Shown one piece after another: positions 1 through 64,000 of a stretch of DNA of 64,000 bases. The notes under the pieces were generated by a model. It saw only the letters and a program-made list of their open reading frames with translations. It had not been told where the DNA came from and did no database searches. How positions within the stretch are numbered: the stretch's first letter is position 1; each line of letters begins with the position of its first letter. Made by a program: the position numbers and the translations under genes. The stretch is from Mesorhizobium sp. SARCC-RB16n (lineage in GTDB: Bacteria; Pseudomonadota; Alphaproteobacteria; Rhizobiales; Rhizobiaceae): assembly GCF_008520305.1 (NCBI RefSeq), contig NZ_ML703269.1, positions 186,001-250,000 of the forward strand. The letters are read 5' to 3'.

Positions 1-349
1 CCTTGGTGCGGACCTTCAGGAGATAGTCGAAGCTCGATGCCATCATGTGGCACTGCTCGATCTCCGGCACCGCCTGTACGGACCGGTTGAAGGCATCGAG
101 CGCGGCGGATCGGGTGTCCGACAACTTCACCTGAACGAAGGCGACATGGCCTTCGCCCATGCGCTCGCGGTCGATGATCGCCTGGTAGCCCCTGATGTAG
201 CCGTCCTTCTCCAATCGTTTCACCCGCGCCTGCACCGGCGTCTTGGAAAGACCGACCTTTGCCGCCAGTTCGGACATGGAAAGCCGGCCATTGCCGGCCA
301 GTGCCGACAGGATGTTCCTGTCGATGCGGTCCAATTGGTCTTCTGTCAT
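1..349 (-). CDS. putR: Lrp/AsnC family regulator of putA (partial)
   Basis: The reverse strand encodes MTEDQLDRIDRNILSALAGN and continues through a typical Lrp N-terminal helix-turn-helix (SMSELAAKVGLSKTPVQARV, about residues 24-43) into the start of the ligand-sensing RAM domain. The reading frame runs off the left edge, so the C-terminus is missing. The gene is divergent from putA, the usual arrangement of PutR, a proline-responsive activator of proline dehydrogenase in alphaproteobacteria. The family is seen directly; the PutR role is inferred from this position. Confidence 0.88.
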   Translation of the reverse strand, partial: MTEDQLDRIDRNILSALAGNGRLSMSELAAKVGLSKTPVQARVKRLEKDGYIRGYQAIIDRERMGEGHVAFVQVKLSDTRSAALDAFNRSVQAVPEIEQCHMMASSFDYLLKVRTK

Positions 350-416
350 CGAGAACACAGCCCGAATAGGTAATTTATGGCGAAATCATAGATCAGTTGG
401 GCTGCTCTGTCGATTT

Positions 417-433
417 TTTCAGACCGCCTGAAA
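417..433. promoter_or_regulatory. Candidate operator in the putR-putA intergenic region
   Basis: A 6-bp perfect inverted repeat TTTCAG-N5-CTGAAA lies in the 160-bp gap between the divergent putR and putA starts. Lrp/AsnC regulators usually bind short imperfect palindromes about 15 bp long. This is a plausible PutR site, but only one copy is seen and nothing else supports it. Confidence 0.35.
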
Positions 434-511
434 TCTGGCACTTGTGCTAGCTTGCGCCATTCGGTCCGGTGATCGCCGGCCCGTTCCCTTATGCTTGCTC
501 ACAGGACCGCC

Positions 512-3500
512 ATGCCGTTCGACGCCATCCGCCAGCAGATCCGTGCCAATTATTTGCCCGACGAAGACGCCGCGGTTAAGCGATTAGCCGAGGCGACCGG
601 GCTTTCGGCCGGAGACCGCAAGGCGATCTCGGCCCGTGCGGCCGACCTGGTGCGGGCGGTGCGGGGCTCCACCGATCCGCGGCTGATGGAAGTCTTCCTC
701 TCCGCCTACGGTCTCTCCACCAAGGAAGGCGTGGCGCTGATGTGCCTGGCCGAGGCGCTGCTGCGCGTGCCCGACACCGAGACAATGGACGATCTGATCG
801 CCGACAAGATCGCGCCGCATGACTGGTCGGCGCATTCCGGTGGTTCAAGCTCGATCTTCGTCAACGCCTCGACCTGGGCGCTGATGCTGACCGGCCGCGT
901 GCTCGACGAAGGCGAGGGCGGCATCGAAGGCACGCTGCGCTCGATGGTGCGCCGTCTTGGCGAACCGGTCATCCGCAAGGCGGTGGCCGCCGCCATGCGC
1001 GAGATGGGCGAGCAGTTCGTGCTCGGCCGCACCATCGCCGAAGCCGTCAAGCGCGGCCGGCCGATGATCCAGAAGGGCTACCTCTATTCCTTCGACATGC
1101 TGGGCGAGGCCGCCCGTACCGAGGCCGATGCCTTGCGCTACCACAAGGCTTATGCCGATGCCATTTCCTCGCTCGATTCCGGCTCGAACGGACCCGATAT
1201 CCGCTTCAACCATGGCATCTCGGTCAAGCTTTCTGCCCTGCATCCGCGCTACGAGGTGGCGCAGAAGGAAGAAATGCTGCCTGTGATGGCCGAGCGGCTG
1301 CTGTCTCTGGCTCTGGCCGCACGGCATTCGCGGATGGGCCTCAACATCGATGCCGAGGAGGCGGACCGCCTGGATCTGTCGCTCGACGTCATCGAACGGG
1401 TGCTGGCCGAGCCGGAGCTCGCCGGCTGGAACGGTTTTGGCGTCGTCGTGCAGGCCTATGGCCCGCGCGCGGCTTTCACCATCGACTGGCTCTATGCGCT
1501 GGCCAAGAAGTACAACCGCAACATCATGGTTCGGCTGGTCAAGGGCGCTTATTGGGACACCGAGATCAAGCGGGCGCAGACGCTCGGACTGTCAGGCTAT
1601 CCCGTGTTCACGCGCAAGGCCAACACCGACGTTTCCTACATGGCGTGCGCGAAAAAGCTGCTTGGCATGACCGACCGAATCTATCCGCAATTCGCCACCC
1701 ACAATGCCCACACCGTCGCCGCCATCCTGTCGATGGTCGACAACCGCGACACTTTCGAATTCCAGCGCCTGCACGGCATGGGCGAGGCCTTGCACGAAAC
1801 CGTGAGCCGGTCGGAGGGTACGCGCTGCCGCATTTATGCGCCCGTCGGCGCGCATTCCGACCTGCTTGCCTATCTGGTTCGGCGGCTGCTGGAAAATGGG
1901 GCCAATTCCTCCTTCGTGCACCAATTGACCGACGAGGACGTCGAGCCCGAGGACATCGCGCGTGATCCGCTGGAAACGGTCGAAAGCCAGGGTCCCGCCG
2001 CCAATCCGGCGATCACCCGGCCTTCCCAGATTTTTGGCGCGGGGCGTCGCAACTCGAAAGGGTTCGACATTACCGATACGGTGACGCTGGCTGATATCGA
2101 CCAGGCCAGGGCGGCGTTCGCGGGTCCCGATCGCTGGCACGCCAAGCCGATCACGCGTGCCGCCGGCTACGGCAAGCAGCGCCCGATCGTCAATCCGGCA
2201 AAGCCTTCCGAGGTCGTCGGCACGGTTCACGAGGCCGCCGCCAAGCAAGTAGCGACCGCCGTGCGCATCGCGGTGGAGGCGCAGCCGGCCTGGGCAAAAC
2301 GGCCGGTCGCCGAGCGTGCCGGCATCCTGAACCGCGCGGCCGACCTTTACGAAGCCAATGCGGTCGAGTTCTTTGCGCTCGCCACGCGCGAAGCCGGCAA
2401 ATCGCTGGCCGACGGCGTCGCCGAAGTGCGCGAGGCTGTCGACTTTCTGCGCTACTACGCCACCGAGGCGGCGAACGCCGAGGCGGGCACGCAAGCGCGT
2501 GGTGTCATCGTCTGCATTTCGCCATGGAATTTCCCGCTCGCCATCTTCACCGGCCAGATCGCGGCAGCACTCGTCACCGGCAATTCGGTGATTGCCAAGC
2601 CGGCCGAGCAGACCCCGCTGATCGCCTTCCGTGCCGTCGAGATGCTCCGCGAGGCCGGTGTGCCGGAAGACGTCATCCAGCTCCTGCCCGGCGACGGCCC
2701 ATCGGTCGGTGGCCCGCTGACAGCGGATCCGCGTATTGCCGGCGTCTGCTTCACCGGCTCGACCGAGGTTGCCAAGCTGATCGAGAAACAGCTGGCCGAG
2801 ACCGCCGCGCCGGACGCGATGCTGATCGCCGAGACCGGTGGTCTCAACGCCATGATCGTCGATTCCACCGCGCTGCCCGAGCAGGCGGTGCGCGATATCC
2901 TGGCGTCGGCCTTCCAGAGCGCCGGCCAGCGCTGCTCGGCGCTGCGCGTGCTCTATGTGCAGAAAGACGTCGAGAAGAAGATGCTGGAGATGCTGAAGGG
3001 CGCCATGGAGGCGCTCAACATCGGCGATCCCTGGCTGATCTCGACCGATGTCGGACCGGTCATCGATGATGAGGCGCAGGCGTCGATCCGCGATTATTGC
3101 ACGAAGAAGGGCCTGGAGGGCCGGCTGATCGCCAAGCTGGAAGCCCCCAAGGACGGACGTTTCGTCGCGCCGCATGTCTTCAGGGTCAAGGGCATAGAGG
3201 AGATGGAACGCGAGGTGTTCGGGCCGGTGCTGCATGTCGCCAGTTTCGACGCCGACCAGATCGACGCCGTCATCGCCGCCATCAACCGCAAGGGTTATGG
3301 CCTGACCTTCGGCCTGCACACCCGCATCGAAGGCCGCGTGCAGCATTTCGTCGACGGCATCCATGCCGGCAACATCTACGTCAATCGTAACCAGATCGGC
3401 GCCGTCGTCGGTTCGCAGCCATTTGGCGGCGAGGGCCTATCCGGCACCGGGCCAAAGGCCGGCGGGCCGCACTATCTCAGGCGTTTCCGCAAAGGGCCGG

Positions 3501-4120
3501 AAGCGGGCACCGAAGTCGGCGAAGGCCACAAGGTGACGGCGACCGAGCTTGCCGACAATCTGCCCGATCCGGCGCTTGGCGGCTGGTCGACGCGGCCGGA
3601 CCGGATCGCCATTCTGAGGAAGCATCTGCGCGGCAAGGGCGCGGCGGCGATCGGTGCCGCCGCCAGCATCGATTTCGGCCAGGTCGATTTGCCCGGCCCG
3701 ACCGGCGAGGCCAACACGCTGTCGCTGTCGCCGCGCGGCCGCGTGCTGTGCCTGGGGCCGGACGCCGACACGCTGCTTACGCAGACCATCCAGGCGCTCG
3801 CCGCCGGCAATGCGGTGCTGGCCGTGGCGCCAGGTGCCCCGGCGACACTCTCCGCATTGACCGGGAAAGGCCTGCCGCTGGCGGCCATCGATGGTCGCCC
3901 CGATCCTGTCGAGGCGCGATCGCTGCACGTCGATGTCGTTGCTTTTTCAGGCACACCCGAGGCGGCGCGCATCGTGCGCAAGGTCATCGCCGAGCGCAGC
4001 GGGCCGATCGTGCCGTTGGTCAGCGAGGTGCTCAATCCGGCGGCCTATGCGCATGAGCGGGCGGTCTGTGTCGACACCACAGCGGCGGGCGGTAATGCCA
4101 GCCTCTTGGCCGCTGCATAG
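512..4120 (+). CDS. putA: Bifunctional proline dehydrogenase / L-glutamate gamma-semialdehyde dehydrogenase PutA
   Basis: PutA oxidises proline to glutamate in two steps with substrate channelling. The 1202-residue product has the FAD-dependent proline dehydrogenase barrel in the N-terminal half (for example MVRLVKGAYWDTEIKRAQ) and an aldehyde dehydrogenase domain after about residue 560, with the catalytic cysteine at residue 808 in SAGQRCSALR and the TGSTEVA nucleotide-binding motif. A C-terminal domain beyond the ALDH core makes it a long type. No ribbon-helix-helix DNA-binding domain is seen at the N-terminus, so regulation is probably left to the divergent putR. An in-frame ATG at 491 lacks a ribosome site; the ATG at 512 follows AGGA at good spacing and was chosen. 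Confidence 0.97.
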   Translation: MPFDAIRQQIRANYLPDEDAAVKRLAEATGLSAGDRKAISARAADLVRAVRGSTDPRLMEVFLSAYGLSTKEGVALMCLAEALLRVPDTETMDDLIADKIAPHDWSAHSGGSSSIFVNASTWALMLTGRVLDEGEGGIEGTLRSMVRRLGEPVIRKAVAAAMREMGEQFVLGRTIAEAVKRGRPMIQKGYLYSFDMLGEAARTEADALRYHKAYADAISSLDSGSNGPDIRFNHGISVKLSALHPRYEVAQKEEMLPVMAERLLSLALAARHSRMGLNIDAEEADRLDLSLDVIERVLAEPELAGWNGFGVVVQAYGPRAAFTIDWLYALAKKYNRNIMVRLVKGAYWDTEIKRAQTLGLSGYPVFTRKANTDVSYMACAKKLLGMTDRIYPQFATHNAHTVAAILSMVDNRDTFEFQRLHGMGEALHETVSRSEGTRCRIYAPVGAHSDLLAYLVRRLLENGANSSFVHQLTDEDVEPEDIARDPLETVESQGPAANPAITRPSQIFGAGRRNSKGFDITDTVTLADIDQARAAFAGPDRWHAKPITRAAGYGKQRPIVNPAKPSEVVGTVHEAAAKQVATAVRIAVEAQPAWAKRPVAERAGILNRAADLYEANAVEFFALATREAGKSLADGVAEVREAVDFLRYYATEAANAEAGTQARGVIVCISPWNFPLAIFTGQIAAALVTGNSVIAKPAEQTPLIAFRAVEMLREAGVPEDVIQLLPGDGPSVGGPLTADPRIAGVCFTGSTEVAKLIEKQLAETAAPDAMLIAETGGLNAMIVDSTALPEQAVRDILASAFQSAGQRCSALRVLYVQKDVEKKMLEMLKGAMEALNIGDPWLISTDVGPVIDDEAQASIRDYCTKKGLEGRLIAKLEAPKDGRFVAPHVFRVKGIEEMEREVFGPVLHVASFDADQIDAVIAAINRKGYGLTFGLHTRIEGRVQHFVDGIHAGNIYVNRNQIGAVVGSQPFGGEGLSGTGPKAGGPHYLRRFRKGPEAGTEVGEGHKVTATELADNLPDPALGGWSTRPDRIAILRKHLRGKGAAAIGAAASIDFGQVDLPGPTGEANTLSLSPRGRVLCLGPDADTLLTQTIQALAAGNAVLAVAPGAPATLSALTGKGLPLAAIDGRPDPVEARSLHVDVVAFSGTPEAARIVRKVIAERSGPIVPLVSEVLNPAAYAHERAVCVDTTAAGGNASLLAAA

Positions 4121-4132
4121 ACTGGTCGGTAC

Positions 4133-4447
4133 TTACGCGCCCTCGACGACGAAAAAGCCCTCGAACTGAGGATGGCCGAGATAATGGACCTTCGTCGTGC
4201 CGACATTCCGGTGGGCAGCGCGGAAGTTCTCCGACTTGGTCCAGGCGACGAAATCGTCGTGGCTCTCCCACACCGTGTGCGACGCAAACAGCGTGTAGCC
4301 TTCGGTCTCGTTGACCGGGCCGCGCAGCAGATGGAATTCCCGGAATCCCTTCATCTCGGCGAGGCTGGAATCGCGGTTCTTCCACACGGCTTCGAAATCG
4401 GCCTCGGAGCCGGTCTGCACCTTGAAGCGGTTCATGGCGATGTACAT
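4133..4447 (-). CDS. hmuQ: Heme-degrading monooxygenase, IsdG/HmuQ type (ABM domain)
   Basis: A 104-residue antibiotic-biosynthesis-monooxygenase fold protein. Residues Asn6, Trp69 and His79 match the Asn-Trp-His set that positions heme in IsdG-family oxygenases, with the same 10-residue Trp-His spacing. It probably opens heme in the cytoplasm to release iron. It is the last gene of the leftward receptor-tonB cluster, as expected for rhizobial HmuQ/HmuD and Brucella BhuQ. A longer frame exists, but the ATG at 4447 follows AAAGGA at normal spacing and gives the family's usual N-terminus. Its stop lies 12 bp from the convergent putA stop. Confidence 0.88.
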   Translation of the reverse strand: MYIAMNRFKVQTGSEADFEAVWKNRDSSLAEMKGFREFHLLRGPVNETEGYTLFASHTVWESHDDFVAWTKSENFRAAHRNVGTTKVHYLGHPQFEGFFVVEGA

Positions 4448-4501
4448 GGGGTTCCTTTCATGCGGATAATTAATGGCCCGCAACGTTTGTTCCGTGCCCA
4501 T

Positions 4502-5515
4502 TCAGAATGGGCCGATCCCGACCTCGAACTCCAAACTCGGAGTCCCGGCCTGTGGCGGAATTGGAGGGAAGGGAGCAGCCTTGCGCACGATGCCGAGCGC
4601 GGCCTCATCGAAAGTCGCCGATCCTGAGCTTTCCAGGATGCGCAACTGATCCATGTCGCCCTTCCGACCTATGACGAATGCGACAACCGCATTGTTACGC
4701 GCGGCCAGTTGCAGCGAAGGCGGGAGAGTACGATTGACGCTGCCAAGCTTTCGAAAGACGTCGCCGCGGTAGCTGCCTTCCGCGGCGCTGCCGGCCTCTT
4801 TCTGCCTTTTGCCCTTGCTGGCCGCTTGCGCCGGCCGATCCTGGCCATCGGCCGTGCCGCTCCTTTTATCCCCTGCTTCGGCTATCGCAGGGACGGCTGC
4901 CGGAGTTGGCCTTGCATAGGGGATCGGCGGCTGGTCCGGGACGGCGACAGGCATTTCGACCGTTTCGGCTTGGACGCTCGGCTGCGCCGGCGTTTCGCTC
5001 CTGGCGGCCACGCTCTGGTCGTCCGGGCGCGATCTTGCCGTCGCCAATATGTCGGGCGTGACCACAGGCTGTTTGGCGGGCTCCCGCGAGGGCTGCGATG
5101 CCTGCTTTACGGCATCCCGGACAGGCTCGCGATCCTGTGTCGCGGTTTTCCGCACGGGCTGCGAAGGTTCTGTCGGCGGTGCTGCCCTCACCGCCTCCGC
5201 CTGACGTGGATTGACCGGGGGCTGGTTCGGCACCAGCCTGACATTTATTGCCGTAGGGTCCTTGTCCAGGGCACTCCCGGCCACCTTGTCGCCTGTGTGA
5301 TCGCCGCCTTCGGACTGCTCCGTCTCCCTGGAATCGAATGTGCGGGCCGGCGAGATCAGAAAAGCCGCCGCTACCGCAGCATGGAGCAGGCCGGAGATGG
5401 CGATCGCCGTCACCCATTTGCCGTTGCCGGCAGGCGGCCGCATTTGGGCAAGCGGCTCGGCCGGCACGATCGCCAACTGGTCGCCGGCATCGGGGAGGGG
5501 ACTGGGTTTCTGCAT
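4502..5515 (-). CDS. tonB: Energy transducer TonB
   Basis: TonB couples the proton-motive force to outer-membrane receptors. The product has one N-terminal membrane anchor (VTAIAISGLLHAAVAAAFLI), a long Pro/Ala/Glu-rich periplasmic spacer, and a C-terminal TonB domain (about 90 residues, YRGDVFRKLGSVNRTLPP onward, ending LEFEVGIGPF). The frame stays open to a GTG at 5641 that overlaps the upstream stop, and there is another ATG at 5551. The ATG at 5515 was preferred because it places the anchor about 30 residues in, but no candidate has a strong ribosome site. It lies between the secreted protein at 5643-6080 and hmuQ in the heme operon, so it is probably dedicated to heme uptake. Confidence 0.88.
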   Translation of the reverse strand: MQKPSPLPDAGDQLAIVPAEPLAQMRPPAGNGKWVTAIAISGLLHAAVAAAFLISPARTFDSRETEQSEGGDHTGDKVAGSALDKDPTAINVRLVPNQPPVNPRQAEAVRAAPPTEPSQPVRKTATQDREPVRDAVKQASQPSREPAKQPVVTPDILATARSRPDDQSVAARSETPAQPSVQAETVEMPVAVPDQPPIPYARPTPAAVPAIAEAGDKRSGTADGQDRPAQAASKGKRQKEAGSAAEGSYRGDVFRKLGSVNRTLPPSLQLAARNNAVVAFVIGRKGDMDQLRILESSGSATFDEAALGIVRKAAPFPPIPPQAGTPSLEFEVGIGPF

Positions 5516-5642
5516 GTCGCGCGGCGGAAAATGCAGCGACCCAGGCGTCATTGTCAAATCAAGATGGACTGGCTCAAACAGAAGAAGGCCGGCCAGGGGC
5601 CGGGCCACCATATGTCGTGCAAAGGCGGGATGCAGTCCCACC

Positions 5643-6080
5643 TCAGACGCCGAAAGCGATGCCGGTCTTGGTGTCCGTCTTCAGCTTGCGCATGCACGCG
5701 GCTGGTTCGATGCCCGTACCGGCGCATTCCGTCGCGCTGTTGATCAGCACGCGGCTGACCCTGGTGCAGTCGGTGGCGGCCAGGTCAAAGCGCGTCACCT
5801 TGGTCTTGCCTGCCGGCAGCTCCTTGAAGTCGAGCACGGTCAGCCGGTCGACGACGCCGGCTTCGTTGAACAGCGCGATCTCGAACGCCGCCTTGGTGAG
5901 GTCGGCGCCGAGATTGTTGCTGACCAAGAAGGTCAGGCGGCAGCCCTTGTCGGAAGGCTGTGCGGCATTGAGTTCGAGGGTCAGGACCGGCGCGGACTGT
6001 TCAGCCCACGCCGGAACCGTCGCAAGCGACATCGCCAGCGTCGAGGTCAGTAGACGAAGGGAAGTCGTCAAGCTCGTCAT
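5643..6080 (-). CDS. Secreted protein of unknown function in the heme-uptake operon
   Basis: A 145-residue protein with a clear Sec signal peptide (hydrophobic residues about 6-24, cleavage after AWA). The mature part has four cysteines (one in SDKGCRLTF, one in AATDCTRV, then ATECAG and PAACMRK) and looks like an all-beta periplasmic domain. I do not recognise the family. The gene starts 2 bp after the receptor stop and ends next to tonB, so co-expression with heme uptake is very likely. Periplasmic handling of heme, or a role in receptor-TonB assembly, is possible but is inference only. Confidence 0.75.
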   Translation of the reverse strand: MTSLTTSLRLLTSTLAMSLATVPAWAEQSAPVLTLELNAAQPSDKGCRLTFLVSNNLGADLTKAAFEIALFNEAGVVDRLTVLDFKELPAGKTKVTRFDLAATDCTRVSRVLINSATECAGTGIEPAACMRKLKTDTKTGIAFGV

Positions 6081-6082
6081 GG

Positions 6083-8272
6083 TCAGCCTCCAAATCGCAT
6101 GGTTGCCGCCAGCTTCAGCGTGATGCCGGGTTCATAGACAGCGATGGTCGTGCTGCCATTCAGCGGGTTGGCGTATTTGACGTCGAACAGATTGTCGGCA
6201 CGGAAATCGACTTTCAGATTGTCGGTCGCCTGATAGCTGGCGAAGGCGTTGACCAGCGTATAGTCGGTTGCCACCGCATTGCCCTTCGGCTTGCCATTGT
6301 ACTGCACTTCGCCACCGACGGTCAGCTTATCCTCGAGGAAACGCAAGCCGAGCTGAGCGGTGACCTGAGAGGAGGGAATGGTGGCGAGGTCGGCTTCCAC
6401 ACCCTTGTAGGAAACGGTGTGACCATCCGTGATCGAGGCCGAGAGGCCGGCATAGCCCCATGCCGCGTCGTAAACGCCTTCCAGCTCGAAACCGTTGATC
6501 CTGGCCTTGGCGAAATTTTGATACCGGAAGCAGATCGGGATGCCGGGACCGAAGGGGCAGCCGCTGCCTGGAGCGAACGGTGATAGGGTCACACCTTCGA
6601 TATAGTCGTCGACATCGTTGTTGAAGTAGGTGGCCTTGAGACGAAGCGCGTCGCCAGCCTCGAAGATGTCGTTCTGCTTGTAGTTGACGCCGAACTCGGT
6701 CGTCTTGCCGGTTTCAGGCCGCAGATTTGGATTGGGCAGGAACGGGAAGCTGACGCCTGCCGGATGGTTGCCGCTGATCAGAGTCTCCGTGATCGAAGGC
6801 GAGCGATAGCCTTCCGCATAGGTGCCATAGAATTGCAGGCCGGCAAGGCCGGCGCTCTCGAACGGCGAGACACCGACCGTGACGCGCGGCGATAGCCTGT
6901 CGCCGGAAATATCGTGCGTGTCATCCTTCAGGCTGTAGCTGTCGTAGCGCAGGCCGGCGATGACTTCGAGCCAGGGCCATGTGAGTTTGTCCTGGATGTA
7001 GGCGCCCGACACATTGCGCTTGCCCGAAGGGGTGTAGAAACTGTCGCCGCCGGCCGCGCCGCCTGTCTTGACGTTGTCGCCGACCCAGTCGCCGCCATAG
7101 GTCAGTTCATGCGCGATGCCACTCGTTTCGAACCGTGACGTGTTCCAGATATCGATACCGGTCGTGCCGACATCGAATGTCGACCGTGATCCTGCCGGCA
7201 GCACCACGGGGAGACCGGTCACCGGATCGAAGCGGTTCTGCGGGACAAGACTGGTCAGGTCGAGATTTGTCTTGTTGTAGGAGGTGTTGATGTGAAGATC
7301 GAGCCAGCTCTTGTCTTCGTCGGTGATGTTGTAGCGGGCCGTGAAGGTGTTCGACTTCAGGTCGACATCATTGACAGGCACGCCGGCGCTGGTCTCGTCC
7401 CAGCCGTCGCTCGAGCCGACCCAGCCAAGCTTCAGTTCACTGTTCTCGGTCGGCCGGATGGTGGTCTTGAGCAGGCCGCTCAGCACATCGAAGCCGGTGC
7501 CATTGACGGTGTCGCCGCCGCCGTCCTTGTAGTTGTCGTAGTCGCGGTAGACGATGTTGCCCAACACGTCCCAGTTCTCATTGATGCGATAGGCGCCGGA
7601 TGCGCTTGATGTCCAACCTTTGCCGTTGCTTTCGTAGCGTCCGGCGACGGAACCGGCCCAGGTCTCGTCAGGCTTGAGGAAATCTTCCGCGTCCTTGGTG
7701 TCGAAGAAGACGACGCCGCCGATGGCGCCTGAACCATAGGTGTTGGCGACCGGACCACGGATCACGTCGACGGATTTGACGAGTTCGGGATCGATATAGA
7801 AGGTCGACTGCGTGCCGTGGTCGGAGCGCTGGAAATTCTGACGCGCGCCATCGACGATCACAGCGACGCGGCCGAAATCTTGCAGGCCTCGGATGTTGAC
7901 GCTGGTGCTGACGCGCCTGGCGTCTGCCTGCGCCGCGACACCGGGTACACCGAAAAGCATCTCGTTTGGCGTCGTCGCCATGCGGCGGTCGAGTTGCTGC
8001 TGGTCGACATGGCTGGCCGAGGCCAGCGATTCGATCGCCGTTTCGCCGGTGCGGCTGAGCACCAGGATCTTGTCGAGCAGCGTCGCGCCCGCAGGAGCTA
8101 CTTTTTCCTGGTCAGTCTTCTTCGATCGATCGGTCTGCCCGCCCGCCGGCTGCGTCGCCTGTTGCGCGTGCGCCGATGGCGCGGATAGAGCGATCGCCGC
8201 CACGCTTGCGAGCAAAGCCGCCGCGCCGTTCGCCGTCCACCGGCCGCGCCGTTCCCAATTCATCAATCCCAT
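6083..8272 (-). CDS. hmuR: TonB-dependent heme/hemoglobin receptor
   Basis: An outer-membrane receptor of about 729 residues. It has a signal peptide ending SAHAQQ, a TonB-box-like DKILVLS segment, a plug domain (VNIRGLQDFGRVAVIVDGAR; VDVIRGPVANTYGSGAIGG) and a 22-strand barrel ending in an aromatic-x-phi type C-terminus (AATMRFGG). The YRSP and NPNLRPE motifs match the FRAP/NPNL signature of heme and hemoglobin receptors. The reading frame extends upstream to 8392, but the ATG at 8272 has GGAG seven bases before it. It is the first gene of the leftward operon and is divergent from hmuP across an iron-regulatory region. Confidence 0.93.
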   Translation of the reverse strand: MGLMNWERRGRWTANGAAALLASVAAIALSAPSAHAQQATQPAGGQTDRSKKTDQEKVAPAGATLLDKILVLSRTGETAIESLASASHVDQQQLDRRMATTPNEMLFGVPGVAAQADARRVSTSVNIRGLQDFGRVAVIVDGARQNFQRSDHGTQSTFYIDPELVKSVDVIRGPVANTYGSGAIGGVVFFDTKDAEDFLKPDETWAGSVAGRYESNGKGWTSSASGAYRINENWDVLGNIVYRDYDNYKDGGGDTVNGTGFDVLSGLLKTTIRPTENSELKLGWVGSSDGWDETSAGVPVNDVDLKSNTFTARYNITDEDKSWLDLHINTSYNKTNLDLTSLVPQNRFDPVTGLPVVLPAGSRSTFDVGTTGIDIWNTSRFETSGIAHELTYGGDWVGDNVKTGGAAGGDSFYTPSGKRNVSGAYIQDKLTWPWLEVIAGLRYDSYSLKDDTHDISGDRLSPRVTVGVSPFESAGLAGLQFYGTYAEGYRSPSITETLISGNHPAGVSFPFLPNPNLRPETGKTTEFGVNYKQNDIFEAGDALRLKATYFNNDVDDYIEGVTLSPFAPGSGCPFGPGIPICFRYQNFAKARINGFELEGVYDAAWGYAGLSASITDGHTVSYKGVEADLATIPSSQVTAQLGLRFLEDKLTVGGEVQYNGKPKGNAVATDYTLVNAFASYQATDNLKVDFRADNLFDVKYANPLNGSTTIAVYEPGITLKLAATMRFGG

Positions 8273-8360
8273 GCCCCAACTCCAAATCCCAGGTTCCATG
8301 CTGGCTGGCGCGGGGCTCGCTGACATTTTTGATCGTATCCGGCATCTTAAATGTTGACTC

Positions 8361-8386
8361 ATTAGTCCGGTATTGCACTGACTAAT
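8361..8386. promoter_or_regulatory. Dyad in the hmuR-hmuP divergent promoter
   Basis: ATTAGTC-N12-GACTAAT is a perfect 7-bp inverted repeat in the AT-rich gap between the receptor and hmuP. A further GACT at 8356-8359 also faces AGTC at 8364-8367. It lies close to the TGA-N9-TCA motif and may be part of the control region for one or both operons, for example an Irr, HmuP or RirA contact. The repeat is seen directly; the binding factor is unknown. Confidence 0.45.
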
Positions 8387-8391
8387 AAACA

Positions 8392-8406
8392 TGATTATTC
8401 AAGTCA
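8392..8406. promoter_or_regulatory. Candidate iron-responsive operator (RirA box) before hmuP
   Basis: TGATTATTCAAGTCA fits the TGA-N9-TCA iron-responsive operator described for rhizobial RirA. It lies 66 bp before the chosen hmuP start and 120 bp before hmuR, so it could control both directions. rirA itself is at the far end of this cluster. Confidence 0.6.
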
Positions 8407-8471
8407 AGAAATGAATCGGCAATTTCGCAACGCCTAGCAAGATGTCCGGCACAGGAAAGGGATCGACCCAG

Positions 8472-8681
8472 ATGAACACGCACAATCCCAACGATTTTCG
8501 CTATCGCGTCCGCCGTTCCGATGATGCCACTGCAGCCCGCTTCGAACGGGTTCCTCTGGCGGTGCGCACGCTGTCCAGCAACACGCTGTTCCAGGGCGAA
8601 CACGAGATCGGCATCGAACATCGTGGGGCGCTCTACCGGCTGAAGATCACCCGCCAGGGCAAGCTCATCCTCAACAAGTAA
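8472..8681 (+). CDS. hmuP: Hemin uptake protein HmuP/HemP
   Basis: A 69-residue HemP-family protein ending in the characteristic block HRGALYRLKITRQGKLILNK. In Bradyrhizobium and Sinorhizobium, HmuP is needed for expression of the heme receptor and acts as a co-activator near its promoter, which fits its position divergent from hmuR. The frame is open from an ATG at 8442, but the ATG at 8472 has AGGAAAGGG about ten bases upstream. It is the first gene of the rightward hmuPSTUV operon. Confidence 0.92.
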   Translation: MNTHNPNDFRYRVRRSDDATAARFERVPLAVRTLSSNTLFQGEHEIGIEHRGALYRLKITRQGKLILNK

Positions 8682-8705
8682 GGGCAAGGCATCAGGGGTA
8701 AAGAC

Positions 8706-9767
8706 ATGGACCAGCGCGTAAAACCCGCTCCGCATGAAATCCGGCGGGCCCGGACGGAGAATCCGAAAACGCGCGAGCGTGACCTGGCCGCCCAGCTCGG
8801 CGTTTCGAAGGCCGAGCTGGTAGCCGCGCATTGCGGCGACGGCGTCATTCGCGTCGAGCCGCGCGTCAACGACCTTCTGACCGGTCTCGAGGCCGTTGGC
8901 GAGGTCATGGCGCTGACCCGCAACGAAAGCGCCGTGCACGAAAAGATCGGCGTGTACGACAAGGTCGTCACCGGCAATCACAATGCGATGGTGCTTGGCG
9001 AGAACATCGACCTGCGCATCTTCCCGAAAATCTGGGCGCATGGCTTCGCCGTGGAAAAGCGGGACGGCGACGACATCCGCCGCAGCCTACAGTTCTTCGA
9101 TGCGGCCGGCGAGGCGGTGCACAAGGTGCATCTGCGCCCGTCCTCCAGCCTCTACGGCTACCAGAAGCTGGTCGCCTCGCTGGGATCGTCGAACCAGGAG
9201 CCGATGGTCGACATTTCGGGATCCGTTCTCGACGAAGAAAGCGAGGCCGGGACATCGACGGCAAGCCTGGACGATCTGCGTGACCGCTGGGGCCGGCTGA
9301 CGGACGTGCACCAGTTCTTCGGCATGCTTAAGACGTTGAAGCTCAGCCGCCGCCAGGCGGTGCGCATGGTTGGCCAGGATTATGCCTGGCTGCTCGACAA
9401 TGACGCGGTGCGGGCCATGTTCCATCACGCCGTCGAAAGCGAGATGCCGATCATGTGCTTCGTGGGCAACCGCGGCTGCATCCAGATCCATTCCGGCCCG
9501 ATCAAGTCGATCAAGCCAATGGGACCATGGATCAACGTGCTGGACGAGACCTTTCATCTACATCTGCGAACCGACCACATCCATGAGGTCTGGGCGGTGC
9601 GCAAGCCAACCAAGGACGGCCATGTCACCTCGCTCGAGGTCTATGCCGCCAATGGCGACATGATCATCCAGTTCTTCGGCAAGCGCCATGAAGGCGAGGG
9701 CGAACGCGACGACTGGCGGTTCCTGGCCGAGCAGCTGCCGCGCATCCCAAACCCGACGGCAGCCTGA
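8706..9767 (+). CDS. hmuS: Cytoplasmic hemin-degrading/heme-transfer factor HmuS
   Basis: A 353-residue HemS/ChuS-family protein with the two tandem repeats typical of the family (about residues 30-170 and 200-345; repeats carry LGENIDLRIFPKIWAHGF and LDETFHLHLRTDHIHEVW). It has no signal peptide, so it acts in the cytoplasm, accepting heme from the HmuTUV importer for storage or breakdown. It follows hmuP by 24 bp and precedes hmuT by 10 bp, so it belongs to the same operon. Whether it degrades heme here or only carries it is open, since HmuQ is also present. Confidence 0.93.
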   Translation: MDQRVKPAPHEIRRARTENPKTRERDLAAQLGVSKAELVAAHCGDGVIRVEPRVNDLLTGLEAVGEVMALTRNESAVHEKIGVYDKVVTGNHNAMVLGENIDLRIFPKIWAHGFAVEKRDGDDIRRSLQFFDAAGEAVHKVHLRPSSSLYGYQKLVASLGSSNQEPMVDISGSVLDEESEAGTSTASLDDLRDRWGRLTDVHQFFGMLKTLKLSRRQAVRMVGQDYAWLLDNDAVRAMFHHAVESEMPIMCFVGNRGCIQIHSGPIKSIKPMGPWINVLDETFHLHLRTDHIHEVWAVRKPTKDGHVTSLEVYAANGDMIIQFFGKRHEGEGERDDWRFLAEQLPRIPNPTAA

Positions 9768-9777
9768 GGAAAGTGTA

Positions 9778-10686
9778 ATGCGGTTTGTGTCGAGACCGTC
9801 CGCCCTGCGCGGATCGATGATCGGTTCCGCGATCGGCTTTTCCCTGGCTTTCGCCGCGATGCAACCAGCCGGCGCCGCCGAAGGCGTTTCGGTTTTCGCC
9901 GATCCTTCGAAGATCGCCGCCATCGGCGGGTCCATCACCGAAATCGTCTATGCGCTTGGCGAGGAAAAACATCTGGTAGCGCGAGATTCCAGCAGCCTCT
10001 ATCCGAAAGCAGTACGTGAGTTGCCCGATGTCGGTTACATGCGCCAGCTGTCGCCGGAAGGTGTCTTGTCGGTCAATCCGACAGGCATACTGGCATTGCA
10101 CGGCAGCGGCCCCAAGGAAACCGTCGACGTGCTGAAGAAGACGAGCGTCCAGTTTATCGAGGTGCCCGATCGGTACGATCATGAAGGCATCCTCGACAAG
10201 ATTCGCATCGTCGGCAAGGCGCTTGGCGCCGATGCAAAGGCCGAAGCCTTGGCCAAGCAGGTCGACGCCAGGCTGAAGGCGGCCGAGAAGCAGACGGCCT
10301 CGATCAAGGAGCGCAAACGTGTCTTGTTCGTGCTTTCGATGCAGGGCGGCAAGATCATGGCGGCCGGCAGCGACACCGCGGCCAACGGCATTGTCGAGCT
10401 AGCCGGCGGCGCCAACGCCATCGAGGGCTTTTCCGGCTACAAGCAACTGTCCGACGAAGCGATCATCACCGCCAGGCCGGACGTGATCCTGATGATGAGC
10501 AACGCCGGGCCGCCGGTCTCGGACGACGAAGTGTTCGGCAATCCATCCATTGCTTCGACGCCGGCCGGTACCGCGCGCAAGCTGATCCGCATCGATGGCG
10601 CCTATCTGCTCGGCTTTGGGCCACGAACGGCCGACGCCATCCACGACCTCGCCGTGTCGCTTTATGGCGCACAGGTCACGGACTGA
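9778..10686 (+). CDS. hmuT: Heme ABC transporter periplasmic binding protein HmuT
   Basis: A 302-residue periplasmic binding protein of the FepB/BtuF class. The signal peptide ends near QPAGAAE. The first lobe begins with the family signature KIAAIGGSITEIVYALGEE, and the second lobe carries PDVILMMSNAGPP. The ATG at 9778 follows GAGGAAAG just after the hmuS stop; the longer open frame overlaps hmuS and is not used. It delivers heme to HmuU/HmuV. Confidence 0.93.
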   Translation: MRFVSRPSALRGSMIGSAIGFSLAFAAMQPAGAAEGVSVFADPSKIAAIGGSITEIVYALGEEKHLVARDSSSLYPKAVRELPDVGYMRQLSPEGVLSVNPTGILALHGSGPKETVDVLKKTSVQFIEVPDRYDHEGILDKIRIVGKALGADAKAEALAKQVDARLKAAEKQTASIKERKRVLFVLSMQGGKIMAAGSDTAANGIVELAGGANAIEGFSGYKQLSDEAIITARPDVILMMSNAGPPVSDDEVFGNPSIASTPAGTARKLIRIDGAYLLGFGPRTADAIHDLAVSLYGAQVTD

Positions 10687-10691
10687 GCATC

Positions 10692-11789
10692 ATGGTCGAT
10701 CAATCGATCGCCGGCCCGGTGAAGGCGAATGCATCCGAAGGCGATCGTTCCGGTCGCGCCCGCCTCGTCATCCTCTTGCTGTGCCTGTGCCTGGCGATCG
10801 CCGTCTTGCTTTCGCTCACATTCGGGGCGTCGGACGCATCCGCCGTGACCGTCATCGGGGATTGGCTCTTTGGCATCGTTCCCGGCGATGCGGCGCTCAA
10901 CGCGCGAGACAGCCTGATCGTCTACGATATCCGGCTGCCGCGCGTCATTCTCGGCGTGCTGGTCGGCGCGGCGCTGGCAGTATCCGGCGCGGTCATGCAA
11001 GGGCTGTTCCGCAATCCGCTCGCCGATCCCGGCCTGATCGGGGTTTCAGCCGGCTCCAGCCTTGGCGCTGTGGCCGTCGTCGTACTTGGCGGGACCATGC
11101 TGGCACCGTTGGCCGCCTTGCTCGGCACGCTTGCGCTGCCGCTTGCGGCGTTCTTCGGCGGCCTCGCCACCACATTGGTGCTTTATCAGATCGCGACGCG
11201 ACGCGGGCAAACCTCGGTCGCCACCATGCTGCTCGCGGGCATCGCGCTGACGGCACTTGCCATGGCGATGACCGGAATCCTCATTTTCATGGCCGACGAT
11301 CGCCAGTTGCGCGACCTGACGTTCTGGCAGTTGGGATCGCTCGGTGGTGCGACGTGGCCTAAGATCAGCTCCGTCGGACCGATCATCGTTCTGGCACTTG
11401 CGGCGATGCCGTTCCTGGCCCGCAGCCTCAACGCGCTGGCGCTCGGCGAGGCGACAGCCGGCCATCTCGGCATTCCAGTGCAACGGCTGAAATACACGGC
11501 GATCGTCGGTGTCTCGGCGGCTGTGGGCGCGTCGGTCGCCGTCAGCGGCGGTATAGGCTTTGTCGGTATCGTCGTACCGCATCTGCTGCGCCTTCTGATC
11601 GGTCCCGACAACCGCTATCTGCTGCCGGCCTCGGCGCTGCTCGGCGCTTCGCTGCTGCTTCTGGCCGATGCGGTCGCCCGCACCATCGTGGTGCCGGCCG
11701 AGTTGCCGATCGGCATCGTCACCGCCGTCGCTGGCGCGCCGTTCTTCCTGTGGATCCTGCTGCGCAAGCGTGGCGTGATTGATTTGTGA
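10692..11789 (+). CDS. hmuU: Heme ABC transporter permease HmuU
   Basis: A 365-residue FecCD-family inner-membrane permease with about ten hydrophobic segments. The conserved stretch AVSGAVMQGLFRNPLADPGL (about residues 96-115) and the C-terminal GGIGFVGIVVPHLLRLLIGP block are typical of heme, siderophore and B12 importers. It starts 5 bp after hmuT and is followed 26 bp later by hmuV. Confidence 0.95.
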   Translation: MVDQSIAGPVKANASEGDRSGRARLVILLLCLCLAIAVLLSLTFGASDASAVTVIGDWLFGIVPGDAALNARDSLIVYDIRLPRVILGVLVGAALAVSGAVMQGLFRNPLADPGLIGVSAGSSLGAVAVVVLGGTMLAPLAALLGTLALPLAAFFGGLATTLVLYQIATRRGQTSVATMLLAGIALTALAMAMTGILIFMADDRQLRDLTFWQLGSLGGATWPKISSVGPIIVLALAAMPFLARSLNALALGEATAGHLGIPVQRLKYTAIVGVSAAVGASVAVSGGIGFVGIVVPHLLRLLIGPDNRYLLPASALLGASLLLLADAVARTIVVPAELPIGIVTAVAGAPFFLWILLRKRGVIDL

Positions 11790-11815
11790 GATTTGAGACC
11801 CTGGAGGAGTGCTTC

Positions 11816-12608
11816 ATGATCGAAGCGCGCGATGTTTCTGTGGCGATCGGCAAGAAGCGCATTGTCGCCAACGTCGATTTCGAAGTCAGGCCGGGTGAAA
11901 TCTCGGCCATCGTCGGCCCCAACGGATCGGGCAAGACAACTTTTCTCAAGGCGATGTCGGGGGATCTCGCCCATACCGGGCGGATCGTCATCAACGGTCG
12001 CGAGCTGTCGACGATGAAGCCGGTCGAGGCCGCGACCGTGCGAGCGGTGCTGCCTCAGGCAACGACCTTGTCCTTTCCTTTCACCGTGCGCGAGATCGTC
12101 AGGCTTGGCCTTGTCAGTAGCCGCTCCGGCGTGCTGCCCGGCGAGGACGAACGCCTGCCGGAGCGGGCGCTGGCTCGCGTCGATCTCGACGGTTTTGCCG
12201 GCCGTTTCTACCAGGAGCTTTCCGGTGGCGAGCAGCAGCGCGTCCAGCTTGCGCGCGTGCTGTGCCAGGTATGGGCGCCGGTGCTCGACGGCAGGCCGCG
12301 CTATCTTTTTGCTCGACGAACCGGTTTCCAGCCTCGACATCAAGCATCAGCTGATCATCATGAACATCGCCCGCGACTTCGCCAGAAGAGGCGGCGGCGT
12401 GGTCGCGATCCTGCACGACCTCAACCTGACGGCGATGTTTGCCGACCGCATCTTCGTGATGCATCGCGGCCGGTTGGCGGCGACCGGCTCGCCGTGGGAC
12501 GTGCTGAGTGACGATCTGATCGAGAAAGTGTTCGACTGCCGGCTCAAGGTCGGGGTGCTGCCGGCCGCCAACATGCCGTTCGTGCTCCCGCAATCGTCGG
12601 TCAGCTGA
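11816..12608 (+). pseudogene. hmuV: Heme ABC transporter ATPase HmuV, interrupted by a one-base frameshift
   Basis: The first frame, from the ATG at 11816 after GGAGGAG, has Walker A GPNGSGKTT and the signature LSGGEQQRVQLARVL. Just before Walker B it leaves frame. The remainder (FLLDEPVSSLDIKHQLIIMN, then ILHDLNLTAMFADRI) continues in the next frame to 12608. The shift lies at CTATCTTTTTGCTCG: a run of five T at 12306-12310, where four T would restore YLLLDEP. All domains are otherwise intact, so this is either a recent mutation or a sequence error. Without HmuV the importer should not work unless another ATPase substitutes. Confidence 0.85.
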
Positions 12609-12621
12609 TATTCAGCCGACC
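12599..12621. terminator. Hairpin between convergent hmuV and rirA
   Basis: GGTC-A-GCTGA-TAT-TCAGC-C-GACC forms a nine-pair stem with one mismatch, overlapping the hmuV stop. It sits exactly between two convergent genes. It lacks a T run on either side, so any terminator role is tentative. Confidence 0.4.
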
Positions 12622-12640
12622 TCGCACGACGCGACAGGGA

Positions 12641-13102
12641 TCAAGCTGCCGGCGCGCGGCGTTCCAGCAGGTCGATGCCGAGCAGGTTGCGCACATTCGG
12701 CCGCGCCGCCACCAGATCGGCGATCGTGTAGCGGGCAAGCACGGCGAAGAAGGCGTTGAGCGCTTCGCGCAGGGCCGAGTTCAATGCGCAGCTGTCGACC
12801 AGCGGGCATTCGGCCGCGTCGTTCTCGAAGCACTCCGCCATGGCAAAGCTTTCCTCGGTCACGCGCACCACGTCGAACAGGCTTATCGATTCGGCGGCAC
12901 GGCCGAGCCGTACCCCTCCGTTCCGGCCGCGGACAGTTTCTACCAGGCCGTTCTCGACCAAGGGCTGCAGGATTTTGAACAGGAAAAGTTCCGACACCGA
13001 ATAGGCGGCCGCGATCTCCGGGATGCGGCTCAACCGTTCATTGTTGGCGGCACAATACATCAGGATGCGCATGGCATAGTTGGTTTGGCGCGTAAGCCGC
13101 AT
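12641..13102 (-). CDS. rirA: Iron-responsive Rrf2-family repressor RirA
   Basis: A 153-residue Rrf2 regulator with an N-terminal winged helix (MRLTRQTNYAMRILMYCA, then a recognition helix near SVSELFLFKILQPL). It has cysteines at positions 91, 99 and 105, exactly the spacing used by RirA to hold its iron-sulfur cluster. RirA represses iron-uptake genes when iron is sufficient. The start at 13102 follows GAGGATGAG and gives the canonical N-terminus; an ATG at 13126 is also in frame. It is convergent with the hmu operon, which it probably controls. Confidence 0.95.
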   Translation of the reverse strand: MRLTRQTNYAMRILMYCAANNERLSRIPEIAAAYSVSELFLFKILQPLVENGLVETVRGRNGGVRLGRAAESISLFDVVRVTEESFAMAECFENDAAECPLVDSCALNSALREALNAFFAVLARYTIADLVAARPNVRNLLGIDLLERRAPAA

Positions 13103-13223
13103 CTCATCCTCACAAAGCGCTGGCACGCTGCAACCATGCCAGAGTCTAGAACTTTGCCGGCGCGCGGCTTCATCCGAATTTTCGGGTTCACCACACTGGC
13201 CTCGACCGAATATGGCCTATACC

Positions 13224-13238
13224 TTGGAACAATTCCAG
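13224..13238. promoter_or_regulatory. Possible Irr-type iron control element before rirA
   Basis: TTGGAA-CAA-TTCCAG is a near-palindrome resembling the TTAGAA-N3-TTCTAA form of the rhizobial iron control element bound by Irr, with G/C changes in the arms. It lies about 120 bp upstream of the rirA start. The match is partial, so the assignment is tentative. Confidence 0.35.
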
Positions 13239-13257
13239 ACTGGCTTCGCATTATAGC

Positions 13258-13272
13258 TGAATATTCTCGTCA
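13258..13272. promoter_or_regulatory. Candidate iron-responsive operator (RirA box) upstream of rirA
   Basis: TGAATATTCTCGTCA fits TGA-N9-TCA, as does the site before hmuP. It is about 155 bp from the rirA start and about 110 bp before the divergent DUF445 gene. It could mean RirA autoregulation, or control of the DUF445 gene instead. Confidence 0.45.
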
Positions 13273-13379
13273 ACTTTATGTGCGTGGTCGGGCGCGAAAC
13301 CACGGGGATAATCGCTGTCACGGGCATTCTGGCCGCCGAAACACTAAATTGGCTGAGATCGACGAGGAGCGGCCCATCC

Positions 13380-14675
13380 ATGGCTCAATCGGACCAGTCC
13401 CTGGCGCCAGTGCGTTTCGATACTGACGCGGGCGCCAAGCTTTCCGCGCTGCGGCGGACAAAGTTCGTCGCCACAGCGGCGCTGGCACTCTGCGTGCTGG
13501 TCTTCGCCTTGGCCAAGTCCTTCCAGAGCAGCTATCCGTGGCTCGGCTTCGTCGCCGCCTTCGCCGAGGCGGCAACCATCGGCGGCCTTGCCGACTGGTA
13601 CGCGGTGGTGGCGCTGTTCAAACGGCCGCTCGGGCTGCCGATTCCCCACACCGCCATCATCCCGGAAAACCAGGACCGCATCGCCGACAATCTCGGCCGT
13701 TTCATCGAGGTCAATTTCCTGGCGCCGGAACCGGTGCGTGAAAAACTCGCCGAGGTCGATTTTTCGGCGCTCGTCGCCGACTGGCTGGCCGATGCCGAGC
13801 GCGCCACCGGGCTGTCGCGCTTCGTCGTGCGGCTGGTACCGCAGACGCTTGCCGCCGTCGAACAATCCGGCCTGCGCGGTTTCGTCACCAGCCGTATGCT
13901 CGAACAGATCGAAAAGGTGCCGCTGGCGCCGCTGGCCGCCGAACTCCTGTCGGCGCTCACCGACGACCGCCGCCACCAGAAACTGTTCGACGAGTTCATC
14001 AAGGTCATCGGCCGGTTCCTCAACGACGAAAAGGCGCTGGCGACGATGCGCGACAAGATCCGCGAGGAACTGCCGTCGCTGTTCAATCTGTTCCGCGCCG
14101 ATGCCTATCTTCTGAAGAAGATTGTCGCCTCGGCGGGCTCCCTGCTGGATGAGGTGCGTGCCGATCCCAACCACCCGATGCGCGCTGAATTCGACCGTTT
14201 CGCGCAAGGTTTCGTCGAACGGCTGCGCACGTCCAAGCAATATGCCAAGCGAGCGGAGAAAATGAAACGCGATTTCCTTGCCAGACCCGAAGTCCGGGCG
14301 CTGGCCGGCGACATGTGGGAGAGCCTCAGCCTGTTCATCGAGCAGGATGCCAAAGCGCCGAATTCGCTGATCCGGGAGCATCTCGCCAACATGTTCGTCG
14401 AGGTCGGCCGACATCTTGCCGGCGATGCGCACATCCGCGCCGACATGAACCAAGGATTCGTGGTGGCGCTGGCCTCCTTCGTCGAGAGCCAGAAGAGCGG
14501 CGTCTCGAAATTCATCGCCGACCAGGTCAAGCGCTGGGATCTTGCCCAACTGACGCGACTGATCGAGATGAACATCGGCAGGGACCTGCAATATATCCGC
14601 TTCAACGGCATGATCATCGGCGGGCTGGCCGGCATCGTGCTCTATGCGATCGAGTTGCTGCTCCCGGTCAATTGA
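13380..14675 (+). CDS. DUF445 family membrane-anchored protein
   Basis: A 431-residue protein with the DUF445 layout. There is an N-terminal membrane segment (FVATAALALCVLVFALA), a second hydrophobic stretch with AAFAEAATIGGLADWYAVVALFKRPLG, a long soluble helical region, and a closing hydrophobic helix (GMIIGGLAGIVLYAIELLL). The family's function is unknown; it is thought to be an inner-membrane protein. The ATG at 13380 follows GAGGAG; an upstream in-frame ATG at 13278 has no such site. It is divergent from rirA. Confidence 0.88.
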   Translation: MAQSDQSLAPVRFDTDAGAKLSALRRTKFVATAALALCVLVFALAKSFQSSYPWLGFVAAFAEAATIGGLADWYAVVALFKRPLGLPIPHTAIIPENQDRIADNLGRFIEVNFLAPEPVREKLAEVDFSALVADWLADAERATGLSRFVVRLVPQTLAAVEQSGLRGFVTSRMLEQIEKVPLAPLAAELLSALTDDRRHQKLFDEFIKVIGRFLNDEKALATMRDKIREELPSLFNLFRADAYLLKKIVASAGSLLDEVRADPNHPMRAEFDRFAQGFVERLRTSKQYAKRAEKMKRDFLARPEVRALAGDMWESLSLFIEQDAKAPNSLIREHLANMFVEVGRHLAGDAHIRADMNQGFVVALASFVESQKSGVSKFIADQVKRWDLAQLTRLIEMNIGRDLQYIRFNGMIIGGLAGIVLYAIELLLPVN

Positions 14676-14782
14676 TCCGTATCGATCGCCAGCCGTGCGT
14701 TCGAAATGGACACGCGGCGTTCGAGTGCTATTCTCCCGTCGGGGGGGCATCCGCAAACGCGGCAACAGGGGAGAAGACAGTC

Positions 14783-15211
14783 ATGGCCAGACAACCAGAA
14801 TCCGATTCCTTCATGGAGATGTTCGGCAGATTCGGCCGTGACCTGAAGGTGCCCAATGTCGATGTCGAGGCGATCCTTGCCCATCATCGCAAGAACCTCG
14901 AAGCGCTGGAGAAGGCGGCACGGACCAGTGCGGCCGGGGCATCCTCGCTGTTGTCAAGGCAGCGCGAAATGCTGCAGGACACGCTGCGCGAGGTCGCCGA
15001 CATGGCGCAGAGCTACCGCGCACCCGGAAATCCGCAGGAACTCATGGCCAAGCAGACGGAGTTTGCCAGAAAATCCTTCGAGGCCGCGCTCAAGAACGCC
15101 GGTGAGGTGGCTGAACTGGCCAGGAAATCCGGCACCGAATCGATCGACATCCTGCGCGCGCGCATCAAGGAGGCGATGGAGGAGGTCCGCGCCGGTTACG
15201 GGCAGAAGTAG
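14783..15211 (+). CDS. Phasin family protein
   Basis: A 142-residue, largely helical protein without a signal peptide, with the pattern of alphaproteobacterial phasins: HHRKNLEALEKAARTSAAGA, then MLQDTLREVADMAQ, then an amphipathic C-terminal helix (FARKSFEAALKNAGEVAELA). Phasins coat polyhydroxyalkanoate granules. The ATG at 14783 follows GGGGAGAAGACAG; the long open frame beginning at 14315 is antisense-like read-through inside the upstream gene. No PHA synthase genes are nearby. Confidence 0.75.
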   Translation: MARQPESDSFMEMFGRFGRDLKVPNVDVEAILAHHRKNLEALEKAARTSAAGASSLLSRQREMLQDTLREVADMAQSYRAPGNPQELMAKQTEFARKSFEAALKNAGEVAELARKSGTESIDILRARIKEAMEEVRAGYGQK

Positions 15212-15468
15212 ATTCTCATCGGCTGTCGTTACCCCCTCGCCACGGCACGCCGATTCGCGATTCCGCAACCTTGCACATAGTTGCATTAGCGCTACGGCAT
15301 GAGCTCCCGGCAGCCTGAAAGGTCGGAAAATCCGATTTGGCCTGCCATTGTGGGGCAAGGCATGGCACGATTCAGCTCGAATCCGGCGGAACGGATTTGC
15401 GCAGTACGAATTGACAGAGGCCGCCGGTTCGTGGTCCGGAAGCTTTGGAAGCGATCGGGAAAGCAGGA

Positions 15469-15966
15469 ATGACGGAAGTACGGCCTAAAACGCCGCCAAC
15501 CTACGAGCAGCTGAGAACAATGTCCGGACAGGAACTCGGCGTCTCGGAATGGACCACGGTCGACCAGAACCGTATCAACCAGTTCGCCGAATGCACCGGC
15601 GACCATCAATGGATCCACGTGGATCCTGAACGGGCGCGGCGGCAAAGCCCGTTCCGCACCACGATCGCACATGGCTATCTGACGTTGTCGATTATCGGCG
15701 CACTGGCCCTCGAAATGGGGATCGTGCCCGAGAATACGCAGGCCGCCTTCAATTACGGTTTCGACAAGGTGCGTTTCCTGGCGCCGGTCAGGGTCGGCGC
15801 ACGCATCCGCTTGCGCACGACGCTGCTTTCCATGGAAGACCTGGGTCCAGGCCAGTATCTGATGAAGGCAGCCAACACGGTCGAGATCGAAGGCGAGGAA
15901 AAGCCGGCGCTGATGGCTGAAACACTCGTCATGCTTTACGAACGCCGTAAGCGGGCGGGGGCCTGA
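15469..15966 (+). CDS. MaoC-like hydratase (NodN-type hotdog protein)
   Basis: A 165-residue single-hotdog enoyl-CoA hydratase-like protein. The catalytic Asp/His of the MaoC family are seen in TGDHQWIHVDPERA, followed by the hydratase motif SPFRTTIAHGYLTLSII. The length and N-terminus resemble rhizobial NodN and related R-specific enoyl-CoA hydratases, which can feed PHA synthesis; the phasin upstream makes that plausible. A TTG at 15445 is an alternative start; the ATG at 15469 has GGGAA upstream and was chosen. Confidence 0.85.
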   Translation: MTEVRPKTPPTYEQLRTMSGQELGVSEWTTVDQNRINQFAECTGDHQWIHVDPERARRQSPFRTTIAHGYLTLSIIGALALEMGIVPENTQAAFNYGFDKVRFLAPVRVGARIRLRTTLLSMEDLGPGQYLMKAANTVEIEGEEKPALMAETLVMLYERRKRAGA

Positions 15967-16011
15967 ACGGCGGTCCTTTGGGCGGCCCGCGGCCGGCAAC
16001 AGCCAAAAGGG

Positions 16012-16800
16012 TCACGCCATCCCGGACCGTATACGGCCTGCAAAGCGCAGTGAGAACAGCGCGAGCAGCAGCGCAACCAGCGCCAGGGCCGTTGCCGTCT
16101 GAAAGGTGACCTGCATCCCCCGGGCGGCTGAAGCGGAACTCAGAACGTCCTGTCCTGTTCCTTGCCTCGTACCGGCCGATGCAACTGCGAATATGGCGCC
16201 CATCAGCGATGCGCCGGTGATCAGACCGAGATTGCGCGACAGGTTGAGCAAGCCTGATATGACGCCGCGCTCGCCGGCACCGACACCGCTCATGACGGCG
16301 GCGTTGTTGGAGGTCTGGAACAGGGCGTAGCCGAAGCAGGTGACGGTGATTGGAACGACATAGCTGGCAATGCCGAGCTTGGTCAGGGCAAGCGACAGGA
16401 GGAATGTCCCAGTGGCGAGGCAGAGCAGGCCGGCGACCATCATCCTGTGAGCTCCGAAGCGATCGGTCAGCCGCCCCGCCAGCAGCGCTGACAGGGTCGA
16501 GACAAGCGGCCCGGTCGAAAGCGCCATTCCGACCATCGCGGCATCCAAGCCGAGCCCGCGCGACAGGTAGAACGGAGCAACCACCAGGGTTGCCATCATC
16601 ACCGTGGCAACGATCAAGCTCATGGCGAGGCCAGCACTCCGCCGCGGATCGCAGAGGCTCGCGGGTTGGACAAGGGGTGCTTTCGCCTTCGCCTGCGCGA
16701 TGGCGAATACGATGACGCCGATACCGGCCGCGACCAGCAAGCCCAAATTGAGCACGCCGAAATTGCCTCTGCCAAGCGTCAATGCCAGGGCATAGATCTA
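16012..16800 (-). pseudogene. Truncated MFS drug-type transporter (C-terminal half only)
   Basis: The frame encodes about 262 residues with roughly seven membrane helices. It includes the motif GRLTDRFGAHRMMV and the helix pairs found in the second half of 14-helix DHA2-type MFS exporters. It opens directly after a stop codon (TAG at 16798-16800) with IYALALTLGRGNFGVLN, which in full-length relatives follows helix 6 or 7. The N-terminal ~200 residues are absent, and the 80 bp up to the divergent LysR gene encode nothing similar. The only start is a TTG at 16782. It is probably a deletion remnant. Confidence 0.7.
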
Positions 16801-16881
16801 GTCTTGTGCCCGATGCGGCGGAAGGCGCAGCATTTGCATCTTATCCGTGCGTCAAACGCCATATCATGCTATGATAAACCG

Positions 16882-17772
16882 ATGACATTACCCGATCTCA
16901 ATTTGCTGTTTGCCCTCGATATCCTGCTGGCTGAAGGCAGCGTGGCGCGCGCGGCGCGCCGTCTGCGCCTCAGCCCTTCGGCGATGAGCCGGACGCTGGC
17001 GCGGCTGCGCGAGGCAACGGGCGATCCTCTGCTGGTGCGCGCCGGGCGTGGCCTGGTGGCGACGCCGCGTGCGGAGGAACTGCGGCAACAGGTCGGCCGT
17101 GTCGTCCAGGACGCGGAAGTGCTGCTGCGTCCGGCCGAGTTGCTTGATCCCTGGAGCCTGGACCGGATCTTCACATTGCGCACCAACGAAAGCTTCGTCG
17201 AGGAGTTCGCGCCCCGGCTCGTCGCCCGCATCGAGGCTGATGCGCCAGGCGTGCGGCTGCGTTTTGCGCCCAAGTCCGACAAGGATGCGATGTCGCTGCG
17301 CGAAGCGGCGATTGACCTGGAAATCGGCGTTGCCGGCGAAACCGGACCCGAAGTGCGCATTCAGGCGCTGTTTCGCGACCGCTTCATCGGCGCGGTGCGA
17401 GCCGACCATCCCCTGGCCGAGGGCAAGGTGACGCCTGAGCGCTATGCGCGCGGCCGGCACATCAGCGTCTCGAGGCGCGGCCGCGAGAAGGGGCCGATCG
17501 ACGAGGCCCTGGGCACGATTGGCTTGCAGCGGACGGCCGTGTGCATGGTCTCGGGGTTCTCGGCAGCACTTGCCATGGCGCGTGCCTCGGATCTGATCGC
17601 CAGCGTGCCCGAGCGGCATACGGCAGGAGCGCGCGCCGGCATGCACAGTTTTCCGCTGCCGGTCGCTACCGTGGACGTCACTATCTCGATGCTCTGGCAT
17701 CCGCGCTTCGATGCCGACCCGGCGCAACGCTGGCTGCGCGAGTGCGTACGGGAAGTCTGTGCGGGTCGCTGA
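16882..17772 (+). CDS. LysR family transcriptional regulator
   Basis: A 296-residue LysR protein. The N-terminal winged helix-turn-helix is LNLLFALDILLAEGSVARAA to MSRTLARLREATGDPLLVR, followed by a substrate-binding domain. The truncated MFS gene diverges from it, suggesting that this regulator once controlled that transporter. A longer open frame upstream has no ribosome site; the ATG at 16882 gives the standard N-terminus. The inducer cannot be told from sequence. Confidence 0.9.
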   Translation: MTLPDLNLLFALDILLAEGSVARAARRLRLSPSAMSRTLARLREATGDPLLVRAGRGLVATPRAEELRQQVGRVVQDAEVLLRPAELLDPWSLDRIFTLRTNESFVEEFAPRLVARIEADAPGVRLRFAPKSDKDAMSLREAAIDLEIGVAGETGPEVRIQALFRDRFIGAVRADHPLAEGKVTPERYARGRHISVSRRGREKGPIDEALGTIGLQRTAVCMVSGFSAALAMARASDLIASVPERHTAGARAGMHSFPLPVATVDVTISMLWHPRFDADPAQRWLRECVREVCAGR

Positions 17773-17776
17773 CCGA

Positions 17777-19201
17777 TCAGTGCGCCATCGCCGTTTCGAG
17801 CATCTTGAAAATCCGCTCGTCCGCGCATTGGGCGACGTTGAAGCGCAGGAAGCGGCTGGCGGACTGCGACAGGCTGAACGCATTGCCGGGTGCCAGCACG
17901 ATGTTGTCGGCCAGAGCGCGGCGGGCGATTTCGGCCGCGTCCGCCCCATCCGGCAGGCCGCACCACAGGAACAGCCCGGCTGGCTGATCGATCCAGGGGG
18001 TGATGCCGATCGCCTTCAGCCGGGCGCTGGTCTCGTCCATGGCACGCGAGAGGCGCGCGCGCAGCAGATCCATGTGCTTGCGGTAGCTGCCGTCCTTCAG
18101 CAGCGTCAGCACAAGTTCAGCCGCCAGCCGTCCGCCGCCGAAAGTCGTGGCGATCTTGAGGTCGGTCAGGCCCTCGATCCAGTCGCGGGGCGCGGTGATG
18201 AAACCGCAGCGGACCGACGCCGACAGCGTCTTGGAGAAACTGCCAATCTGGACGACGCGGCTGAGGCCATCGAACGCCGCCAGCCTGGGGGCGGGGGCAT
18301 GTTCGAAATCGGCGAAAATGTCGTCCTCGACGATGGTCAGATCCGACTGGTCGGCCAGTTTGAGCAAACGATGGGCCGTCACCGGAGACAGGATCGCACC
18401 GGTCGGATTGTGGATGGCGGAGTTGGTGATGTAGAGGCGCGGCCGGTGTTCGGCGAGCGCCTGGGCGAACAGCTCGATGTCCGGCCCCGACGGCGTGTAG
18501 GGGACGCTGACGACCTTGGCGCGGTGGGCGCGCAGCAAAGCGTGGAAATTGAAATAGCAGGGATCGTCGACCAGCACCGTGTCGCCGGGCTCGATCAGGA
18601 ACCGGCAGAGCAGGTCGATGGCCTGGGTTCCCGATTCCGTCAGCATGATCTGTTCGGGGGAGGCTTCGATGCCGTGCCCGGCCATGCGCCGCGCCAGCAA
18701 TTGGCGTAGCGGCGGCAAACCGAGCGGCGTGCCGTAATCGGCGAGCGCGACATCGTCTGCACGCGCCACGGTGCGCAGTGCACGACGCAGCGCGGCCTGA
18801 GGCATCCAGGAGGCCGGCAGCCAGCCACAACCGGGTTTCAGGATCTCGTCGCTGGCATCCAGCGATTGGCGGGAGACCCAGAGCGGATCGACGGCACGGT
18901 CGAGCCGGGGACCGATCTCGGCCAAAGACAGCGGCGCCAGCGAGCCGGCAGCATAAAAACCGGAACCCGGCCGGGAGCGGATCGCGCCTTCGGCGGCAAG
19001 CCGCTCATAGGCTTCTACCACGGTGGATTTGGACACCTGCATGGACTTTGCGAAGGCGCGGATCGACGGCAATCTGGTTCCCGGTGTCAGGCTGCGCGCG
19101 GCGATCCGCTGACGGATGGTCGCCATGACACTTTCCACAAGGGTGCGTGCACCATCGGGTTCCAAAACAACGTCCGTCATCCGTACTGCTCTATCCGCCA
19201 T
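17777..19201 (-). CDS. MocR-type regulator: GntR helix-turn-helix fused to aminotransferase domain
   Basis: About 474 residues. A GntR winged helix (LTPGTRLPSIRAFAKSMQVS, then STVVEAYERLAAEGAI) is joined to a fold-type I PLP-dependent aminotransferase domain with the AIHNPTGA turn and a PLP lysine in IGSFSKTLSASVRCGF. MocR proteins sense PLP or amino compounds and usually control a divergent gene; here that is the EamA transporter 73 bp away. No candidate start has a strong ribosome site. The ATG at 19201 was chosen and 19180 is also possible. Confidence 0.9.
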   Translation of the reverse strand: MADRAVRMTDVVLEPDGARTLVESVMATIRQRIAARSLTPGTRLPSIRAFAKSMQVSKSTVVEAYERLAAEGAIRSRPGSGFYAAGSLAPLSLAEIGPRLDRAVDPLWVSRQSLDASDEILKPGCGWLPASWMPQAALRRALRTVARADDVALADYGTPLGLPPLRQLLARRMAGHGIEASPEQIMLTESGTQAIDLLCRFLIEPGDTVLVDDPCYFNFHALLRAHRAKVVSVPYTPSGPDIELFAQALAEHRPRLYITNSAIHNPTGAILSPVTAHRLLKLADQSDLTIVEDDIFADFEHAPAPRLAAFDGLSRVVQIGSFSKTLSASVRCGFITAPRDWIEGLTDLKIATTFGGGRLAAELVLTLLKDGSYRKHMDLLRARLSRAMDETSARLKAIGITPWIDQPAGLFLWCGLPDGADAAEIARRALADNIVLAPGNAFSLSQSASRFLRFNVAQCADERIFKMLETAMAH

Positions 19202-19274
19202 TACAGTTTCATTGAATTGTACCCCATTGTCTCTGGCTGCACCATGGGCGTCTGCACGATAGAAGGCGAAAGCA

Positions 19275-20177
19275 ATGGAGCCTGTGATGGACAAGACGGC
19301 GAGCGGCTGGGTGAACGGATTTATCGGCGTGCTGATTTTCAGCGGTTCGTTGCCGGCGACGCGCGTTGCGGTGATGGATCTCGATCCGATGTTCCTGACA
19401 TCGGCCCGCGCCGTCATAGCCGGCCTGCTTGGCCTGGCGCTGCTGCTTGTGTTCCGCGAGAAGCGCCCCGGGCGTCATGACTTGCTGTCGCTCATCATCG
19501 TTGCGCTTGGCGTGGTGGTCGGCTTCCCCCTGCTGACGGCGCTGGCGCTGAAGCATGTCACCTCGGCCCACTCGATCATCTTTGTCGGCCTGCTGCCGCT
19601 GGCGACCGCGATCTTTGGTGTGCTGCGCGGCGGTGAACGGCCCCGGCCAGCCTTCTGGTTGTTCTCATGCCTCGGCAGTGCCCTGGTGGCGGGTTTTGCG
19701 CTTGCGCAAGGCGTGACGGCTTCGCCGGTCGGCGATGGGCTGATGCTTGCGGCCATCATCGCCTGCGGCCTGGGCTATGCGGAAGGCGCCGCATTGTCGC
19801 GCAAGCTCGGCGGCTGGCAAGTGATCTGCTGGGCGTTGGTGCTGTCGCTGCCGGTCATGCTGGTGCTGACCTTGGTTACCCTGCCGCCATCCTTCGCCAG
19901 CGTCGGCTCCAATGCCTGGATCGGTCTTGGCTATGTCTCGCTGTTCAGCATGCTGATCGGCTTCATCTTCTGGTATCGCGGCCTGGCGCAAGGCGGTATT
20001 GCAGCGGTGGGGCAGTTGCAGCTTTTGCAGCCGTTTTTCGGGCTCGCATTGGCGGCGACGCTGCTGCATGAACAGGTCAGCCCGCTGATGATCGTCGTCA
20101 CACTCGGCGTGGTGCTTTGCGTGTTCGGGGCGAAGAAATTCGCCAAGCGGGATCTGCCACGGCGTGCGGCTGCATAG
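19275..20177 (+). CDS. EamA/DMT family transporter
   Basis: A 300-residue inner-membrane protein with ten predicted helices in two EamA repeats, typical of drug/metabolite exporters (ITS-like opening VNGFIGVLIFSGSLPATRVA; second repeat ending TLGVVLCVFGAKKFA). It is divergent from the MocR regulator, a common pairing in which the regulator controls export of an amino acid or vitamin-like compound. The start at 19275 follows AAGGCGA. The substrate is unknown. Confidence 0.9.
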   Translation: MEPVMDKTASGWVNGFIGVLIFSGSLPATRVAVMDLDPMFLTSARAVIAGLLGLALLLVFREKRPGRHDLLSLIIVALGVVVGFPLLTALALKHVTSAHSIIFVGLLPLATAIFGVLRGGERPRPAFWLFSCLGSALVAGFALAQGVTASPVGDGLMLAAIIACGLGYAEGAALSRKLGGWQVICWALVLSLPVMLVLTLVTLPPSFASVGSNAWIGLGYVSLFSMLIGFIFWYRGLAQGGIAAVGQLQLLQPFFGLALAATLLHEQVSPLMIVVTLGVVLCVFGAKKFAKRDLPRRAAA

Positions 20178-20195
20178 TGATGATGCCGACCCTCG

Positions 20196-21236
<1,041 letters not shown>

Positions 21237-21357
21237 CGGTCACTCCACCCTTCACACAGCCCACGCTGCCGGAACGATAGCCGATTCCTTGCCTAGTCAA
21301 GCGGAAATCGATTCCGTCATTACCGACAGGTCGGCCGGACCGGGGCAGCCGCTATGA

Positions 21358-21837
21358 CTAAGTCTGTGACGACGGTGCAGTACCGAGCAGTGGCTGGCGC
21401 GCCCGGAACCAGTCGTCGGCTTCGGGCTCCCATGGCCAGACACCGTCGAGGTTGGGGAAAATCAGCTGCATGACGCGAAAGTCGTGTCCATCGTAGAACC
21501 AGATATCCCAGCCGAAATACTCGGGGTAATGTGCGGCATCAACGGCGCCGAATTCACAATCGAAGTCTTTGACGAAGCCCGAGGCTCGCTGTCCCGGCTG
21601 GAAAAGCTCTCCTTCTCGCACGCGTCTGCAGTACTCGTTGACGATGGACTGCGAGATTTCCGGCTTCAAGCCGACAACGACGAGTTCTGCCGCGTCGAAG
21701 TTGTGCTCTATGCCAACCGAGTAGGCGAAGGGTGGATCGTCGCCTTCTTCCAGCACATACAGGATATGGCAGCCATACGCCTCGATGTCGGCCAGCGTCT
21801 TGGCTTCCTCGGCATCGGCGGCCACTCTATTCGGCAT
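21358..21837 (-). CDS. DUF4262 domain-containing protein
   Basis: A 159-residue soluble protein. The DUF4262 pattern is visible as an N-terminal helix then YGCHILYVLEEGDDPPFAYS with VGIEHNF, followed by LVVVGLKPEISQSIVNEY. The function of the family is unknown. The ATG at 21837 lies inside the last codons of the upstream isomerase gene, overlapping it by 11 bp, so translation is probably coupled. A longer frame to 22044 is only read-through of the overlapped gene. Confidence 0.8.
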   Translation of the reverse strand: MPNRVAADAEEAKTLADIEAYGCHILYVLEEGDDPPFAYSVGIEHNFDAAELVVVGLKPEISQSIVNEYCRRVREGELFQPGQRASGFVKDFDCEFGAVDAAHYPEYFGWDIWFYDGHDFRVMQLIFPNLDGVWPWEPEADDWFRARQPLLGTAPSSQT

Positions 21838-22477
21838 CGATCTGGTTCTGTGGCGCGGCTTTCTGGAAGGCGGGTAGCGCCATGCAGGCGGCGTTGATGC
21901 GCGAAATTGTCGGATAGGGCGCCATATCGACGCCGAAACGGGCATTGCTGGTGACTTGCGCGGCAAGGCAGATGTCGGCCAGCCCCGGCGCCTCGCCATG
22001 GCAGAATGTTCCGGTCGTCGGCGAGGAAGCCAGAATCTTTTCAAGCGGCTGGAAACCTTCGTTCACCCAGTGGCTGAACCAATTGGTGATGTCCTGGTCG
22101 CCGGCGCCGAACAGGGTGCGCAACGAAGTCAGCACGCGCAGATTGTTCACCGGGTGGATGTCGCAGGCGATGATCTGCGCCAGCATCCTGACGCGGGCGC
22201 GTCCCAGCACATCCTTCGGCAGCAGCGGCGGTGTGGGCTGGATCTCGTCGAGATACTCGATGATGGCCAGCGACTGCGTCAAAAGCGTACCGTCGTCGAG
22301 CACCAATGCCGGTACCAAACCCTGCGGATTGACGGCGAGGTAGGCTGGTTCCAGATGCTCGCCGTGGCGCAAATGATGCGAGACGTAGTCATAGCTCAGC
22401 CCCTTCATCTCCAGCGCGATCCGCACCCGGTAGGAGGTGGAGGAACGGAAGTAGTTGTGCAGGGCGATGTCGCTCAT
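21827..22477 (-). CDS. maiA: Maleylacetoacetate / maleylpyruvate isomerase (zeta-class GST)
   Basis: A 216-residue zeta-class glutathione transferase. The active-site stretch SSTSYRVRIALEMKGL matches the SSCSWRVRIAL signature, with Thr in place of Cys, and the thioredoxin-fold loop VNPQGLVPALVLDDG is present. It isomerises maleylacetoacetate (tyrosine route) or maleylpyruvate (gentisate route) using glutathione. The start overlaps the FAA-hydrolase stop by 4 bp (ATGA). Confidence 0.87.
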   Translation of the reverse strand: MSDIALHNYFRSSTSYRVRIALEMKGLSYDYVSHHLRHGEHLEPAYLAVNPQGLVPALVLDDGTLLTQSLAIIEYLDEIQPTPPLLPKDVLGRARVRMLAQIIACDIHPVNNLRVLTSLRTLFGAGDQDITNWFSHWVNEGFQPLEKILASSPTTGTFCHGEAPGLADICLAAQVTSNARFGVDMAPYPTISRINAACMALPAFQKAAPQNQIDAE

Positions 22478-23172
22478 GACTTTGACTGGCCGATGGTTAT
22501 TTCGATCGTGCCGATGCCGTCCACGCCGCCTGATATCGTCTCGCCCGGCTTGACCGCGCCGACACCGGCCGGCGTGCCGGTGAAGATCAGGTCGCCCGGT
22601 TGCAGTTCGACTGCTTCGCTGCAGATCGAGACGATGTCGGCCACCGGCCAGATCAGTTCGGCGAGGTCGGCATCCTGTTTCACCGCGCCGTCGACAGCGA
22701 GCCAGATGCGCCCCTTCGCCGGGTGCCCGGATTTCCGCGCGGCAATCAGCGGGCCGCAAGGCGCGGAACGGTCGAAGGCCTTCGACCAGTCCCAGGGCCG
22801 GGCCGCCTTCTTGGCGGCATCCTGGAGATCGCGACGGGTAAGGTCGATGCCGACGCCATAACCCCAGACATGGTCCAGCGCCTTGTCACGGGATATGCGA
22901 AAGCCGGATGTACCGATCGCCACCACCAGTTCGATCTCGAAGTGAAGGCTTTCCGTCAGCGGCGGGTAGGGGATCTCCGTGCCGGAATCGACCACCGCGT
23001 CGGCCGGCTTGGTGAAGAAGAAGGGCGGGTCACGCTCGTCATTGCCGAATTCGCGCGCATGCGCCGCGTAGTTGCGGCCAACGCAGAAGATGCGCCGCAC
23101 GGCAAAGCGCTCGCCGGAACCCGCAATGGCGACAGAAGGCGTCGGCGGCACGGGAAGGACAAAGGCGGTCAT
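22474..23172 (-). CDS. Fumarylacetoacetate hydrolase family protein, fumarylpyruvate hydrolase-like
   Basis: A 232-residue FAH-domain hydrolase with the metal-site motifs FCVGRNYAAHAREFG and LHFEIELVVAIG and the closing LIFTGTPAGVGAVKPGE. At this length it resembles fumarylpyruvate hydrolase (NagK) rather than the ~420-residue tyrosine-pathway enzyme. With the adjacent isomerase it suggests the last two steps of gentisate-type ring cleavage, though no dioxygenase is in the window. The ATG at 23172 gives the family's N-terminus. Confidence 0.87.
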   Translation of the reverse strand: MTAFVLPVPPTPSVAIAGSGERFAVRRIFCVGRNYAAHAREFGNDERDPPFFFTKPADAVVDSGTEIPYPPLTESLHFEIELVVAIGTSGFRISRDKALDHVWGYGVGIDLTRRDLQDAAKKAARPWDWSKAFDRSAPCGPLIAARKSGHPAKGRIWLAVDGAVKQDADLAELIWPVADIVSICSEAVELQPGDLIFTGTPAGVGAVKPGETISGGVDGIGTIEITIGQSKS

Positions 23173-23397
23173 GGCGGTCTCTGCGCTTGATGGAGCTGGC
23201 GGCACATTCGGCCGATTTTGGGGGCCGGGCAAGGCGTCGCTTTTGATAAACACGGGCTTTGCCGCGGCTGGATAAGGAATTCAGGCTTCCCATCATTTTT
23301 GCAGCGATGAATCCCGTCAACAGGCGATAGACTATTTGCCAATAATCCGGCCATGGTCAGGAGACTATGGTGTGGCCGGTAAACCGGAACGAGCCCT

Positions 23398-24081
23398 ATG
23401 ACCCCTCCCACCGATCGTGCCCGGTTTCTTATCATCGACGACCATCCGCTGTTTCGCGAGGCGCTGCACAGCGCCGTCCAGATGGCCTATCCCGAGGTCG
23501 ATACGGTCGAGGCGCGCTCGATCGCCGAGGCGCTGGATCTGCTGGCCGACGCAAAACCTTTCGACCTTGCGCTTCTCGACCTCAGCATGCCCGACGTGCA
23601 CGGCTTCGACGGGCTGCTGCAGCTCAGGACCCGCTATCCGCGCCTGCCGGTGGTGATCGTGTCTGGCTATGAGGAGCCGAGGATCATCTCCGAGGCGTTG
23701 TCCTACGGCGCTGCCGGCTTCATCCCGAAATCGGCGCGCAAGAGCGACCTGGCCGCCGCCATCCGCTCGGTGATGGATGGCGCCATCTATGTGCCGGAAA
23801 CCTACGAGGGCCAGCCGCCAGACGCCAACAGCACCGACCGCGCCGATATGGTCCAGCGCCTTTCCAAGCTGACGCCGCAGCAACTGAGAGTGCTGCAGAT
23901 GCTGCGCCAGGGCCTGCTCAACAAGCAGATCGCCTACGAACTGCAGGTCGGCGAGACCACGGTTAAGGCGCATGTCTCGGAGATCCTGCGCAAGCTCAAC
24001 GTCTACAGCCGCACGCAAGCGGTGATCGAGGTCTCGAAGCTGGACAATGCGGAGTTGTTTCGCGATCAGGCGGGATTTTGA
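23398..24081 (+). CDS. NarL/FixJ-type response regulator
   Basis: A 227-residue regulator. The receiver domain has the acidic pair in IIDDHPLFRE, the phospho-acceptor Asp in LALLDLSMPD and Lys in GFIPKSA. The C-terminal LuxR helix-turn-helix is LTPQQLRVLQMLRQGLLNKQ. It points toward, and probably works with, the hybrid kinase/FIST pair on the other strand, the same gene set as NosP-NahK loci. Confidence 0.92.
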   Translation: MTPPTDRARFLIIDDHPLFREALHSAVQMAYPEVDTVEARSIAEALDLLADAKPFDLALLDLSMPDVHGFDGLLQLRTRYPRLPVVIVSGYEEPRIISEALSYGAAGFIPKSARKSDLAAAIRSVMDGAIYVPETYEGQPPDANSTDRADMVQRLSKLTPQQLRVLQMLRQGLLNKQIAYELQVGETTVKAHVSEILRKLNVYSRTQAVIEVSKLDNAELFRDQAGF

Positions 24082-24096
24082 GCAGATAGGTCTTGG

Positions 24097-24531
24097 TTAC
24101 TTATTGACCGAGTCAGCGCGCGCCAGCGCCACCCTCCTTATTCGGTCAACGTGAGCGTGATACAGGATATGTATTGAATGACGCGCTTCATCAAATCGGT
24201 CCCACGGGCCGTACTCACCCAAAAAGGGATCTGTCCGTGCGGCGCCGCTCTTTGAGGGCACACCGAGGACATTCAGCACATCGCTGCGGCTGAATGAAAA
24301 GGGAATGTTCAAGAGATCGCGATCTAAACTATCGGCTTCAATGAATATTGTATTTATCTTTTCATCCTCGTCGCAGATGAATGAAAATTTGTTACGAGCA
24401 GAAACGTAATCGATGCGCGTTTCCGGAAGGTCATCGTCAACAGTTCGTTTGAATTTCCAGGATTCAAACTGCGGTGACGTCAACAGGGATGATGCTGGCT
24501 TCCCCAAGTAGCCAAGAATATTATTGGCCAT
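24097..24531 (-). CDS. Hypothetical protein, low-GC gene after the hybrid kinase
   Basis: A 144-residue soluble protein with no signal peptide or membrane helix. Motifs include VLNVLGVPSKSG and GEYGPWDRFD, followed by a short HILYH segment. I do not recognise the family; the GPWDRFD-type block is reminiscent of small immunity-like proteins, but this is only an impression. GC content is visibly lower than its neighbours, suggesting recent acquisition. It starts 24 bp after the kinase stop on the same strand and could be co-transcribed. Confidence 0.6.
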   Translation of the reverse strand: MANNILGYLGKPASSLLTSPQFESWKFKRTVDDDLPETRIDYVSARNKFSFICDEDEKINTIFIEADSLDRDLLNIPFSFSRSDVLNVLGVPSKSGAARTDPFLGEYGPWDRFDEARHSIHILYHAHVDRIRRVALARADSVNK

Positions 24532-24555
24532 CGGTTCTACCTATCCCCAACCTGC

Positions 24556-25896
24556 TCAAGCCAATAAATGCGCCAGCAGCGCGCGCAGTTGCGCGGGCTT
24601 CAGCGGTTTGCGCATCAGTTCGATGCCGCCGGCCCGCGCCGCTTTGGCGACGGCTTCGGAGCTGTCGGCGGTGACGATCAGCGCCGGCACGGCGCGGCCG
24701 AGATAGTCGCGGACCTCCGATATGGTGGCAGTGCCGAGGTCGCCGCCGTCGAGATGCTGGTCGGCGATGACGATGTCGGGCACCCAGTCGGTATCGCCGA
24801 GCATATCGAGCGCATCGTCGGTCGAGGTCGCGGCGCGCACCAGGCACTGCCAGCGTTCGAGCAGGAAGGTCATGGCTTCCAGCACCTCGGCGTCGTTCTC
24901 GACAAGCAGCACCTTGGTGCCGAACAGGCCGTAGCCGCGCGGCCGCTCCAGGCTGGCGGCGCTGGCGATGGCATCGGCCGGCGCGCCGATGCCGACGGGA
25001 ACGTCGATGTGGAAGATGGTGCCGCGGCCGACCTTGGATGAAAACGTCACGGGGTGGCCGAGCGCGCCGGCCATGCGGCGCACGATGGCGAGCCCGAGCC
25101 CAAGACCGCCGCCATCGAGTTCGGCGTTGGCCGGCGAGGTGCCGCGATGGAACTCCTCGAATACCGCTTCGCGCTGATCCTCGGGAATGCCGCAGCCTGT
25201 GTCGGCGACATCGATGCGGATGGTGTCGCCGCGATGGCGTGTGCCGACAAGGACGCCGCCCGAGCGTGTATAGCCCAGCGCGTTGGAGAGGATGTTCTGC
25301 AGGATGCGGCGTAGCAGCGTCCTGTCCGAGCGGACCACGGCATTGACCGGCCGGAATTTCAGCGACAGCGCCTTCAACTCCGCCACGGGGTGGAAATCCG
25401 AGCGCAGCGACGAGAACAGCGCCTCCAGGCTGACATCGCCAATGTCGGGCTGGACCACACCGGCATCGAGCTTGGAAATGTCGAGCAAGGTGCGCAGCAG
25501 GTCTTCCATCGTCTCCAGCGAGCGCTCGACCTGCCGCACCAGCTTTTTTCCCTCGTCGCTGGTCTGCACCTCGGCAAGGGCCGAGACGGAGAGGTGGGCG
25601 GCGTTCAGCGGCTGCAGCACGTCGTGGCTGGCGGCGGCGAGGAACCTTGTCTTGGACAGGTTCGCCAGCTCGGCGTTTTCCTTGGCGGCGCTGAGGTCGA
25701 TGTTCGACTGTTCCAGCCTGCGCAAGGTCGAATGCAGTTCTTCGGTGCGCGTACGCACCCGGTTTTCCAGCGAGATCGCGGTCTGGAACAGCGAAAAGGC
25801 ATTACCTTGCTGATCCATCGAGCGCTCGACGCGGCTGACCAGGGCGGCGTTGATCTTCTTCAGCCTGTCGAGATCGTTTATGTCCCTGAGCGGCAT
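24556..25896 (-). CDS. Hybrid sensor histidine kinase, NahK-like
   Basis: A 446-residue cytoplasmic kinase. There is an N-terminal coiled coil (about 1-85), then a HisKA domain with the phospho-accepting His in AAASHDVLQPLNAA. The HATPase domain follows (N box NILSNALGYTRSGG, G boxes ADTGCGIP and GGGLGLGLAI), and the C-terminal receiver has Asp in IVIADQHLDGG and Lys in MRKPLKP. There are no membrane helices or PAS domain, so the sensor is probably the FIST protein encoded 14 bp upstream. The architecture matches NahK-type kinases that pair with NosP. Confidence 0.9.
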   Translation of the reverse strand: MPLRDINDLDRLKKINAALVSRVERSMDQQGNAFSLFQTAISLENRVRTRTEELHSTLRRLEQSNIDLSAAKENAELANLSKTRFLAAASHDVLQPLNAAHLSVSALAEVQTSDEGKKLVRQVERSLETMEDLLRTLLDISKLDAGVVQPDIGDVSLEALFSSLRSDFHPVAELKALSLKFRPVNAVVRSDRTLLRRILQNILSNALGYTRSGGVLVGTRHRGDTIRIDVADTGCGIPEDQREAVFEEFHRGTSPANAELDGGGLGLGLAIVRRMAGALGHPVTFSSKVGRGTIFHIDVPVGIGAPADAIASAASLERPRGYGLFGTKVLLVENDAEVLEAMTFLLERWQCLVRAATSTDDALDMLGDTDWVPDIVIADQHLDGGDLGTATISEVRDYLGRAVPALIVTADSSEAVAKAARAGGIELMRKPLKPAQLRALLAHLLA

Positions 25897-25910
25897 GCTG
25901 TGTCGCCGCC

Positions 25911-27203
25911 CTATTCAGCCGCTTGCCGGTCACCGAAAGCGATGCCGGTGAAAGTCTGGTTCAGGTGCATCGACCGGTATTGTTCGCCGTAAGTGCCGAA
26001 GCCGACGACATTGTTGACCCGGTAGAGCTCCGAAATATCACGAAAGACCTGCCGGTTGCGCGCATCGAGCCGGCGCAGCACGCAATCGAAGCCAAGGATC
26101 AGGTCAATACCGCCCAGCCTTTCCTCGACTTCGCGCAATGCCGCTCGTGTCGCTTCCACCATGTCCTTGGGCTGGGCGATCGACAGTACGACACCGTCAT
26201 CGATGGCACAGAAGAACGACAGCGACCCATCCGGGTGCATCTTCTGGATCGAGCGGCAGTAGTATTCACCGCCCACCTTCACCACCACCGGATGCGAGGC
26301 GAAGCTCAGCGGCGTCAGGGTCTGCGGGAGAATGCCGACGGAAGCGGCATATTCCTCCGCCGCATTGGTGGCGTTGAACTCCCGCACGATGCGGTGATCC
26401 GCATCGGACGCCGTCACCACCAGCTTTTCGTCTGTCGGAACGAAATTGTCGGTCTTGAAGACGTGAAACGGAATTTCCGTGGCGATCAGCACGATGATGG
26501 CGCTGTCGGAGGTGACCCTGCCGTTCGAGATCAAGCGCGTCGTCTCGAATTTCAAATCGTCGCCGGCAGAGCCGCCGAGCAGCGGTATGTCGTCAAGACC
26601 CCAGTGGATGGCCGAACTCACCGCTTCCTCGGCATAGGACAGCCCGTCGATGAAGCAGAGCGCGAAGGTGTTCCTGGTCCGCTCGCCGCCGAGCCGGGCG
26701 CGCAGGGTGCGCCGCAGCGCCTCGACCTCTTCGGTGATCCTGTCCATGCCCGATGTCGACAAATTGTCGACCATGGTGCTGACCGCCGTGAAGGATGCCG
26801 AGGGCAGCAGCATCGCCAGCATATGGCCTTCTTCGAGCCCCTGCGGCGTGATCTCGCCGGCGGTGGAACAGCCGGCATGGTGGAGAAGCGGGGCGTGGGC
26901 CGAGAGTGCCCGTGACAAGGCACCGGCCTCGACAAGGCTCTGGGAAAAGAACACGAGGGCAAAGCCAGCATCGATGGCAGCGGCCTCGGCGGCTACCGCG
27001 CGTGCGAAGACATCGGGGTCGGGCTCGTCCGTGGTCAGCGCCGACAAGCCGCATGCGTAGCGCGTCCGTGAACCTCTCAGCGGCGTTCTCCCGCATTTCC
27101 TCCGACGCCTTCTTGTGCGCGGCTTTTCAAGGGCTGGCGCACAGGCGTCGAAGGCATTGTTGCCGTCGGGAGGCGTTTTGGCAATGGGGCCGGAGGAATA
27201 CAC
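25911..27203 (-). CDS. FIST-domain sensor protein, NosP-like
   Basis: A FIST N plus FIST C protein (about 380 conserved residues). Examples are [30 protein letters not shown] and the C-terminal [13 protein letters not shown] and [15 protein letters not shown] proteins encoded beside NahK-type kinases are heme-based nitric-oxide sensors (NosP). The N-terminus is uncertain. The frame opens at a GTG at 27203, and the first ~45 residues look unlike protein. A second frame starting at the ATG at 27096 ([14 protein letters not shown]) would read well into YACGLSAL with a one-base shift near 27050. Confidence 0.82.
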
Positions 27204-27355
27204 TTTGGTGCCTTGGCCATGACCGAAAGTACAATGATCCGCCTTTTCCGTCGTGCTGTTTTTTGTGCGTTGCGCGGTGTACGAATAACGCGTGGCCGAA
27301 GTGCCAACGGCTCGTCGGCAGCGTGATGACCAAGGTTGACACCCAGGGAGGGGCT

Positions 27356-27856
27356 ATGTCGGATGTTTCGTTGATGGTGAACGGCAAGCGGGTCGGCGGT
27401 GCCGTCGAGGATCGAACGCTGCTCGTCCATTTCCTGCGGGAGAATCTCGGCCTGACCGGCACCCATGTCGGTTGCGACACCTCGCAATGCGGAGCCTGCG
27501 TCGTCCATGTCGACGGCAAGGCGGTGAAGTCCTGCACCATGCTGGCGGTCCAGGCGTCCGGATCGACGGTGGTTACGATCGAAGGTCTCGCCGACGGCGC
27601 CGACCTGCATCCCGTCCAGGCGGCCTTCAAGGAACATCACGGTCTGCAATGCGGCTTTTGCACGCCAGGCATGATCATGGCTGCAACGGACATGATCAAC
27701 CGTCATCCCGAAGGCCTCGACGAGGCGACGGTACGGACAGAACTCGAAGGCAATATCTGCCGCTGCACCGGCTACCACAATATCGTGAAGGCGATCCTCG
27801 CCGCATCGAAGACGATGTCGAAGGGGGCCAAGGGCAAGACGAAACAAGCGGCGTGA
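27356..27856 (+). CDS. coxS: Molybdenum hydroxylase (2Fe-2S) small subunit, CoxS-like
   Basis: A 166-residue iron-sulfur subunit. It has the plant-type 2Fe-2S cysteines in [12 protein letters not shown] with VKSC, and the second cluster in CGFCTPGM and [10 protein letters not shown]. It passes electrons between the molybdenum centre and FAD in xanthine oxidase-family enzymes. The ATG at 27356 follows GGGAGGGG; the upstream open frame is unsupported. Gene order S-L-M follows. Confidence 0.93.
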
Positions 27857-27872
27857 GAGAAGAGTCGGTCGT

Positions 27873-27917
27873 GAGTAGTCAGTAGTCGGTCTGAACCGGC
27901 GACTATCCTCACTACTT
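27873..27917. repeat. Imperfect inverted repeat between coxS and coxL
   Basis: GTAGT and TAGTCGG on the left pair with CCGG-GACTA and ACTAC on the right, forming an imperfect ~20-bp-arm hairpin in a 91-bp gap that is otherwise non-coding. It resembles the small mobile palindromes scattered in rhizobial genomes. Whether it is a repeat family or a local processing structure cannot be told from one copy. Confidence 0.5.
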
Positions 27918-27947
27918 CCTATTCACTTTTCGGGAGGAATCTCTGCA

Positions 27948-30296
<2,349 letters not shown>

Positions 30297-30308
30297 GGAG
30301 GAGCAACC

Positions 30309-31106
30309 ATGTACTCGGTCAACTATCACCGTGCCGCCTCGGTCACTGAAGCCGCCAAGCTCGTGAAGAGCGGCGACGCCAAGCTGCTGTCGGGCGGCAT
30401 GACTTTGATCCCCGCCATGAAGACGCGGCTGGCGGCGCCTTCCGATCTGGTCGACCTGTCACGCATCAAGGAGTTGCAGGGCGTCAAGGTGTCTGGCAAG
30501 ACGGTCACCATCGGTGCCGCCACCACGCATTTCGACGTTGCCAATGACGAGAAGTTGCGCAAGGCCTGCCCGGCGCTTGCCCATCTGGCGTCGCTGATCG
30601 GCGATCCGGCGGTACGCCACAAGGGCACGATAGGCGGCTCGATCGCCAACAACGATCCGGCGGCGGACTATCCGGCGGCGCTGCTGGCGCTGGGCGCCAC
30701 CATCGCCACCAACAAGCGCGAAATATCAGCCGACAAGTTCTTCAAGGGGCTGTTCGAAACCGCCTTGAAGGATGGCGAGATCATCACGGCGGTCTCCTTC
30801 ACCGCGCCGGCGAAGGCAGCCTACGAGAAATTCCGCAACCCGGCCTCGCGCTACGCGATTGTCGGCGTGTTCGTGGCCAAGGGCAAGGATGGCGTCAGCG
30901 TTGCCGTGACCGGCGCCGGCGACGACGGCGTCTTCCGCTCGAAGGAGATCGAGGCGGCACTCGCCAAGAGCTTCGATGCCGCTTCGCTCGATGGTGTGAA
31001 AGTGCCGGCGAAGAACCTGATGAGCGACATCCACGCTTCCGCTGACTACCGCGCCAATCTGATCGTGGTCATGGCCAAGCGCGCGGTGGCGGCAGCCAAC
31101 GCCTGA
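30309..31106 (+). CDS. coxM: Molybdenum hydroxylase FAD-binding medium subunit, CoxM-like
   Basis: A 265-residue FAD subunit. FAD-binding motifs [10 protein letters not shown] (first loop) and [17 protein letters not shown] (second) match the CoxM/XdhB family. It follows coxL by 12 bp with a GAGGAGGAG ribosome site. The S-L-M order agrees with form II loci. No cox maturation genes (coxDEF) are seen nearby. Confidence 0.93.
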
Positions 31107-31127
31107 CGCAAGCTCAACGCGGACAAG

Positions 31128-31152
31128 AAAAGGGCTGTCACGGCCCCTTTTT
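31128..31152 (+). terminator. Intrinsic terminator after coxM
   Basis: AAAAGGGC-TGTCAC-GGCCCCTTTTT forms a GC stem with a one-base bulge, flanked by A and T runs, 22 bp after the coxM stop. It probably ends the coxSLM transcript. Confidence 0.65.
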
Positions 31153-31369
31153 CGTTCCTGGCGCCTGTAGCTGCCCAGTTGCCGGCGGCCGCGTCCCCAT
31201 GCTTGCTTGAAGCAATTGCGGTCCATGCTTGCCTGGGAATTTCATCGACGACAATCTCGCACTTGCACAAATTTATATTGCACTGCAGTATGGGTCGGGG
31301 CGGGAATGCGAGCCGGGTTCGGAGCGCGTACCGCCGTGCCCTTTCGCATGCCAATGCGAAAGGATCGGC

Positions 31370-32392
31370 ATGTCCGAAATTTCCGCAACCCGGTTGGTTC
31401 CTTCCCGAACGATCGCCGACCGATCGGCCAGGACAAGGCTGGCCTATCTCGACGGCTGGCGCGGCCTGTCGATCGCCCTGGTGCTGATCGGGCATTTTTT
31501 CCCCGTTCCCGGCATCAACCTGGGCGTGTTGGGCGTCGAATTCTTCTTCGTGCTCAGTGGCCGGCTGATGGCCGAAATCCTATTCATCGAACGCTACCCG
31601 CTGAAGAAATTCTTCAAACGCCGCTTCTCGCGCATCTATCCGGCGCTTGTGGTCTTCGTCGTCGTCGCCATGGTCGCGCTTTCCGGCACGTTCATCGCCT
31701 TCAAATGGAAAGCGGCCCTGACGGCGCTGACATTCACCTACAACTATGCCGGAATTCTCCTGAACCGGGCGGGCGCACTCGACCACATCTGGTCGCTCTG
31801 CATCGAAGAGCATGCCTATATCACCCTGGCGGCGATCAGTGCAGTCGTTGCCAGCCGCAGCCGTGTCATCCCGCTGCTGCTGGTCTTGGTCCTGCTTGCC
31901 ATGGCCAATGGCGCGGTTTCCTACTGGTTCCTGCACATGGATTATGAGACCGCCTACTGGCGCACCGACGTGCACATCGCCTCGATCCTGCTGTCGGCCG
32001 CGATCTGCCTGCTCAAGGCCGACGGCAAGCTGCCGACTTTGTTGAAGGGCCCCTATGTCACCGTTGCGGCGGCTGTCGGCGCGGTTTTCCTGTTCACGGA
32101 CCCTGTACCGACACCGATCCACTACCTGATCGCGGTGCCATTGCTGGCGATTGCCGTCAACGCGCTGGATTTCAGCACTCGGTTCTTGTCCGGATGGCTG
32201 TCATCCCCGCCGATGACGATGCTGGGTCTGTGGTCGTATTCGCTCTATCTGTGGCAGCAGCCCTTCTACAAATTCGTGTACGAGCAGGGCAGCAGCCCAT
32301 GGCCGATGCTGGCGGGGGTTTTTGCCTGCGCCCTCTGCAGCTATTATCTCATCGAGCGGCCGGCGCGCGAATGGCTCAACCGCAACTGGTGA
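31370..32392 (+). CDS. Acyltransferase family membrane protein (OafA/AT3 type)
   Basis: A 340-residue polytopic protein with about ten helices and acyltransferase-3 motifs: RLAYLDGWRGLSIALVLIGH (R/K-x10-H), FFFVLSGRLMAEIL and RRFSRIYPALV. Such enzymes add acetyl or succinyl groups to surface polysaccharide or lipid sugars. An in-frame start at 31229 is possible, but the ATG at 31370 has AAGGATCGG and gives the normal N-terminus. It stands alone, without polysaccharide genes beside it. Confidence 0.87.
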   Translation: MSEISATRLVPSRTIADRSARTRLAYLDGWRGLSIALVLIGHFFPVPGINLGVLGVEFFFVLSGRLMAEILFIERYPLKKFFKRRFSRIYPALVVFVVVAMVALSGTFIAFKWKAALTALTFTYNYAGILLNRAGALDHIWSLCIEEHAYITLAAISAVVASRSRVIPLLLVLVLLAMANGAVSYWFLHMDYETAYWRTDVHIASILLSAAICLLKADGKLPTLLKGPYVTVAAAVGAVFLFTDPVPTPIHYLIAVPLLAIAVNALDFSTRFLSGWLSSPPMTMLGLWSYSLYLWQQPFYKFVYEQGSSPWPMLAGVFACALCSYYLIERPAREWLNRNW

Positions 32393-32461
32393 GCGCCCCG
32401 ATTCTTCCAATAGTGGCCAGACGATGGGCCGCACGGCTTTAGAATAGGTAAGCCGGCAGGT

Positions 32462-32950
32462 TCAGGCGGCGATCTGCCTGACATAGTAGCGCACCGCCTT
32501 CTTCCCGCCATGGATCACTGCGTCGCCGACTTCGGTGAAGCCAAGGGCAGCGTGGAAAGCATCCGAGGCAGGGTTGGGCGGGTCGGTGTTGACCTCGCAA
32601 GTGACCAGTGTGTGGCCGGCGCTCTCCGCATGGTCGAACAGGTCCCGATAGAGCCGGCGAGCATGGCCGCGGCCTCTTGCATGTGCTGCGACGACGACAC
32701 GGTCGACATAGATGAAGCTGATGTAGCGGTCGCGGAACCAGATGAAGTTCGGGCTGTCGTAGTTCGCATCCTGGTCGAAGGTCATGATGAAGGCTTCGAG
32801 ATCGCCGATGCGGCGCGCATAGAAGGCCTCGCCGAGCAGGAAGGACAGCCGTTCGGCTTCGAGCCACGACAATTCGGCGGCGTGCTCGTTGTTGAGCGCC
32901 AGTATGGCCGCTTCGTCGTCCTGCGCTATGCGGTCTATCGGAGAGGTCAT
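32462..32950 (-). CDS. GNAT family N-acetyltransferase
   Basis: A 162-residue GNAT protein. The acetyl-CoA-binding motif A is RVVVAAHARGRGHARRLYRD (R/Q-x2-G-x-G/A) and motif B is NPASDAFHAALGFTEVGD. The substrate is unknown. Its start overlaps the cutC stop by 4 bp, so the two are co-translated. Confidence 0.9.
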   Translation of the reverse strand: MTSPIDRIAQDDEAAILALNNEHAAELSWLEAERLSFLLGEAFYARRIGDLEAFIMTFDQDANYDSPNFIWFRDRYISFIYVDRVVVAAHARGRGHARRLYRDLFDHAESAGHTLVTCEVNTDPPNPASDAFHAALGFTEVGDAVIHGGKKAVRYYVRQIAA

Positions 32951-33705
32951 GCCTTGGCCGCCGTGATTGTCGCCGCCACCAGCGGTGTATCGGTCAGCGT
33001 GTTGCGATACTCGCGGTCGAGATCCGAGCCGCCCATGCCGACCTTGGGATTGCGGTAGCGCATGGCGCTCGGCACATCCTTGAGGGCCGCGAAATGCATT
33101 TCGGACAGGCCGGTCTTTGCGTGAACCTCGGCGATGTTGCCGAGATCGAGCCCGCCGCAGCCGAGGATGATGATGCGCTCGCCGGCCTGCCGGACCAGCT
33201 CCGCAAGCAATGGCAAGCCCTCGATTGCTGTGTCGCGCTGGCCGCTGGTCAGCACGCGGCCAACCTTGCAGCGGATCAGCGCTTCCAGCGCCTCGGCCGG
33301 ATCGCGCGTCATGTCGAAGGCGCGGTGACAGGTGACGTTCAAGGTGCCAGCGGCCTCGGTCAGTTCGCCCATGCGCTTCTCGTCGATGGTGCCGTCGGCG
33401 TTCAGGCAGCCGAACACCACGCCGGGCACGCCGAGTTTGCGGAGTGCGGCGACGTCGGCCAGCATCGAACGGTATTCGGTCTCGCTATAGAGAAAATCGC
33501 CGCCGCGCGGCCGCACCATGACGTGGAACGGCACGGTCGCCTGGTCGAGCGCGGCGCGCACAGTGCCGAGGCTCGGCGTGATGCCGCCCTCGACCAGGCT
33601 GGCGCACAGTTCGACCCGGTCGGCGCCCGCGGCCTGCGCGGCGAGCAGGCCATCGATGCCTTCGACACAGATTTCGATCAGCGGCGGGCGAGTTTTTGTG
33701 GTCAA
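32947..33705 (-). CDS. cutC: CutC family protein
   Basis: A 252-residue TIM-barrel protein with CutC hallmarks IEICVEGIDGLLAAQAAGAD, RVELCASLVEGGITPS and VMVRPRGGDFLYSE. It was historically called a copper-homeostasis factor; the real role is debated. It is the first gene of a two-gene unit with the GNAT protein. Confidence 0.93.
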   Translation of the reverse strand: MTTKTRPPLIEICVEGIDGLLAAQAAGADRVELCASLVEGGITPSLGTVRAALDQATVPFHVMVRPRGGDFLYSETEYRSMLADVAALRKLGVPGVVFGCLNADGTIDEKRMGELTEAAGTLNVTCHRAFDMTRDPAEALEALIRCKVGRVLTSGQRDTAIEGLPLLAELVRQAGERIIILGCGGLDLGNIAEVHAKTGLSEMHFAALKDVPSAMRYRNPKVGMGGSDLDREYRNTLTDTPLVAATITAAKA

Positions 33706-33871
33706 GGGACGATCCAGTTCATGATGTTGTGAAGAGCCCTAGCACCAGGACGGCTGGCGCGGAAGCGTGAACGGTACGCCATTCGGAGCAGGCGACATTT
33801 GACTGCTTGGCTTGTGAGACGACGCGGGAAGGCGGCTGGCCTTCTCGCCTTTCGGGGCATAGCCTTGGTGG

Positions 33872-34303
33872 CTACTTGCGCAATTCGGTGTTCTTGGCGC
33901 CTTCCTCGACCTGATCGATCACCAGGAGCTTGACCGGCCCGTCGCCAATGTTGGTGGCCTGATGCCACTGCCCGATCATCTCGATGATGAAATCGCCCGT
34001 CTTGTAGGTGTTGCTGTTGCCGTTCTCGACATTGGTGACCTTCAGCGTTCCGGCCTCGACATAGGCGTAGCGCGGAAAGGGATGCCGATGGACCGGTAAG
34101 GTCGCGCCCGGCGCGATGTCGTAGGTCGAGACCAGCACCTGTACGTTCTTCCGCGGCAGCGTGATCGGCTGGCCGGATGCCGTGGTGGTGCGTGACGCGA
34201 GTGGCGTCACGACGACGGGGGTTCCGCTGCGGTCCAGTGCATGAGCGCCGGTCGCGAACGATGCTGCTGTAAGCAGCAATGCCGATGCCAGGATTTTCCG
34301 CAT
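33872..34303 (-). CDS. Secreted cupin-domain protein
   Basis: A 143-residue protein with a signal peptide (cleavage near TGAHALD) and one cupin barrel. Motif 1 is PVHRHPFPRYAYVEAG and motif 2 includes IGQWHQATNIG, supplying His ligands for a metal. It is probably periplasmic. The start at 34303 follows GGGAGGA; an in-frame ATG at 34327 is upstream. The ligand or reaction is unknown. Confidence 0.85.
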   Translation of the reverse strand: MRKILASALLLTAASFATGAHALDRSGTPVVVTPLASRTTTASGQPITLPRKNVQVLVSTYDIAPGATLPVHRHPFPRYAYVEAGTLKVTNVENGNSNTYKTGDFIIEMIGQWHQATNIGDGPVKLLVIDQVEEGAKNTELRK

Positions 34304-34554
34304 GATGTCCTCCCTTGACCGACGCATCTATCGCGCGGCGGCGGGAGCGTGCAAGAGAGCTCGTGACCAGAGGCCGAAACTGGCGCGGACTTGCTCGGGC
34401 AGTTGATCCACCCACCCGAGCCGTAGTCCTCACCCACTTCCAACCGAAGTCTTTCGCCGCAATAGTCTGATGATGCATGCCCGATCATGAATGGCTGAAA
34501 AAAATTTCGGGCGGCCTCTTGAACAAAAAAACCGTGATTCCCAGATCGTTTTCC

Positions 34555-34636
34555 GTCGAGGCTTCGGCTCGACATACCACGTCGCAGCGACGCTGCGGCG
34601 ACCCGTAAACCATGTTGCTTCACGGAGGATATGGCT
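34555..34636 (+). promoter_or_regulatory. ROSE-like RNA thermometer leader of the small heat-shock gene
   Basis: The 5' region has two stem-loops (GTCGAG-N7-CTCGAC at 34555-34573, and GTCGCAGC-GAC-GCTGCG at 34581-34597). A final stem has CCAT at 34610-34613 pairing with ATGG at 34631-34634, and TTGCTT facing the GGAGGA ribosome site. The TTGCT...GGAGGAT layout matches the conserved 3' part of ROSE elements that mask ribosome sites of rhizobial small heat-shock genes at low temperature. Family knowledge plus context support it; folding was judged by eye only. Confidence 0.6.
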
Positions 34637-35119
34637 ATGAGAAGCTTTGATTATTCCCCCCTTTACCGCACCACCGTCGGCTTCGACCGACTGTTCGACA
34701 TGCTCGAAAACAGCGTGCGCTCCGACTGGCCTCCCTACAACATCGAGAAGAATGGCGACAACGACTATCGTATCACGATGGCCGTCGCCGGCTTCGGTCT
34801 TGACGAAGTGGAGCTTGTGCAGAACGGCCCTGAATTGTCCGTAATCGGACAGAGGAAGCCCGATCAGCAAAATCGGGAAATCCTCCACTGCGGCCTTGCG
34901 ATAGGCAACTTCAAGCAGGTGTTCAAACTTGCAGACCACGTCAAGGTCAAGGCGGCCAATATCCATAATGGCCTGCTGTCGGTGGACCTGGTCCGCGAAG
35001 TGCCGGAGGAACTCAAGCCTCGGCGCATCGAGATCGGTTCCGAAGCCAGAGCGGTTCCGCTTCAGGATGGCGGCAACAAGCAGTCCATAGATGCAGAGCC
35101 GCAACGCAAGGTGGCCTAA
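34637..35119 (+). CDS. Small heat-shock protein, Hsp20/IbpA family
   Basis: A 160-residue alpha-crystallin-type chaperone. It opens with MRSFDYSPLYRTTVGFDRLF, typical of class A rhizobial sHsps, with a core domain from PPYNIEKNG to VDLVREVPEEL. It holds unfolding proteins during heat stress. The ATG at 34637 sits seven bases after GGAGGA; the ATG at 34631 is too close to that site to be used. It is preceded by a thermometer-like leader. Confidence 0.95.
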   Translation: MRSFDYSPLYRTTVGFDRLFDMLENSVRSDWPPYNIEKNGDNDYRITMAVAGFGLDEVELVQNGPELSVIGQRKPDQQNREILHCGLAIGNFKQVFKLADHVKVKAANIHNGLLSVDLVREVPEELKPRRIEIGSEARAVPLQDGGNKQSIDAEPQRKVA

Positions 35120-35144
35120 TACTGGAAACCTCAGTCTGTGGTCC

Positions 35145-35167
35145 GCCTCCCGGCTCGGCCGGGAGGC
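35145..35167 (+). terminator. Perfect GC hairpin after the hsp20 gene
   Basis: GCCTCCCGGC-TCG-GCCGGGAGGC is a perfect 10-bp stem with a 3-nt loop in the 68-bp gap before the next gene. It lacks a T run, so it may limit read-through or stabilise the upstream mRNA rather than end transcription. Confidence 0.45.
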
Positions 35168-35187
35168 AAAGATCGCGGAGAATGGAG

Positions 35188-35640
35188 ATGAGATCCGAAT
35201 CTTACTGTTTTCATGAATCCAAACTGACAGAGCACGCTGCAGAATTCGCAGCCCTGCGTACGCCCGAAGACGTCCTGAACGAGGAAATGACGATCGGCGA
35301 GAAGAGAGCTTTGCTCGCGTTCTGGGCTTCAGACGCCAATGCGGTTCCTGACAATCCCACCCTGCGCCAATTGGAGAGCGGTGCCATTGCTCAGGTCAGC
35401 GAGATTCTTCGTGCGCTCCGCAGCCTGGACGAGGTGAGGCGCAAGCCGCCGGCCAGGGCTCCGGTTGACCGCAGTCCGTCTTCAAGCCGGCGTCGCAGCA
35501 AAACCAGGCGCAACTGGATGCGATACCCCTGGCGAGGTGACGACGACGATGATCCGCCGCCAGTTCCGGCGTACGCCGGTGTTCCGCCCAGATGTGGGGA
35601 TGGCGGCATGTTCGCGGAGCCTGAGCATGCCGTTGCGTGA
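35188..35640 (+). CDS. Hypothetical protein downstream of hsp20
   Basis: A 150-residue soluble protein. The first ~80 residues are helical with the block DVLNEEMTIGEKRALLAFWA, a pattern I associate with conserved rhizobial hypothetical proteins. The rest is basic then acidic (RRRSKTRRN, GDDDDDPPPV) and probably disordered. No function is known. The ATG at 35188 sits seven bases after GGAG; an ATG at 35182 is too close. It may be co-expressed with the heat-shock gene. Confidence 0.65.
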   Translation: MRSESYCFHESKLTEHAAEFAALRTPEDVLNEEMTIGEKRALLAFWASDANAVPDNPTLRQLESGAIAQVSEILRALRSLDEVRRKPPARAPVDRSPSSSRRRSKTRRNWMRYPWRGDDDDDPPPVPAYAGVPPRCGDGGMFAEPEHAVA

Positions 35641-35686
35641 AGGGCCGAATCAGCAAACCAAATCGCTCAACCGAATGGAGGACTAT

Positions 35687-35986
35687 ATGGGCGACAGGAC
35701 GTTCGATCGACCGGTGTTGGTCAAGGATGGCCAGTTCATTCAAGAAATAGGAAGCCTTGAGGATGCATTCGACTTCCTGGACGAGTGGCCGCGGGAGCGG
35801 CGGGGGCCGATTTTCGAAACGGCCTTCCGTGCTTGCCAGCGTGCTTACGATGGCCAGATCCCACTATCGGTCGCCCGCGATGCCGTCGCTGGGTTCGCGA
35901 GATCCGTCAAGATCCTGCAGGAGCCGCTTGCGCCGTTGCCTTGGATGAGCGGTACCAGGTCAGGCCGCGGTGGGGTAGCCGCCTAG
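35687..35986 (+). CDS. DUF982 domain-containing protein
   Basis: A 99-residue protein. The DUF982 pattern FDRPVLVKDGQFIQEIGSLE, EDAFDFLDEWPRERRGPIF and an ARDAVAGF tail is clear. DUF982 proteins are small, mostly rhizobial and of unknown function. It lies 46 bp after the preceding hypothetical gene, with GGAG six bases upstream, and probably shares its transcript. Confidence 0.82.
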   Translation: MGDRTFDRPVLVKDGQFIQEIGSLEDAFDFLDEWPRERRGPIFETAFRACQRAYDGQIPLSVARDAVAGFARSVKILQEPLAPLPWMSGTRSGRGGVAA

Positions 35987-36133
35987 CCGCGACAACGGCA
36001 GCGGCGCTGCCCAGAGTGTCGCTGCCGCGGCTCCGTCACGGCGCTGCTTCTCCCGCGCGGGGTGAAGCTTGTCGTGTCCGCCACGCCGCCAAGTGGAAAG
36101 CGGCGATGCGCGGCCGACAAACAGACACGAACT

Positions 36134-37045
36134 TCACAATGAGTTGCCCTGCAATGTCGTTTCCTGATCGACCAAGGAATTGACCACAAGCCTTCCGATC
36201 TTGCTATCCAGAAAGTCCTGCCTTGCGACCAAGAAATAGCTTCGCTCGGAGGAGATCGGCTCTGGATCCATTGCAATCAGAAGCCCATTCTCGATCAACT
36301 GGTCGATCACGCCGCTCCAGCCCAGCCCAATTCCATACCCCATCAAGGTCTGATGAATGGCAATGCCATGGTTGGTCACCGTGATGCCGGCATTGATATT
36401 CTGACTGTCCGGCGACCTTAGGTCTCGCCAGTCCGACCAGGTGAACCAGCGCTGTTCTCGATCTTCAAGGTGGATCAAAGGGCCCTGAGCGAGCATTTCG
36501 GCGCGGGAAACGCCGGCAAGGCGCGAAGCGAGAGCGGGCGCTGCCACCGGAACCACAATTTCCTGCATCAGCAAGCGGCTTTCGTACCCTGACCAATCGC
36601 CGCTGCCAAAAAGAATAGCGCAGTCCACCTCCTCCAACGGGATGTCTTGGTCGCGTTCCGCCGTCGTTACCCTGACAACCAGATCGGGATAGAGGCGCCT
36701 GACTCTCTCCAGACGCGCCATAAGCCAAAACATGGCAATGCCCGGATAGGTCGCGAGGGTCAGGGCATCCTGTCGATTGTTCCTTCGGAGCTTGGCGCTC
36801 GCCCTGGCGATGTCCGAGAGGCCGTTCGCTATCGTCTGGTAGTACGACAGCGCCTCGGCAGTTGGCACCGTGAGCGAGCCCTTCCTTTCGAACAGCTGGA
36901 CGTTGAGGTCTGTTTCCAGAGCATGAATCTGGTGACTGATGGCGGGTTGGCCGACATTCAGTTCTCTCGCCGCCCGGGTAAAGTTTCCGAGCCGGATACA
37001 GGCCTCGAAAACACGCAACGATTTCAAAGGCGGTAAATCATGCAT
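36134..37045 (-). CDS. LysR family regulator (GcvA-like), candidate regulator of the dmd cluster
   Basis: A 303-residue LysR protein with a GcvA-like N-terminus (PPLKSLRVFEACIRLGNFTR, then helix LNVGQPAISHQIHALE). It is divergent from the betaine-type transporter and dmd-like genes, the normal position for their activator or repressor. The start at 37045 gives the standard length; the ATG at 37084 is upstream with no better site. The inducer is inferred to be the transported onium compound or a pathway product. Confidence 0.9.
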   Translation of the reverse strand: MHDLPPLKSLRVFEACIRLGNFTRAARELNVGQPAISHQIHALETDLNVQLFERKGSLTVPTAEALSYYQTIANGLSDIARASAKLRRNNRQDALTLATYPGIAMFWLMARLERVRRLYPDLVVRVTTAERDQDIPLEEVDCAILFGSGDWSGYESRLLMQEIVVPVAAPALASRLAGVSRAEMLAQGPLIHLEDREQRWFTWSDWRDLRSPDSQNINAGITVTNHGIAIHQTLMGYGIGLGWSGVIDQLIENGLLIAMDPEPISSERSYFLVARQDFLDSKIGRLVVNSLVDQETTLQGNSL

Positions 37046-37228
37046 TCTGGAGCAGCCACGTTGCCTATCGATGCCGAACGGCAACGTGAAGAATAGCAGT
37101 CATCATCAAAAAAAGTAATGCACCGATGAATCTTATCTGCCTGTCCAGGTCTCAAGCCGGGTGAGAAAAACAATCTGGGAGAACGGGAACGGGAGTAGGC
37201 CCGGGCCTCGGCCATCGCCGGCTTGGAG

Positions 37229-37251
37229 GAAAGCTTTCATAGACGAAAGCT
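37229..37251. promoter_or_regulatory. Palindrome upstream of the betaine transporter operon
   Basis: GAAAGCTTTC is a perfect 10-bp palindrome, followed after six bases by a second GAAAGC; equally, AGCTTTC-N6-GAAAGCT pairs. It lies 80-100 bp before the transporter start and between the LysR gene and its likely target, so it is a candidate operator. Confidence 0.4.
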
Positions 37252-37330
37252 GGCGCTGTTCCCGATAGCTGTTTGAGGAGGCGGTGGTCGTCAAACAGCG
37301 AAGTCTGCATCAACCGCTTGGGAGGAAGAA

Positions 37331-38341
37331 ATGAAATACAGACACATTGTTGCATGTCTCGCCGGGACAACCCTCGGCCTTCTGTCGATGGCATCGGCAT
37401 CGTTTGCGGCCGGATGCGGCGAAGTGACAATCGCCACGATGAACTGGCAATCCGCTGACGTGGCGGCCAGTCTCGACAAATTCATCTTGGAGAAGGGCTA
37501 CGGCTGTTCCGCTGAAGTCGTTTCCGGCGACACTGTACCAACCCTGACCTCGCTCGCCGGCAAGGGACAACCGGATATCGTTCCCGAGGCCTGGGTCAGC
37601 CTGCAGCCGGAACTGGTCAAAAGCGCTCTGGACGGAGGCAAGGCGATAGCCGCATCGAAAATCCTTTCCGACGGAGCGATCCAAGGTTGGTGGATTCCGC
37701 AATATGTCGCCGAGGCACATCCTGACATCAAGACGATCCCCGACCTTTTCAAGCATCCCGAACTCTTTCCCGCTCCGGAGGACAAGAGCAAGGGTGCCGT
37801 CTACAATGGTCCGCAAGGCTGGGGCGGTACGGTCGTAACCACGCAGCTCTTCAAGGCGTTCGGGGGAGAGAAAGCCGGTTTCACGCTGATCGACACCGGG
37901 TCCGCGGCCGGGCTCGATGGCTCGATTGCGAAAGCCTACGAGGCCAAGCAGCCCTGGGTCGGCTACTATTGGGCTCCGACCTCGCTCCTCGGCAAGTACC
38001 CGATGGTCAAGCTCGGGTATGGAGTTGACTATGATGCAGCTGAATGGAAGCGCTGCACATCGATCGGCGACTGCCCCGACCCAAAGCCGAATGCATGGCC
38101 TGCAGACGACGTGCAAACGCTTGTCAGCAAGACTTTCGCCGATCGCGCCGGTCCGGCAATCATGGACTATTTGAACAAGCGCGCATGGTCGAACGATACC
38201 GTCAACAAGCTGATCGCCTGGATGACGGATAATCAGGCGACTGGCGAGGACGGCGCCAAGCATTTCCTCAAAAACAATGAGGACATCTGGAAAACCTGGG
38301 TTTCTCCCGAGGTGGCCGAAAAGATCAAGGCCTCCCTCTAA
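37331..38341 (+). CDS. Betaine/DMSP-type ABC transporter substrate-binding protein (OpuAC/ProX family)
   Basis: A 336-residue periplasmic binding protein. The signal peptide ends near SASFAAG, followed by the OpuAC domain (VTIATMNWQSADVAASLDKF). Several aromatic residues suit a cation-pi cage for quaternary ammonium or sulfonium groups (AIQGWWIPQY, QPWVGYYWAP). Related proteins bind glycine betaine, proline betaine or DMSP. The gene opens the operon with a GGGAGGAAG ribosome site. Its neighbours make DMSP a good candidate ligand, but that is inferred. Confidence 0.9.
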   Translation: MKYRHIVACLAGTTLGLLSMASASFAAGCGEVTIATMNWQSADVAASLDKFILEKGYGCSAEVVSGDTVPTLTSLAGKGQPDIVPEAWVSLQPELVKSALDGGKAIAASKILSDGAIQGWWIPQYVAEAHPDIKTIPDLFKHPELFPAPEDKSKGAVYNGPQGWGGTVVTTQLFKAFGGEKAGFTLIDTGSAAGLDGSIAKAYEAKQPWVGYYWAPTSLLGKYPMVKLGYGVDYDAAEWKRCTSIGDCPDPKPNAWPADDVQTLVSKTFADRAGPAIMDYLNKRAWSNDTVNKLIAWMTDNQATGEDGAKHFLKNNEDIWKTWVSPEVAEKIKASL

Positions 38342-38414
38342 CTGCCCGCGCAAGCGGTTGCGGGCGGCATCGCCGAGCTGGTGCCGTCCCGCCTTTTCCA
38401 CGGGGAAACTGGGA

Positions 38415-39302
38415 ATGGATTCGTTCTGGAAATTTCCGACGATGGACGCAGATACGCTCCGTCTGTTGAAAAAGAATATCGATGAAGGCTTCCGTGCATT
38501 CACACGCGCCTACGGCGACAGCATAGAGAGCCTTTTCAACCCGCTTCAGAGCTTCCTCATCTGGGCTGAGCGCCTGCTCCTCGCAACCCCTTGGCCGGTG
38601 GTGATTGCGGCGGTCGCGGTCATTGCCTGGATCGCAAGTCGCAGCCTGAAGATTGTCGCAGGCTGTGTCGTGACGCTTCTGGTCATCGGCTGGTTCGATA
38701 TGTGGGACGACACGATGAAGACGGTGTCGATGATCTTCGTCTGCACCGTGCTTGCAATCGTGATCGGAATACCGATCGGGATCGGAATGGCCCGTTCGAA
38801 CCGGTTGCAGCGCATCGTCAATCCGGTACTCGACGTCATGCAGACAATGCCCAGTTTCGTTTATCTGATCCCCGTCGTCATGTTGCTGGGGATCGGCCGC
38901 GTGCCCGGCGTCATTGCGGTCGTTATCTACGCTGTTCCGCCGATGATACGTCTTACCAATCTCGGAATCCGTATGGTCGACAGGGATGTGCTGGAGGCGG
39001 CGGATGCGTTCGGCTCATCGAGCTGGCAGAAGCTGCGCAATGTCCAACTCCCGCTTGCGCTGCCCACGATCATGGCAGGCGTCAACCAAACGATCATGAT
39101 GGCGCTTTCCATGGTGGTGATCGCTTCGATGATCGGCGTGCAGGGGCTCGGCCAACCGGTGCTCAAGGCAATCGCCAACCAATATTTCACTTTGGGCGTC
39201 TTCAACGGCCTCGCCATTGTCGGTATCGCCATCATCTTCGACCGCATCAGCCAGGCATACGGCAGCCGCCTGCAAAAGCACCGAGAGATCGTCCATGGCT
39301 GA
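38415..39302 (+). CDS. Betaine/DMSP-type ABC transporter permease (OpuAB/ProW family)
   Basis: A 295-residue permease with about six to seven helices. It has the permease signature block VLEAADAFGSSSWQKLRNVQ (EAA loop) and the ProW-like stretch MQTMPSFVYLIPVVMLLGIG. The ATG at 38415 was chosen; upstream frame is read-through of the binding-protein gene. It overlaps the ATPase gene start by 8 bp. Confidence 0.92.
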   Translation: MDSFWKFPTMDADTLRLLKKNIDEGFRAFTRAYGDSIESLFNPLQSFLIWAERLLLATPWPVVIAAVAVIAWIASRSLKIVAGCVVTLLVIGWFDMWDDTMKTVSMIFVCTVLAIVIGIPIGIGMARSNRLQRIVNPVLDVMQTMPSFVYLIPVVMLLGIGRVPGVIAVVIYAVPPMIRLTNLGIRMVDRDVLEAADAFGSSSWQKLRNVQLPLALPTIMAGVNQTIMMALSMVVIASMIGVQGLGQPVLKAIANQYFTLGVFNGLAIVGIAIIFDRISQAYGSRLQKHREIVHG

Positions 39303-40341
39303 AGCGAACCAGCCCGGGATCGACATCAGGAACCTCTGGAAGGTTTTCGGACCGAATGCCAAAGCCATGGTTCCCTTGCTGGAGCAGGGGACTTCCAAAG
39401 CCGAACTGAACGGGCGCCACGGCCACGTCCTGGGTCTCAAGAACGTCAACATCACCATGCCGGCCGGAGCGATACAGGTCATCATGGGCCTTTCCGGCTC
39501 CGGCAAATCGACGTTGATCCGCCACATCAACAGACTGGTCGATCCGACGGCGGGCGAGATCCTGGTTGGCGACGAAGACGTCGTGAAAATGGGGGCTCAT
39601 GAGCTGCGCGAGTTCAGGCGGCATAAGACGGCGATGGTGTTTCAGAAGTTTGCGCTGCTACCGCACCGCAACGTGCTGGAAAACGTTGTCTACGGCCTGC
39701 AGATACAAGGTGTGCCGCGACGCCGGCAAGTCGAGGCGGCCACCCGCTGGGTCGACCGTGTGGGTCTTGCCGGCTTCGAAAAGCACTATCCCAACCAATT
39801 GTCCGGGGGCATGCAGCAACGTCTTGGGCTTGCTCGGGCGCTCGCAAACGATGCTCCGATCCTGCTGATGGACGAGGCGTTTTCGGCGCTCGATCCCCTC
39901 ATTCGCACGGACATGCAGACGGTGCTGCTCGATATCCAGAAGGAAATCAGGAAAACCATCGTCTTCATCACCCACGATCTCGACGAGGCCCTTCGGCTAG
40001 GCGACCGAATCGCCATCCTGCGCGACGGGGAAGTGGTGCAACAGGGCACCAGCCAAGACATCGTCCTGCGACCCGCGGACGATTACGTCAAGGCTTTCGT
40101 CAAGGAGGTCAGCCGGGGCCGCGTCGTCCATGTCGAGGCAGTCATGGCGCCGTTCAATCCGGAGGATCGGTCATTGGCTACCGTGCCAAGGCAAACGACG
40201 CTCGATGCCGCCGCGAATGTGCTGATGCAGCATGACTGTGAGCATCTCACCGTGATGGACGAAGCCGGAACGCCGGTCGGCCAGATCAGCCTGCGACTGC
40301 TTTTGCGCGCGATCGTGACTCCGGCTGATGACATCGGTTGA
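39295..40341 (+). CDS. Betaine/DMSP-type ABC transporter ATPase (OpuAA/ProV family)
   Basis: A 348-residue ATPase. Walker A is GLSGSGKST, the signature is LSGGMQQRLGLARAL and Walker B is ILLMDEAFSALDPL. Like ProV it has an extra C-terminal CBS-like region (LDAAANVLMQHDCEHLTVMD), which may sense ionic strength. It is 121 bp before the dmdA-like gene, probably in the same transcription unit. Confidence 0.93.
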   Translation: MAEANQPGIDIRNLWKVFGPNAKAMVPLLEQGTSKAELNGRHGHVLGLKNVNITMPAGAIQVIMGLSGSGKSTLIRHINRLVDPTAGEILVGDEDVVKMGAHELREFRRHKTAMVFQKFALLPHRNVLENVVYGLQIQGVPRRRQVEAATRWVDRVGLAGFEKHYPNQLSGGMQQRLGLARALANDAPILLMDEAFSALDPLIRTDMQTVLLDIQKEIRKTIVFITHDLDEALRLGDRIAILRDGEVVQQGTSQDIVLRPADDYVKAFVKEVSRGRVVHVEAVMAPFNPEDRSLATVPRQTTLDAAANVLMQHDCEHLTVMDEAGTPVGQISLRLLLRAIVTPADDIG

Positions 40342-40462
40342 ACTGACGGCCGTTCTTTGGGCGGCACATTTCTATCAAGATATCGCGGCCGCGAGGGCAG
40401 CGTAACCGCAAGAACCGGCAATCGGAATTCCCGTGCCCGTCGGGACGCAACAGGAGACCTCG

Positions 40463-41566
40463 ATGTTTTCATTTTCACCGACGGCACGTGTTCGACCGTC
40501 CCCCTTTTTCGAGGCGGCGGTGGCGGAGGGCATGGTGGCCGCGAACGTCTACAACCGCATGATCATGCCGACGTCCTACGGCGATCCGGAAGGCGAATAC
40601 TGGCGGCTCATCAACGGGGTTTCACAATGGGATGTTGGCGTGGAACGCCAAGTGCAGCTCAAGGGACACGACGCCGGCCGGCTTGCGCAGATCCTGTCGC
40701 CGCGCGATCTCTCCACGTGCAAGGTCGGCCAGGGCAAATATGTGCCGCTTTGTAATCATCGCGGCACGATCATCAATGACCCTATCCTGTTAAAGCACGC
40801 CGACGATCTCTTCTGGTTTTCAATCGCGGACTGCGACATGTGGCTGTGGGCAAGCGCCATCGCGGCGGAGCGTGGTCTAAAGGTCGACATCAGCGAACCC
40901 GACGTCTCGCCGATGGCTCTTCAGGGACCCAAGGCCGAAGACGTGGTGGCCCACGTTGTCGGCGATTGGGTACGCACGCTCAAGTACTTCTGGTTCAAGG
41001 AAACCGAGATTGAAGGCATTCCCGTCGCAGTGCAGCGGTCGGGGTGGTCCAAGCAGGGCGGGTTTGAGATCTACCTGAAGGATGGCACCAAGGGCACGAA
41101 GCTCTGGAACATCTTCAAGGAGGCAGGCAAACCCTGGGGGATCGGACCGGGAGCGCCCGCGACGGCCGAGCGCACGGAGAGCGGGCTGGTTTCCGTCGGC
41201 GGTGACACCGACGAGGACACCAATCCCTTCGAAGTGCGGCTGGGCAAATATGTGGACCTCGATGTTCCGGACGATGTCGTCGGCATTGAGGCACTACGCA
41301 GGATCAAGGCCGAGGGGCCGAAGCGGCACCAACTGGGTCTCGTGCTCGACGGCGCAACGCCTGCGCCGCTCGGCACGAAACGCGAGGATATCACGCACGC
41401 CGGCACCATGGTCGGCGTGATGACCAATTGCACATGGTCCCCTCGCATGAAGGCGAACATCGGATACGCCCTTATCTCCGTCGGCATGAAGGCGGGCGAG
41501 ACTGTCGTCGTTCACCGCGCCGGCGGTCCGATCGCTGCGCGGCTTGTGGAACTCCCATTCCTATGA
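40463..41566 (+). CDS. dmdA: DmdA-like THF-dependent demethylase (GcvT family)
   Basis: A 367-residue GcvT-fold protein matching the length and motif pattern of DMSP demethylase DmdA: YNRMIMPTSYG, WDVGVERQVQLKG, LSPRDLSTC, DISEPDVSPMALQGP and RSGWSKQGGFEIYLKDG. DmdA transfers a methyl group from DMSP to tetrahydrofolate, giving methylmercaptopropionate. The next three genes match DmdB, DmdD and DmdC, which strongly supports this reading. Related GcvT proteins use other methyl donors such as betaines, so the substrate remains inferred. The ATG at 40463 follows CAGGAGA. Confidence 0.8.
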   Translation: MFSFSPTARVRPSPFFEAAVAEGMVAANVYNRMIMPTSYGDPEGEYWRLINGVSQWDVGVERQVQLKGHDAGRLAQILSPRDLSTCKVGQGKYVPLCNHRGTIINDPILLKHADDLFWFSIADCDMWLWASAIAAERGLKVDISEPDVSPMALQGPKAEDVVAHVVGDWVRTLKYFWFKETEIEGIPVAVQRSGWSKQGGFEIYLKDGTKGTKLWNIFKEAGKPWGIGPGAPATAERTESGLVSVGGDTDEDTNPFEVRLGKYVDLDVPDDVVGIEALRRIKAEGPKRHQLGLVLDGATPAPLGTKREDITHAGTMVGVMTNCTWSPRMKANIGYALISVGMKAGETVVVHRAGGPIAARLVELPFL

Positions 41567-43179
41567 ACACCGAAGCACCCTATCTACGACCGAGGCCCGC
41601 AAACTATGTCCCGCTGACGCCCCTATCATTTCTGGGGCGAACGGCCGAACTCTATCCAGACCGATTGGCGCTTATCGACGAGGATCGACGCTTCACCTGG
41701 CAGGAGGTGCGCCAACGCTGCGAAGCTCTGGCCGCCGCCCTCATGGATATCGGTGTCAAACCGGGTGACGTGGTTTCCGTGCTTGCTCCGAATACGGCGG
41801 AGATGTTCGAGGCGCAGTTTGCTGTCGCAATGGCCGGCGCCGTTCTTAACACCATCAACATCCGCCTTGATGCCGAGACGGTGGCCTATATCCTGGACCA
41901 TGCGGAAACCCGGGTCCTGATGCTGGACAGGCAGTTCGCATCGATGGCTGAGGAGGCGTTGCAGCGCACCAAGTGCGGCCGACCCGTCATCATCGATCTC
42001 GGCGGGCCAGGGGATGCCCTGCCAGGCAGCCAGCGCCATTCGGATCTGGTTCGATCAGCGCCCGCCGACTTCCACCCGGTGTTCCCGACCGACGAGTGGC
42101 AAACCCTGTGCCTCAACTATACGTCCGGTACCAGTGGCAGGCCGAAGGGGGTGCTCTACCATCACCGTGGCGCCTACCTGATGGCGCTCGGTACCATCGC
42201 CGGCTGGGGTCTGTCGGGTCATCCGACCTATCTCTACACAGTGCCCATGTTCCACTGCAATGGCTGGGGCCATGCGTGGACCATGACCGCGCTCGCTGCG
42301 ACAATCGTCTGCTGCCGGCAGATATCGGCCAAGGCCGTTTATGATGCCATCGGCTCATTCGGCGTCACGCATTTCGGCGGTGCGCCGATCGTGCTGGGCA
42401 TGCTGGTCGAGGCCGCGGAAGCAGAACGGCCCGTGCTTCCTCACAAGGTGCGCGTGATGACGGCGGGGGCGCCTCCGCCGGCGACGATCCTCGAGAAAGT
42501 CGAGGCATTGGGCTTCGACGTCATGCAGGTTTACGGCCTCACGGAAACCTACGGCCACGTCGTTCAGTCCATTTGGGAGGAAGAGTGGAACGAAATGGAT
42601 GTCGCGCTGCGCGCGACGATCAAGGCACGCCAGGGCGTTCGTTTCCCGATGATGGAGACTGTCGAGATCCGGGATGTCGCATCGGGAAAACGTCTGCCGA
42701 AGGACGGGACCGCGATGGGTGAGATCATGTTGCGCGGCAACACGGTCATGAAAGGCTATCACAAGGATGAAGCCGCTACGGAAGCCGCCTTTGCCGGCGG
42801 CGCGTTTCATAGCGGCGACGTCGCCGTGCAACATCCCGACGGATTCCTCGAAATACGCGATCGCTACAAGGACATCATTATCTCCGGCGGGGAGAACATT
42901 TCCTCGATCGAAGTGGAATCCGCCTTGTATCGCCACCCCGCCGTCAGCGCCGCCGCTGTCGTGGCCAAGCCGGATGCCAAGTGGGGCGAAACGCCCTGTG
43001 CCTTCGTGGAATTGAAGCCGGGGGCGAGCGTCACTGCTGACGAGTTGAACCAATTTTGCCGCCAGCATCTTTCCGGCTTCAAGGTTCCCAAGAGCTACGT
43101 CTTCGGGAGCTTGCCCAAGACCTCAACGGGAAAGATCGAAAAATACAAACTGCGTGAAAAAGTGAAGACAACACCATGA
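41563..43179 (+). CDS. dmdB: DmdB-like acyl-CoA synthetase (methylmercaptopropionate-CoA ligase)
   Basis: A 538-residue AMP-forming ligase. ATP motif YTSGTSGRPKGVLYHHRG, then VPMFHCNGWGHAW, YGLTETYGHV and the adenylate/hinge block DRYKDIIISGGENISSIEVE with catalytic Lys in PKTSTGKIEKYKL. It is the usual size of DmdB-type enzymes, which activate methylmercaptopropionate. Alone it would be called a medium-chain acyl-CoA synthetase; the neighbours narrow it. Start overlaps dmdA stop by 4 bp. Confidence 0.8.
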   Translation: MNTEAPYLRPRPANYVPLTPLSFLGRTAELYPDRLALIDEDRRFTWQEVRQRCEALAAALMDIGVKPGDVVSVLAPNTAEMFEAQFAVAMAGAVLNTINIRLDAETVAYILDHAETRVLMLDRQFASMAEEALQRTKCGRPVIIDLGGPGDALPGSQRHSDLVRSAPADFHPVFPTDEWQTLCLNYTSGTSGRPKGVLYHHRGAYLMALGTIAGWGLSGHPTYLYTVPMFHCNGWGHAWTMTALAATIVCCRQISAKAVYDAIGSFGVTHFGGAPIVLGMLVEAAEAERPVLPHKVRVMTAGAPPPATILEKVEALGFDVMQVYGLTETYGHVVQSIWEEEWNEMDVALRATIKARQGVRFPMMETVEIRDVASGKRLPKDGTAMGEIMLRGNTVMKGYHKDEAATEAAFAGGAFHSGDVAVQHPDGFLEIRDRYKDIIISGGENISSIEVESALYRHPAVSAAAVVAKPDAKWGETPCAFVELKPGASVTADELNQFCRQHLSGFKVPKSYVFGSLPKTSTGKIEKYKLREKVKTTP

Positions 43180-43964
43180 CGAAACCGAACTACATCACCA
43201 TCGAGACGGACGGCCCGGTAACGATCGTAACGCTGGTGCGCGAGGACCGGCGCAACGCAATCAGCGAAGATATGCTGCTGGAAATCGAAAACGTGTTTCG
43301 CGCGCCGCCGGAGGGCACGCGATCCTTCGTGCTTGCGGCAAAGGGCGACCACTTCTGCGCTGGGCTGGATCTTCGCGAGCACTATGACAAGGACCGGTCT
43401 CCAATCGAGTTCATGACCATGTGCCAGAAATGGCACCGTGCTTTCGATATCATTCAGTTCAGCGGAATCCCGGTGATTGCCGCCCTGAAGGGAGCGGTCG
43501 TCGGCGGAGGGCTTGAGCTGGCAGCGGCCGCCCATGTACGCATCGCCGAAGAAGGAACCTTCTTTGCCCTTCCGGAAGGCCAGCGCGGCATTTTCACGGG
43601 CGGCGGGGCGACCGTGCGCGTTGCCCGGATCGTTACCCCGGCGCGCATGGTCGATATGATGCTGTCGGCCCGCACCTACGATGCGCGACGTGGCCTGGAC
43701 CTTGGCCTGTGCCATGAGGTGGTGGGGGCCGGTCAAGCATTGTTACGTGCCAGAGAATTGGCCGCACAGGTCGCACGTAATCCGCCGACCACCAATTTCG
43801 CCATCGTCACCGGCATATCCCGCATCAACGACATGTCCACCACGGACGGCCTGTTTGCGGAGGGCCTGCTCGCAATGGCGGTTCAGACCAATCCGGAGAT
43901 CAGGGATCGGCTGGAGGCGTTCTTTTCCAAGAAGACCAAGCGCCTCGAACCCGGCACGAGTTGA
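43176..43964 (+). CDS. dmdD: DmdD-like crotonase (methylthioacryloyl-CoA hydratase)
   Basis: A 262-residue crotonase. Oxyanion-hole segments are AAKGDHFCAGLDL and GAVVGGGLEL. The two acidic catalytic residues are Glu114 and Glu134 (LPEGQRGIF), 20 residues apart as in DmdD (Glu121 and Glu141). DmdD hydrates methylthioacryloyl-CoA and releases methanethiol, acetaldehyde, CO2 and CoA. Other enoyl-CoA hydratases share these features, so the substrate is inferred from the operon. Start overlaps the ligase stop by 4 bp. Confidence 0.78.
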   Translation: MTKPNYITIETDGPVTIVTLVREDRRNAISEDMLLEIENVFRAPPEGTRSFVLAAKGDHFCAGLDLREHYDKDRSPIEFMTMCQKWHRAFDIIQFSGIPVIAALKGAVVGGGLELAAAAHVRIAEEGTFFALPEGQRGIFTGGGATVRVARIVTPARMVDMMLSARTYDARRGLDLGLCHEVVGAGQALLRARELAAQVARNPPTTNFAIVTGISRINDMSTTDGLFAEGLLAMAVQTNPEIRDRLEAFFSKKTKRLEPGTS

Positions 43965-43972
43965 CGTTCACG

Positions 43973-45679
43973 ATGACCTATAATCCGCCCATCTCCCAAA
44001 TCCTTCTGGCGATGCAGATCGCCGATCGGTTTGCCACGACGCAGCAGAGCGGGGACCTTTCCCCCGAAGACGTCCGGGCCATCCTATCCGAAGCAGGGCG
44101 TTTTGCGACCGAGCGCATCGCCCCCTTGAATCCGGTTGGCGACCGAACCCCCTCGACCCTCGACGAAGGCGGAAAGGTGACCACGCCGCCAGGCTGGCGC
44201 GAAACCTACCAGGCCTGGTGCGAGGCGGGCTGGAACAGCCTTACAGGACCAACCGAATATGGCGGCCAGGGGCTTCCGATCTCGCTGGCCGTGGCCTGCA
44301 CCGAGTTCTGGAATTCGTCCTCCATGGCTTTCGCCCTTTGCCCGCTTTTGACTGCTGGCGCCATCGAAGCCATCTCCGAACACGCCTCTCAGGAGCTCAA
44401 GGACCGCTACCTGCCCAAGCTTGTGTCCGGTGAATGGACCGGGACCATGAACCTGACGGAGCCACAGGCCGGTTCCGATCTTTCAAATCTTCGTTGCAAA
44501 GCCAAACGGACGGGCGACGGCAGCTACCGTATTACCGGCAACAAGATATTCATCACCTATGGCGAGCATGATTGCTCGCCGAATATCGTACATCTGGTTC
44601 TTGCACGGCTGGAAGACGCGCCCGCGGGCACGCGCGGTATTTCCCTGTTCCTGGTTCCGAAGATTCTTCCTGACGGCTCGCACAACGATCTGCGGTGTCT
44701 TTCGCTTGAGCACAAACTCGGCATTCACGGCTCGCCCACCTGCGCCATGGCTTATGGCGACAACGGAGGCGCAAAAGGCTGGCTCATCGGCGAGGAGAAC
44801 CGTGGTCTCAATTGCATGTTCACGATGATGAACAATGCGCGGCTCCTGGTCGGGACACAGGGTGTCGCGCTCGCGGAGCGGGCGACGCAGGCGGCCTTCG
44901 CCTATGCAAGGGAACGTGTCCAGGGCAGCGCCCCGGGCAGAGATGGAAATACAAGCCCCATCATCCACCATCCCGATGTCAGGCGAATGCTGCTCGAGAT
45001 GCGAACCAGGACCGCAGCGGCGCGCATGCTGTGCATGGCGACGGCTTCCGCGCTCGATTCGAGCGTGAACGCGCAGACAGAAAAAGAAAGGCACCGCGCC
45101 TATGCGCGAGCTTCATTGCTGACGCCCTTGGCCAAGGCGTACTCGACGGATATCGCGGTGGAAGTGACCTCGACCGCGATCCAGGTTCATGGCGGCATGG
45201 GCTACGTCGAGGAGACCGGCGTCGCGCAATACTACCGCGATGCGCGGATTCTTCCGATCTACGAAGGCACGAATGGCATCCAGGCTATCGACCTCGTCAC
45301 GCGAAAATTGTTCGTTGGGGGCGGAGAGACGTTGTCTCAGATTTTGGAATCTTGTCGCAGGACATTGTCTGCCTTCGAAAGCTGTTTACCGGCCGTTCAA
45401 GCTGTGGCTGACACGGTGGATTTGGCGAAAATGCTCTGCGATGCGCCCGGCGGTTCATTGTCACTCGCGGTTGCCGTGCCATTCCAGCGTGCCTTGGCCA
45501 ACGTTGTCGCCGGTGCTCATCTGGCTGAAGCCGCGGCGCTTGCACGAGGCGGCGCGCTTGAGACAGAAGCTGCAATCAACGCAAGGTTTTTCATCGCCGT
45601 TGAATTGGTATCGGCGGTTGCCGCGGCGAAGGCGTCATTATCCGGCGCCGATGCGACAGGTTCGGATGGCCTTGAATAA
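43973..45679 (+). CDS. dmdC: DmdC-like acyl-CoA dehydrogenase (methylmercaptopropionyl-CoA dehydrogenase)
   Basis: A 568-residue flavoprotein, long like DmdC and unlike the ~380-residue short-chain dehydrogenases. FAD/substrate motifs are MNLTEPQAGSDLSNL and FITYGEHD. The catalytic Glu is in LPIYEGTNGIQAIDLVTRK, and QVHGGMGYVEETG is conserved. It would oxidise methylmercaptopropionyl-CoA before the DmdD step. A TTG at 43961 is an alternative start; the ATG at 43973 was chosen, 8 bp after the crotonase stop. It is the last gene of the unit. Confidence 0.8.
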   Translation: MTYNPPISQILLAMQIADRFATTQQSGDLSPEDVRAILSEAGRFATERIAPLNPVGDRTPSTLDEGGKVTTPPGWRETYQAWCEAGWNSLTGPTEYGGQGLPISLAVACTEFWNSSSMAFALCPLLTAGAIEAISEHASQELKDRYLPKLVSGEWTGTMNLTEPQAGSDLSNLRCKAKRTGDGSYRITGNKIFITYGEHDCSPNIVHLVLARLEDAPAGTRGISLFLVPKILPDGSHNDLRCLSLEHKLGIHGSPTCAMAYGDNGGAKGWLIGEENRGLNCMFTMMNNARLLVGTQGVALAERATQAAFAYARERVQGSAPGRDGNTSPIIHHPDVRRMLLEMRTRTAAARMLCMATASALDSSVNAQTEKERHRAYARASLLTPLAKAYSTDIAVEVTSTAIQVHGGMGYVEETGVAQYYRDARILPIYEGTNGIQAIDLVTRKLFVGGGETLSQILESCRRTLSAFESCLPAVQAVADTVDLAKMLCDAPGGSLSLAVAVPFQRALANVVAGAHLAEAAALARGGALETEAAINARFFIAVELVSAVAAAKASLSGADATGSDGLE

Positions 45680-45748
45680 TCGGTATACCTGAGCCGCGCG
45701 ACTGGCATTATGGCCAGCGACGGATGAAAGCGCTCCTAGCGCGGATAC

Positions 45749-45942
45749 ATGCGCCACGGGGCCATTTCCCGGTTCCAAGTGCGCGTCGCGACTGGCGATG
45801 GGCTGGCGATGGTCGACGGCCCGGACCTTTCGGCGGCGGACTTCGACCGTCTGACCAGGCGGTTTGCCTCCACCAAAAGCGCGAGGGCAGAGCGGGAGTT
45901 GGCTTCGCCATTGCTTCCGAGGTCGCGATCGTTGTCGGCTGA
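45749..45942 (+). pseudogene. Frameshifted remnant of a sensor histidine kinase C-terminus
   Basis: One frame reads VDGPDLSAADFDRLTRRFAS, and the next frame continues AGVGFAIASEVAIVVG before a stop at 45942. Together these match the end of a HATPase domain (DGPG...F.RF...G.GLAI). A one-base shift separates them near 45885, and no N-terminal kinase sequence is present. The 353-bp gap between dmdC and tRNA-Asn holds nothing else recognisable. Confidence 0.45.
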
Positions 45943-46032
45943 GCGCGTCGCCGACCGCTTGAAGCTGCCGGCGCGAATTATATCGCAAAATCAATGTGCA
46001 GAAGGTAGGTGATGCGTTTTGAGCGCAGAAAT

Positions 46033-46107
46033 TGGCTCCCCGGGCCGGATTCGAACCAGCGACCAACCGGTTAACAGCCGGTTGCTCTACCACTGAGCTA
46101 CCGGGGA
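46033..46107 (-). tRNA. tRNA-Asn (anticodon GTT)
   Basis: The reverse strand folds into a complete cloverleaf. The acceptor arm TCCCCGG pairs with CCGGGGA, the D arm contains GCTC-AGTGGTA-GAGC, the anticodon stem ACCGG/CCGGT holds GTT (46073-46075), and the T arm is GCTGG-TTCGAAT-CCGGC. CCA is encoded at the 3' end. Confidence 0.97.
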
Positions 46108-46327
46108 ACGGAGGCTCTTCAGCAAGTGGCGCAGCCTATAGCAAACCCGTTTCGGCTTTGCAAAGAAGCATTTCGCATTTTTTCGAGACTTTTTCGCGCG
46201 GCGGTTTCTCGCAATCGGCCTCGCCCACCCTCATATTAGCCGTCTTGGCGACGGGCGCGGAACCGAAAGGGCGGTCGTGGCTTTCGTAAAATGACATTAT
46301 CAAGCCCCAGACAGGCAGTTGTTCGCG

Positions 46328-46588
46328 ATGACGGCCACGGACGAAAACCCGATAACCGCACGAAAGATCTCGGTTTTCGGGCGCGAATTCACCATGCCGC
46401 AGTCGCGCGGTCTCAGAATCACGATCGGCGTGCTTTTGACCATTGGCGGCATTCTCGGGTTCTTGCCGATCCTTGGCTTCTGGATGGTGCCGCTCGGACT
46501 GCTGGTGCTCTCCTACGAATTCGCCATGGTCCGCCGCCATCGGCGCCGCTTGGTCGTCTGGTGGGAACGGCGACGCCGGCCGGATTGA
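46328..46588 (+). CDS. Small two-helix membrane protein
   Basis: An 86-residue protein with two hydrophobic segments (TIGVLLTIGGILGFLPIL and GFWMVPLGLLVLSYEFAMV) and a very basic C-terminus (RRHRRRLVVWWERRRR). It resembles PGPGW-type small transmembrane proteins of unknown function, but the fit is loose. The ATG at 46328 was taken; a TTG at 46319 is also in frame. Confidence 0.62.
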   Translation: MTATDENPITARKISVFGREFTMPQSRGLRITIGVLLTIGGILGFLPILGFWMVPLGLLVLSYEFAMVRRHRRRLVVWWERRRRPD

Positions 46589-46606
46589 GCGGCCTTGCCG
46601 AGAGAA

Positions 46607-46858
46607 TCAATCCTGGCGCTGTCTCTCTATGCCAATGCCGGACTCCTCCGACTCCGGTTGTGCGTCTGCCTTCAAATCCTGGCTGATATCCTTCAGGACC
46701 GCGGAGGCCGAGGCCAGACGCGCGCGGTCACGCGGCGATAGTCTGCCGCTGCCTTCAATTCTCAGGCAGTCGATGGCGTAGCGCACCAATTCCTCGCGCC
46801 CCAGCAGCGACACGCTTTCCGTTTCGTGCGTTTCGTCCTTCGGTTTGGCCATGGGCAT
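46607..46858 (-). CDS. Hypothetical protein
   Basis: An 83-residue acidic helical protein (MPMAKPKDETHETESVSLLG, then YAIDCLRIEGSGRLSPRDRA). It has no signal peptide or membrane helix, and I do not recognise it. The ATG at 46858 follows GAGGACTG. It is convergent with the small membrane protein gene. Confidence 0.55.
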   Translation of the reverse strand: MPMAKPKDETHETESVSLLGREELVRYAIDCLRIEGSGRLSPRDRARLASASAVLKDISQDLKADAQPESEESGIGIERQRQD

Positions 46859-47074
46859 GGCGCAGTCCTCCGTGTTTCTCAACGCGGGCCGGTGCGCGGA
46901 GTTTCGCTCGATCATTCGCCATGCTTAACGGATTGCCAATGTGAGAGCGGGGCGCGACGGCGATCCGATTGGGGCCAGGCCGGCGCAGAGGAAACCGTTC
47001 GGAATACGTCGTGGCCGCTTGACGGCATTTTCGCCGCAACCTATTGGAACCGGGTGGAACGCCGGGAGCAACGA

Positions 47075-47148
47075 GGCCTCGTGGCGGAGTGGTTACGCAG
47101 AGGACTGCAAATCCTTGCACCCCGGTTCGATTCCGGGCGAGGCCTCCA
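47075..47148 (+). tRNA. tRNA-Cys (anticodon GCA)
   Basis: A complete cloverleaf. GGCCTCG pairs with CGAGGCC, the anticodon stem AGGA/TCCT holds GCA (47107-47109), and the T arm is CCCGG-TTCGATT-CCGGG. A 3' CCA is encoded. Confidence 0.97.
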
Positions 47149-47238
47149 ATACCCGGGCTCCCGCGCGTCAGCGCCGGAGCCTGAAGTTCCGGTCGAAATG
47201 AACCGCGATTCTGACGCGGCAAGCAGATTGGTTGGGAC

Positions 47239-47907
47239 ATGAGCGCTGATTTTTCCGAACTTCGCGTCAAGATGGTCGATGGTCAGGTCCGCACCACCGA
47301 CGTGACCAGCGCGCCGCTGCTCGACGCGATGCTTTCCGTGCCGCGCGAGGTTTTCGTCGGCGATCGCCAGCGCGATCTCGCCTATATCGACGAGGACATC
47401 CGCATCGCCGACAGCGCCGATGGCTCGCGCTACCTGATGGAGGCTTCGCCCCTAGCCAAGCTGATGCAACTGGCCGAGATAAGCGTGGCCGATTCGGCGC
47501 TCGATGTCGGTTGCGGCACCGGCTACGCCTCGGCGATCCTGTCGCGACTAGCGAGATCCGTCGTGGCGCTCGAAAGCGATTCGGCATTGGCGCAAACCGC
47601 CGCGTCGACCCTGTCCAGCCTGGGCTGCGGCAATGTGACCGTGGTTCAGGGCGCACTGGCGCAAGGCCTTGCGGCGAAGGCGCCTTACGATGTCATCTTC
47701 ATCGGCGGCAGTGTCGGCAAAGTGCCGGCGTCGCTGCTCGACCAACTCGCTGAAGGCGGCCGCCTGGTTGCGGTCGAGGGCCAGGGCAATTCGGGCGTGG
47801 CGCGGCTTTTTTTCAAGGCCGGGGGGGTTGTAACCGGAAGAAGGGCATTTAATGCGGCAATTAAGCCACTACCCGGCTTCGAACGTGAGCATGCTTTCGA
47901 ATTCTGA
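47239..47907 (+). CDS. pcm: Protein-L-isoaspartate O-methyltransferase
   Basis: A 222-residue SAM-dependent methyltransferase. Its Pcm features are KMVDGQVRTTDVTSAPLLDA, the SAM motif ALDVGCGTGYASAILSRLA and the AVEGQGNSGVARL C-terminal region. It repairs isoaspartyl residues. It lies before tolC, popZ and valS, the conserved rhizobial order. Confidence 0.92.
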   Translation: MSADFSELRVKMVDGQVRTTDVTSAPLLDAMLSVPREVFVGDRQRDLAYIDEDIRIADSADGSRYLMEASPLAKLMQLAEISVADSALDVGCGTGYASAILSRLARSVVALESDSALAQTAASTLSSLGCGNVTVVQGALAQGLAAKAPYDVIFIGGSVGKVPASLLDQLAEGGRLVAVEGQGNSGVARLFFKAGGVVTGRRAFNAAIKPLPGFEREHAFEF

Positions 47908-48089
47908 ATGATTTGGCCTTGCAGCAAAGGCATTGTCATGGTCGCTTGCATTTGAACGATCGTTGCCGATCCCAGACTGGGGGCACTTTGGGCTGAGCGA
48001 CAGGGAACATGAAACACGCCACGCCGGCTGCTCTGGAAGGAGAAGCCGGCGCGGCGCGGTTCCCATGGAAAACGAATGAGGGATACACC

Positions 48090-49475
48090 GTGCCGTCAGT
48101 ACGTAAGTCACTTTTCACCGCCGTCATTGTTTCGGCGACCGCGCTATCCCCACTGGCTGCGTCGGCTGAAACTATCACCGGCGCGCTTGCAAAGGCCTAT
48201 CAGTACAATTCCTCGCTGAATGCATCGCGTGCCGGCGTGCGTGTGACCGACGAGAGCGTGGCCATCGCCAAGTCGGGCTGGCGCCCGACGGTTACGGGAT
48301 CGGCCAACATCGACTATACGAACACGCGCCAGGCAAATGGCGGCGGCAATTCGAAGCTGACAAGCGGCAGTTACGGCATTCAGATCAACCAGTCGCTGTT
48401 CGATGGCTTCCAGACGAGAAACAACGTGGCCGCGGCTGAATCCCAGGTCAAGGCGTCGGTCGAAAGCTTACGCAACACCGAAGAGAACACCCTGCTCAAT
48501 GCGGCTACCGCCTATATGGACGTGATTCGGGACCGGCAGATCGCCGCGCTGACCGAGCAGAACCTGCAGTTCCTGACCGAGCAGGCACGTGCCGCGCGCT
48601 CGCGCTTCGAAGTCGGCGAAGGCACACGTACCGATGTCGCGCAGGCCGATGCCTCACGTGCGTCCGCGGTGGCATCGCTGAGCTCGGCCCGCGCGCAGGC
48701 GCTGGCCAGCGCTGCTACCTATCATCAGGTCGTCGGTGACGAGCCTGGCAAGCTCAAGCCCGCCTCGCCATTGGGCCGGTTGCTGCCGTCGAGCCTCGAC
48801 GCGGCGATCGCCATCGGCTCGGCCGAACACCCGGCCATCCTTGCCACCCAGCATCTGGTCGACGCTGCGGCGTTCTCGGTGAAATCTTCGGAGGGCGCGC
48901 TGTTGCCGCAGCTGTCGGCCTCAGCCGGCGTTTCCGAAAATTATCGCAAGTCCATTCCCGACGTGACGGGTTCCAACGGCAATTCGACCTCGGCCAATAT
49001 CGGCGCGACGCTGACCATCCCGATCTATTCCGGCGGCCGGACCTCGGCCCTCGTGCGGCAGAACAAGGAATCGCTGGGTCAGGCGCGTATCCAAGTCGAT
49101 GTCAGTCGCGACCAGGTGCGTCAGGCCGTCGCGTCGGCATGGTCGCAATATACCGCCGCCCAACAAAGCGTTGCCGCCAACAGGCAAGTGATCGAAGCAG
49201 CACAACTGGCGCTGAATGGCGTCATCGAGGAACGCAATGTCGGCCAGCGCACGACGCTCGACGTGCTCAACGCGCAGGCCACCGTGATCACGGCCAAGAT
49301 CAACCAGGCCAATTCCGAACACGACGTGGTCGTGGCGAGCTATGCTATCTTGTCAGCGATCGGCCGCCTTTCAGCCGAACGGCTGGCGCTGCAAGTGACT
49401 AAGTATAGGCCCGAGGAGCACTACAACGCCGTCAAGGACAAGTGGATCGGTCTGCGCACGCCGGATGGCCGCTAG
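48090..49475 (+). CDS. tolC: TolC family outer membrane efflux protein
   Basis: A 461-residue outer-membrane channel. The signal peptide is VPSVRKSLFTAVIVSATALS to AASA. Two tandem OEP repeats follow, each with long coiled helices, and the barrel segment NIGATLTIPIYSGGRTSALV. It serves type I secretion and RND efflux. A frame start at 48009 exists, but the GTG at 48090 follows GAGGGA and puts the signal peptide at the N-terminus, so it was chosen. Confidence 0.92.
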   Translation: MPSVRKSLFTAVIVSATALSPLAASAETITGALAKAYQYNSSLNASRAGVRVTDESVAIAKSGWRPTVTGSANIDYTNTRQANGGGNSKLTSGSYGIQINQSLFDGFQTRNNVAAAESQVKASVESLRNTEENTLLNAATAYMDVIRDRQIAALTEQNLQFLTEQARAARSRFEVGEGTRTDVAQADASRASAVASLSSARAQALASAATYHQVVGDEPGKLKPASPLGRLLPSSLDAAIAIGSAEHPAILATQHLVDAAAFSVKSSEGALLPQLSASAGVSENYRKSIPDVTGSNGNSTSANIGATLTIPIYSGGRTSALVRQNKESLGQARIQVDVSRDQVRQAVASAWSQYTAAQQSVAANRQVIEAAQLALNGVIEERNVGQRTTLDVLNAQATVITAKINQANSEHDVVVASYAILSAIGRLSAERLALQVTKYRPEEHYNAVKDKWIGLRTPDGR

Positions 49476-49727
49476 GTCCTTCGTACGAACGGCGGTTCCG
49501 GGCTGGGCGGTTCGATCGGAAACGCCGGACTGCCGTTGTCCATTTGATTGCTGACGGGGACCGTCACACGGCTTTGGCGGAATCGCTCTAATCTGTTGAA
49601 ATCCCACATGTCCCCAGATTGGGGATTCTCGAGCGGCGATCCGTCGGTTACGCTGTCGCCATGATTCGAATCCGGCTTTTGCCGGAGCGGAAACCTGCAA
49701 CGGGTCACAAGGGCGGCGGATGTGACG

Positions 49728-50558
49728 ATGGCAACGGCAAGCAGCGCACAGCGCGAACCTTCCATGGAAGAGATACTGGCTTCCATCAGGAGGATTATCG
49801 AAGACAGCGACAACGGCCGCAAGCAGCCCGGCGAGACCGATGAGTTGCAGCAGGATCTGGAGCCTGCACCGAGTGCTGTTCCCGCCGCGGACATCGATGC
49901 GTTCCGCGCCGAACTGCATGCCGTCCCCGAGGTCAGGAAACCGGCCGCGACGGCGGAAGTCCAGGCGCCAGCCGTACAGCCGGCGATCGCACGCACGGAA
50001 GCGCCGCCGCGTGCCGATCCATCTGGGGGCAGGACGCCGACGACACTGGCCGAGGTCAGCGCCCGGATTGCCGCCGAGCCGATGCCTGCCGTCAGCCGCG
50101 ATGCGCCAGCGGCTCCAGCGGAGGTTGCGACAAGTGAAGCGATCGTCGCCGATTGGCGTCGCGAGATCGTGGCGGTTGGCGAGCAAGCCAAGGCGATGCC
50201 GGACCGGAGCATCCGCAAGCCAGTTGCAGAGCCGGAGGCGTCGGCGAGCCAAGCCGCGGCGGAACCCGCGATTGAGCAGCCTTCGTCAAGCGATGCTCCA
50301 ACGGCCCAGGCGCGCGCGGCAAACGAAGCGCAGGCGGTGCGTCCCGCGATTCTTTCCGAACATACCGGCCGTCAGGTTGCGGCCGCCTTCGGCGAACTGT
50401 CCGACGCCTTTGCAAGCCGCAGCAAGAAGACATTCGACGACATGGCCGAAGAAATGCTGCGGCCGATGCTGCAGGATTGGCTGGACAACAATCTGCCGAC
50501 GCTGGTCGAAAGGCTGGTGCGCGAAGAGATCGAGCGCGTGGCACGCGGGGCACAGTGA
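49728..50558 (+). CDS. popZ: Polar organizing protein PopZ (DUF2497)
   Basis: A 276-residue protein. A short N-terminal helix (EPSMEEILASIRRIIEDS) and a C-terminal oligomerisation block (MLRPMLQDWLDNNLPTLVER, then LVREEIERVARG) flank a long Pro/Ala/Glu-rich linker. This is the PopZ layout; PopZ forms polar hubs that anchor the chromosome and cell-cycle proteins. The ATG at 49728 was chosen; a GTG at 49722 is also possible. It sits between tolC and valS. Confidence 0.9.
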   Translation: MATASSAQREPSMEEILASIRRIIEDSDNGRKQPGETDELQQDLEPAPSAVPAADIDAFRAELHAVPEVRKPAATAEVQAPAVQPAIARTEAPPRADPSGGRTPTTLAEVSARIAAEPMPAVSRDAPAAPAEVATSEAIVADWRREIVAVGEQAKAMPDRSIRKPVAEPEASASQAAAEPAIEQPSSSDAPTAQARAANEAQAVRPAILSEHTGRQVAAAFGELSDAFASRSKKTFDDMAEEMLRPMLQDWLDNNLPTLVERLVREEIERVARGAQ

Positions 50559-50642
50559 GCCTGCCGGATCGCTGATTCGGCCGGTCTTCGGGCCAAGAGA
50601 AATTACCCTGTCAAAGCCATAAGCGACTGCTATCCTCGGTCG

Positions 50643-50984
50643 ATGGACCGAGAGTTGACGTACAGCTTCCGATTGCGGGCGATGGTTCCGATGCTGACCG
50701 ACGAAGAGTATCGGGAGGTTGTCGGTGACCCCGCAGCTCTATATTTTCAGGTCAAGAGGTTTGCGTCCAGGCACGGCCTATCGACTGAAATGAAGCATCC
50801 CGCCGCCGATCGCTATCGTGAGCGTACCGGAGTTGCACTTCACCACACTTTCTGGCTCTTACATGTCCGCCGGTCGGAGTACGGCCCAGACTGCCCTGCG
50901 TGCGGAAAGCCATACCGGACACCAAGGGCGAAGTTTTGCGCCGAATGCGGGGCATGGCCTCCCCATGGCATTCCGTTGAAATGA
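50643..50984 (+). CDS. Hypothetical protein with C-terminal zinc ribbon
   Basis: A 113-residue soluble protein ending in a two-knuckle zinc ribbon (CPACGKPYRTPRAKFCAECG). The N-terminal part is helical and unrecognised. GC content is somewhat lower than its neighbours. It interrupts the usual popZ-valS adjacency and may be a later insertion. Confidence 0.55.
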   Translation: MDRELTYSFRLRAMVPMLTDEEYREVVGDPAALYFQVKRFASRHGLSTEMKHPAADRYRERTGVALHHTFWLLHVRRSEYGPDCPACGKPYRTPRAKFCAECGAWPPHGIPLK

Positions 50985-51102
50985 CCATGATCGCGCCTAT
51001 CTGCTTGTGATAGCCCCCGGGCGGCCCTTGCGGTTGACTTGGCCAAGACCTTCCGATTTACACCGAACCAGCAAAATTCCCGACAGCGCGGACCGTTTTC
51101 CC

Positions 51103-53886
51103 ATGCTTGAAAAGACCTACGACGCCAAGACCGTCGAGCCGAAGATCGCCAAGGTGTGGGAGGAAGCCGATGCGTTTCGCGCCGGCGCCGGAGCGGAGGA
51201 GGGGGCGGAGGCCTTCACCATCGTCATCCCGCCGCCAAATGTCACCGGTTCGCTGCATATGGGCCATGCGCTCAACAACACGCTGCAGGACATTCTGGTT
51301 CGCTTCGAGCGCATGCGTGGCAAGAACGTCCTGTGGCAGCCCGGCATGGACCATGCCGGCATCGCCACGCAGATGGTGGTCGAGCGCCGGCTGATGGAAA
51401 AGCAGATCCATCGCCGCGATCTCACCCGCGAAGAATTCATCGAGAAAGTGTGGGAGTGGAAAGCCGAATCGGGCGGGTTGATCTTCAACCAGCTGAAGCG
51501 GCTCGGCGCTTCCGCCGACTGGTCGCGCGAACGCTTCACCATGGACGAGGGTCTGTCCAAGGCCGTGCTCGAAGTGTTCGTCACGCTCTACAAGGAAGGG
51601 CTGATCTACAAGGACAAGCGCCTTGTGAACTGGGACCCGAAACTGTTGACCGCGATCTCCGACCTCGAGGTCGAGCAGCAGGAGGTCAACGGCAATCTCT
51701 GGCATTTCCGCTATCCGATCGAAGGCGCGACCTTCGATCCGGAAAACCCGAAGACCTTCATCGTCGTGGCGACGACGCGCCCCGAGACGATGCTGGGCGA
51801 TACGGCTGTCGCGGTGCATCCCGACGACGAACGGTTCCAGCATCTCGTCGGCAAGAATGTCATCCTGCCGATCGTCGGGCGCAAGATACCGGTCGTGGCC
51901 GATGAGTATTCCGATCCGGAAAAGGGCTCGGGCGCCGTCAAGATCACGCCGGCGCATGACTTCAACGATTTCGAGGTCGGCAAGCGCCACAAGCTTCCGG
52001 CGATCAACATCCTGACCGTCGGGGCCGAGATAAACCTCAAGGACAATGAGGATTTCCTCGCCGGCCTTGAGGTGACGCCGGAGCGTCAGGCGGTGTGGGA
52101 CGGGCTCGACGGCTTCGACCGTTTCGTTGCGCGCAAGAAGATCGTCGAACTGATGGAGGCCGGCGGCTTCCTTGACAAGGTCGAGCCGCACCGCCACGCG
52201 GTGCCGCATGGCGATCGTGGCGGCGTGCCGATCGAGCCGTTCCTGACAGAGCAGTGGTATGCCAACGCGGCGGAGCTGGCCAAGCCGGCGATCGCCTCGG
52301 TGCGCGAGGGACGTACCAACTTCGTGCCGAAGAATTGGGAAAAAACCTATTTCGACTGGATGGAGAACATCCAGCCCTGGTGCATTTCACGTCAGCTGTG
52401 GTGGGGGCATCAGATCCCGGCCTGGTACGGGCCGGACGGGCGCGTCTTCGTCGAGAAGACAGAGGAAGAAGCGCTGAGCGCCGCCATCGAATATTATCTG
52501 GCCCTCGAAGGGCCTTGGAAGGCCTGGGTCGAGGACAAGCTCGAGAATTTTCAGCCGGGCGAGATCCTGACCCGCGACGAGGATGTGCTCGACACCTGGT
52601 TCTCGTCGGCGCTATGGCCGTTCTCGACGCTGGGCTGGCCGGACCAGACGCCGGAGCTGAAGACCTATTACCAGACCGACGTGCTGGTGACCGGCTTCGA
52701 CATCATCTTCTTCTGGGTTGCCCGCATGATGATGATGGGCCTGCACTTCATGGACGAGGAGCCGTTCCACACCGTCTATGTGCACGCGCTGGTGCGCGAC
52801 AAGAGCGGGCAGAAGATGTCGAAGTCGAAAGGCAACGTCATCGATCCGCTCGATCTCATCGACGAATATGGCGCCGACGCGCTGCGCTTCACCCTGACGG
52901 TGATGGCGGCGCAGGGGCGCGACGTGAAGCTCGACCCGGCGCGCATCGCCGGCTACCGCAATTTCGGCACCAAGCTGTGGAACGCGACGCGCTTTGCCGA
53001 GATGAACGAAGTAGCGCGCAATGACGATTTCTGGCTGAACGACGCCAAGCTGGCGGTCAATCGCTGGATCCTGACCGAGCTGACACGCGCCGCGCGCGAG
53101 GTCACGGACGGCATCACCTCGTATCGCTTCAACGAGGCGGCTGGAGCGGCCTACCGCTTCGTCTGGAACCTGTTCTGCGACTGGTATCTGGAACTGCTGA
53201 AGCCGGTGTTCATGGGCACGGACGAGGCCGCCAAGGCCGAAAGCCGCGCCTGCATCGCCTTCGTGCTAGACGAGATCTACAAGCTCCTGCATCCGATGAT
53301 GCCGTTCATGACCGAGGAGCTGTGGGCGCAGACGGCGGGCGAGGGCAAGGAACGCGACTCGCTGCTGTGCCATGCCGCATGGCCGTCGCCGGATTTCGAG
53401 GACGCTGAAGCGGCCGCCGACATCAACTGGCTGGTCGATCTCGTCTCCGGCATCCGCTCGGTACGCTCGGAGATGAACGTGCCACCGGCGGCCGTTGCGC
53501 CGCTGGTCGTGGTCGGCGCCAACGACGTGACGCGCGAACGGCTGATCCGCGAGGACTCCGCGATCAAGCGGCTGGCGCGGGTCGGCGACATCTCGCTCGC
53601 CGATGCGGCACCCAAGGGGTCGGCGCAGATCGTGCTCAACGAGGCGACGATCTGCCTGCCGCTTGGCAGCCTGATCGACCTCACCGCGGAGGCCGCACGG
53701 CTGCAGAAGGAACTGGTCAAGGCAACCGAGGAAATCGCGCGCCTGCACAAGAAGCTGTCCAACGAACGGTTCGTCGCCAGCGCGCCGGCCGAGATCGTCG
53801 AGGCCGAGCGCGAAAAGCTCGCCGAATATCGCGACGCGCAGGACAAGCTTTCGGTGGCGTTGACCAGGGTTCGTGACGCCGGCTGA
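51103..53886 (+). CDS. valS: Valyl-tRNA synthetase
   Basis: A 927-residue class I synthetase. Its HIGH motif is in PPPNVTGSLHMGHALNNTLQ, its KMSKS motif in GQKMSKSKGNVIDPLDLID, and it has an editing domain between them and a C-terminal coiled coil (AARLQKELVKATEEIARLHK). It charges tRNA-Val. The ATG at 51103 gives the expected N-terminus (LEKTYDAKTVEPKIAKVWEE). Confidence 0.98.
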   Translation: MLEKTYDAKTVEPKIAKVWEEADAFRAGAGAEEGAEAFTIVIPPPNVTGSLHMGHALNNTLQDILVRFERMRGKNVLWQPGMDHAGIATQMVVERRLMEKQIHRRDLTREEFIEKVWEWKAESGGLIFNQLKRLGASADWSRERFTMDEGLSKAVLEVFVTLYKEGLIYKDKRLVNWDPKLLTAISDLEVEQQEVNGNLWHFRYPIEGATFDPENPKTFIVVATTRPETMLGDTAVAVHPDDERFQHLVGKNVILPIVGRKIPVVADEYSDPEKGSGAVKITPAHDFNDFEVGKRHKLPAINILTVGAEINLKDNEDFLAGLEVTPERQAVWDGLDGFDRFVARKKIVELMEAGGFLDKVEPHRHAVPHGDRGGVPIEPFLTEQWYANAAELAKPAIASVREGRTNFVPKNWEKTYFDWMENIQPWCISRQLWWGHQIPAWYGPDGRVFVEKTEEEALSAAIEYYLALEGPWKAWVEDKLENFQPGEILTRDEDVLDTWFSSALWPFSTLGWPDQTPELKTYYQTDVLVTGFDIIFFWVARMMMMGLHFMDEEPFHTVYVHALVRDKSGQKMSKSKGNVIDPLDLIDEYGADALRFTLTVMAAQGRDVKLDPARIAGYRNFGTKLWNATRFAEMNEVARNDDFWLNDAKLAVNRWILTELTRAAREVTDGITSYRFNEAAGAAYRFVWNLFCDWYLELLKPVFMGTDEAAKAESRACIAFVLDEIYKLLHPMMPFMTEELWAQTAGEGKERDSLLCHAAWPSPDFEDAEAAADINWLVDLVSGIRSVRSEMNVPPAAVAPLVVVGANDVTRERLIREDSAIKRLARVGDISLADAAPKGSAQIVLNEATICLPLGSLIDLTAEAARLQKELVKATEEIARLHKKLSNERFVASAPAEIVEAEREKLAEYRDAQDKLSVALTRVRDAG

Positions 53887-54247
53887 AGAGCAGATTCGCC
53901 CAGGACGCCGGAGCGAATTCCCGCGCGTCACCTGCCTCGAAAATAGGCATTCCGTTGCGTTAATGTTGACGTAAACGGAAACTTTTAGCCCCATTGTTGC
54001 CATAATGTAACAATGGGGCCGACTTCCCTCAAAACTAGCTGTTTTTGGGCCTTTTGGGCCTGTTTTTTTCATTTTATCGGCTTGTTGGATGTTCGGCGGG
54101 CCATTTTAGGCCTTGTGGGACTCCTCCGCATTTTGACGAAAATGCGTTTGGCGAACATGTACATGTACGCCCCCGGAATTCGTTGTTGCGCCGTTAACCT
54201 GAATTGGTTCTAGCTTGATCCCACTAGTTATTTCGGGGAGGTCATCC
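53887..54247. other. Intergenic region between valS and the FadL-type gene
   Basis: About 360 bp without a supported gene. It holds a perfect 11-bp inverted repeat (GCCCCATTGTT at 53988-53998 and AACAATGGGGC at 54009-54019, 10-nt loop) and a TTGACGTAAACGG segment at 53966. GC is lower and there are short repeats (GGGCCTTTTGGGCC). It probably contains the FadL promoter and its regulatory sites. Confidence 0.6.
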
Positions 54248-55468
54248 ATGAACAATTTGCGCTTGAAAGCACTGCTGGGGGCAGGGTGCTTTTCGCTGGC
54301 TTTGATGGGCTCGGTTATCCATCCGGCACATGCCGGCGGTCTGGAGCGCGGCGGCTACGATATCGACCTGCTGTTCGATCCGGCGCCATTCACTACGGAA
54401 GCTGAAGCAACCTATGTGATGCCAGATCGCAAGTACGAGAATGCGCGTGGTCCCGGCGGAGCCAATCTCGGCTTGGGTACCTCAGCCGACGGTGCCGAGG
54501 GTTATTGGGTTCCGCGCATAGGTGCCAAGGTCCAAGTTGTGCAAGGCGTCGACTGCATGGTCGATTATTCGCAACCCTGGGGCGCGCACACGGCGCCGGG
54601 TATATGGAACGGAGCGTTCTCTAACATCGAAACCGATATCAAGAGCAATAACTACGCAGGTACCTGCTCCTACAAAATGGATGCCGGCAAGGGCCAGCTC
54701 CGCTTTATCGGCGGCTTGTTCTACCAGGATATCTCGGGCTTCAAGGAAAGCCTGGTGAATGCTTTTCCGGCACTCACGGGTCGTGTCGACCTGAAAACCA
54801 GCGGCTGGGGCTGGCGCGCGGGCATCGCTTACGAAATCCCTGACATCGCGTTGCGCGCAAGCCTGGTGTACAACTCGAAAGTCAAGCTCGACAATATCGA
54901 GGGAACGCTGGATCTCACAAGTATCGGCAGGGGCGTTACCCCCATCTACGGCTCAACGCAGTACATGCCTGATACCTTGGAGTTGAAACTTCAGTCAGGC
55001 ATCGCGCCCGGCTGGCTCGCTTTTGGCTCGGTCAAGTGGGTTAACTGGAGCCTGCTGCAAAGCGTTCCGATCTGCCCGGTGGGTTTCCCCGCTTCGTCAT
55101 GCTTCACCGGTTCGCCGGCTGCGGTGACTTCGCTCGATCTGATGTATCGTGACGGCTGGACCGTCACAGGCGGTCTCGGCCACAAGTTCAACGATGAGTG
55201 GAGTGCCGCCGGCCAGCTTTCGTGGGATCGTGGCACCTCGCATGGTTATGGTGCGCAGACTGATACATGGACGCTGGGCGGTGGCGTGGCCTATACGCCG
55301 TCGCCGAACGTCGAAATTCGTTTGGCGGGAGCGGTCGGCGTGTTGACCAGCGGTCACTCAGGAGAATTGGCCGGTGAAAACGGCTATATTGCCGGCGAGG
55401 ATGCCAGCTACGACTTCGGCAACGATCTGGTCACGGCGATTTCCGGCGGCATCAAGATCAAGTTCTAA
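54248..55468 (+). CDS. OmpP1/FadL family outer-membrane transporter
   Basis: A 406-residue outer-membrane protein. The signal peptide ends near HPAHAGG, the N-terminal hatch-like segment is GLERGGYDIDLLFDP, and the barrel ends in the phenylalanine tail SGGIKIKF. FadL porins import long-chain fatty acids or other hydrophobic compounds. The ATG at 54248 follows GGGGAGG. A terminator follows. Confidence 0.88.
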   Translation: MNNLRLKALLGAGCFSLALMGSVIHPAHAGGLERGGYDIDLLFDPAPFTTEAEATYVMPDRKYENARGPGGANLGLGTSADGAEGYWVPRIGAKVQVVQGVDCMVDYSQPWGAHTAPGIWNGAFSNIETDIKSNNYAGTCSYKMDAGKGQLRFIGGLFYQDISGFKESLVNAFPALTGRVDLKTSGWGWRAGIAYEIPDIALRASLVYNSKVKLDNIEGTLDLTSIGRGVTPIYGSTQYMPDTLELKLQSGIAPGWLAFGSVKWVNWSLLQSVPICPVGFPASSCFTGSPAAVTSLDLMYRDGWTVTGGLGHKFNDEWSAAGQLSWDRGTSHGYGAQTDTWTLGGGVAYTPSPNVEIRLAGAVGVLTSGHSGELAGENGYIAGEDASYDFGNDLVTAISGGIKIKF

Positions 55469-55486
55469 CCTCCTGAGAAAATTTGT

Positions 55487-55516
55487 AAAAGGCCGGGCGT
55501 TGTCCGGCCTTTTTTC
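55487..55516 (+). terminator. Intrinsic terminator after the FadL-type gene
   Basis: AAAAGGCCGG-GCGTTGT-CCGGCCTTTTTT: a perfect GC stem followed by six T, 19 bp after the stop codon. This is a classic rho-independent terminator. Confidence 0.9.
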
Positions 55517-55758
55517 ATTTGAGCTGACACGCCGGCACGTCTGCTATCCAAGCGGCGTTGCATATAAGCCGCACCTCGGCCGCATCGTGCGAATGTGACG
55601 TTTTGGCAACACTTTCTGAACAACCCCTGCGCTGAAAGTCAGGCCGAGGAAATTGCCCATTTCCCGCCATAAACCCGGCGCACCTCGAACTCGTCTCGGG
55701 ATACGCGCCAAAAGGCTCGGCGATGGGGCAGGCCGCACCGCCCGCGGCAAGGAAGAGA

Positions 55759-57483
55759 ATGGACGCCAAGGTCATCTCAAAGGCTAAGCTCCCTAGCCGC
55801 CATGTGACTGTCGGTCCGGCGCGTGCGCCGCACCGGTCCTATCTCTATGCCATGGGCCTGTCGGCGGCCGAGATCGCGCAGCCGCTGGTCGGCGTCGCGT
55901 CCTGCTGGAACGAAGCGGCACCCTGCAATATCTCGCTGATGCGCCAGGCGCAGGTGGTCAAGAAGGGCGTGGCAGCCGCCAACGGCACGCCGCGTGAATT
56001 CTGCACCATCACCGTCACCGACGGCATTGCCATGGGCCACCAGGGCATGAAGTCGTCGCTGGTGTCGCGCGAAGTCATCGCCGATTCGGTCGAACTCACC
56101 ATGCGTGGCCATTGCTATGATGCGCTGGTCGGTCTCGCCGGCTGCGACAAGTCGCTGCCCGGCATGATGATGGCCATGGTGCGGCTCAACGTGCCTTCGA
56201 TCTTCATCTATGGCGGCTCGATCCTGCCGGGCAGCTATCGCGGCCGCCAGATCACCGTACAGGATGTGTTCGAGGCGGTCGGCCAGCACTCGGTCGGCAC
56301 GATCGATGATTCCGAACTGCTCGAAATCGAGCAGGCCGCCTGTCCGTCGGCCGGTTCTTGCGGCGCCCAGTTCACCGCCAACACCATGGCTACCGTCGCG
56401 GAGGCAATCGGTCTCGCGCTGCCCTATTCCTGCGGCGCACCGGCGCCCTACGAAATGCGCGACCGCTTCAATTTCGCCTCGGGCGAAAAGGTCATGGAGC
56501 TGATCGCCAAAAACATCCGGCCGCGCGACATCGTCACCCTGAAGGCGCTGGAAAATGCGGCGACGGTGGTCTCGGCCACCGGCGGCTCGACCAATGCGGC
56601 GCTGCATCTGCCGGCGATCGCGCATGAGGCGGGAATCAAGTTCGACCTTTTCGACGTGGCGAAAATCTTCGAGAAGACGCCTTACATCGCCGATCTCAAG
56701 CCAGGCGGCAAATATGTCGCCAAGGACATGTTCGAGGCTGGCGGCATTCCGCTGCTGATGAAGACGCTGCTCGACCACGGCTATCTGCATGGCGATTGCC
56801 TGACGGTCACTGGCCGTACTTTGGCCGAAAATATGGAGCACGTTGCCTGGAATGAACACCAGGATGTGGTCCGCCCGGCCGACAGACCAATTACCCAAAC
56901 CGGCGGTGTCGTGGGCTTGAAGGGAAACCTTGCCCCCGAAGGCGCGATTGTGAAGGTCGCGGGCATGGCGGAGTTGAAATTCTCCGGCCCGGCGCGCTGT
57001 TTCGATTCGGAAGAGGAATGTTTTGAGGCGGTGACGAACCGCGCCTACCGGGAAGGCGAGGTTCTGGTCATCCGCTATGAAGGACCACGCGGCGGTCCTG
57101 GCATGCGCGAGATGCTGTCGACGACGGCGGCGCTCTACGGCCAGGGCATGGGCAGCAAGGTGGCGCTGATCACCGACGGCCGTTTCTCCGGCGCGACGCG
57201 CGGCTTCTGCATCGGCCATGTCGGCCCGGAAGCGGCGGTTGGCGGCCCGATCGGTCTCATCAGGGATGGCGACGTGATCTCGATCGACGCGGTGAACGGC
57301 ACGATCGAAGTGGCGCTGTCCGAGGCCGAACTGGCGGCACGGGCGAAGACATGGAAGGCGCGCACGACCGACTATCAGTCGGGCGCGATATGGAAATACG
57401 CACAGACGGTAGGGTCTGCCAGGGATGGCGCGGTCACTCATCCGGGCGGTGCGAAAGAAACACACTGCTATGCGGATATCTGA
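55759..57483 (+). CDS. ilvD: Dihydroxy-acid dehydratase
   Basis: A 574-residue IlvD/Edd protein. Cluster and active-site cysteines are seen in [24 protein letters not shown] and [16 protein letters not shown], followed by [20 protein letters not shown] and [10 protein letters not shown]. It dehydrates dihydroxy acids in valine and isoleucine synthesis. The ATG at 55759 follows AAGGAAGAG. Confidence 0.94.
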
Positions 57484-58318
57484 GTTGTTGAAGTCAACAC
57501 CAGAGTTGTTGAGGTCATCTGTCCTTTCGGCACTGGTCGCGGTTGCGATCTTTGGCGCCGTGGGCCAGGCCATGGCCTTCGACGACAAGGTGTTCGACGA
57601 CAAGACCGGCGTGAAGCCGCAGTCGAGCCCGTGGGCGGTGTTTCAGTTCGGGTTCTCCGCCTACAAGAACGGCCACAAGGAACAGGCCGCCGAGGCCTAT
57701 AAATACGCCGCCGAAAACGGCCAGATCGGCGCCACCTGGAAGCTTGCCCGCATGTATGCCGAAGGCGACGGCGTGGCCCGCGACGATTATGAGGCGTTCA
57801 AGTTCTTCTCGGAGATCGTTGACCAGGATGTCGAGCCCGGCTCCCCGGAAGAAAGCTACGTCTCCGACGCGCTGGTGGCGCTGGGCGACTATCTGCGCAA
57901 GGGCATTCCCGGCAGCCCGGTCACCGAGAACGAGGTGGCGGCACAGGAATACTACATGCGCGCCGCCGCCAATTACCGCAATCCGAACGCCCAGTTCGAG
58001 ATGGGCCAGATGTTCCTGAAGGGGGAGGGCGGCGTGAAGGCCAGCGTCAAGCAGGCCGGACGCTGGTTCCAGCTCGCCGCCGAGAAGGGCCATGCCGGCG
58101 CGCAGGCGACGTTGGGACACCTGTTGTTCCAGAGCGGCAAGATCGTGCGCGGCCTGGCGATGATGACCGCGGCGCTCGAGCGTGCGTCGCCGGCTGATCA
58201 GCCCTGGATCCGCGGCATGCAGGAAGAGGCCTTCGCCGCCGCCGGCGAAGCCGACCGGCGCACCGCGATCTCGCTGGCGGATGATATCCTGACCAAGGGC
58301 AACAACACCGATCAGTAG
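57470..58318 (+). CDS. exoR: Exopolysaccharide negative regulator ExoR (Sel1 repeats)
   Basis: A 282-residue periplasmic protein. The signal peptide runs from [20 protein letters not shown] to AVGQAMA, then Sel1-type repeats ([50 protein letters not shown]). In Sinorhizobium, ExoR represses the ExoS-ChvI system that controls succinoglycan and symbiosis. The start overlaps the ilvD stop by 14 bp, suggesting coupled expression, which is unusual for such a regulator. Confidence 0.9.
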
Positions 58319-58483
58319 GCTCTTCTGCCCGTCGCCATACGGGGAGTTGAGGAGCGGTCCGTGTAGCGGACGAAAAGCCAATTGGTTTGCTTTTCGGGCG
58401 ACGAACGCCGAAAGGGCGATGACGGACAACGCCGGCCTATCGAGGCTCGCCTCAGTCTGAAGACGAGGCAATCCAGAAGAAAA

Positions 58484-58801
58484 TCAGTTTTCGGTTGGCT
58501 CCGTCGGCACCATGCTTGGCGCGGGTGTCGAGATCGGCGTGACGTGCAGGTGCGGCGCCATTGTGTTTGCCGGGCAACTATCGCCAACCTTGGTCCAGGA
58601 TGTGTTGTTGAGCACCATGTCGCAGCGAGCCAAATAACTCTGGTCGGCAATCGTCAGGCAGGCGACCTGGCCGACCGGATAGGATTTTCCGTTGGCGAGA
58701 CATTCCGGGGCGGCGAAGGCCGGCACGATCGCGACCGTCGCGAATGCCAAGCCGATCGGACAAAGAGCAAATCGAATGCTCATGGGAACCCCAGCCGCCA
58801 T
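58484..58801 (-). CDS. Secreted hypothetical protein
   Basis: A 105-residue protein. The signal peptide (IRFALCPIGLAFATVAIVPAFA) is followed by a small domain with four cysteines (PECLANGKSYPVGQVACL; RCDM; DSCPAN), perhaps two disulfides. The C-terminus is Pro/Thr-rich. No family was recognised. The start at 58801 has GGGAG eight bases upstream. Confidence 0.68.
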   Translation of the reverse strand: MAAGVPMSIRFALCPIGLAFATVAIVPAFAAPECLANGKSYPVGQVACLTIADQSYLARCDMVLNNTSWTKVGDSCPANTMAPHLHVTPISTPAPSMVPTEPTEN

Positions 58802-58867
58802 GATGATCTCCCATCATGCGTCGGAATGTGGCGATATGAGGTCCGGGCGGCGCGGTGGGCAGAAGGG

Positions 58868-59662
58868 TCAAGCCGGCTGTAAGGCAAGGTCGATCGCCAC
58901 CGGGACGTGATCGGACGGTTTTTCCCAGGCGCGCACATGCTTTTCGACCGACGCCGATGAGAATCGGTTGGCGGCTTCCGGCGACAACAGCAGATGGTCG
59001 ATGCGGATGCCGTTGTTCTTCTGCCAGGCGCCGGCCTGATAGTCCCAGAAGGTGTAGGTGTCGGGAGCATCGGTGACCGCGCGCACCGCTTCGGTGAAGC
59101 CGAGGTTCAGCAGCCGGCGGAAGGCCTGCCGTGTCTGCGGCTGGAACAGCGCGTCGCCCAGCCAGTTTTCGGGAAACCGCGCGTCGATCGGCTCGGGGAT
59201 GACGTTGTAGTCGCCGGCCAGCACCAGTGTCTCTTCCAACCTCAGCCGCTCTTCGGCCCAGCGCTCCAGCCGCGCCATCCAGGACAGCTTGTAGGGAAAC
59301 TTCTTCTCGTCATCGATCGGGTTGCCGTTGGGCAGATAGAGCGAGGCGACGCGAAGCGCGCCCTTGTCGGTCGAGAACACGCCTTCGATGAAGCGCGCCT
59401 GTTCGTCGGCGTCGTCGCCCGGCAGGCCTTTGATAACCTCGTCGAAGCGCAGCTTCGACAGCAGCGCGACACCGTTGAAGCCCTTCTGGCCATGGGTTTC
59501 GACATTGTAGCCAAGCGCCTCGATCTCGGCGCGCGGGAACTGCTCGTCGACCGTCTTGATCTCCTGCAGGCAGACGATGTCGGGCGCGCTTTCGGTCAGC
59601 CAATGGGTGAGGTTGCCGATACGGGCGCGCACGCCGTTGATGTTCCAGGTGACGATTTTCAT
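58868..59662 (-). CDS. xthA: Exodeoxyribonuclease III
   Basis: A 264-residue AP endonuclease/exonuclease III. Metal and catalytic motifs are MKIVTWNINGVRAR, CLQEIKT, LAGDYNV and IRIDHLLLS with final SDHVP. It repairs abasic sites. It is followed on the same strand as the VOC and erpA genes. Confidence 0.95.
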   Translation of the reverse strand: MKIVTWNINGVRARIGNLTHWLTESAPDIVCLQEIKTVDEQFPRAEIEALGYNVETHGQKGFNGVALLSKLRFDEVIKGLPGDDADEQARFIEGVFSTDKGALRVASLYLPNGNPIDDEKKFPYKLSWMARLERWAEERLRLEETLVLAGDYNVIPEPIDARFPENWLGDALFQPQTRQAFRRLLNLGFTEAVRAVTDAPDTYTFWDYQAGAWQKNNGIRIDHLLLSPEAANRFSSASVEKHVRAWEKPSDHVPVAIDLALQPA

Positions 59663-59669
59663 GACGGTC

Positions 59670-60062
59670 TCATTGTTCCTGCGGCGGAAGGCGTTCGACG
59701 AGTCCGACCGTATTGCCTGCCGGATCCTTTATAAAGGCCATCCATTCGCTTTCCCCCGCCGGGCCGAACTGGCCCTCGGTGTCGCGATGGACCAGCGCCG
59801 GCGGCGCGGTGAAGGGAATGCCGGCCGCCCTTGCCTCGGCGTGGAACGCTTCGAGGCCGGAAATGTCGAGATAGATGGTGCCGGCCGGGATGCCGTCGGT
59901 GAACAACAGCCTGACATCGCCGGCCATGATGAAGGCGATGCCGGGCGGATCGAACCGCGCATGCACCTTCATGCCGAGGACGTCACGCCAAAAGGCCAGC
60001 GTCGCGTCGAGGTCGCGACCGGCGGAGAGAGCAACCTGACGAACCGCGCCAGTTGCGGGCAT
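59670..60062 (-). CDS. VOC/glyoxalase family protein
   Basis: A 130-residue single-domain VOC protein with the beta-alpha-beta3 pattern (TLAFWRDVLGMKVHARFDPP; SEWMAFIKDPAGNTVGLVE). The substrate is unknown. The ATG at 60062 lies just downstream of the erpA stop, so they form a unit. Confidence 0.85.
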   Translation of the reverse strand: MPATGAVRQVALSAGRDLDATLAFWRDVLGMKVHARFDPPGIAFIMAGDVRLLFTDGIPAGTIYLDISGLEAFHAEARAAGIPFTAPPALVHRDTEGQFGPAGESEWMAFIKDPAGNTVGLVERLPPQEQ

Positions 60063-60069
60063 CTCGGTC

Positions 60070-60417
60070 CTAGATGGAGAAGCTGGTGCCGCAGCCGCAG
60101 GAGGCGACCGCATTCGGGTTCCTGATCTGGAACGACTGGCCCATCAGATCGTCGACGAAGTCGATAACCGAGCCGCCCATATAGACCAGCGACAGATCAT
60201 CGATCAGCACCGTGGCGCCGTCCTTCTCGATGGCGACGTCGTCCTCGTTGCGCGCATCGACCAGATCGAACTTGTAGGAAAAGCCGGAGCAGCCGCCGCC
60301 TTCGACGGAAACGCGCAGCGCCGTCTTACCGGCTTCGGCCGAAACAATCCTAGCGATCCGCTCGGCGGCGGCCTCGGTCATCTCGACTTTCATGGCGGTC
60401 TTGGCATCCGCGCCCAT
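60070..60417 (-). CDS. erpA: Iron-sulfur cluster insertion protein ErpA
   Basis: A 115-residue A-type carrier. The three conserved cysteines are in [11 protein letters not shown] and [10 protein letters not shown]. It delivers iron-sulfur clusters to apo-proteins. The start at 60417 has AAGGTGA upstream; a shorter start at 60393 ([12 protein letters not shown]) is possible. It is divergent from dgt. Confidence 0.92.
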
Positions 60418-60493
60418 CGGCGTCACCTTGCTTTCGGTTTCACATGATAGGTATGAAGCGCGACGGGGCAAGTCAACTGCGGCGGCATCAGCC

Positions 60494-61708
60494 ATGACAA
60501 ATGAGCTTGGCGACATCGGATTCGGCTATCGGCCGCGGGCGGCCTATGCCACGGATCCTGCGCGCTCGCGCGGCCGGCTGTTCGACGAGGTCGAAAGTCC
60601 GACCCGCACGCCGTTCCAGCGGGACCGCGACCGGATCATCCACTCGACGGCCTTCCGCCGGCTCAAACACAAGACCCAGGTCTTCATCGCCCATGAAGGC
60701 GACCACTATCGCACTCGGCTGACCCATTCGATCGAAGTGGCGCAGATCGCGCGTGCGCTGGCGCGGGCGCTGCGCGGCGATGAGGATCTCGCCGAAGCGG
60801 TGGCGCTGGTGCATGATTTCGGTCACACGCCCTTTGGCCACACAGGCGAGGACGCGCTGAACGAAAAGATGGCGGCGTGGGGCGGCTTCGACCACAACGC
60901 ACAATCCCTGCGCATCGTGACGAGACTGGAGGCGCGCTACGCCGAATTCGATGGGCTCAATCTGAGCTGGGAGACGCTGGAAGGCCTGGTCAAGCACAAT
61001 GGTCCGCTGATCGACAGCAGCGGCAAGGGCCTGAAAGGGCCAGTACCGCAGGCGATCCGCGATTACTCGCAATTGCAGGATCTCGAACTCGACCGGTTCG
61101 CCGGCGTCGAAGCGCAGTGCGCTGCGATCGCCGACGATATCGCCTACAACACGCATGATATCGACGATGGGCTGAGGTCAGGACTGCTGACGCTCGAGAT
61201 GCTGAAGGCCGTTTCGCTGCCGGGAGCGATCCTGGAGGGTGTGCGCCAACGCTATCCTAGCCTCGATGACATGCGTACCGGCCACGAACTGATGCGGCGG
61301 CAGATCACGGCCATGGTCGAGGATGTGATCAAGTCAACGGCCGCCAATCTGGAGCGTGTCGGGCCACAGAACGCCGAAGCGGTGAGGGCGGCCGGCGAGA
61401 CGATGGTGACCTTTTCGGCCGAGATGGCAGAAGCCGAGAAGGAATTGAAGGCCTTCCTTTATAAGCATCTCTACCGGCATGAGGAGGTTATGCGGGTGCG
61501 TGCGGACGCGGAGCAGATCGTCAGGGACCTGTTCGACATCTATTTTGCCGACCCGCGCGCCATGCCGGACGGCTGGCGCGAAGGGCTGGACCGCGCCGAG
61601 GATCGCATCAAGGCGCGTAGCGTCGCCGATTTCCTGGCCGGCATGACCGACACCTACGCGCTCAAGGAACACAGGCGTTTGTTTGACCGCACCCCGGATT
61701 TGAGCTAG
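60494..61708 (+). CDS. dgt: Deoxyguanosinetriphosphate triphosphohydrolase-like protein
   Basis: A 404-residue HD-domain hydrolase. The HD metal site is in [15 protein letters not shown] and [16 protein letters not shown], and FDHNAQSLR is typical of Dgt proteins. It hydrolyses dNTPs. It is followed 61 bp later by argS and a SPOR-type gene, the conserved alphaproteobacterial order. Confidence 0.93.
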
Positions 61709-61769
61709 GGCGGGCTCGATTTGCCGGCCAAATGGCCGGATTCGTCATAAAGCCGCCAGAGCATACACC

Positions 61770-63527
61770 ATGAACATCTTCGCCGATTTCACCGCGCGAG
61801 TCGTAAAGGCCGTCGAAGCGCTTGACCTGAAAGACAGCAATGGCGTTTCGCCTGATCTGTCGCGCATCGCCGTCGAGCCGCCGCGCGACGCCAGCCATGG
61901 CGATCTCGCGACCAATGCGGCAATGGTGCTGGCCAAGCCAACCGGCCAGAACCCGCGTGCGCTGGCCGAGAAACTGGCGGAAGCGCTGCGGGTGGACACA
62001 GACGTCGCCGCCGCCGAGGTCGCTGGTCCCGGTTTCGTCAATCTGCGGCTCAAGGACGGTTTCTGGCAGGCGCATCTGTCGGCGCTTCTGGGCGAGGGCC
62101 GTAACTATGGCCGCTCGGCGATCGGCGCCGGTCGCAAAACCAACGTCGAATATGTCTCGGCCAACCCGACCGGGCCGATGCATGTCGGCCATTGCCGGGG
62201 TGCCGTCGTCGGTGACGCGCTCGCCAATCTGATGGCGTTCGCCGGCTACGACGTGACCAAGGAATATGTCATCAACGACGCCGGCTCGCAGATCGACGTG
62301 CTTGGACGCTCCGCGATGCTGCGCTACCGCGAAGCGCTTGACGAGGATATCGGCGAGATTCCGCCGGGACTTTATCCCGGTGACTATCTCGTCTCCGTCG
62401 GCGAGGCCCTGGTCAGGGAGTTTGGCCGTTCCTTGCTGCAGATGCCGGATGACGAGGCGCTGGCCGTCGTCAAGGACCGGACTATCGATGCGATGATGGC
62501 GATGATCCGCGAGGATCTTGCGCTGCTCAACGTGCATCACGACGTGTTCTTTTCCGAACGCACGCTCCATGCCGACAATGCCAGGAAGATCCGCTCGGCG
62601 ATCAATGACCTGACGCTGAAGGGCCATATCTACAAGGGCAAGCTGCCGCCGCCCAAGGGCGAGAAGCCGGACGACTGGGAAGATCGCGAGCAGACGCTGT
62701 TCCGCTCGACCGCGGTCGGCGACGACATGGACCGGGCGCTGGTCAAGTCCGACGGATCGTTCACCTATTTCGCCGCCGATGTGGCTTACCTGAAGGACAA
62801 GGTCGATCGCGGCTTCGTCGACCTGATCTACGTTCTCGGTGCCGACCATGGCGGCTATGTGAAGCGGCTGGAGGCGCTGGCGCGGGCGATTGCCGGCGAC
62901 GACGTCAAGCTCACAGTCCTTTTGTGCAATCTGGTCAAGCTGTTTCGCGACGGCGAGCCGGTGCGCATGTCGAAGCGGTCCGGCGATTTCGTGACGCTGC
63001 GCGAGGTGGTTGAAGAAGTCGGACGCGATCCGATCCGCTTCATGATGCTCTACCGCAAGAACGATGCGCCGCTCGATTTCGACTTCGCCAAGGTGACCGA
63101 GCAGTCGAAGGACAATCCGGTGTTTTACGTGCAGTACGCCTCGGCGCGCTGCCATTCGGTGTTCCGGCAGGCGAGCGAACAGTTGGGGGAGGCGAATTTC
63201 GACCGCAACAAGCTGGCGGCCGCGGCAACATCGCTGACCGACGAAGGTGAAATCGGCCTGATCAGGAAGCTTGCAGAATATCCACGCCTGATTGAATCAG
63301 CGGCACTTGCGCTCGAGCCGCATCGGCTGGCATTTTATCTCTATGATCTGGCTTCCAGTTTCCATGGACACTGGAACCGTGGCACGGATAATCCGGACTT
63401 ACGTTTTGTTAAGGTTAACGACCGACAATTGACGCATGCCAGACTAGGGCTGGTGCAGGCTGTTTCGGATGTTCTGACGTCCGGCCTGACGTTGATCGGA
63501 GCCGCTGCGCCCACCGAAATGCGTTAG
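61770..63527 (+). CDS. argS: Arginyl-tRNA synthetase
   Basis: A 585-residue class I synthetase. Its HIGH-type motif is in [20 protein letters not shown], the KMSKS-type sequence is RMSKRSGDF, and the C-terminal anticodon-binding DALR domain ends in [19 protein letters not shown]. The GHCRG form is usual for ArgRS. Confidence 0.97.
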
Positions 63528-63630
63528 GTTTGACTAAAAAACCTGTCACCTTTTGCCCACATTGCGCTGGTAAGGGCCAACCCTGCGCGACGTCCAAGGC
63601 GTCCGAATGAGTGCGAGTTCGGGAACAATA

Positions 63631-64000
63631 ATGGCAGACAGACCCCAGCTGAGAGTAGCCGACAACAACGACATCGCCGACGATGATCCGTTCGCGGAAC
63701 TGACCAGGATCATGGGTTTCGACCCGCGCCAGCCGGTCAAGCCGCAGGCACCGACCCAGCCGAAAGCCGGTGTCGTCGATCCGTCCGCCGGAGGGGACGA
63801 TTTCGACATCGATCTCGAGAAGGAGCTGATGGGCGAATTCGACGCTGCCGATAGCGTTGCTGCTCCAGTTGTCGAGACTCATGAGCCGGCATTCGAGCCG
63901 ACGGCCGTCGATGTGGCGGACGACGATCTTGCGCTGTCGCTCGATGACGATTTCCACCTGGACATGTCGGATGCCGATGACGAGGCCGTCGCCGCCAGCC
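63631..64000 (+). CDS. SPOR-domain-type protein (N-terminal part)
   Basis: An ATG-initiated frame runs off the right edge. The first ~123 residues are acidic and low-complexity (DDDPFAELTRIMGF; DDFDIDLEKELMGEFD; LALSLDDDFHLDMSDADDE), as in the N-terminal cytoplasmic region of alphaproteobacterial SPOR-domain proteins. These follow argS in the conserved order dgt-argS-SPOR-nagZ. The SPOR domain itself would lie beyond the window. Confidence 0.75.
   Translation, partial: MADRPQLRVADNNDIADDDPFAELTRIMGFDPRQPVKPQAPTQPKAGVVDPSAGGDDFDIDLEKELMGEFDAADSVAAPVVETHEPAFEPTAVDVADDDLALSLDDDFHLDMSDADDEAVAAS

Follow-up and report, generated by a model that had tools for sequence, protein, structure and literature searches.

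The window, a stretch of 64,000 nucleotides from Mesorhizobium sp. SARCC-RB16n, harbors a cluster of eight genes encoding a regulator, a three-gene importer and four enzymes that resemble those of DMSP demethylation. The divergent LysR-type regulator (36134..37084, minus strand, starting at TTG 37084 or at an ATG near 37045) contains HTH_1 and LysR_substrate domains, and its top NCBIfam model, chol_sulf_TF, gives 240.9 bits, below the cut-off of 324.8. On the plus strand follow an OpuAC-type, DmpX-like substrate-binding protein (37331..38341), an ABC permease of the ChoW/ProW/DmpW type by family profile matches (38415..39302) and an ABC ATPase of the ProV/DmpV type with a CBS domain (39295..40341; 339 bits to proV TIGR01186, cut-off 326.6). 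A gap of 121 bp separates these importer genes from a DmdA-like THF methyltransferase, so classed by its sequence (40463..41566), a DmdB-like acyl-CoA ligase (41563..43179), a DmdD-like crotonase (43176..43964) and a long DmdC-like acyl-CoA dehydrogenase with a TTG start (43961..45679), all on the plus strand, with a 4-base overlap at each joint between the four. All eight frames were confirmed in position, and their families agree with the sequence-only reading, which had described a complete A-B-D-C set next to a betaine-type importer, with a LysR gene in divergent orientation, here in a rhizobium. Its picture of one compact operon holds for dmdABDC but not for the importer, given the gap and the absence of the importer beside related clusters. 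Promoter and terminator scanning gave a signal below chance, and transcription units were not drawn from it.

The cluster is housed in inserted DNA of about 10 kb (36027..46032; GC 60.1% compared with 62.7% in the rest of the window) that is missing from collinear relatives, the right edge of the insertion being the 3' end of a tRNA-Asn gene (46033..46107, minus strand). An apparently decayed sensor-kinase fragment is present at the right end. Most of the insertion (36087..45708) is common to two other Mesorhizobium-genus genomes (L139 and L140) at 96–97% DNA identity although one of these is only 78% identical to the window in a core stretch, so the block moves between genomes. The comparison shows that it was acquired horizontally, with insertion at tRNA-Asn in the window strain. 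No direct repeat of at least 18 nt joins both edges of the insertion, so a duplicated tRNA attachment site was dropped as an explanation and an integrase-type mechanism is not shown. Ten frames flanking the block in G122 and G124 contain no transposase or integrase family by Pfam; one of them, in L140, has DUF4158. The eight genes travel together with open frames in three genomes, and dN/dS is 0.01–0.21 in the seven genes computed (dmdC is omitted owing to a gap). As the block is intact in the two other genomes and dN/dS is this low, it is maintained by purifying selection rather than by chance.

The GcvT-like product carries GCV_T and GCV_T_C domains, and its top solved match is P. ubique DmdA (PDB 3tfh). 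Against the curated DmdA model NF009133 it scores 348 bits and misses the cut-off of 410, which all 41 genomes of the R. faecimaris genus pass, while known-type DmdA from P. inhibens and Marinovum score 594 and 639 bits. For the trees, tblastn matches had to span at least about 320 query residues without a stop, and merging of rows more than 80% identical reduced their number from 205 to 108. The trees place the protein in a sister clade of canonical DmdA, with support of 98/95 on the canonical side and 99/94 on the window side, and the AU test speaks against holding it with four canonical rows (p 1.3e-44). Score and placement together rule out canonical DmdA identity. The label DmdA, as the sequence-only reading worded it, thus fails, because the protein falls below the curated threshold and outside the canonical clade.

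Residues of the THF/DMSP site were located by an inferred mapping from the numbering of PMC7487153. In the alignment the window protein keeps Y30, N31, Y93, S120, W195, E202 and Y204 at the listed ligand sites, W195 aligning with the tryptophan reported at the DMSP site of P. ubique DmdA. This tryptophan was discarded as a criterion for DmdA, since all 23 canonical roseobacter sequences examined (L172-L191, L085, L086, L236) carry Tyr there and P. ubique Trp. A further group, E61, Q63, S193, S196, K197, Q198 and G199, is common to the canonical and sister clades and differs in T. maritima GcvT and the TMAO demethylase. The sequence-only reading had named, as evidence against itself, a demethylase outside the DmdA clade with a different pocket; the protein does lie outside the clade, whereas its pocket, as far as an alignment can tell, is not different because the listed residues are kept. 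We found no assay in the literature for this lineage, and the window-type DmdA would be a member of a second lineage of DMSP demethylases. A precedent is offered by SAR92 DmdA, which, according to PMC10746254, is 38–40% identical to R. pomeroyi DmdA, lies outside clades A-E and restored methanethiol production to a dmdA mutant. Compared by description rather than by sequence, it is likewise peripheral to clades A-E and functional all the same, its gene lying in a cluster with B, C and a crotonase. Its gene order was sought in the order of L080, where 38 of 390 genomes match, the SAR92 sequence not being singled out.

The other three enzymes diverge, by sequence, from the DMSP-specific types. 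The ligase, with an AMP-binding domain, scores 304 bits with the DmdB model NF005426 and misses the cut-off of 822, reaching 775 bits with PRK08162 instead (cut-off 677) and 243 bits with 6ihk. The dehydrogenase matches 8png (421 bits) better than 6ijc (407 bits), which we take to be DmdC; other solved enzymes match the two products at least as well as solved DmdB and DmdC do. The crotonase, with an ECH domain, reaches 339 bits with PRK08150 (cut-off 232), and its top solved match is R. pomeroyi DmdD (4izb) at 49% identity. The glutamate pair noticed in the sequence-only reading is borne out, E114 and E134 aligning with chain positions 121 and 141 of 4izb, the latter presumably a catalytic glutamate. 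A role for glutamate 121 in R. pomeroyi DmdD comes from an E121A mutant, and the same source describes DmdD as uniquely adapted to DMSP and of limited distribution (PMC5395565). In the tree the window crotonase forms its own 8-row clade, whose order relative to the R. pomeroyi DmdD clade and the R. palustris crotonase 3hin is not separated.

The substrate-binding protein belongs to the OpuAC family (207 bits), and its top solved match is 7yle, DMSP-bound DmpX (phmmer, 247 bits). It aligns over nearly its full length with RnDmpX of the DmpXWV DMSP transporter (PMC10030565) and keeps the four-tryptophan cage, Thr64 and Tyr200. Six of the eight pocket residues (W35, T64, W84, E113, W152, A153, Y200, W202) are thus identical, with Gln for Glu113 and Gly for Ala153 (W-T-W-Q-W-G-Y-W against W-T-W-E-W-A-Y-W). 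Neither W84 nor Y200 is kept in nine other Mesorhizobium paralogues (L158-L166). The window pocket recurs in transporters of Rhizobium/Sinorhizobium whose surroundings showed no dmd genes, and the R. etli transporter adjoins the stachydrine gene stcD and a pyrroline-5-carboxylate reductase gene. Owing to this stcD neighbor, the importer was discarded as proof of DMSP specificity; of the proposed dedicated uptake, the aromatic cage stands and the dedication is unproven. In the other dmdABDC clusters of Mesorhizobium, homology begins at the dmdA start codon; the LysR there differs and the importer is missing. No homologue of the binding protein occurs in the available flanks of the best 80 of 584 related loci.

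Among these best 80 of 584 loci, 11 have R. pomeroyi-type DmdD (59–82% identical to 4izb) no more than 6 kb from a window-clade dmdA, and such a DmdD also adjoins one on a Marivivens plasmid (among the best 40 of 352 plasmid records). The window-clade DmdA found beside it in other genomes is 66–85% identical to that of the window, and close relatives at 84–85% (L006, L144, L145, L081) pair with DmdD that is 81–82% identical to the R. pomeroyi enzyme. No B/C/D-like gene (at least 38%) was found within 7 kb at 57 of the 80; of these 57, 20 have less than 4 kb of flank on one side. Within the family, R. pomeroyi-type DmdD adjoins canonical DmdA too. Across 394 genomes of the family, where scoring the best few candidates per genome (up to 13, 5 or 6, by search) may make counts low, a DmdA homologue occurs in 12 of 16 with this DmdD and 31 of 378 without it (Fisher p 8e-10). 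Among the former, the DmdA close to this DmdD scores over the cut-off in 6 and is of the window clade in 5; for window-clade DmdA alone the link is weaker (5/16 against 22/378, p 0.003). Sister-clade DmdA coexists with canonical DmdA in G018, G015, G016 and G533 and so may have another job in those genomes; an extra sub-threshold homologue is present in 4 of the 41 genomes of the R. faecimaris genus. No canonical DmdA was found in the 10 Mesorhizobium-genus genomes with window-clade dmdA checked. Methanethiol oxidase, not found in the block-carrying genomes G122 and G124, was dropped as a pathway marker, 2 of 10 dmdA-bearing against 0 of 10 other Mesorhizobium-genus genomes being too few for a conclusion.

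The Ruegeria pomeroyi and Phaeobacter inhibens pathway is built from the same four enzyme families. In P. inhibens DSM 17395 a plasmid cluster holds C-D-B-A together with an over-cut-off DmdA, unlike the A-B-D-C order of the window, whose DmdA is 38% identical and in the sister clade, and whose B, D and C are 54%, 51% and 44% identical. Mesorhizobium huakuii NBRC 15243 (L006) and the plasmid of Marivivens sp. LCG002 (L081) share the window-type DmdA, a divergent LysR and DmdB/C/D neighbors. Their DmdB/C/D, however, are of another type, 48–55% identical to those of the window, and no DmpX-like importer lies beside them.

The most likely substrate is DMSP or a close sulfonium: the block probably lets a Mesorhizobium import DMSP, or a dimethylsulfonio-carboxylate very much like it, and break it down through demethylation. 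The DmpX-like binding protein and ABC importer would bring DMSP in. The sister-clade DmdA, whose family, ligand-site residues and partner genes are observed, would transfer a methyl from the sulfur of DMSP to THF, giving methylmercaptopropionate and 5-methyl-THF. The remaining activities are predicted from family membership: DmdB would make the CoA ester of methylmercaptopropionate, DmdC would oxidise it to methylthioacryloyl-CoA, and DmdD would hydrate the latter to release methanethiol, acetaldehyde, CO2 and CoA. LysR is a presumed regulator of the importer divergent from it and may act on the enzymes too.

The enzyme set might instead use a different onium acid, such as another sulfonium or a plant betaine that has a propionate chain, beta-alanine betaine being one; the DmdA-like protein would demethylate it and B, C and D would process the resulting acid. 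Placement in the sister clade, divergent DmdB/C/D, a binding pocket common to a transporter beside stachydrine genes and the coexistence of some sister-clade members with canonical DmdA would all fit. We nevertheless regard it as unlikely, given that the close DmdA relatives pair with R. pomeroyi-type DmdD, that the four-gene set fits the DMSP route and that the residue aligned with the P. ubique tryptophan is kept. The main reading of the enzymes leaves room for an importer that acts independently, as an osmoprotectant system for betaines such as stachydrine or glycine betaine, merely upstream of a DMSP pathway. The joint travel of eight genes in three genomes and the kept tryptophans and Tyr200, of which the Mesorhizobium paralogues lose W84 and Y200, tell against this. 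Yet the R. etli neighborhood, the 121-bp gap, the missing importer and LysR at other Mesorhizobium dmdABDC clusters and the flanks of the best 80 loci make it a serious possibility, at somewhat below even chances.

An ordinary aminomethyltransferase, or a demethylase of the dimethylglycine type, is a very improbable identity for the GcvT-like protein. The Pfam domains are the same, but GcvT models give 103–151 bits against cut-offs of 236–459, below the 348 bits of the DmdA model, the seven residues common to the canonical and sister clades unite it with canonical DmdA, and ligase and crotonase partners would make no sense for glycine. Scarcely credible is a decaying passenger without function; inserted DNA with an apparently decayed kinase fragment could suggest one, yet eight conserved open frames and the low dN/dS values do not.

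The sister clade, a large one, stands a slightly better than even chance of being a second lineage of true DMSP demethylases, about 35–41% identical to the established lineage, overlooked by the curated model and paired with the same DmdD. It would bring the methanethiol route to rhizobia and, judging by record titles, lake bacteria; its form in Mesorhizobium would be a mobile island at tRNA-Asn that brings along its own importer for DMSP. If so, a widespread lineage escapes surveys that call dmdA by the curated model or by marine clades, and soils, rhizospheres and fresh water would need to be taken into account as sites of DMSP-to-methanethiol flux. The homologue in Mesorhizobium huakuii NBRC 15243 makes this reading testable in a named strain. 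Should the substrate prove to be a different onium acid, a known scaffold would have gained a new demethylase specificity, defined by this clade.

The eight genes that the sequence-only reading had placed here are borne out at their positions, with concordant assignments from Pfam, NCBIfam and PDB sequence matches. A divergent LysR gene (36134–37084) is followed by the genes of an OpuAC-type binding protein, a permease and an ATPase (37331–40341), and then by those of a GcvT-like protein, an AMP-dependent ligase, a crotonase and a long acyl-CoA dehydrogenase (dmdABDC, 40463–45679), which overlap by 4 bases at each joint. Between the ATPase and GcvT-like genes lies a gap of 121 bp, in which a terminator-like hairpin does not rise above chance (6 found in the region scan vs 9.6 expected). 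The entire block (36087–45708) recurs in two other genomes of the genus Mesorhizobium, G122 and G124, at 97.0% and 96.1% DNA identity, with all eight genes in unchanged order, and dN/dS against these two genomes is 0.01–0.21 for the seven of eight genes computed.

The pcm-tolC stretch beside the block has a match in 144 of 144 genomes searched in the genus of the Mesorhizobium locus L002, two of them weak, the best being 93% identical (G122), and the window is accordingly assigned to Mesorhizobium. In G124 this stretch is just 78% identical to that of the window, so the block has passed from one species to another. On both flanks of the insertion, three relatives (L168, L169 and L171, from G024, G112 and G126) run collinear with the window, and they carry about 0.1, 0.25 and 0.8 kb at the 10-kb site; in L168, tRNA-Asn comes about 130 bp after the DUF982 gene. 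The additional DNA of the window starts near 36027–36049 and, on the right, directly abuts the 3' end of the tRNA at 46033. A fourth relative, L170, lacks both the block and the Hsp20-DUF982 stretch. In G122, the closest relative, the block occupies a different place on the contig, and the tRNA-Asn site is filled by about 4.3 kb of unrelated sequence (L167, about 8893–13185), so that insertions in Mesorhizobium may favour this site as a hot spot. GC content is 60.1% in the insert vs 62.7% in the rest of the window. No repeat of at least 18 nt joins the insertion edges compared, and Pfam and NCBIfam find no integrase among the eight block genes. A fragment between dmdC and tRNA-Asn (45750–45950) aligns at 81% DNA identity with a section of a two-component sensor kinase gene that is intact in L139, one of the other two loci with the block; in the window this gene has apparently decayed.

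The GcvT-like protein scores 348 bits against NF009133, the model of canonical DmdA, where the cut-off is 410; the P. inhibens and Marinovum enzymes score 594 and 639, and best matches in the genus of Ruegeria faecimaris reach 569–700 in 41 of 41 genomes. A tree of 48 rows places the window protein in its own clade (99/94), whose sister is the canonical side (98/95); the two together fall within a 100/99 clade, and a tree of 108 rows likewise gives it a clade of its own beside the canonical side. Row titles in this sister clade include Rhizobiaceae, Rhodobacteraceae, Comamonadaceae and SAR116. The earlier label "DmdA", taken as the canonical enzyme, is ruled out by the score and the sister-clade position; forcing the window protein to group with four canonical rows carries a penalty of 224 log units (AU p 1.3e-44). 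PMC7487153 mentions putative non-DmdA relatives near DmdA, which possibly overlap with the window clade.

Related genes occur in other settings. On Antarctobacter and Marinovum plasmids an MDR/alcohol-dehydrogenase gene comes after a canonical-type dmdA, as in the dmdA-acuI layout of R. pomeroyi. A Lichenihabitans conjugative plasmid (L083, 8603–13170) carries a DmdA-like gene, 41% identical, among MTHFR, purU and folD genes, a set suggestive of a further THF-dependent demethylation alongside C1 oxidation. On roseobacter plasmids (L087, L088), a clade of more remote DmdA-like genes neighbours OsmC-family, enoyl-CoA hydratase and acyl-CoA synthetase genes, and in L227 and L228 a comparable order contains an unannotated gap; these clusters perhaps serve another sulfonium pathway. 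G016, titled Rhizobiaceae group, encodes three DmdA homologues, one above the canonical cut-off and two under it.

Within the Mesorhizobium genus, GcvT-like homologues (E <= 1e-60) are present in 11 of 146 genomes, ten at 84–97% identity, one of which spans two frames (G038), and one at 37%; at family level the count is 43 of 394. Three Mesorhizobium loci (L001, L142, L143) have dmdABDC in common with the window at 77–86% DNA identity, the homology starting a few bases from the dmdA start codon, and upstream they have a different divergent LysR (29–30% identical) and no importer. Four others (L006, L144, L145, L146) have a dmdA 84–89% identical to that of the window, the gene order A-B-C-D, and B, C and D proteins merely 48–55% identical. 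One DmdA type is thus paired with two downstream enzyme sets, and the importer with its LysR forms a further module. No DmpX-like gene was found in the examined flanks of the best 80 of 584 related loci. Two dmdA homologues lie in two frames (L146, 9257–10442; L064, 10001–11100), through a frameshift of the gene or of the assembly. In L141 (G110), a dmdA 87% identical to that of the window (10637–11635) is followed by a frame whose match to DmdB goes no further than residue 109; the examined stretch contains no counterpart of dmdD or dmdC, which makes this a reduced cluster.

The importer would likely take up DMSP. Compared with the DMSP-binding protein RnDmpX, whose pocket residues are taken from PMC10030565, the substrate-binding protein retains W35, T64, W84, W152, Y200 and W202, with Glu113 replaced by Gln and Ala153 by Gly. 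Homologues (E <= 1e-60) occur in 21 of 144 genomes of the genus. Nine other Mesorhizobium paralogues (L158–L166, 53–57% identical) have lost W84 and Y200, with Thr, Ala or Val at the former and Gln, Ser or Ala at the latter, and likely bind a different ligand. The identical pocket is found in Sinorhizobium sp. B11 and Rhizobium sp. WYJ-E13 (both 80% identical) and in R. etli CIAT 652 (68%), where the adjoining stcD, etfAB and pyrroline-5-carboxylate reductase genes suggest stachydrine as the ligand.

It is possible that the block enzymes act on an onium substrate other than DMSP, given their divergent D, B and C members, the partnerless loci, the coexistence of both DmdA kinds in some genomes and the missing methanethiol oxidase, which a genome search did not find in G122 or G124. 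The window DmdD is just 49% identical to that of R. pomeroyi (4izb), in an 8-row clade whose placement relative to the R. palustris crotonase is without resolution; DmdB is a PRK08162 member rather than a match to the curated MMPA-CoA ligase model, and DmdC is equally near 6ijc and two other solved acyl-CoA dehydrogenases (8png, 8pns). A B-, C- or D-like gene (at least 38%) lies within 7 kb of dmdA in 23 of the best 80 of 584 loci and in none of the other 57, 20 of which have less than 4 kb of flanking sequence to the left or right. On the side of DMSP, the GcvT-like protein retains Y93, S120, E202, Y204 and W195, aligned with reported folate and DMSP sites as mapped by inference from the alignment numbers of PMC7487153; residue 195 is Trp in the window and P. 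ubique and Tyr in 23 of 23 canonical roseobacter rows.

The partnership with DmdD, described in PMC5395565 as uniquely adapted to DMSP and narrowly distributed, is the stronger argument. At 11 of the best 80 of 584 loci (L003, L005, L006, L008, L012, L013, L016, L018, L020, L053, L064), a window-clade dmdA has an R. pomeroyi-type DmdD gene (59–82% identical to 4izb) no more than 6 kb away, as does one on a Marivivens plasmid (L081), and window-type DmdD (47–50%) takes this place at three more of the 80 (L001, L002, L004). In the family survey, 16 of 394 genomes, counting one partial DmdD but not a G465 fragment, have a DmdD at least 69% identical to the L144 protein; 12 of these 16 have a DmdA homologue vs 31 of 378 without DmdD (Fisher p 8e-10), and 5 of 16 vs 22 of 378 for window-clade DmdA (at least 59%) alone (p 0.003). 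In six family genomes (G175, G184, G343, G368, G398, G524) DmdD has an over-cut-off DmdA as a neighbour at a distance of 2 kb or less, and in five (G009, G012, G014, G246, G533) a window-clade one, G533 also having canonical DmdA at another site. Canonical DmdA was above the cut-off in 3 of 27 genomes checked, and in none of the 10 checked Mesorhizobium-genus genomes with window-clade dmdA. The SAR92 DmdA, likewise outside clades A–E, is functional by complementation, according to PMC10746254.

No report of a dmd cluster in Mesorhizobium was found among titles and abstract openings on dmdA or DMSP in rhizobia, soil and rhizosphere, in a literature collection with few subscription papers. In sediments, PMC7039863 associates Mesorhizobium with dddP and ddhA, and PMC11306096 describes DMSP in Spartina and Carex rhizospheres. 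The block would most likely encode a pathway for DMSP demethylation whose DmdA comes from the sister lineage, for which no assay was found, and the gene block itself is real, mobile and selected.
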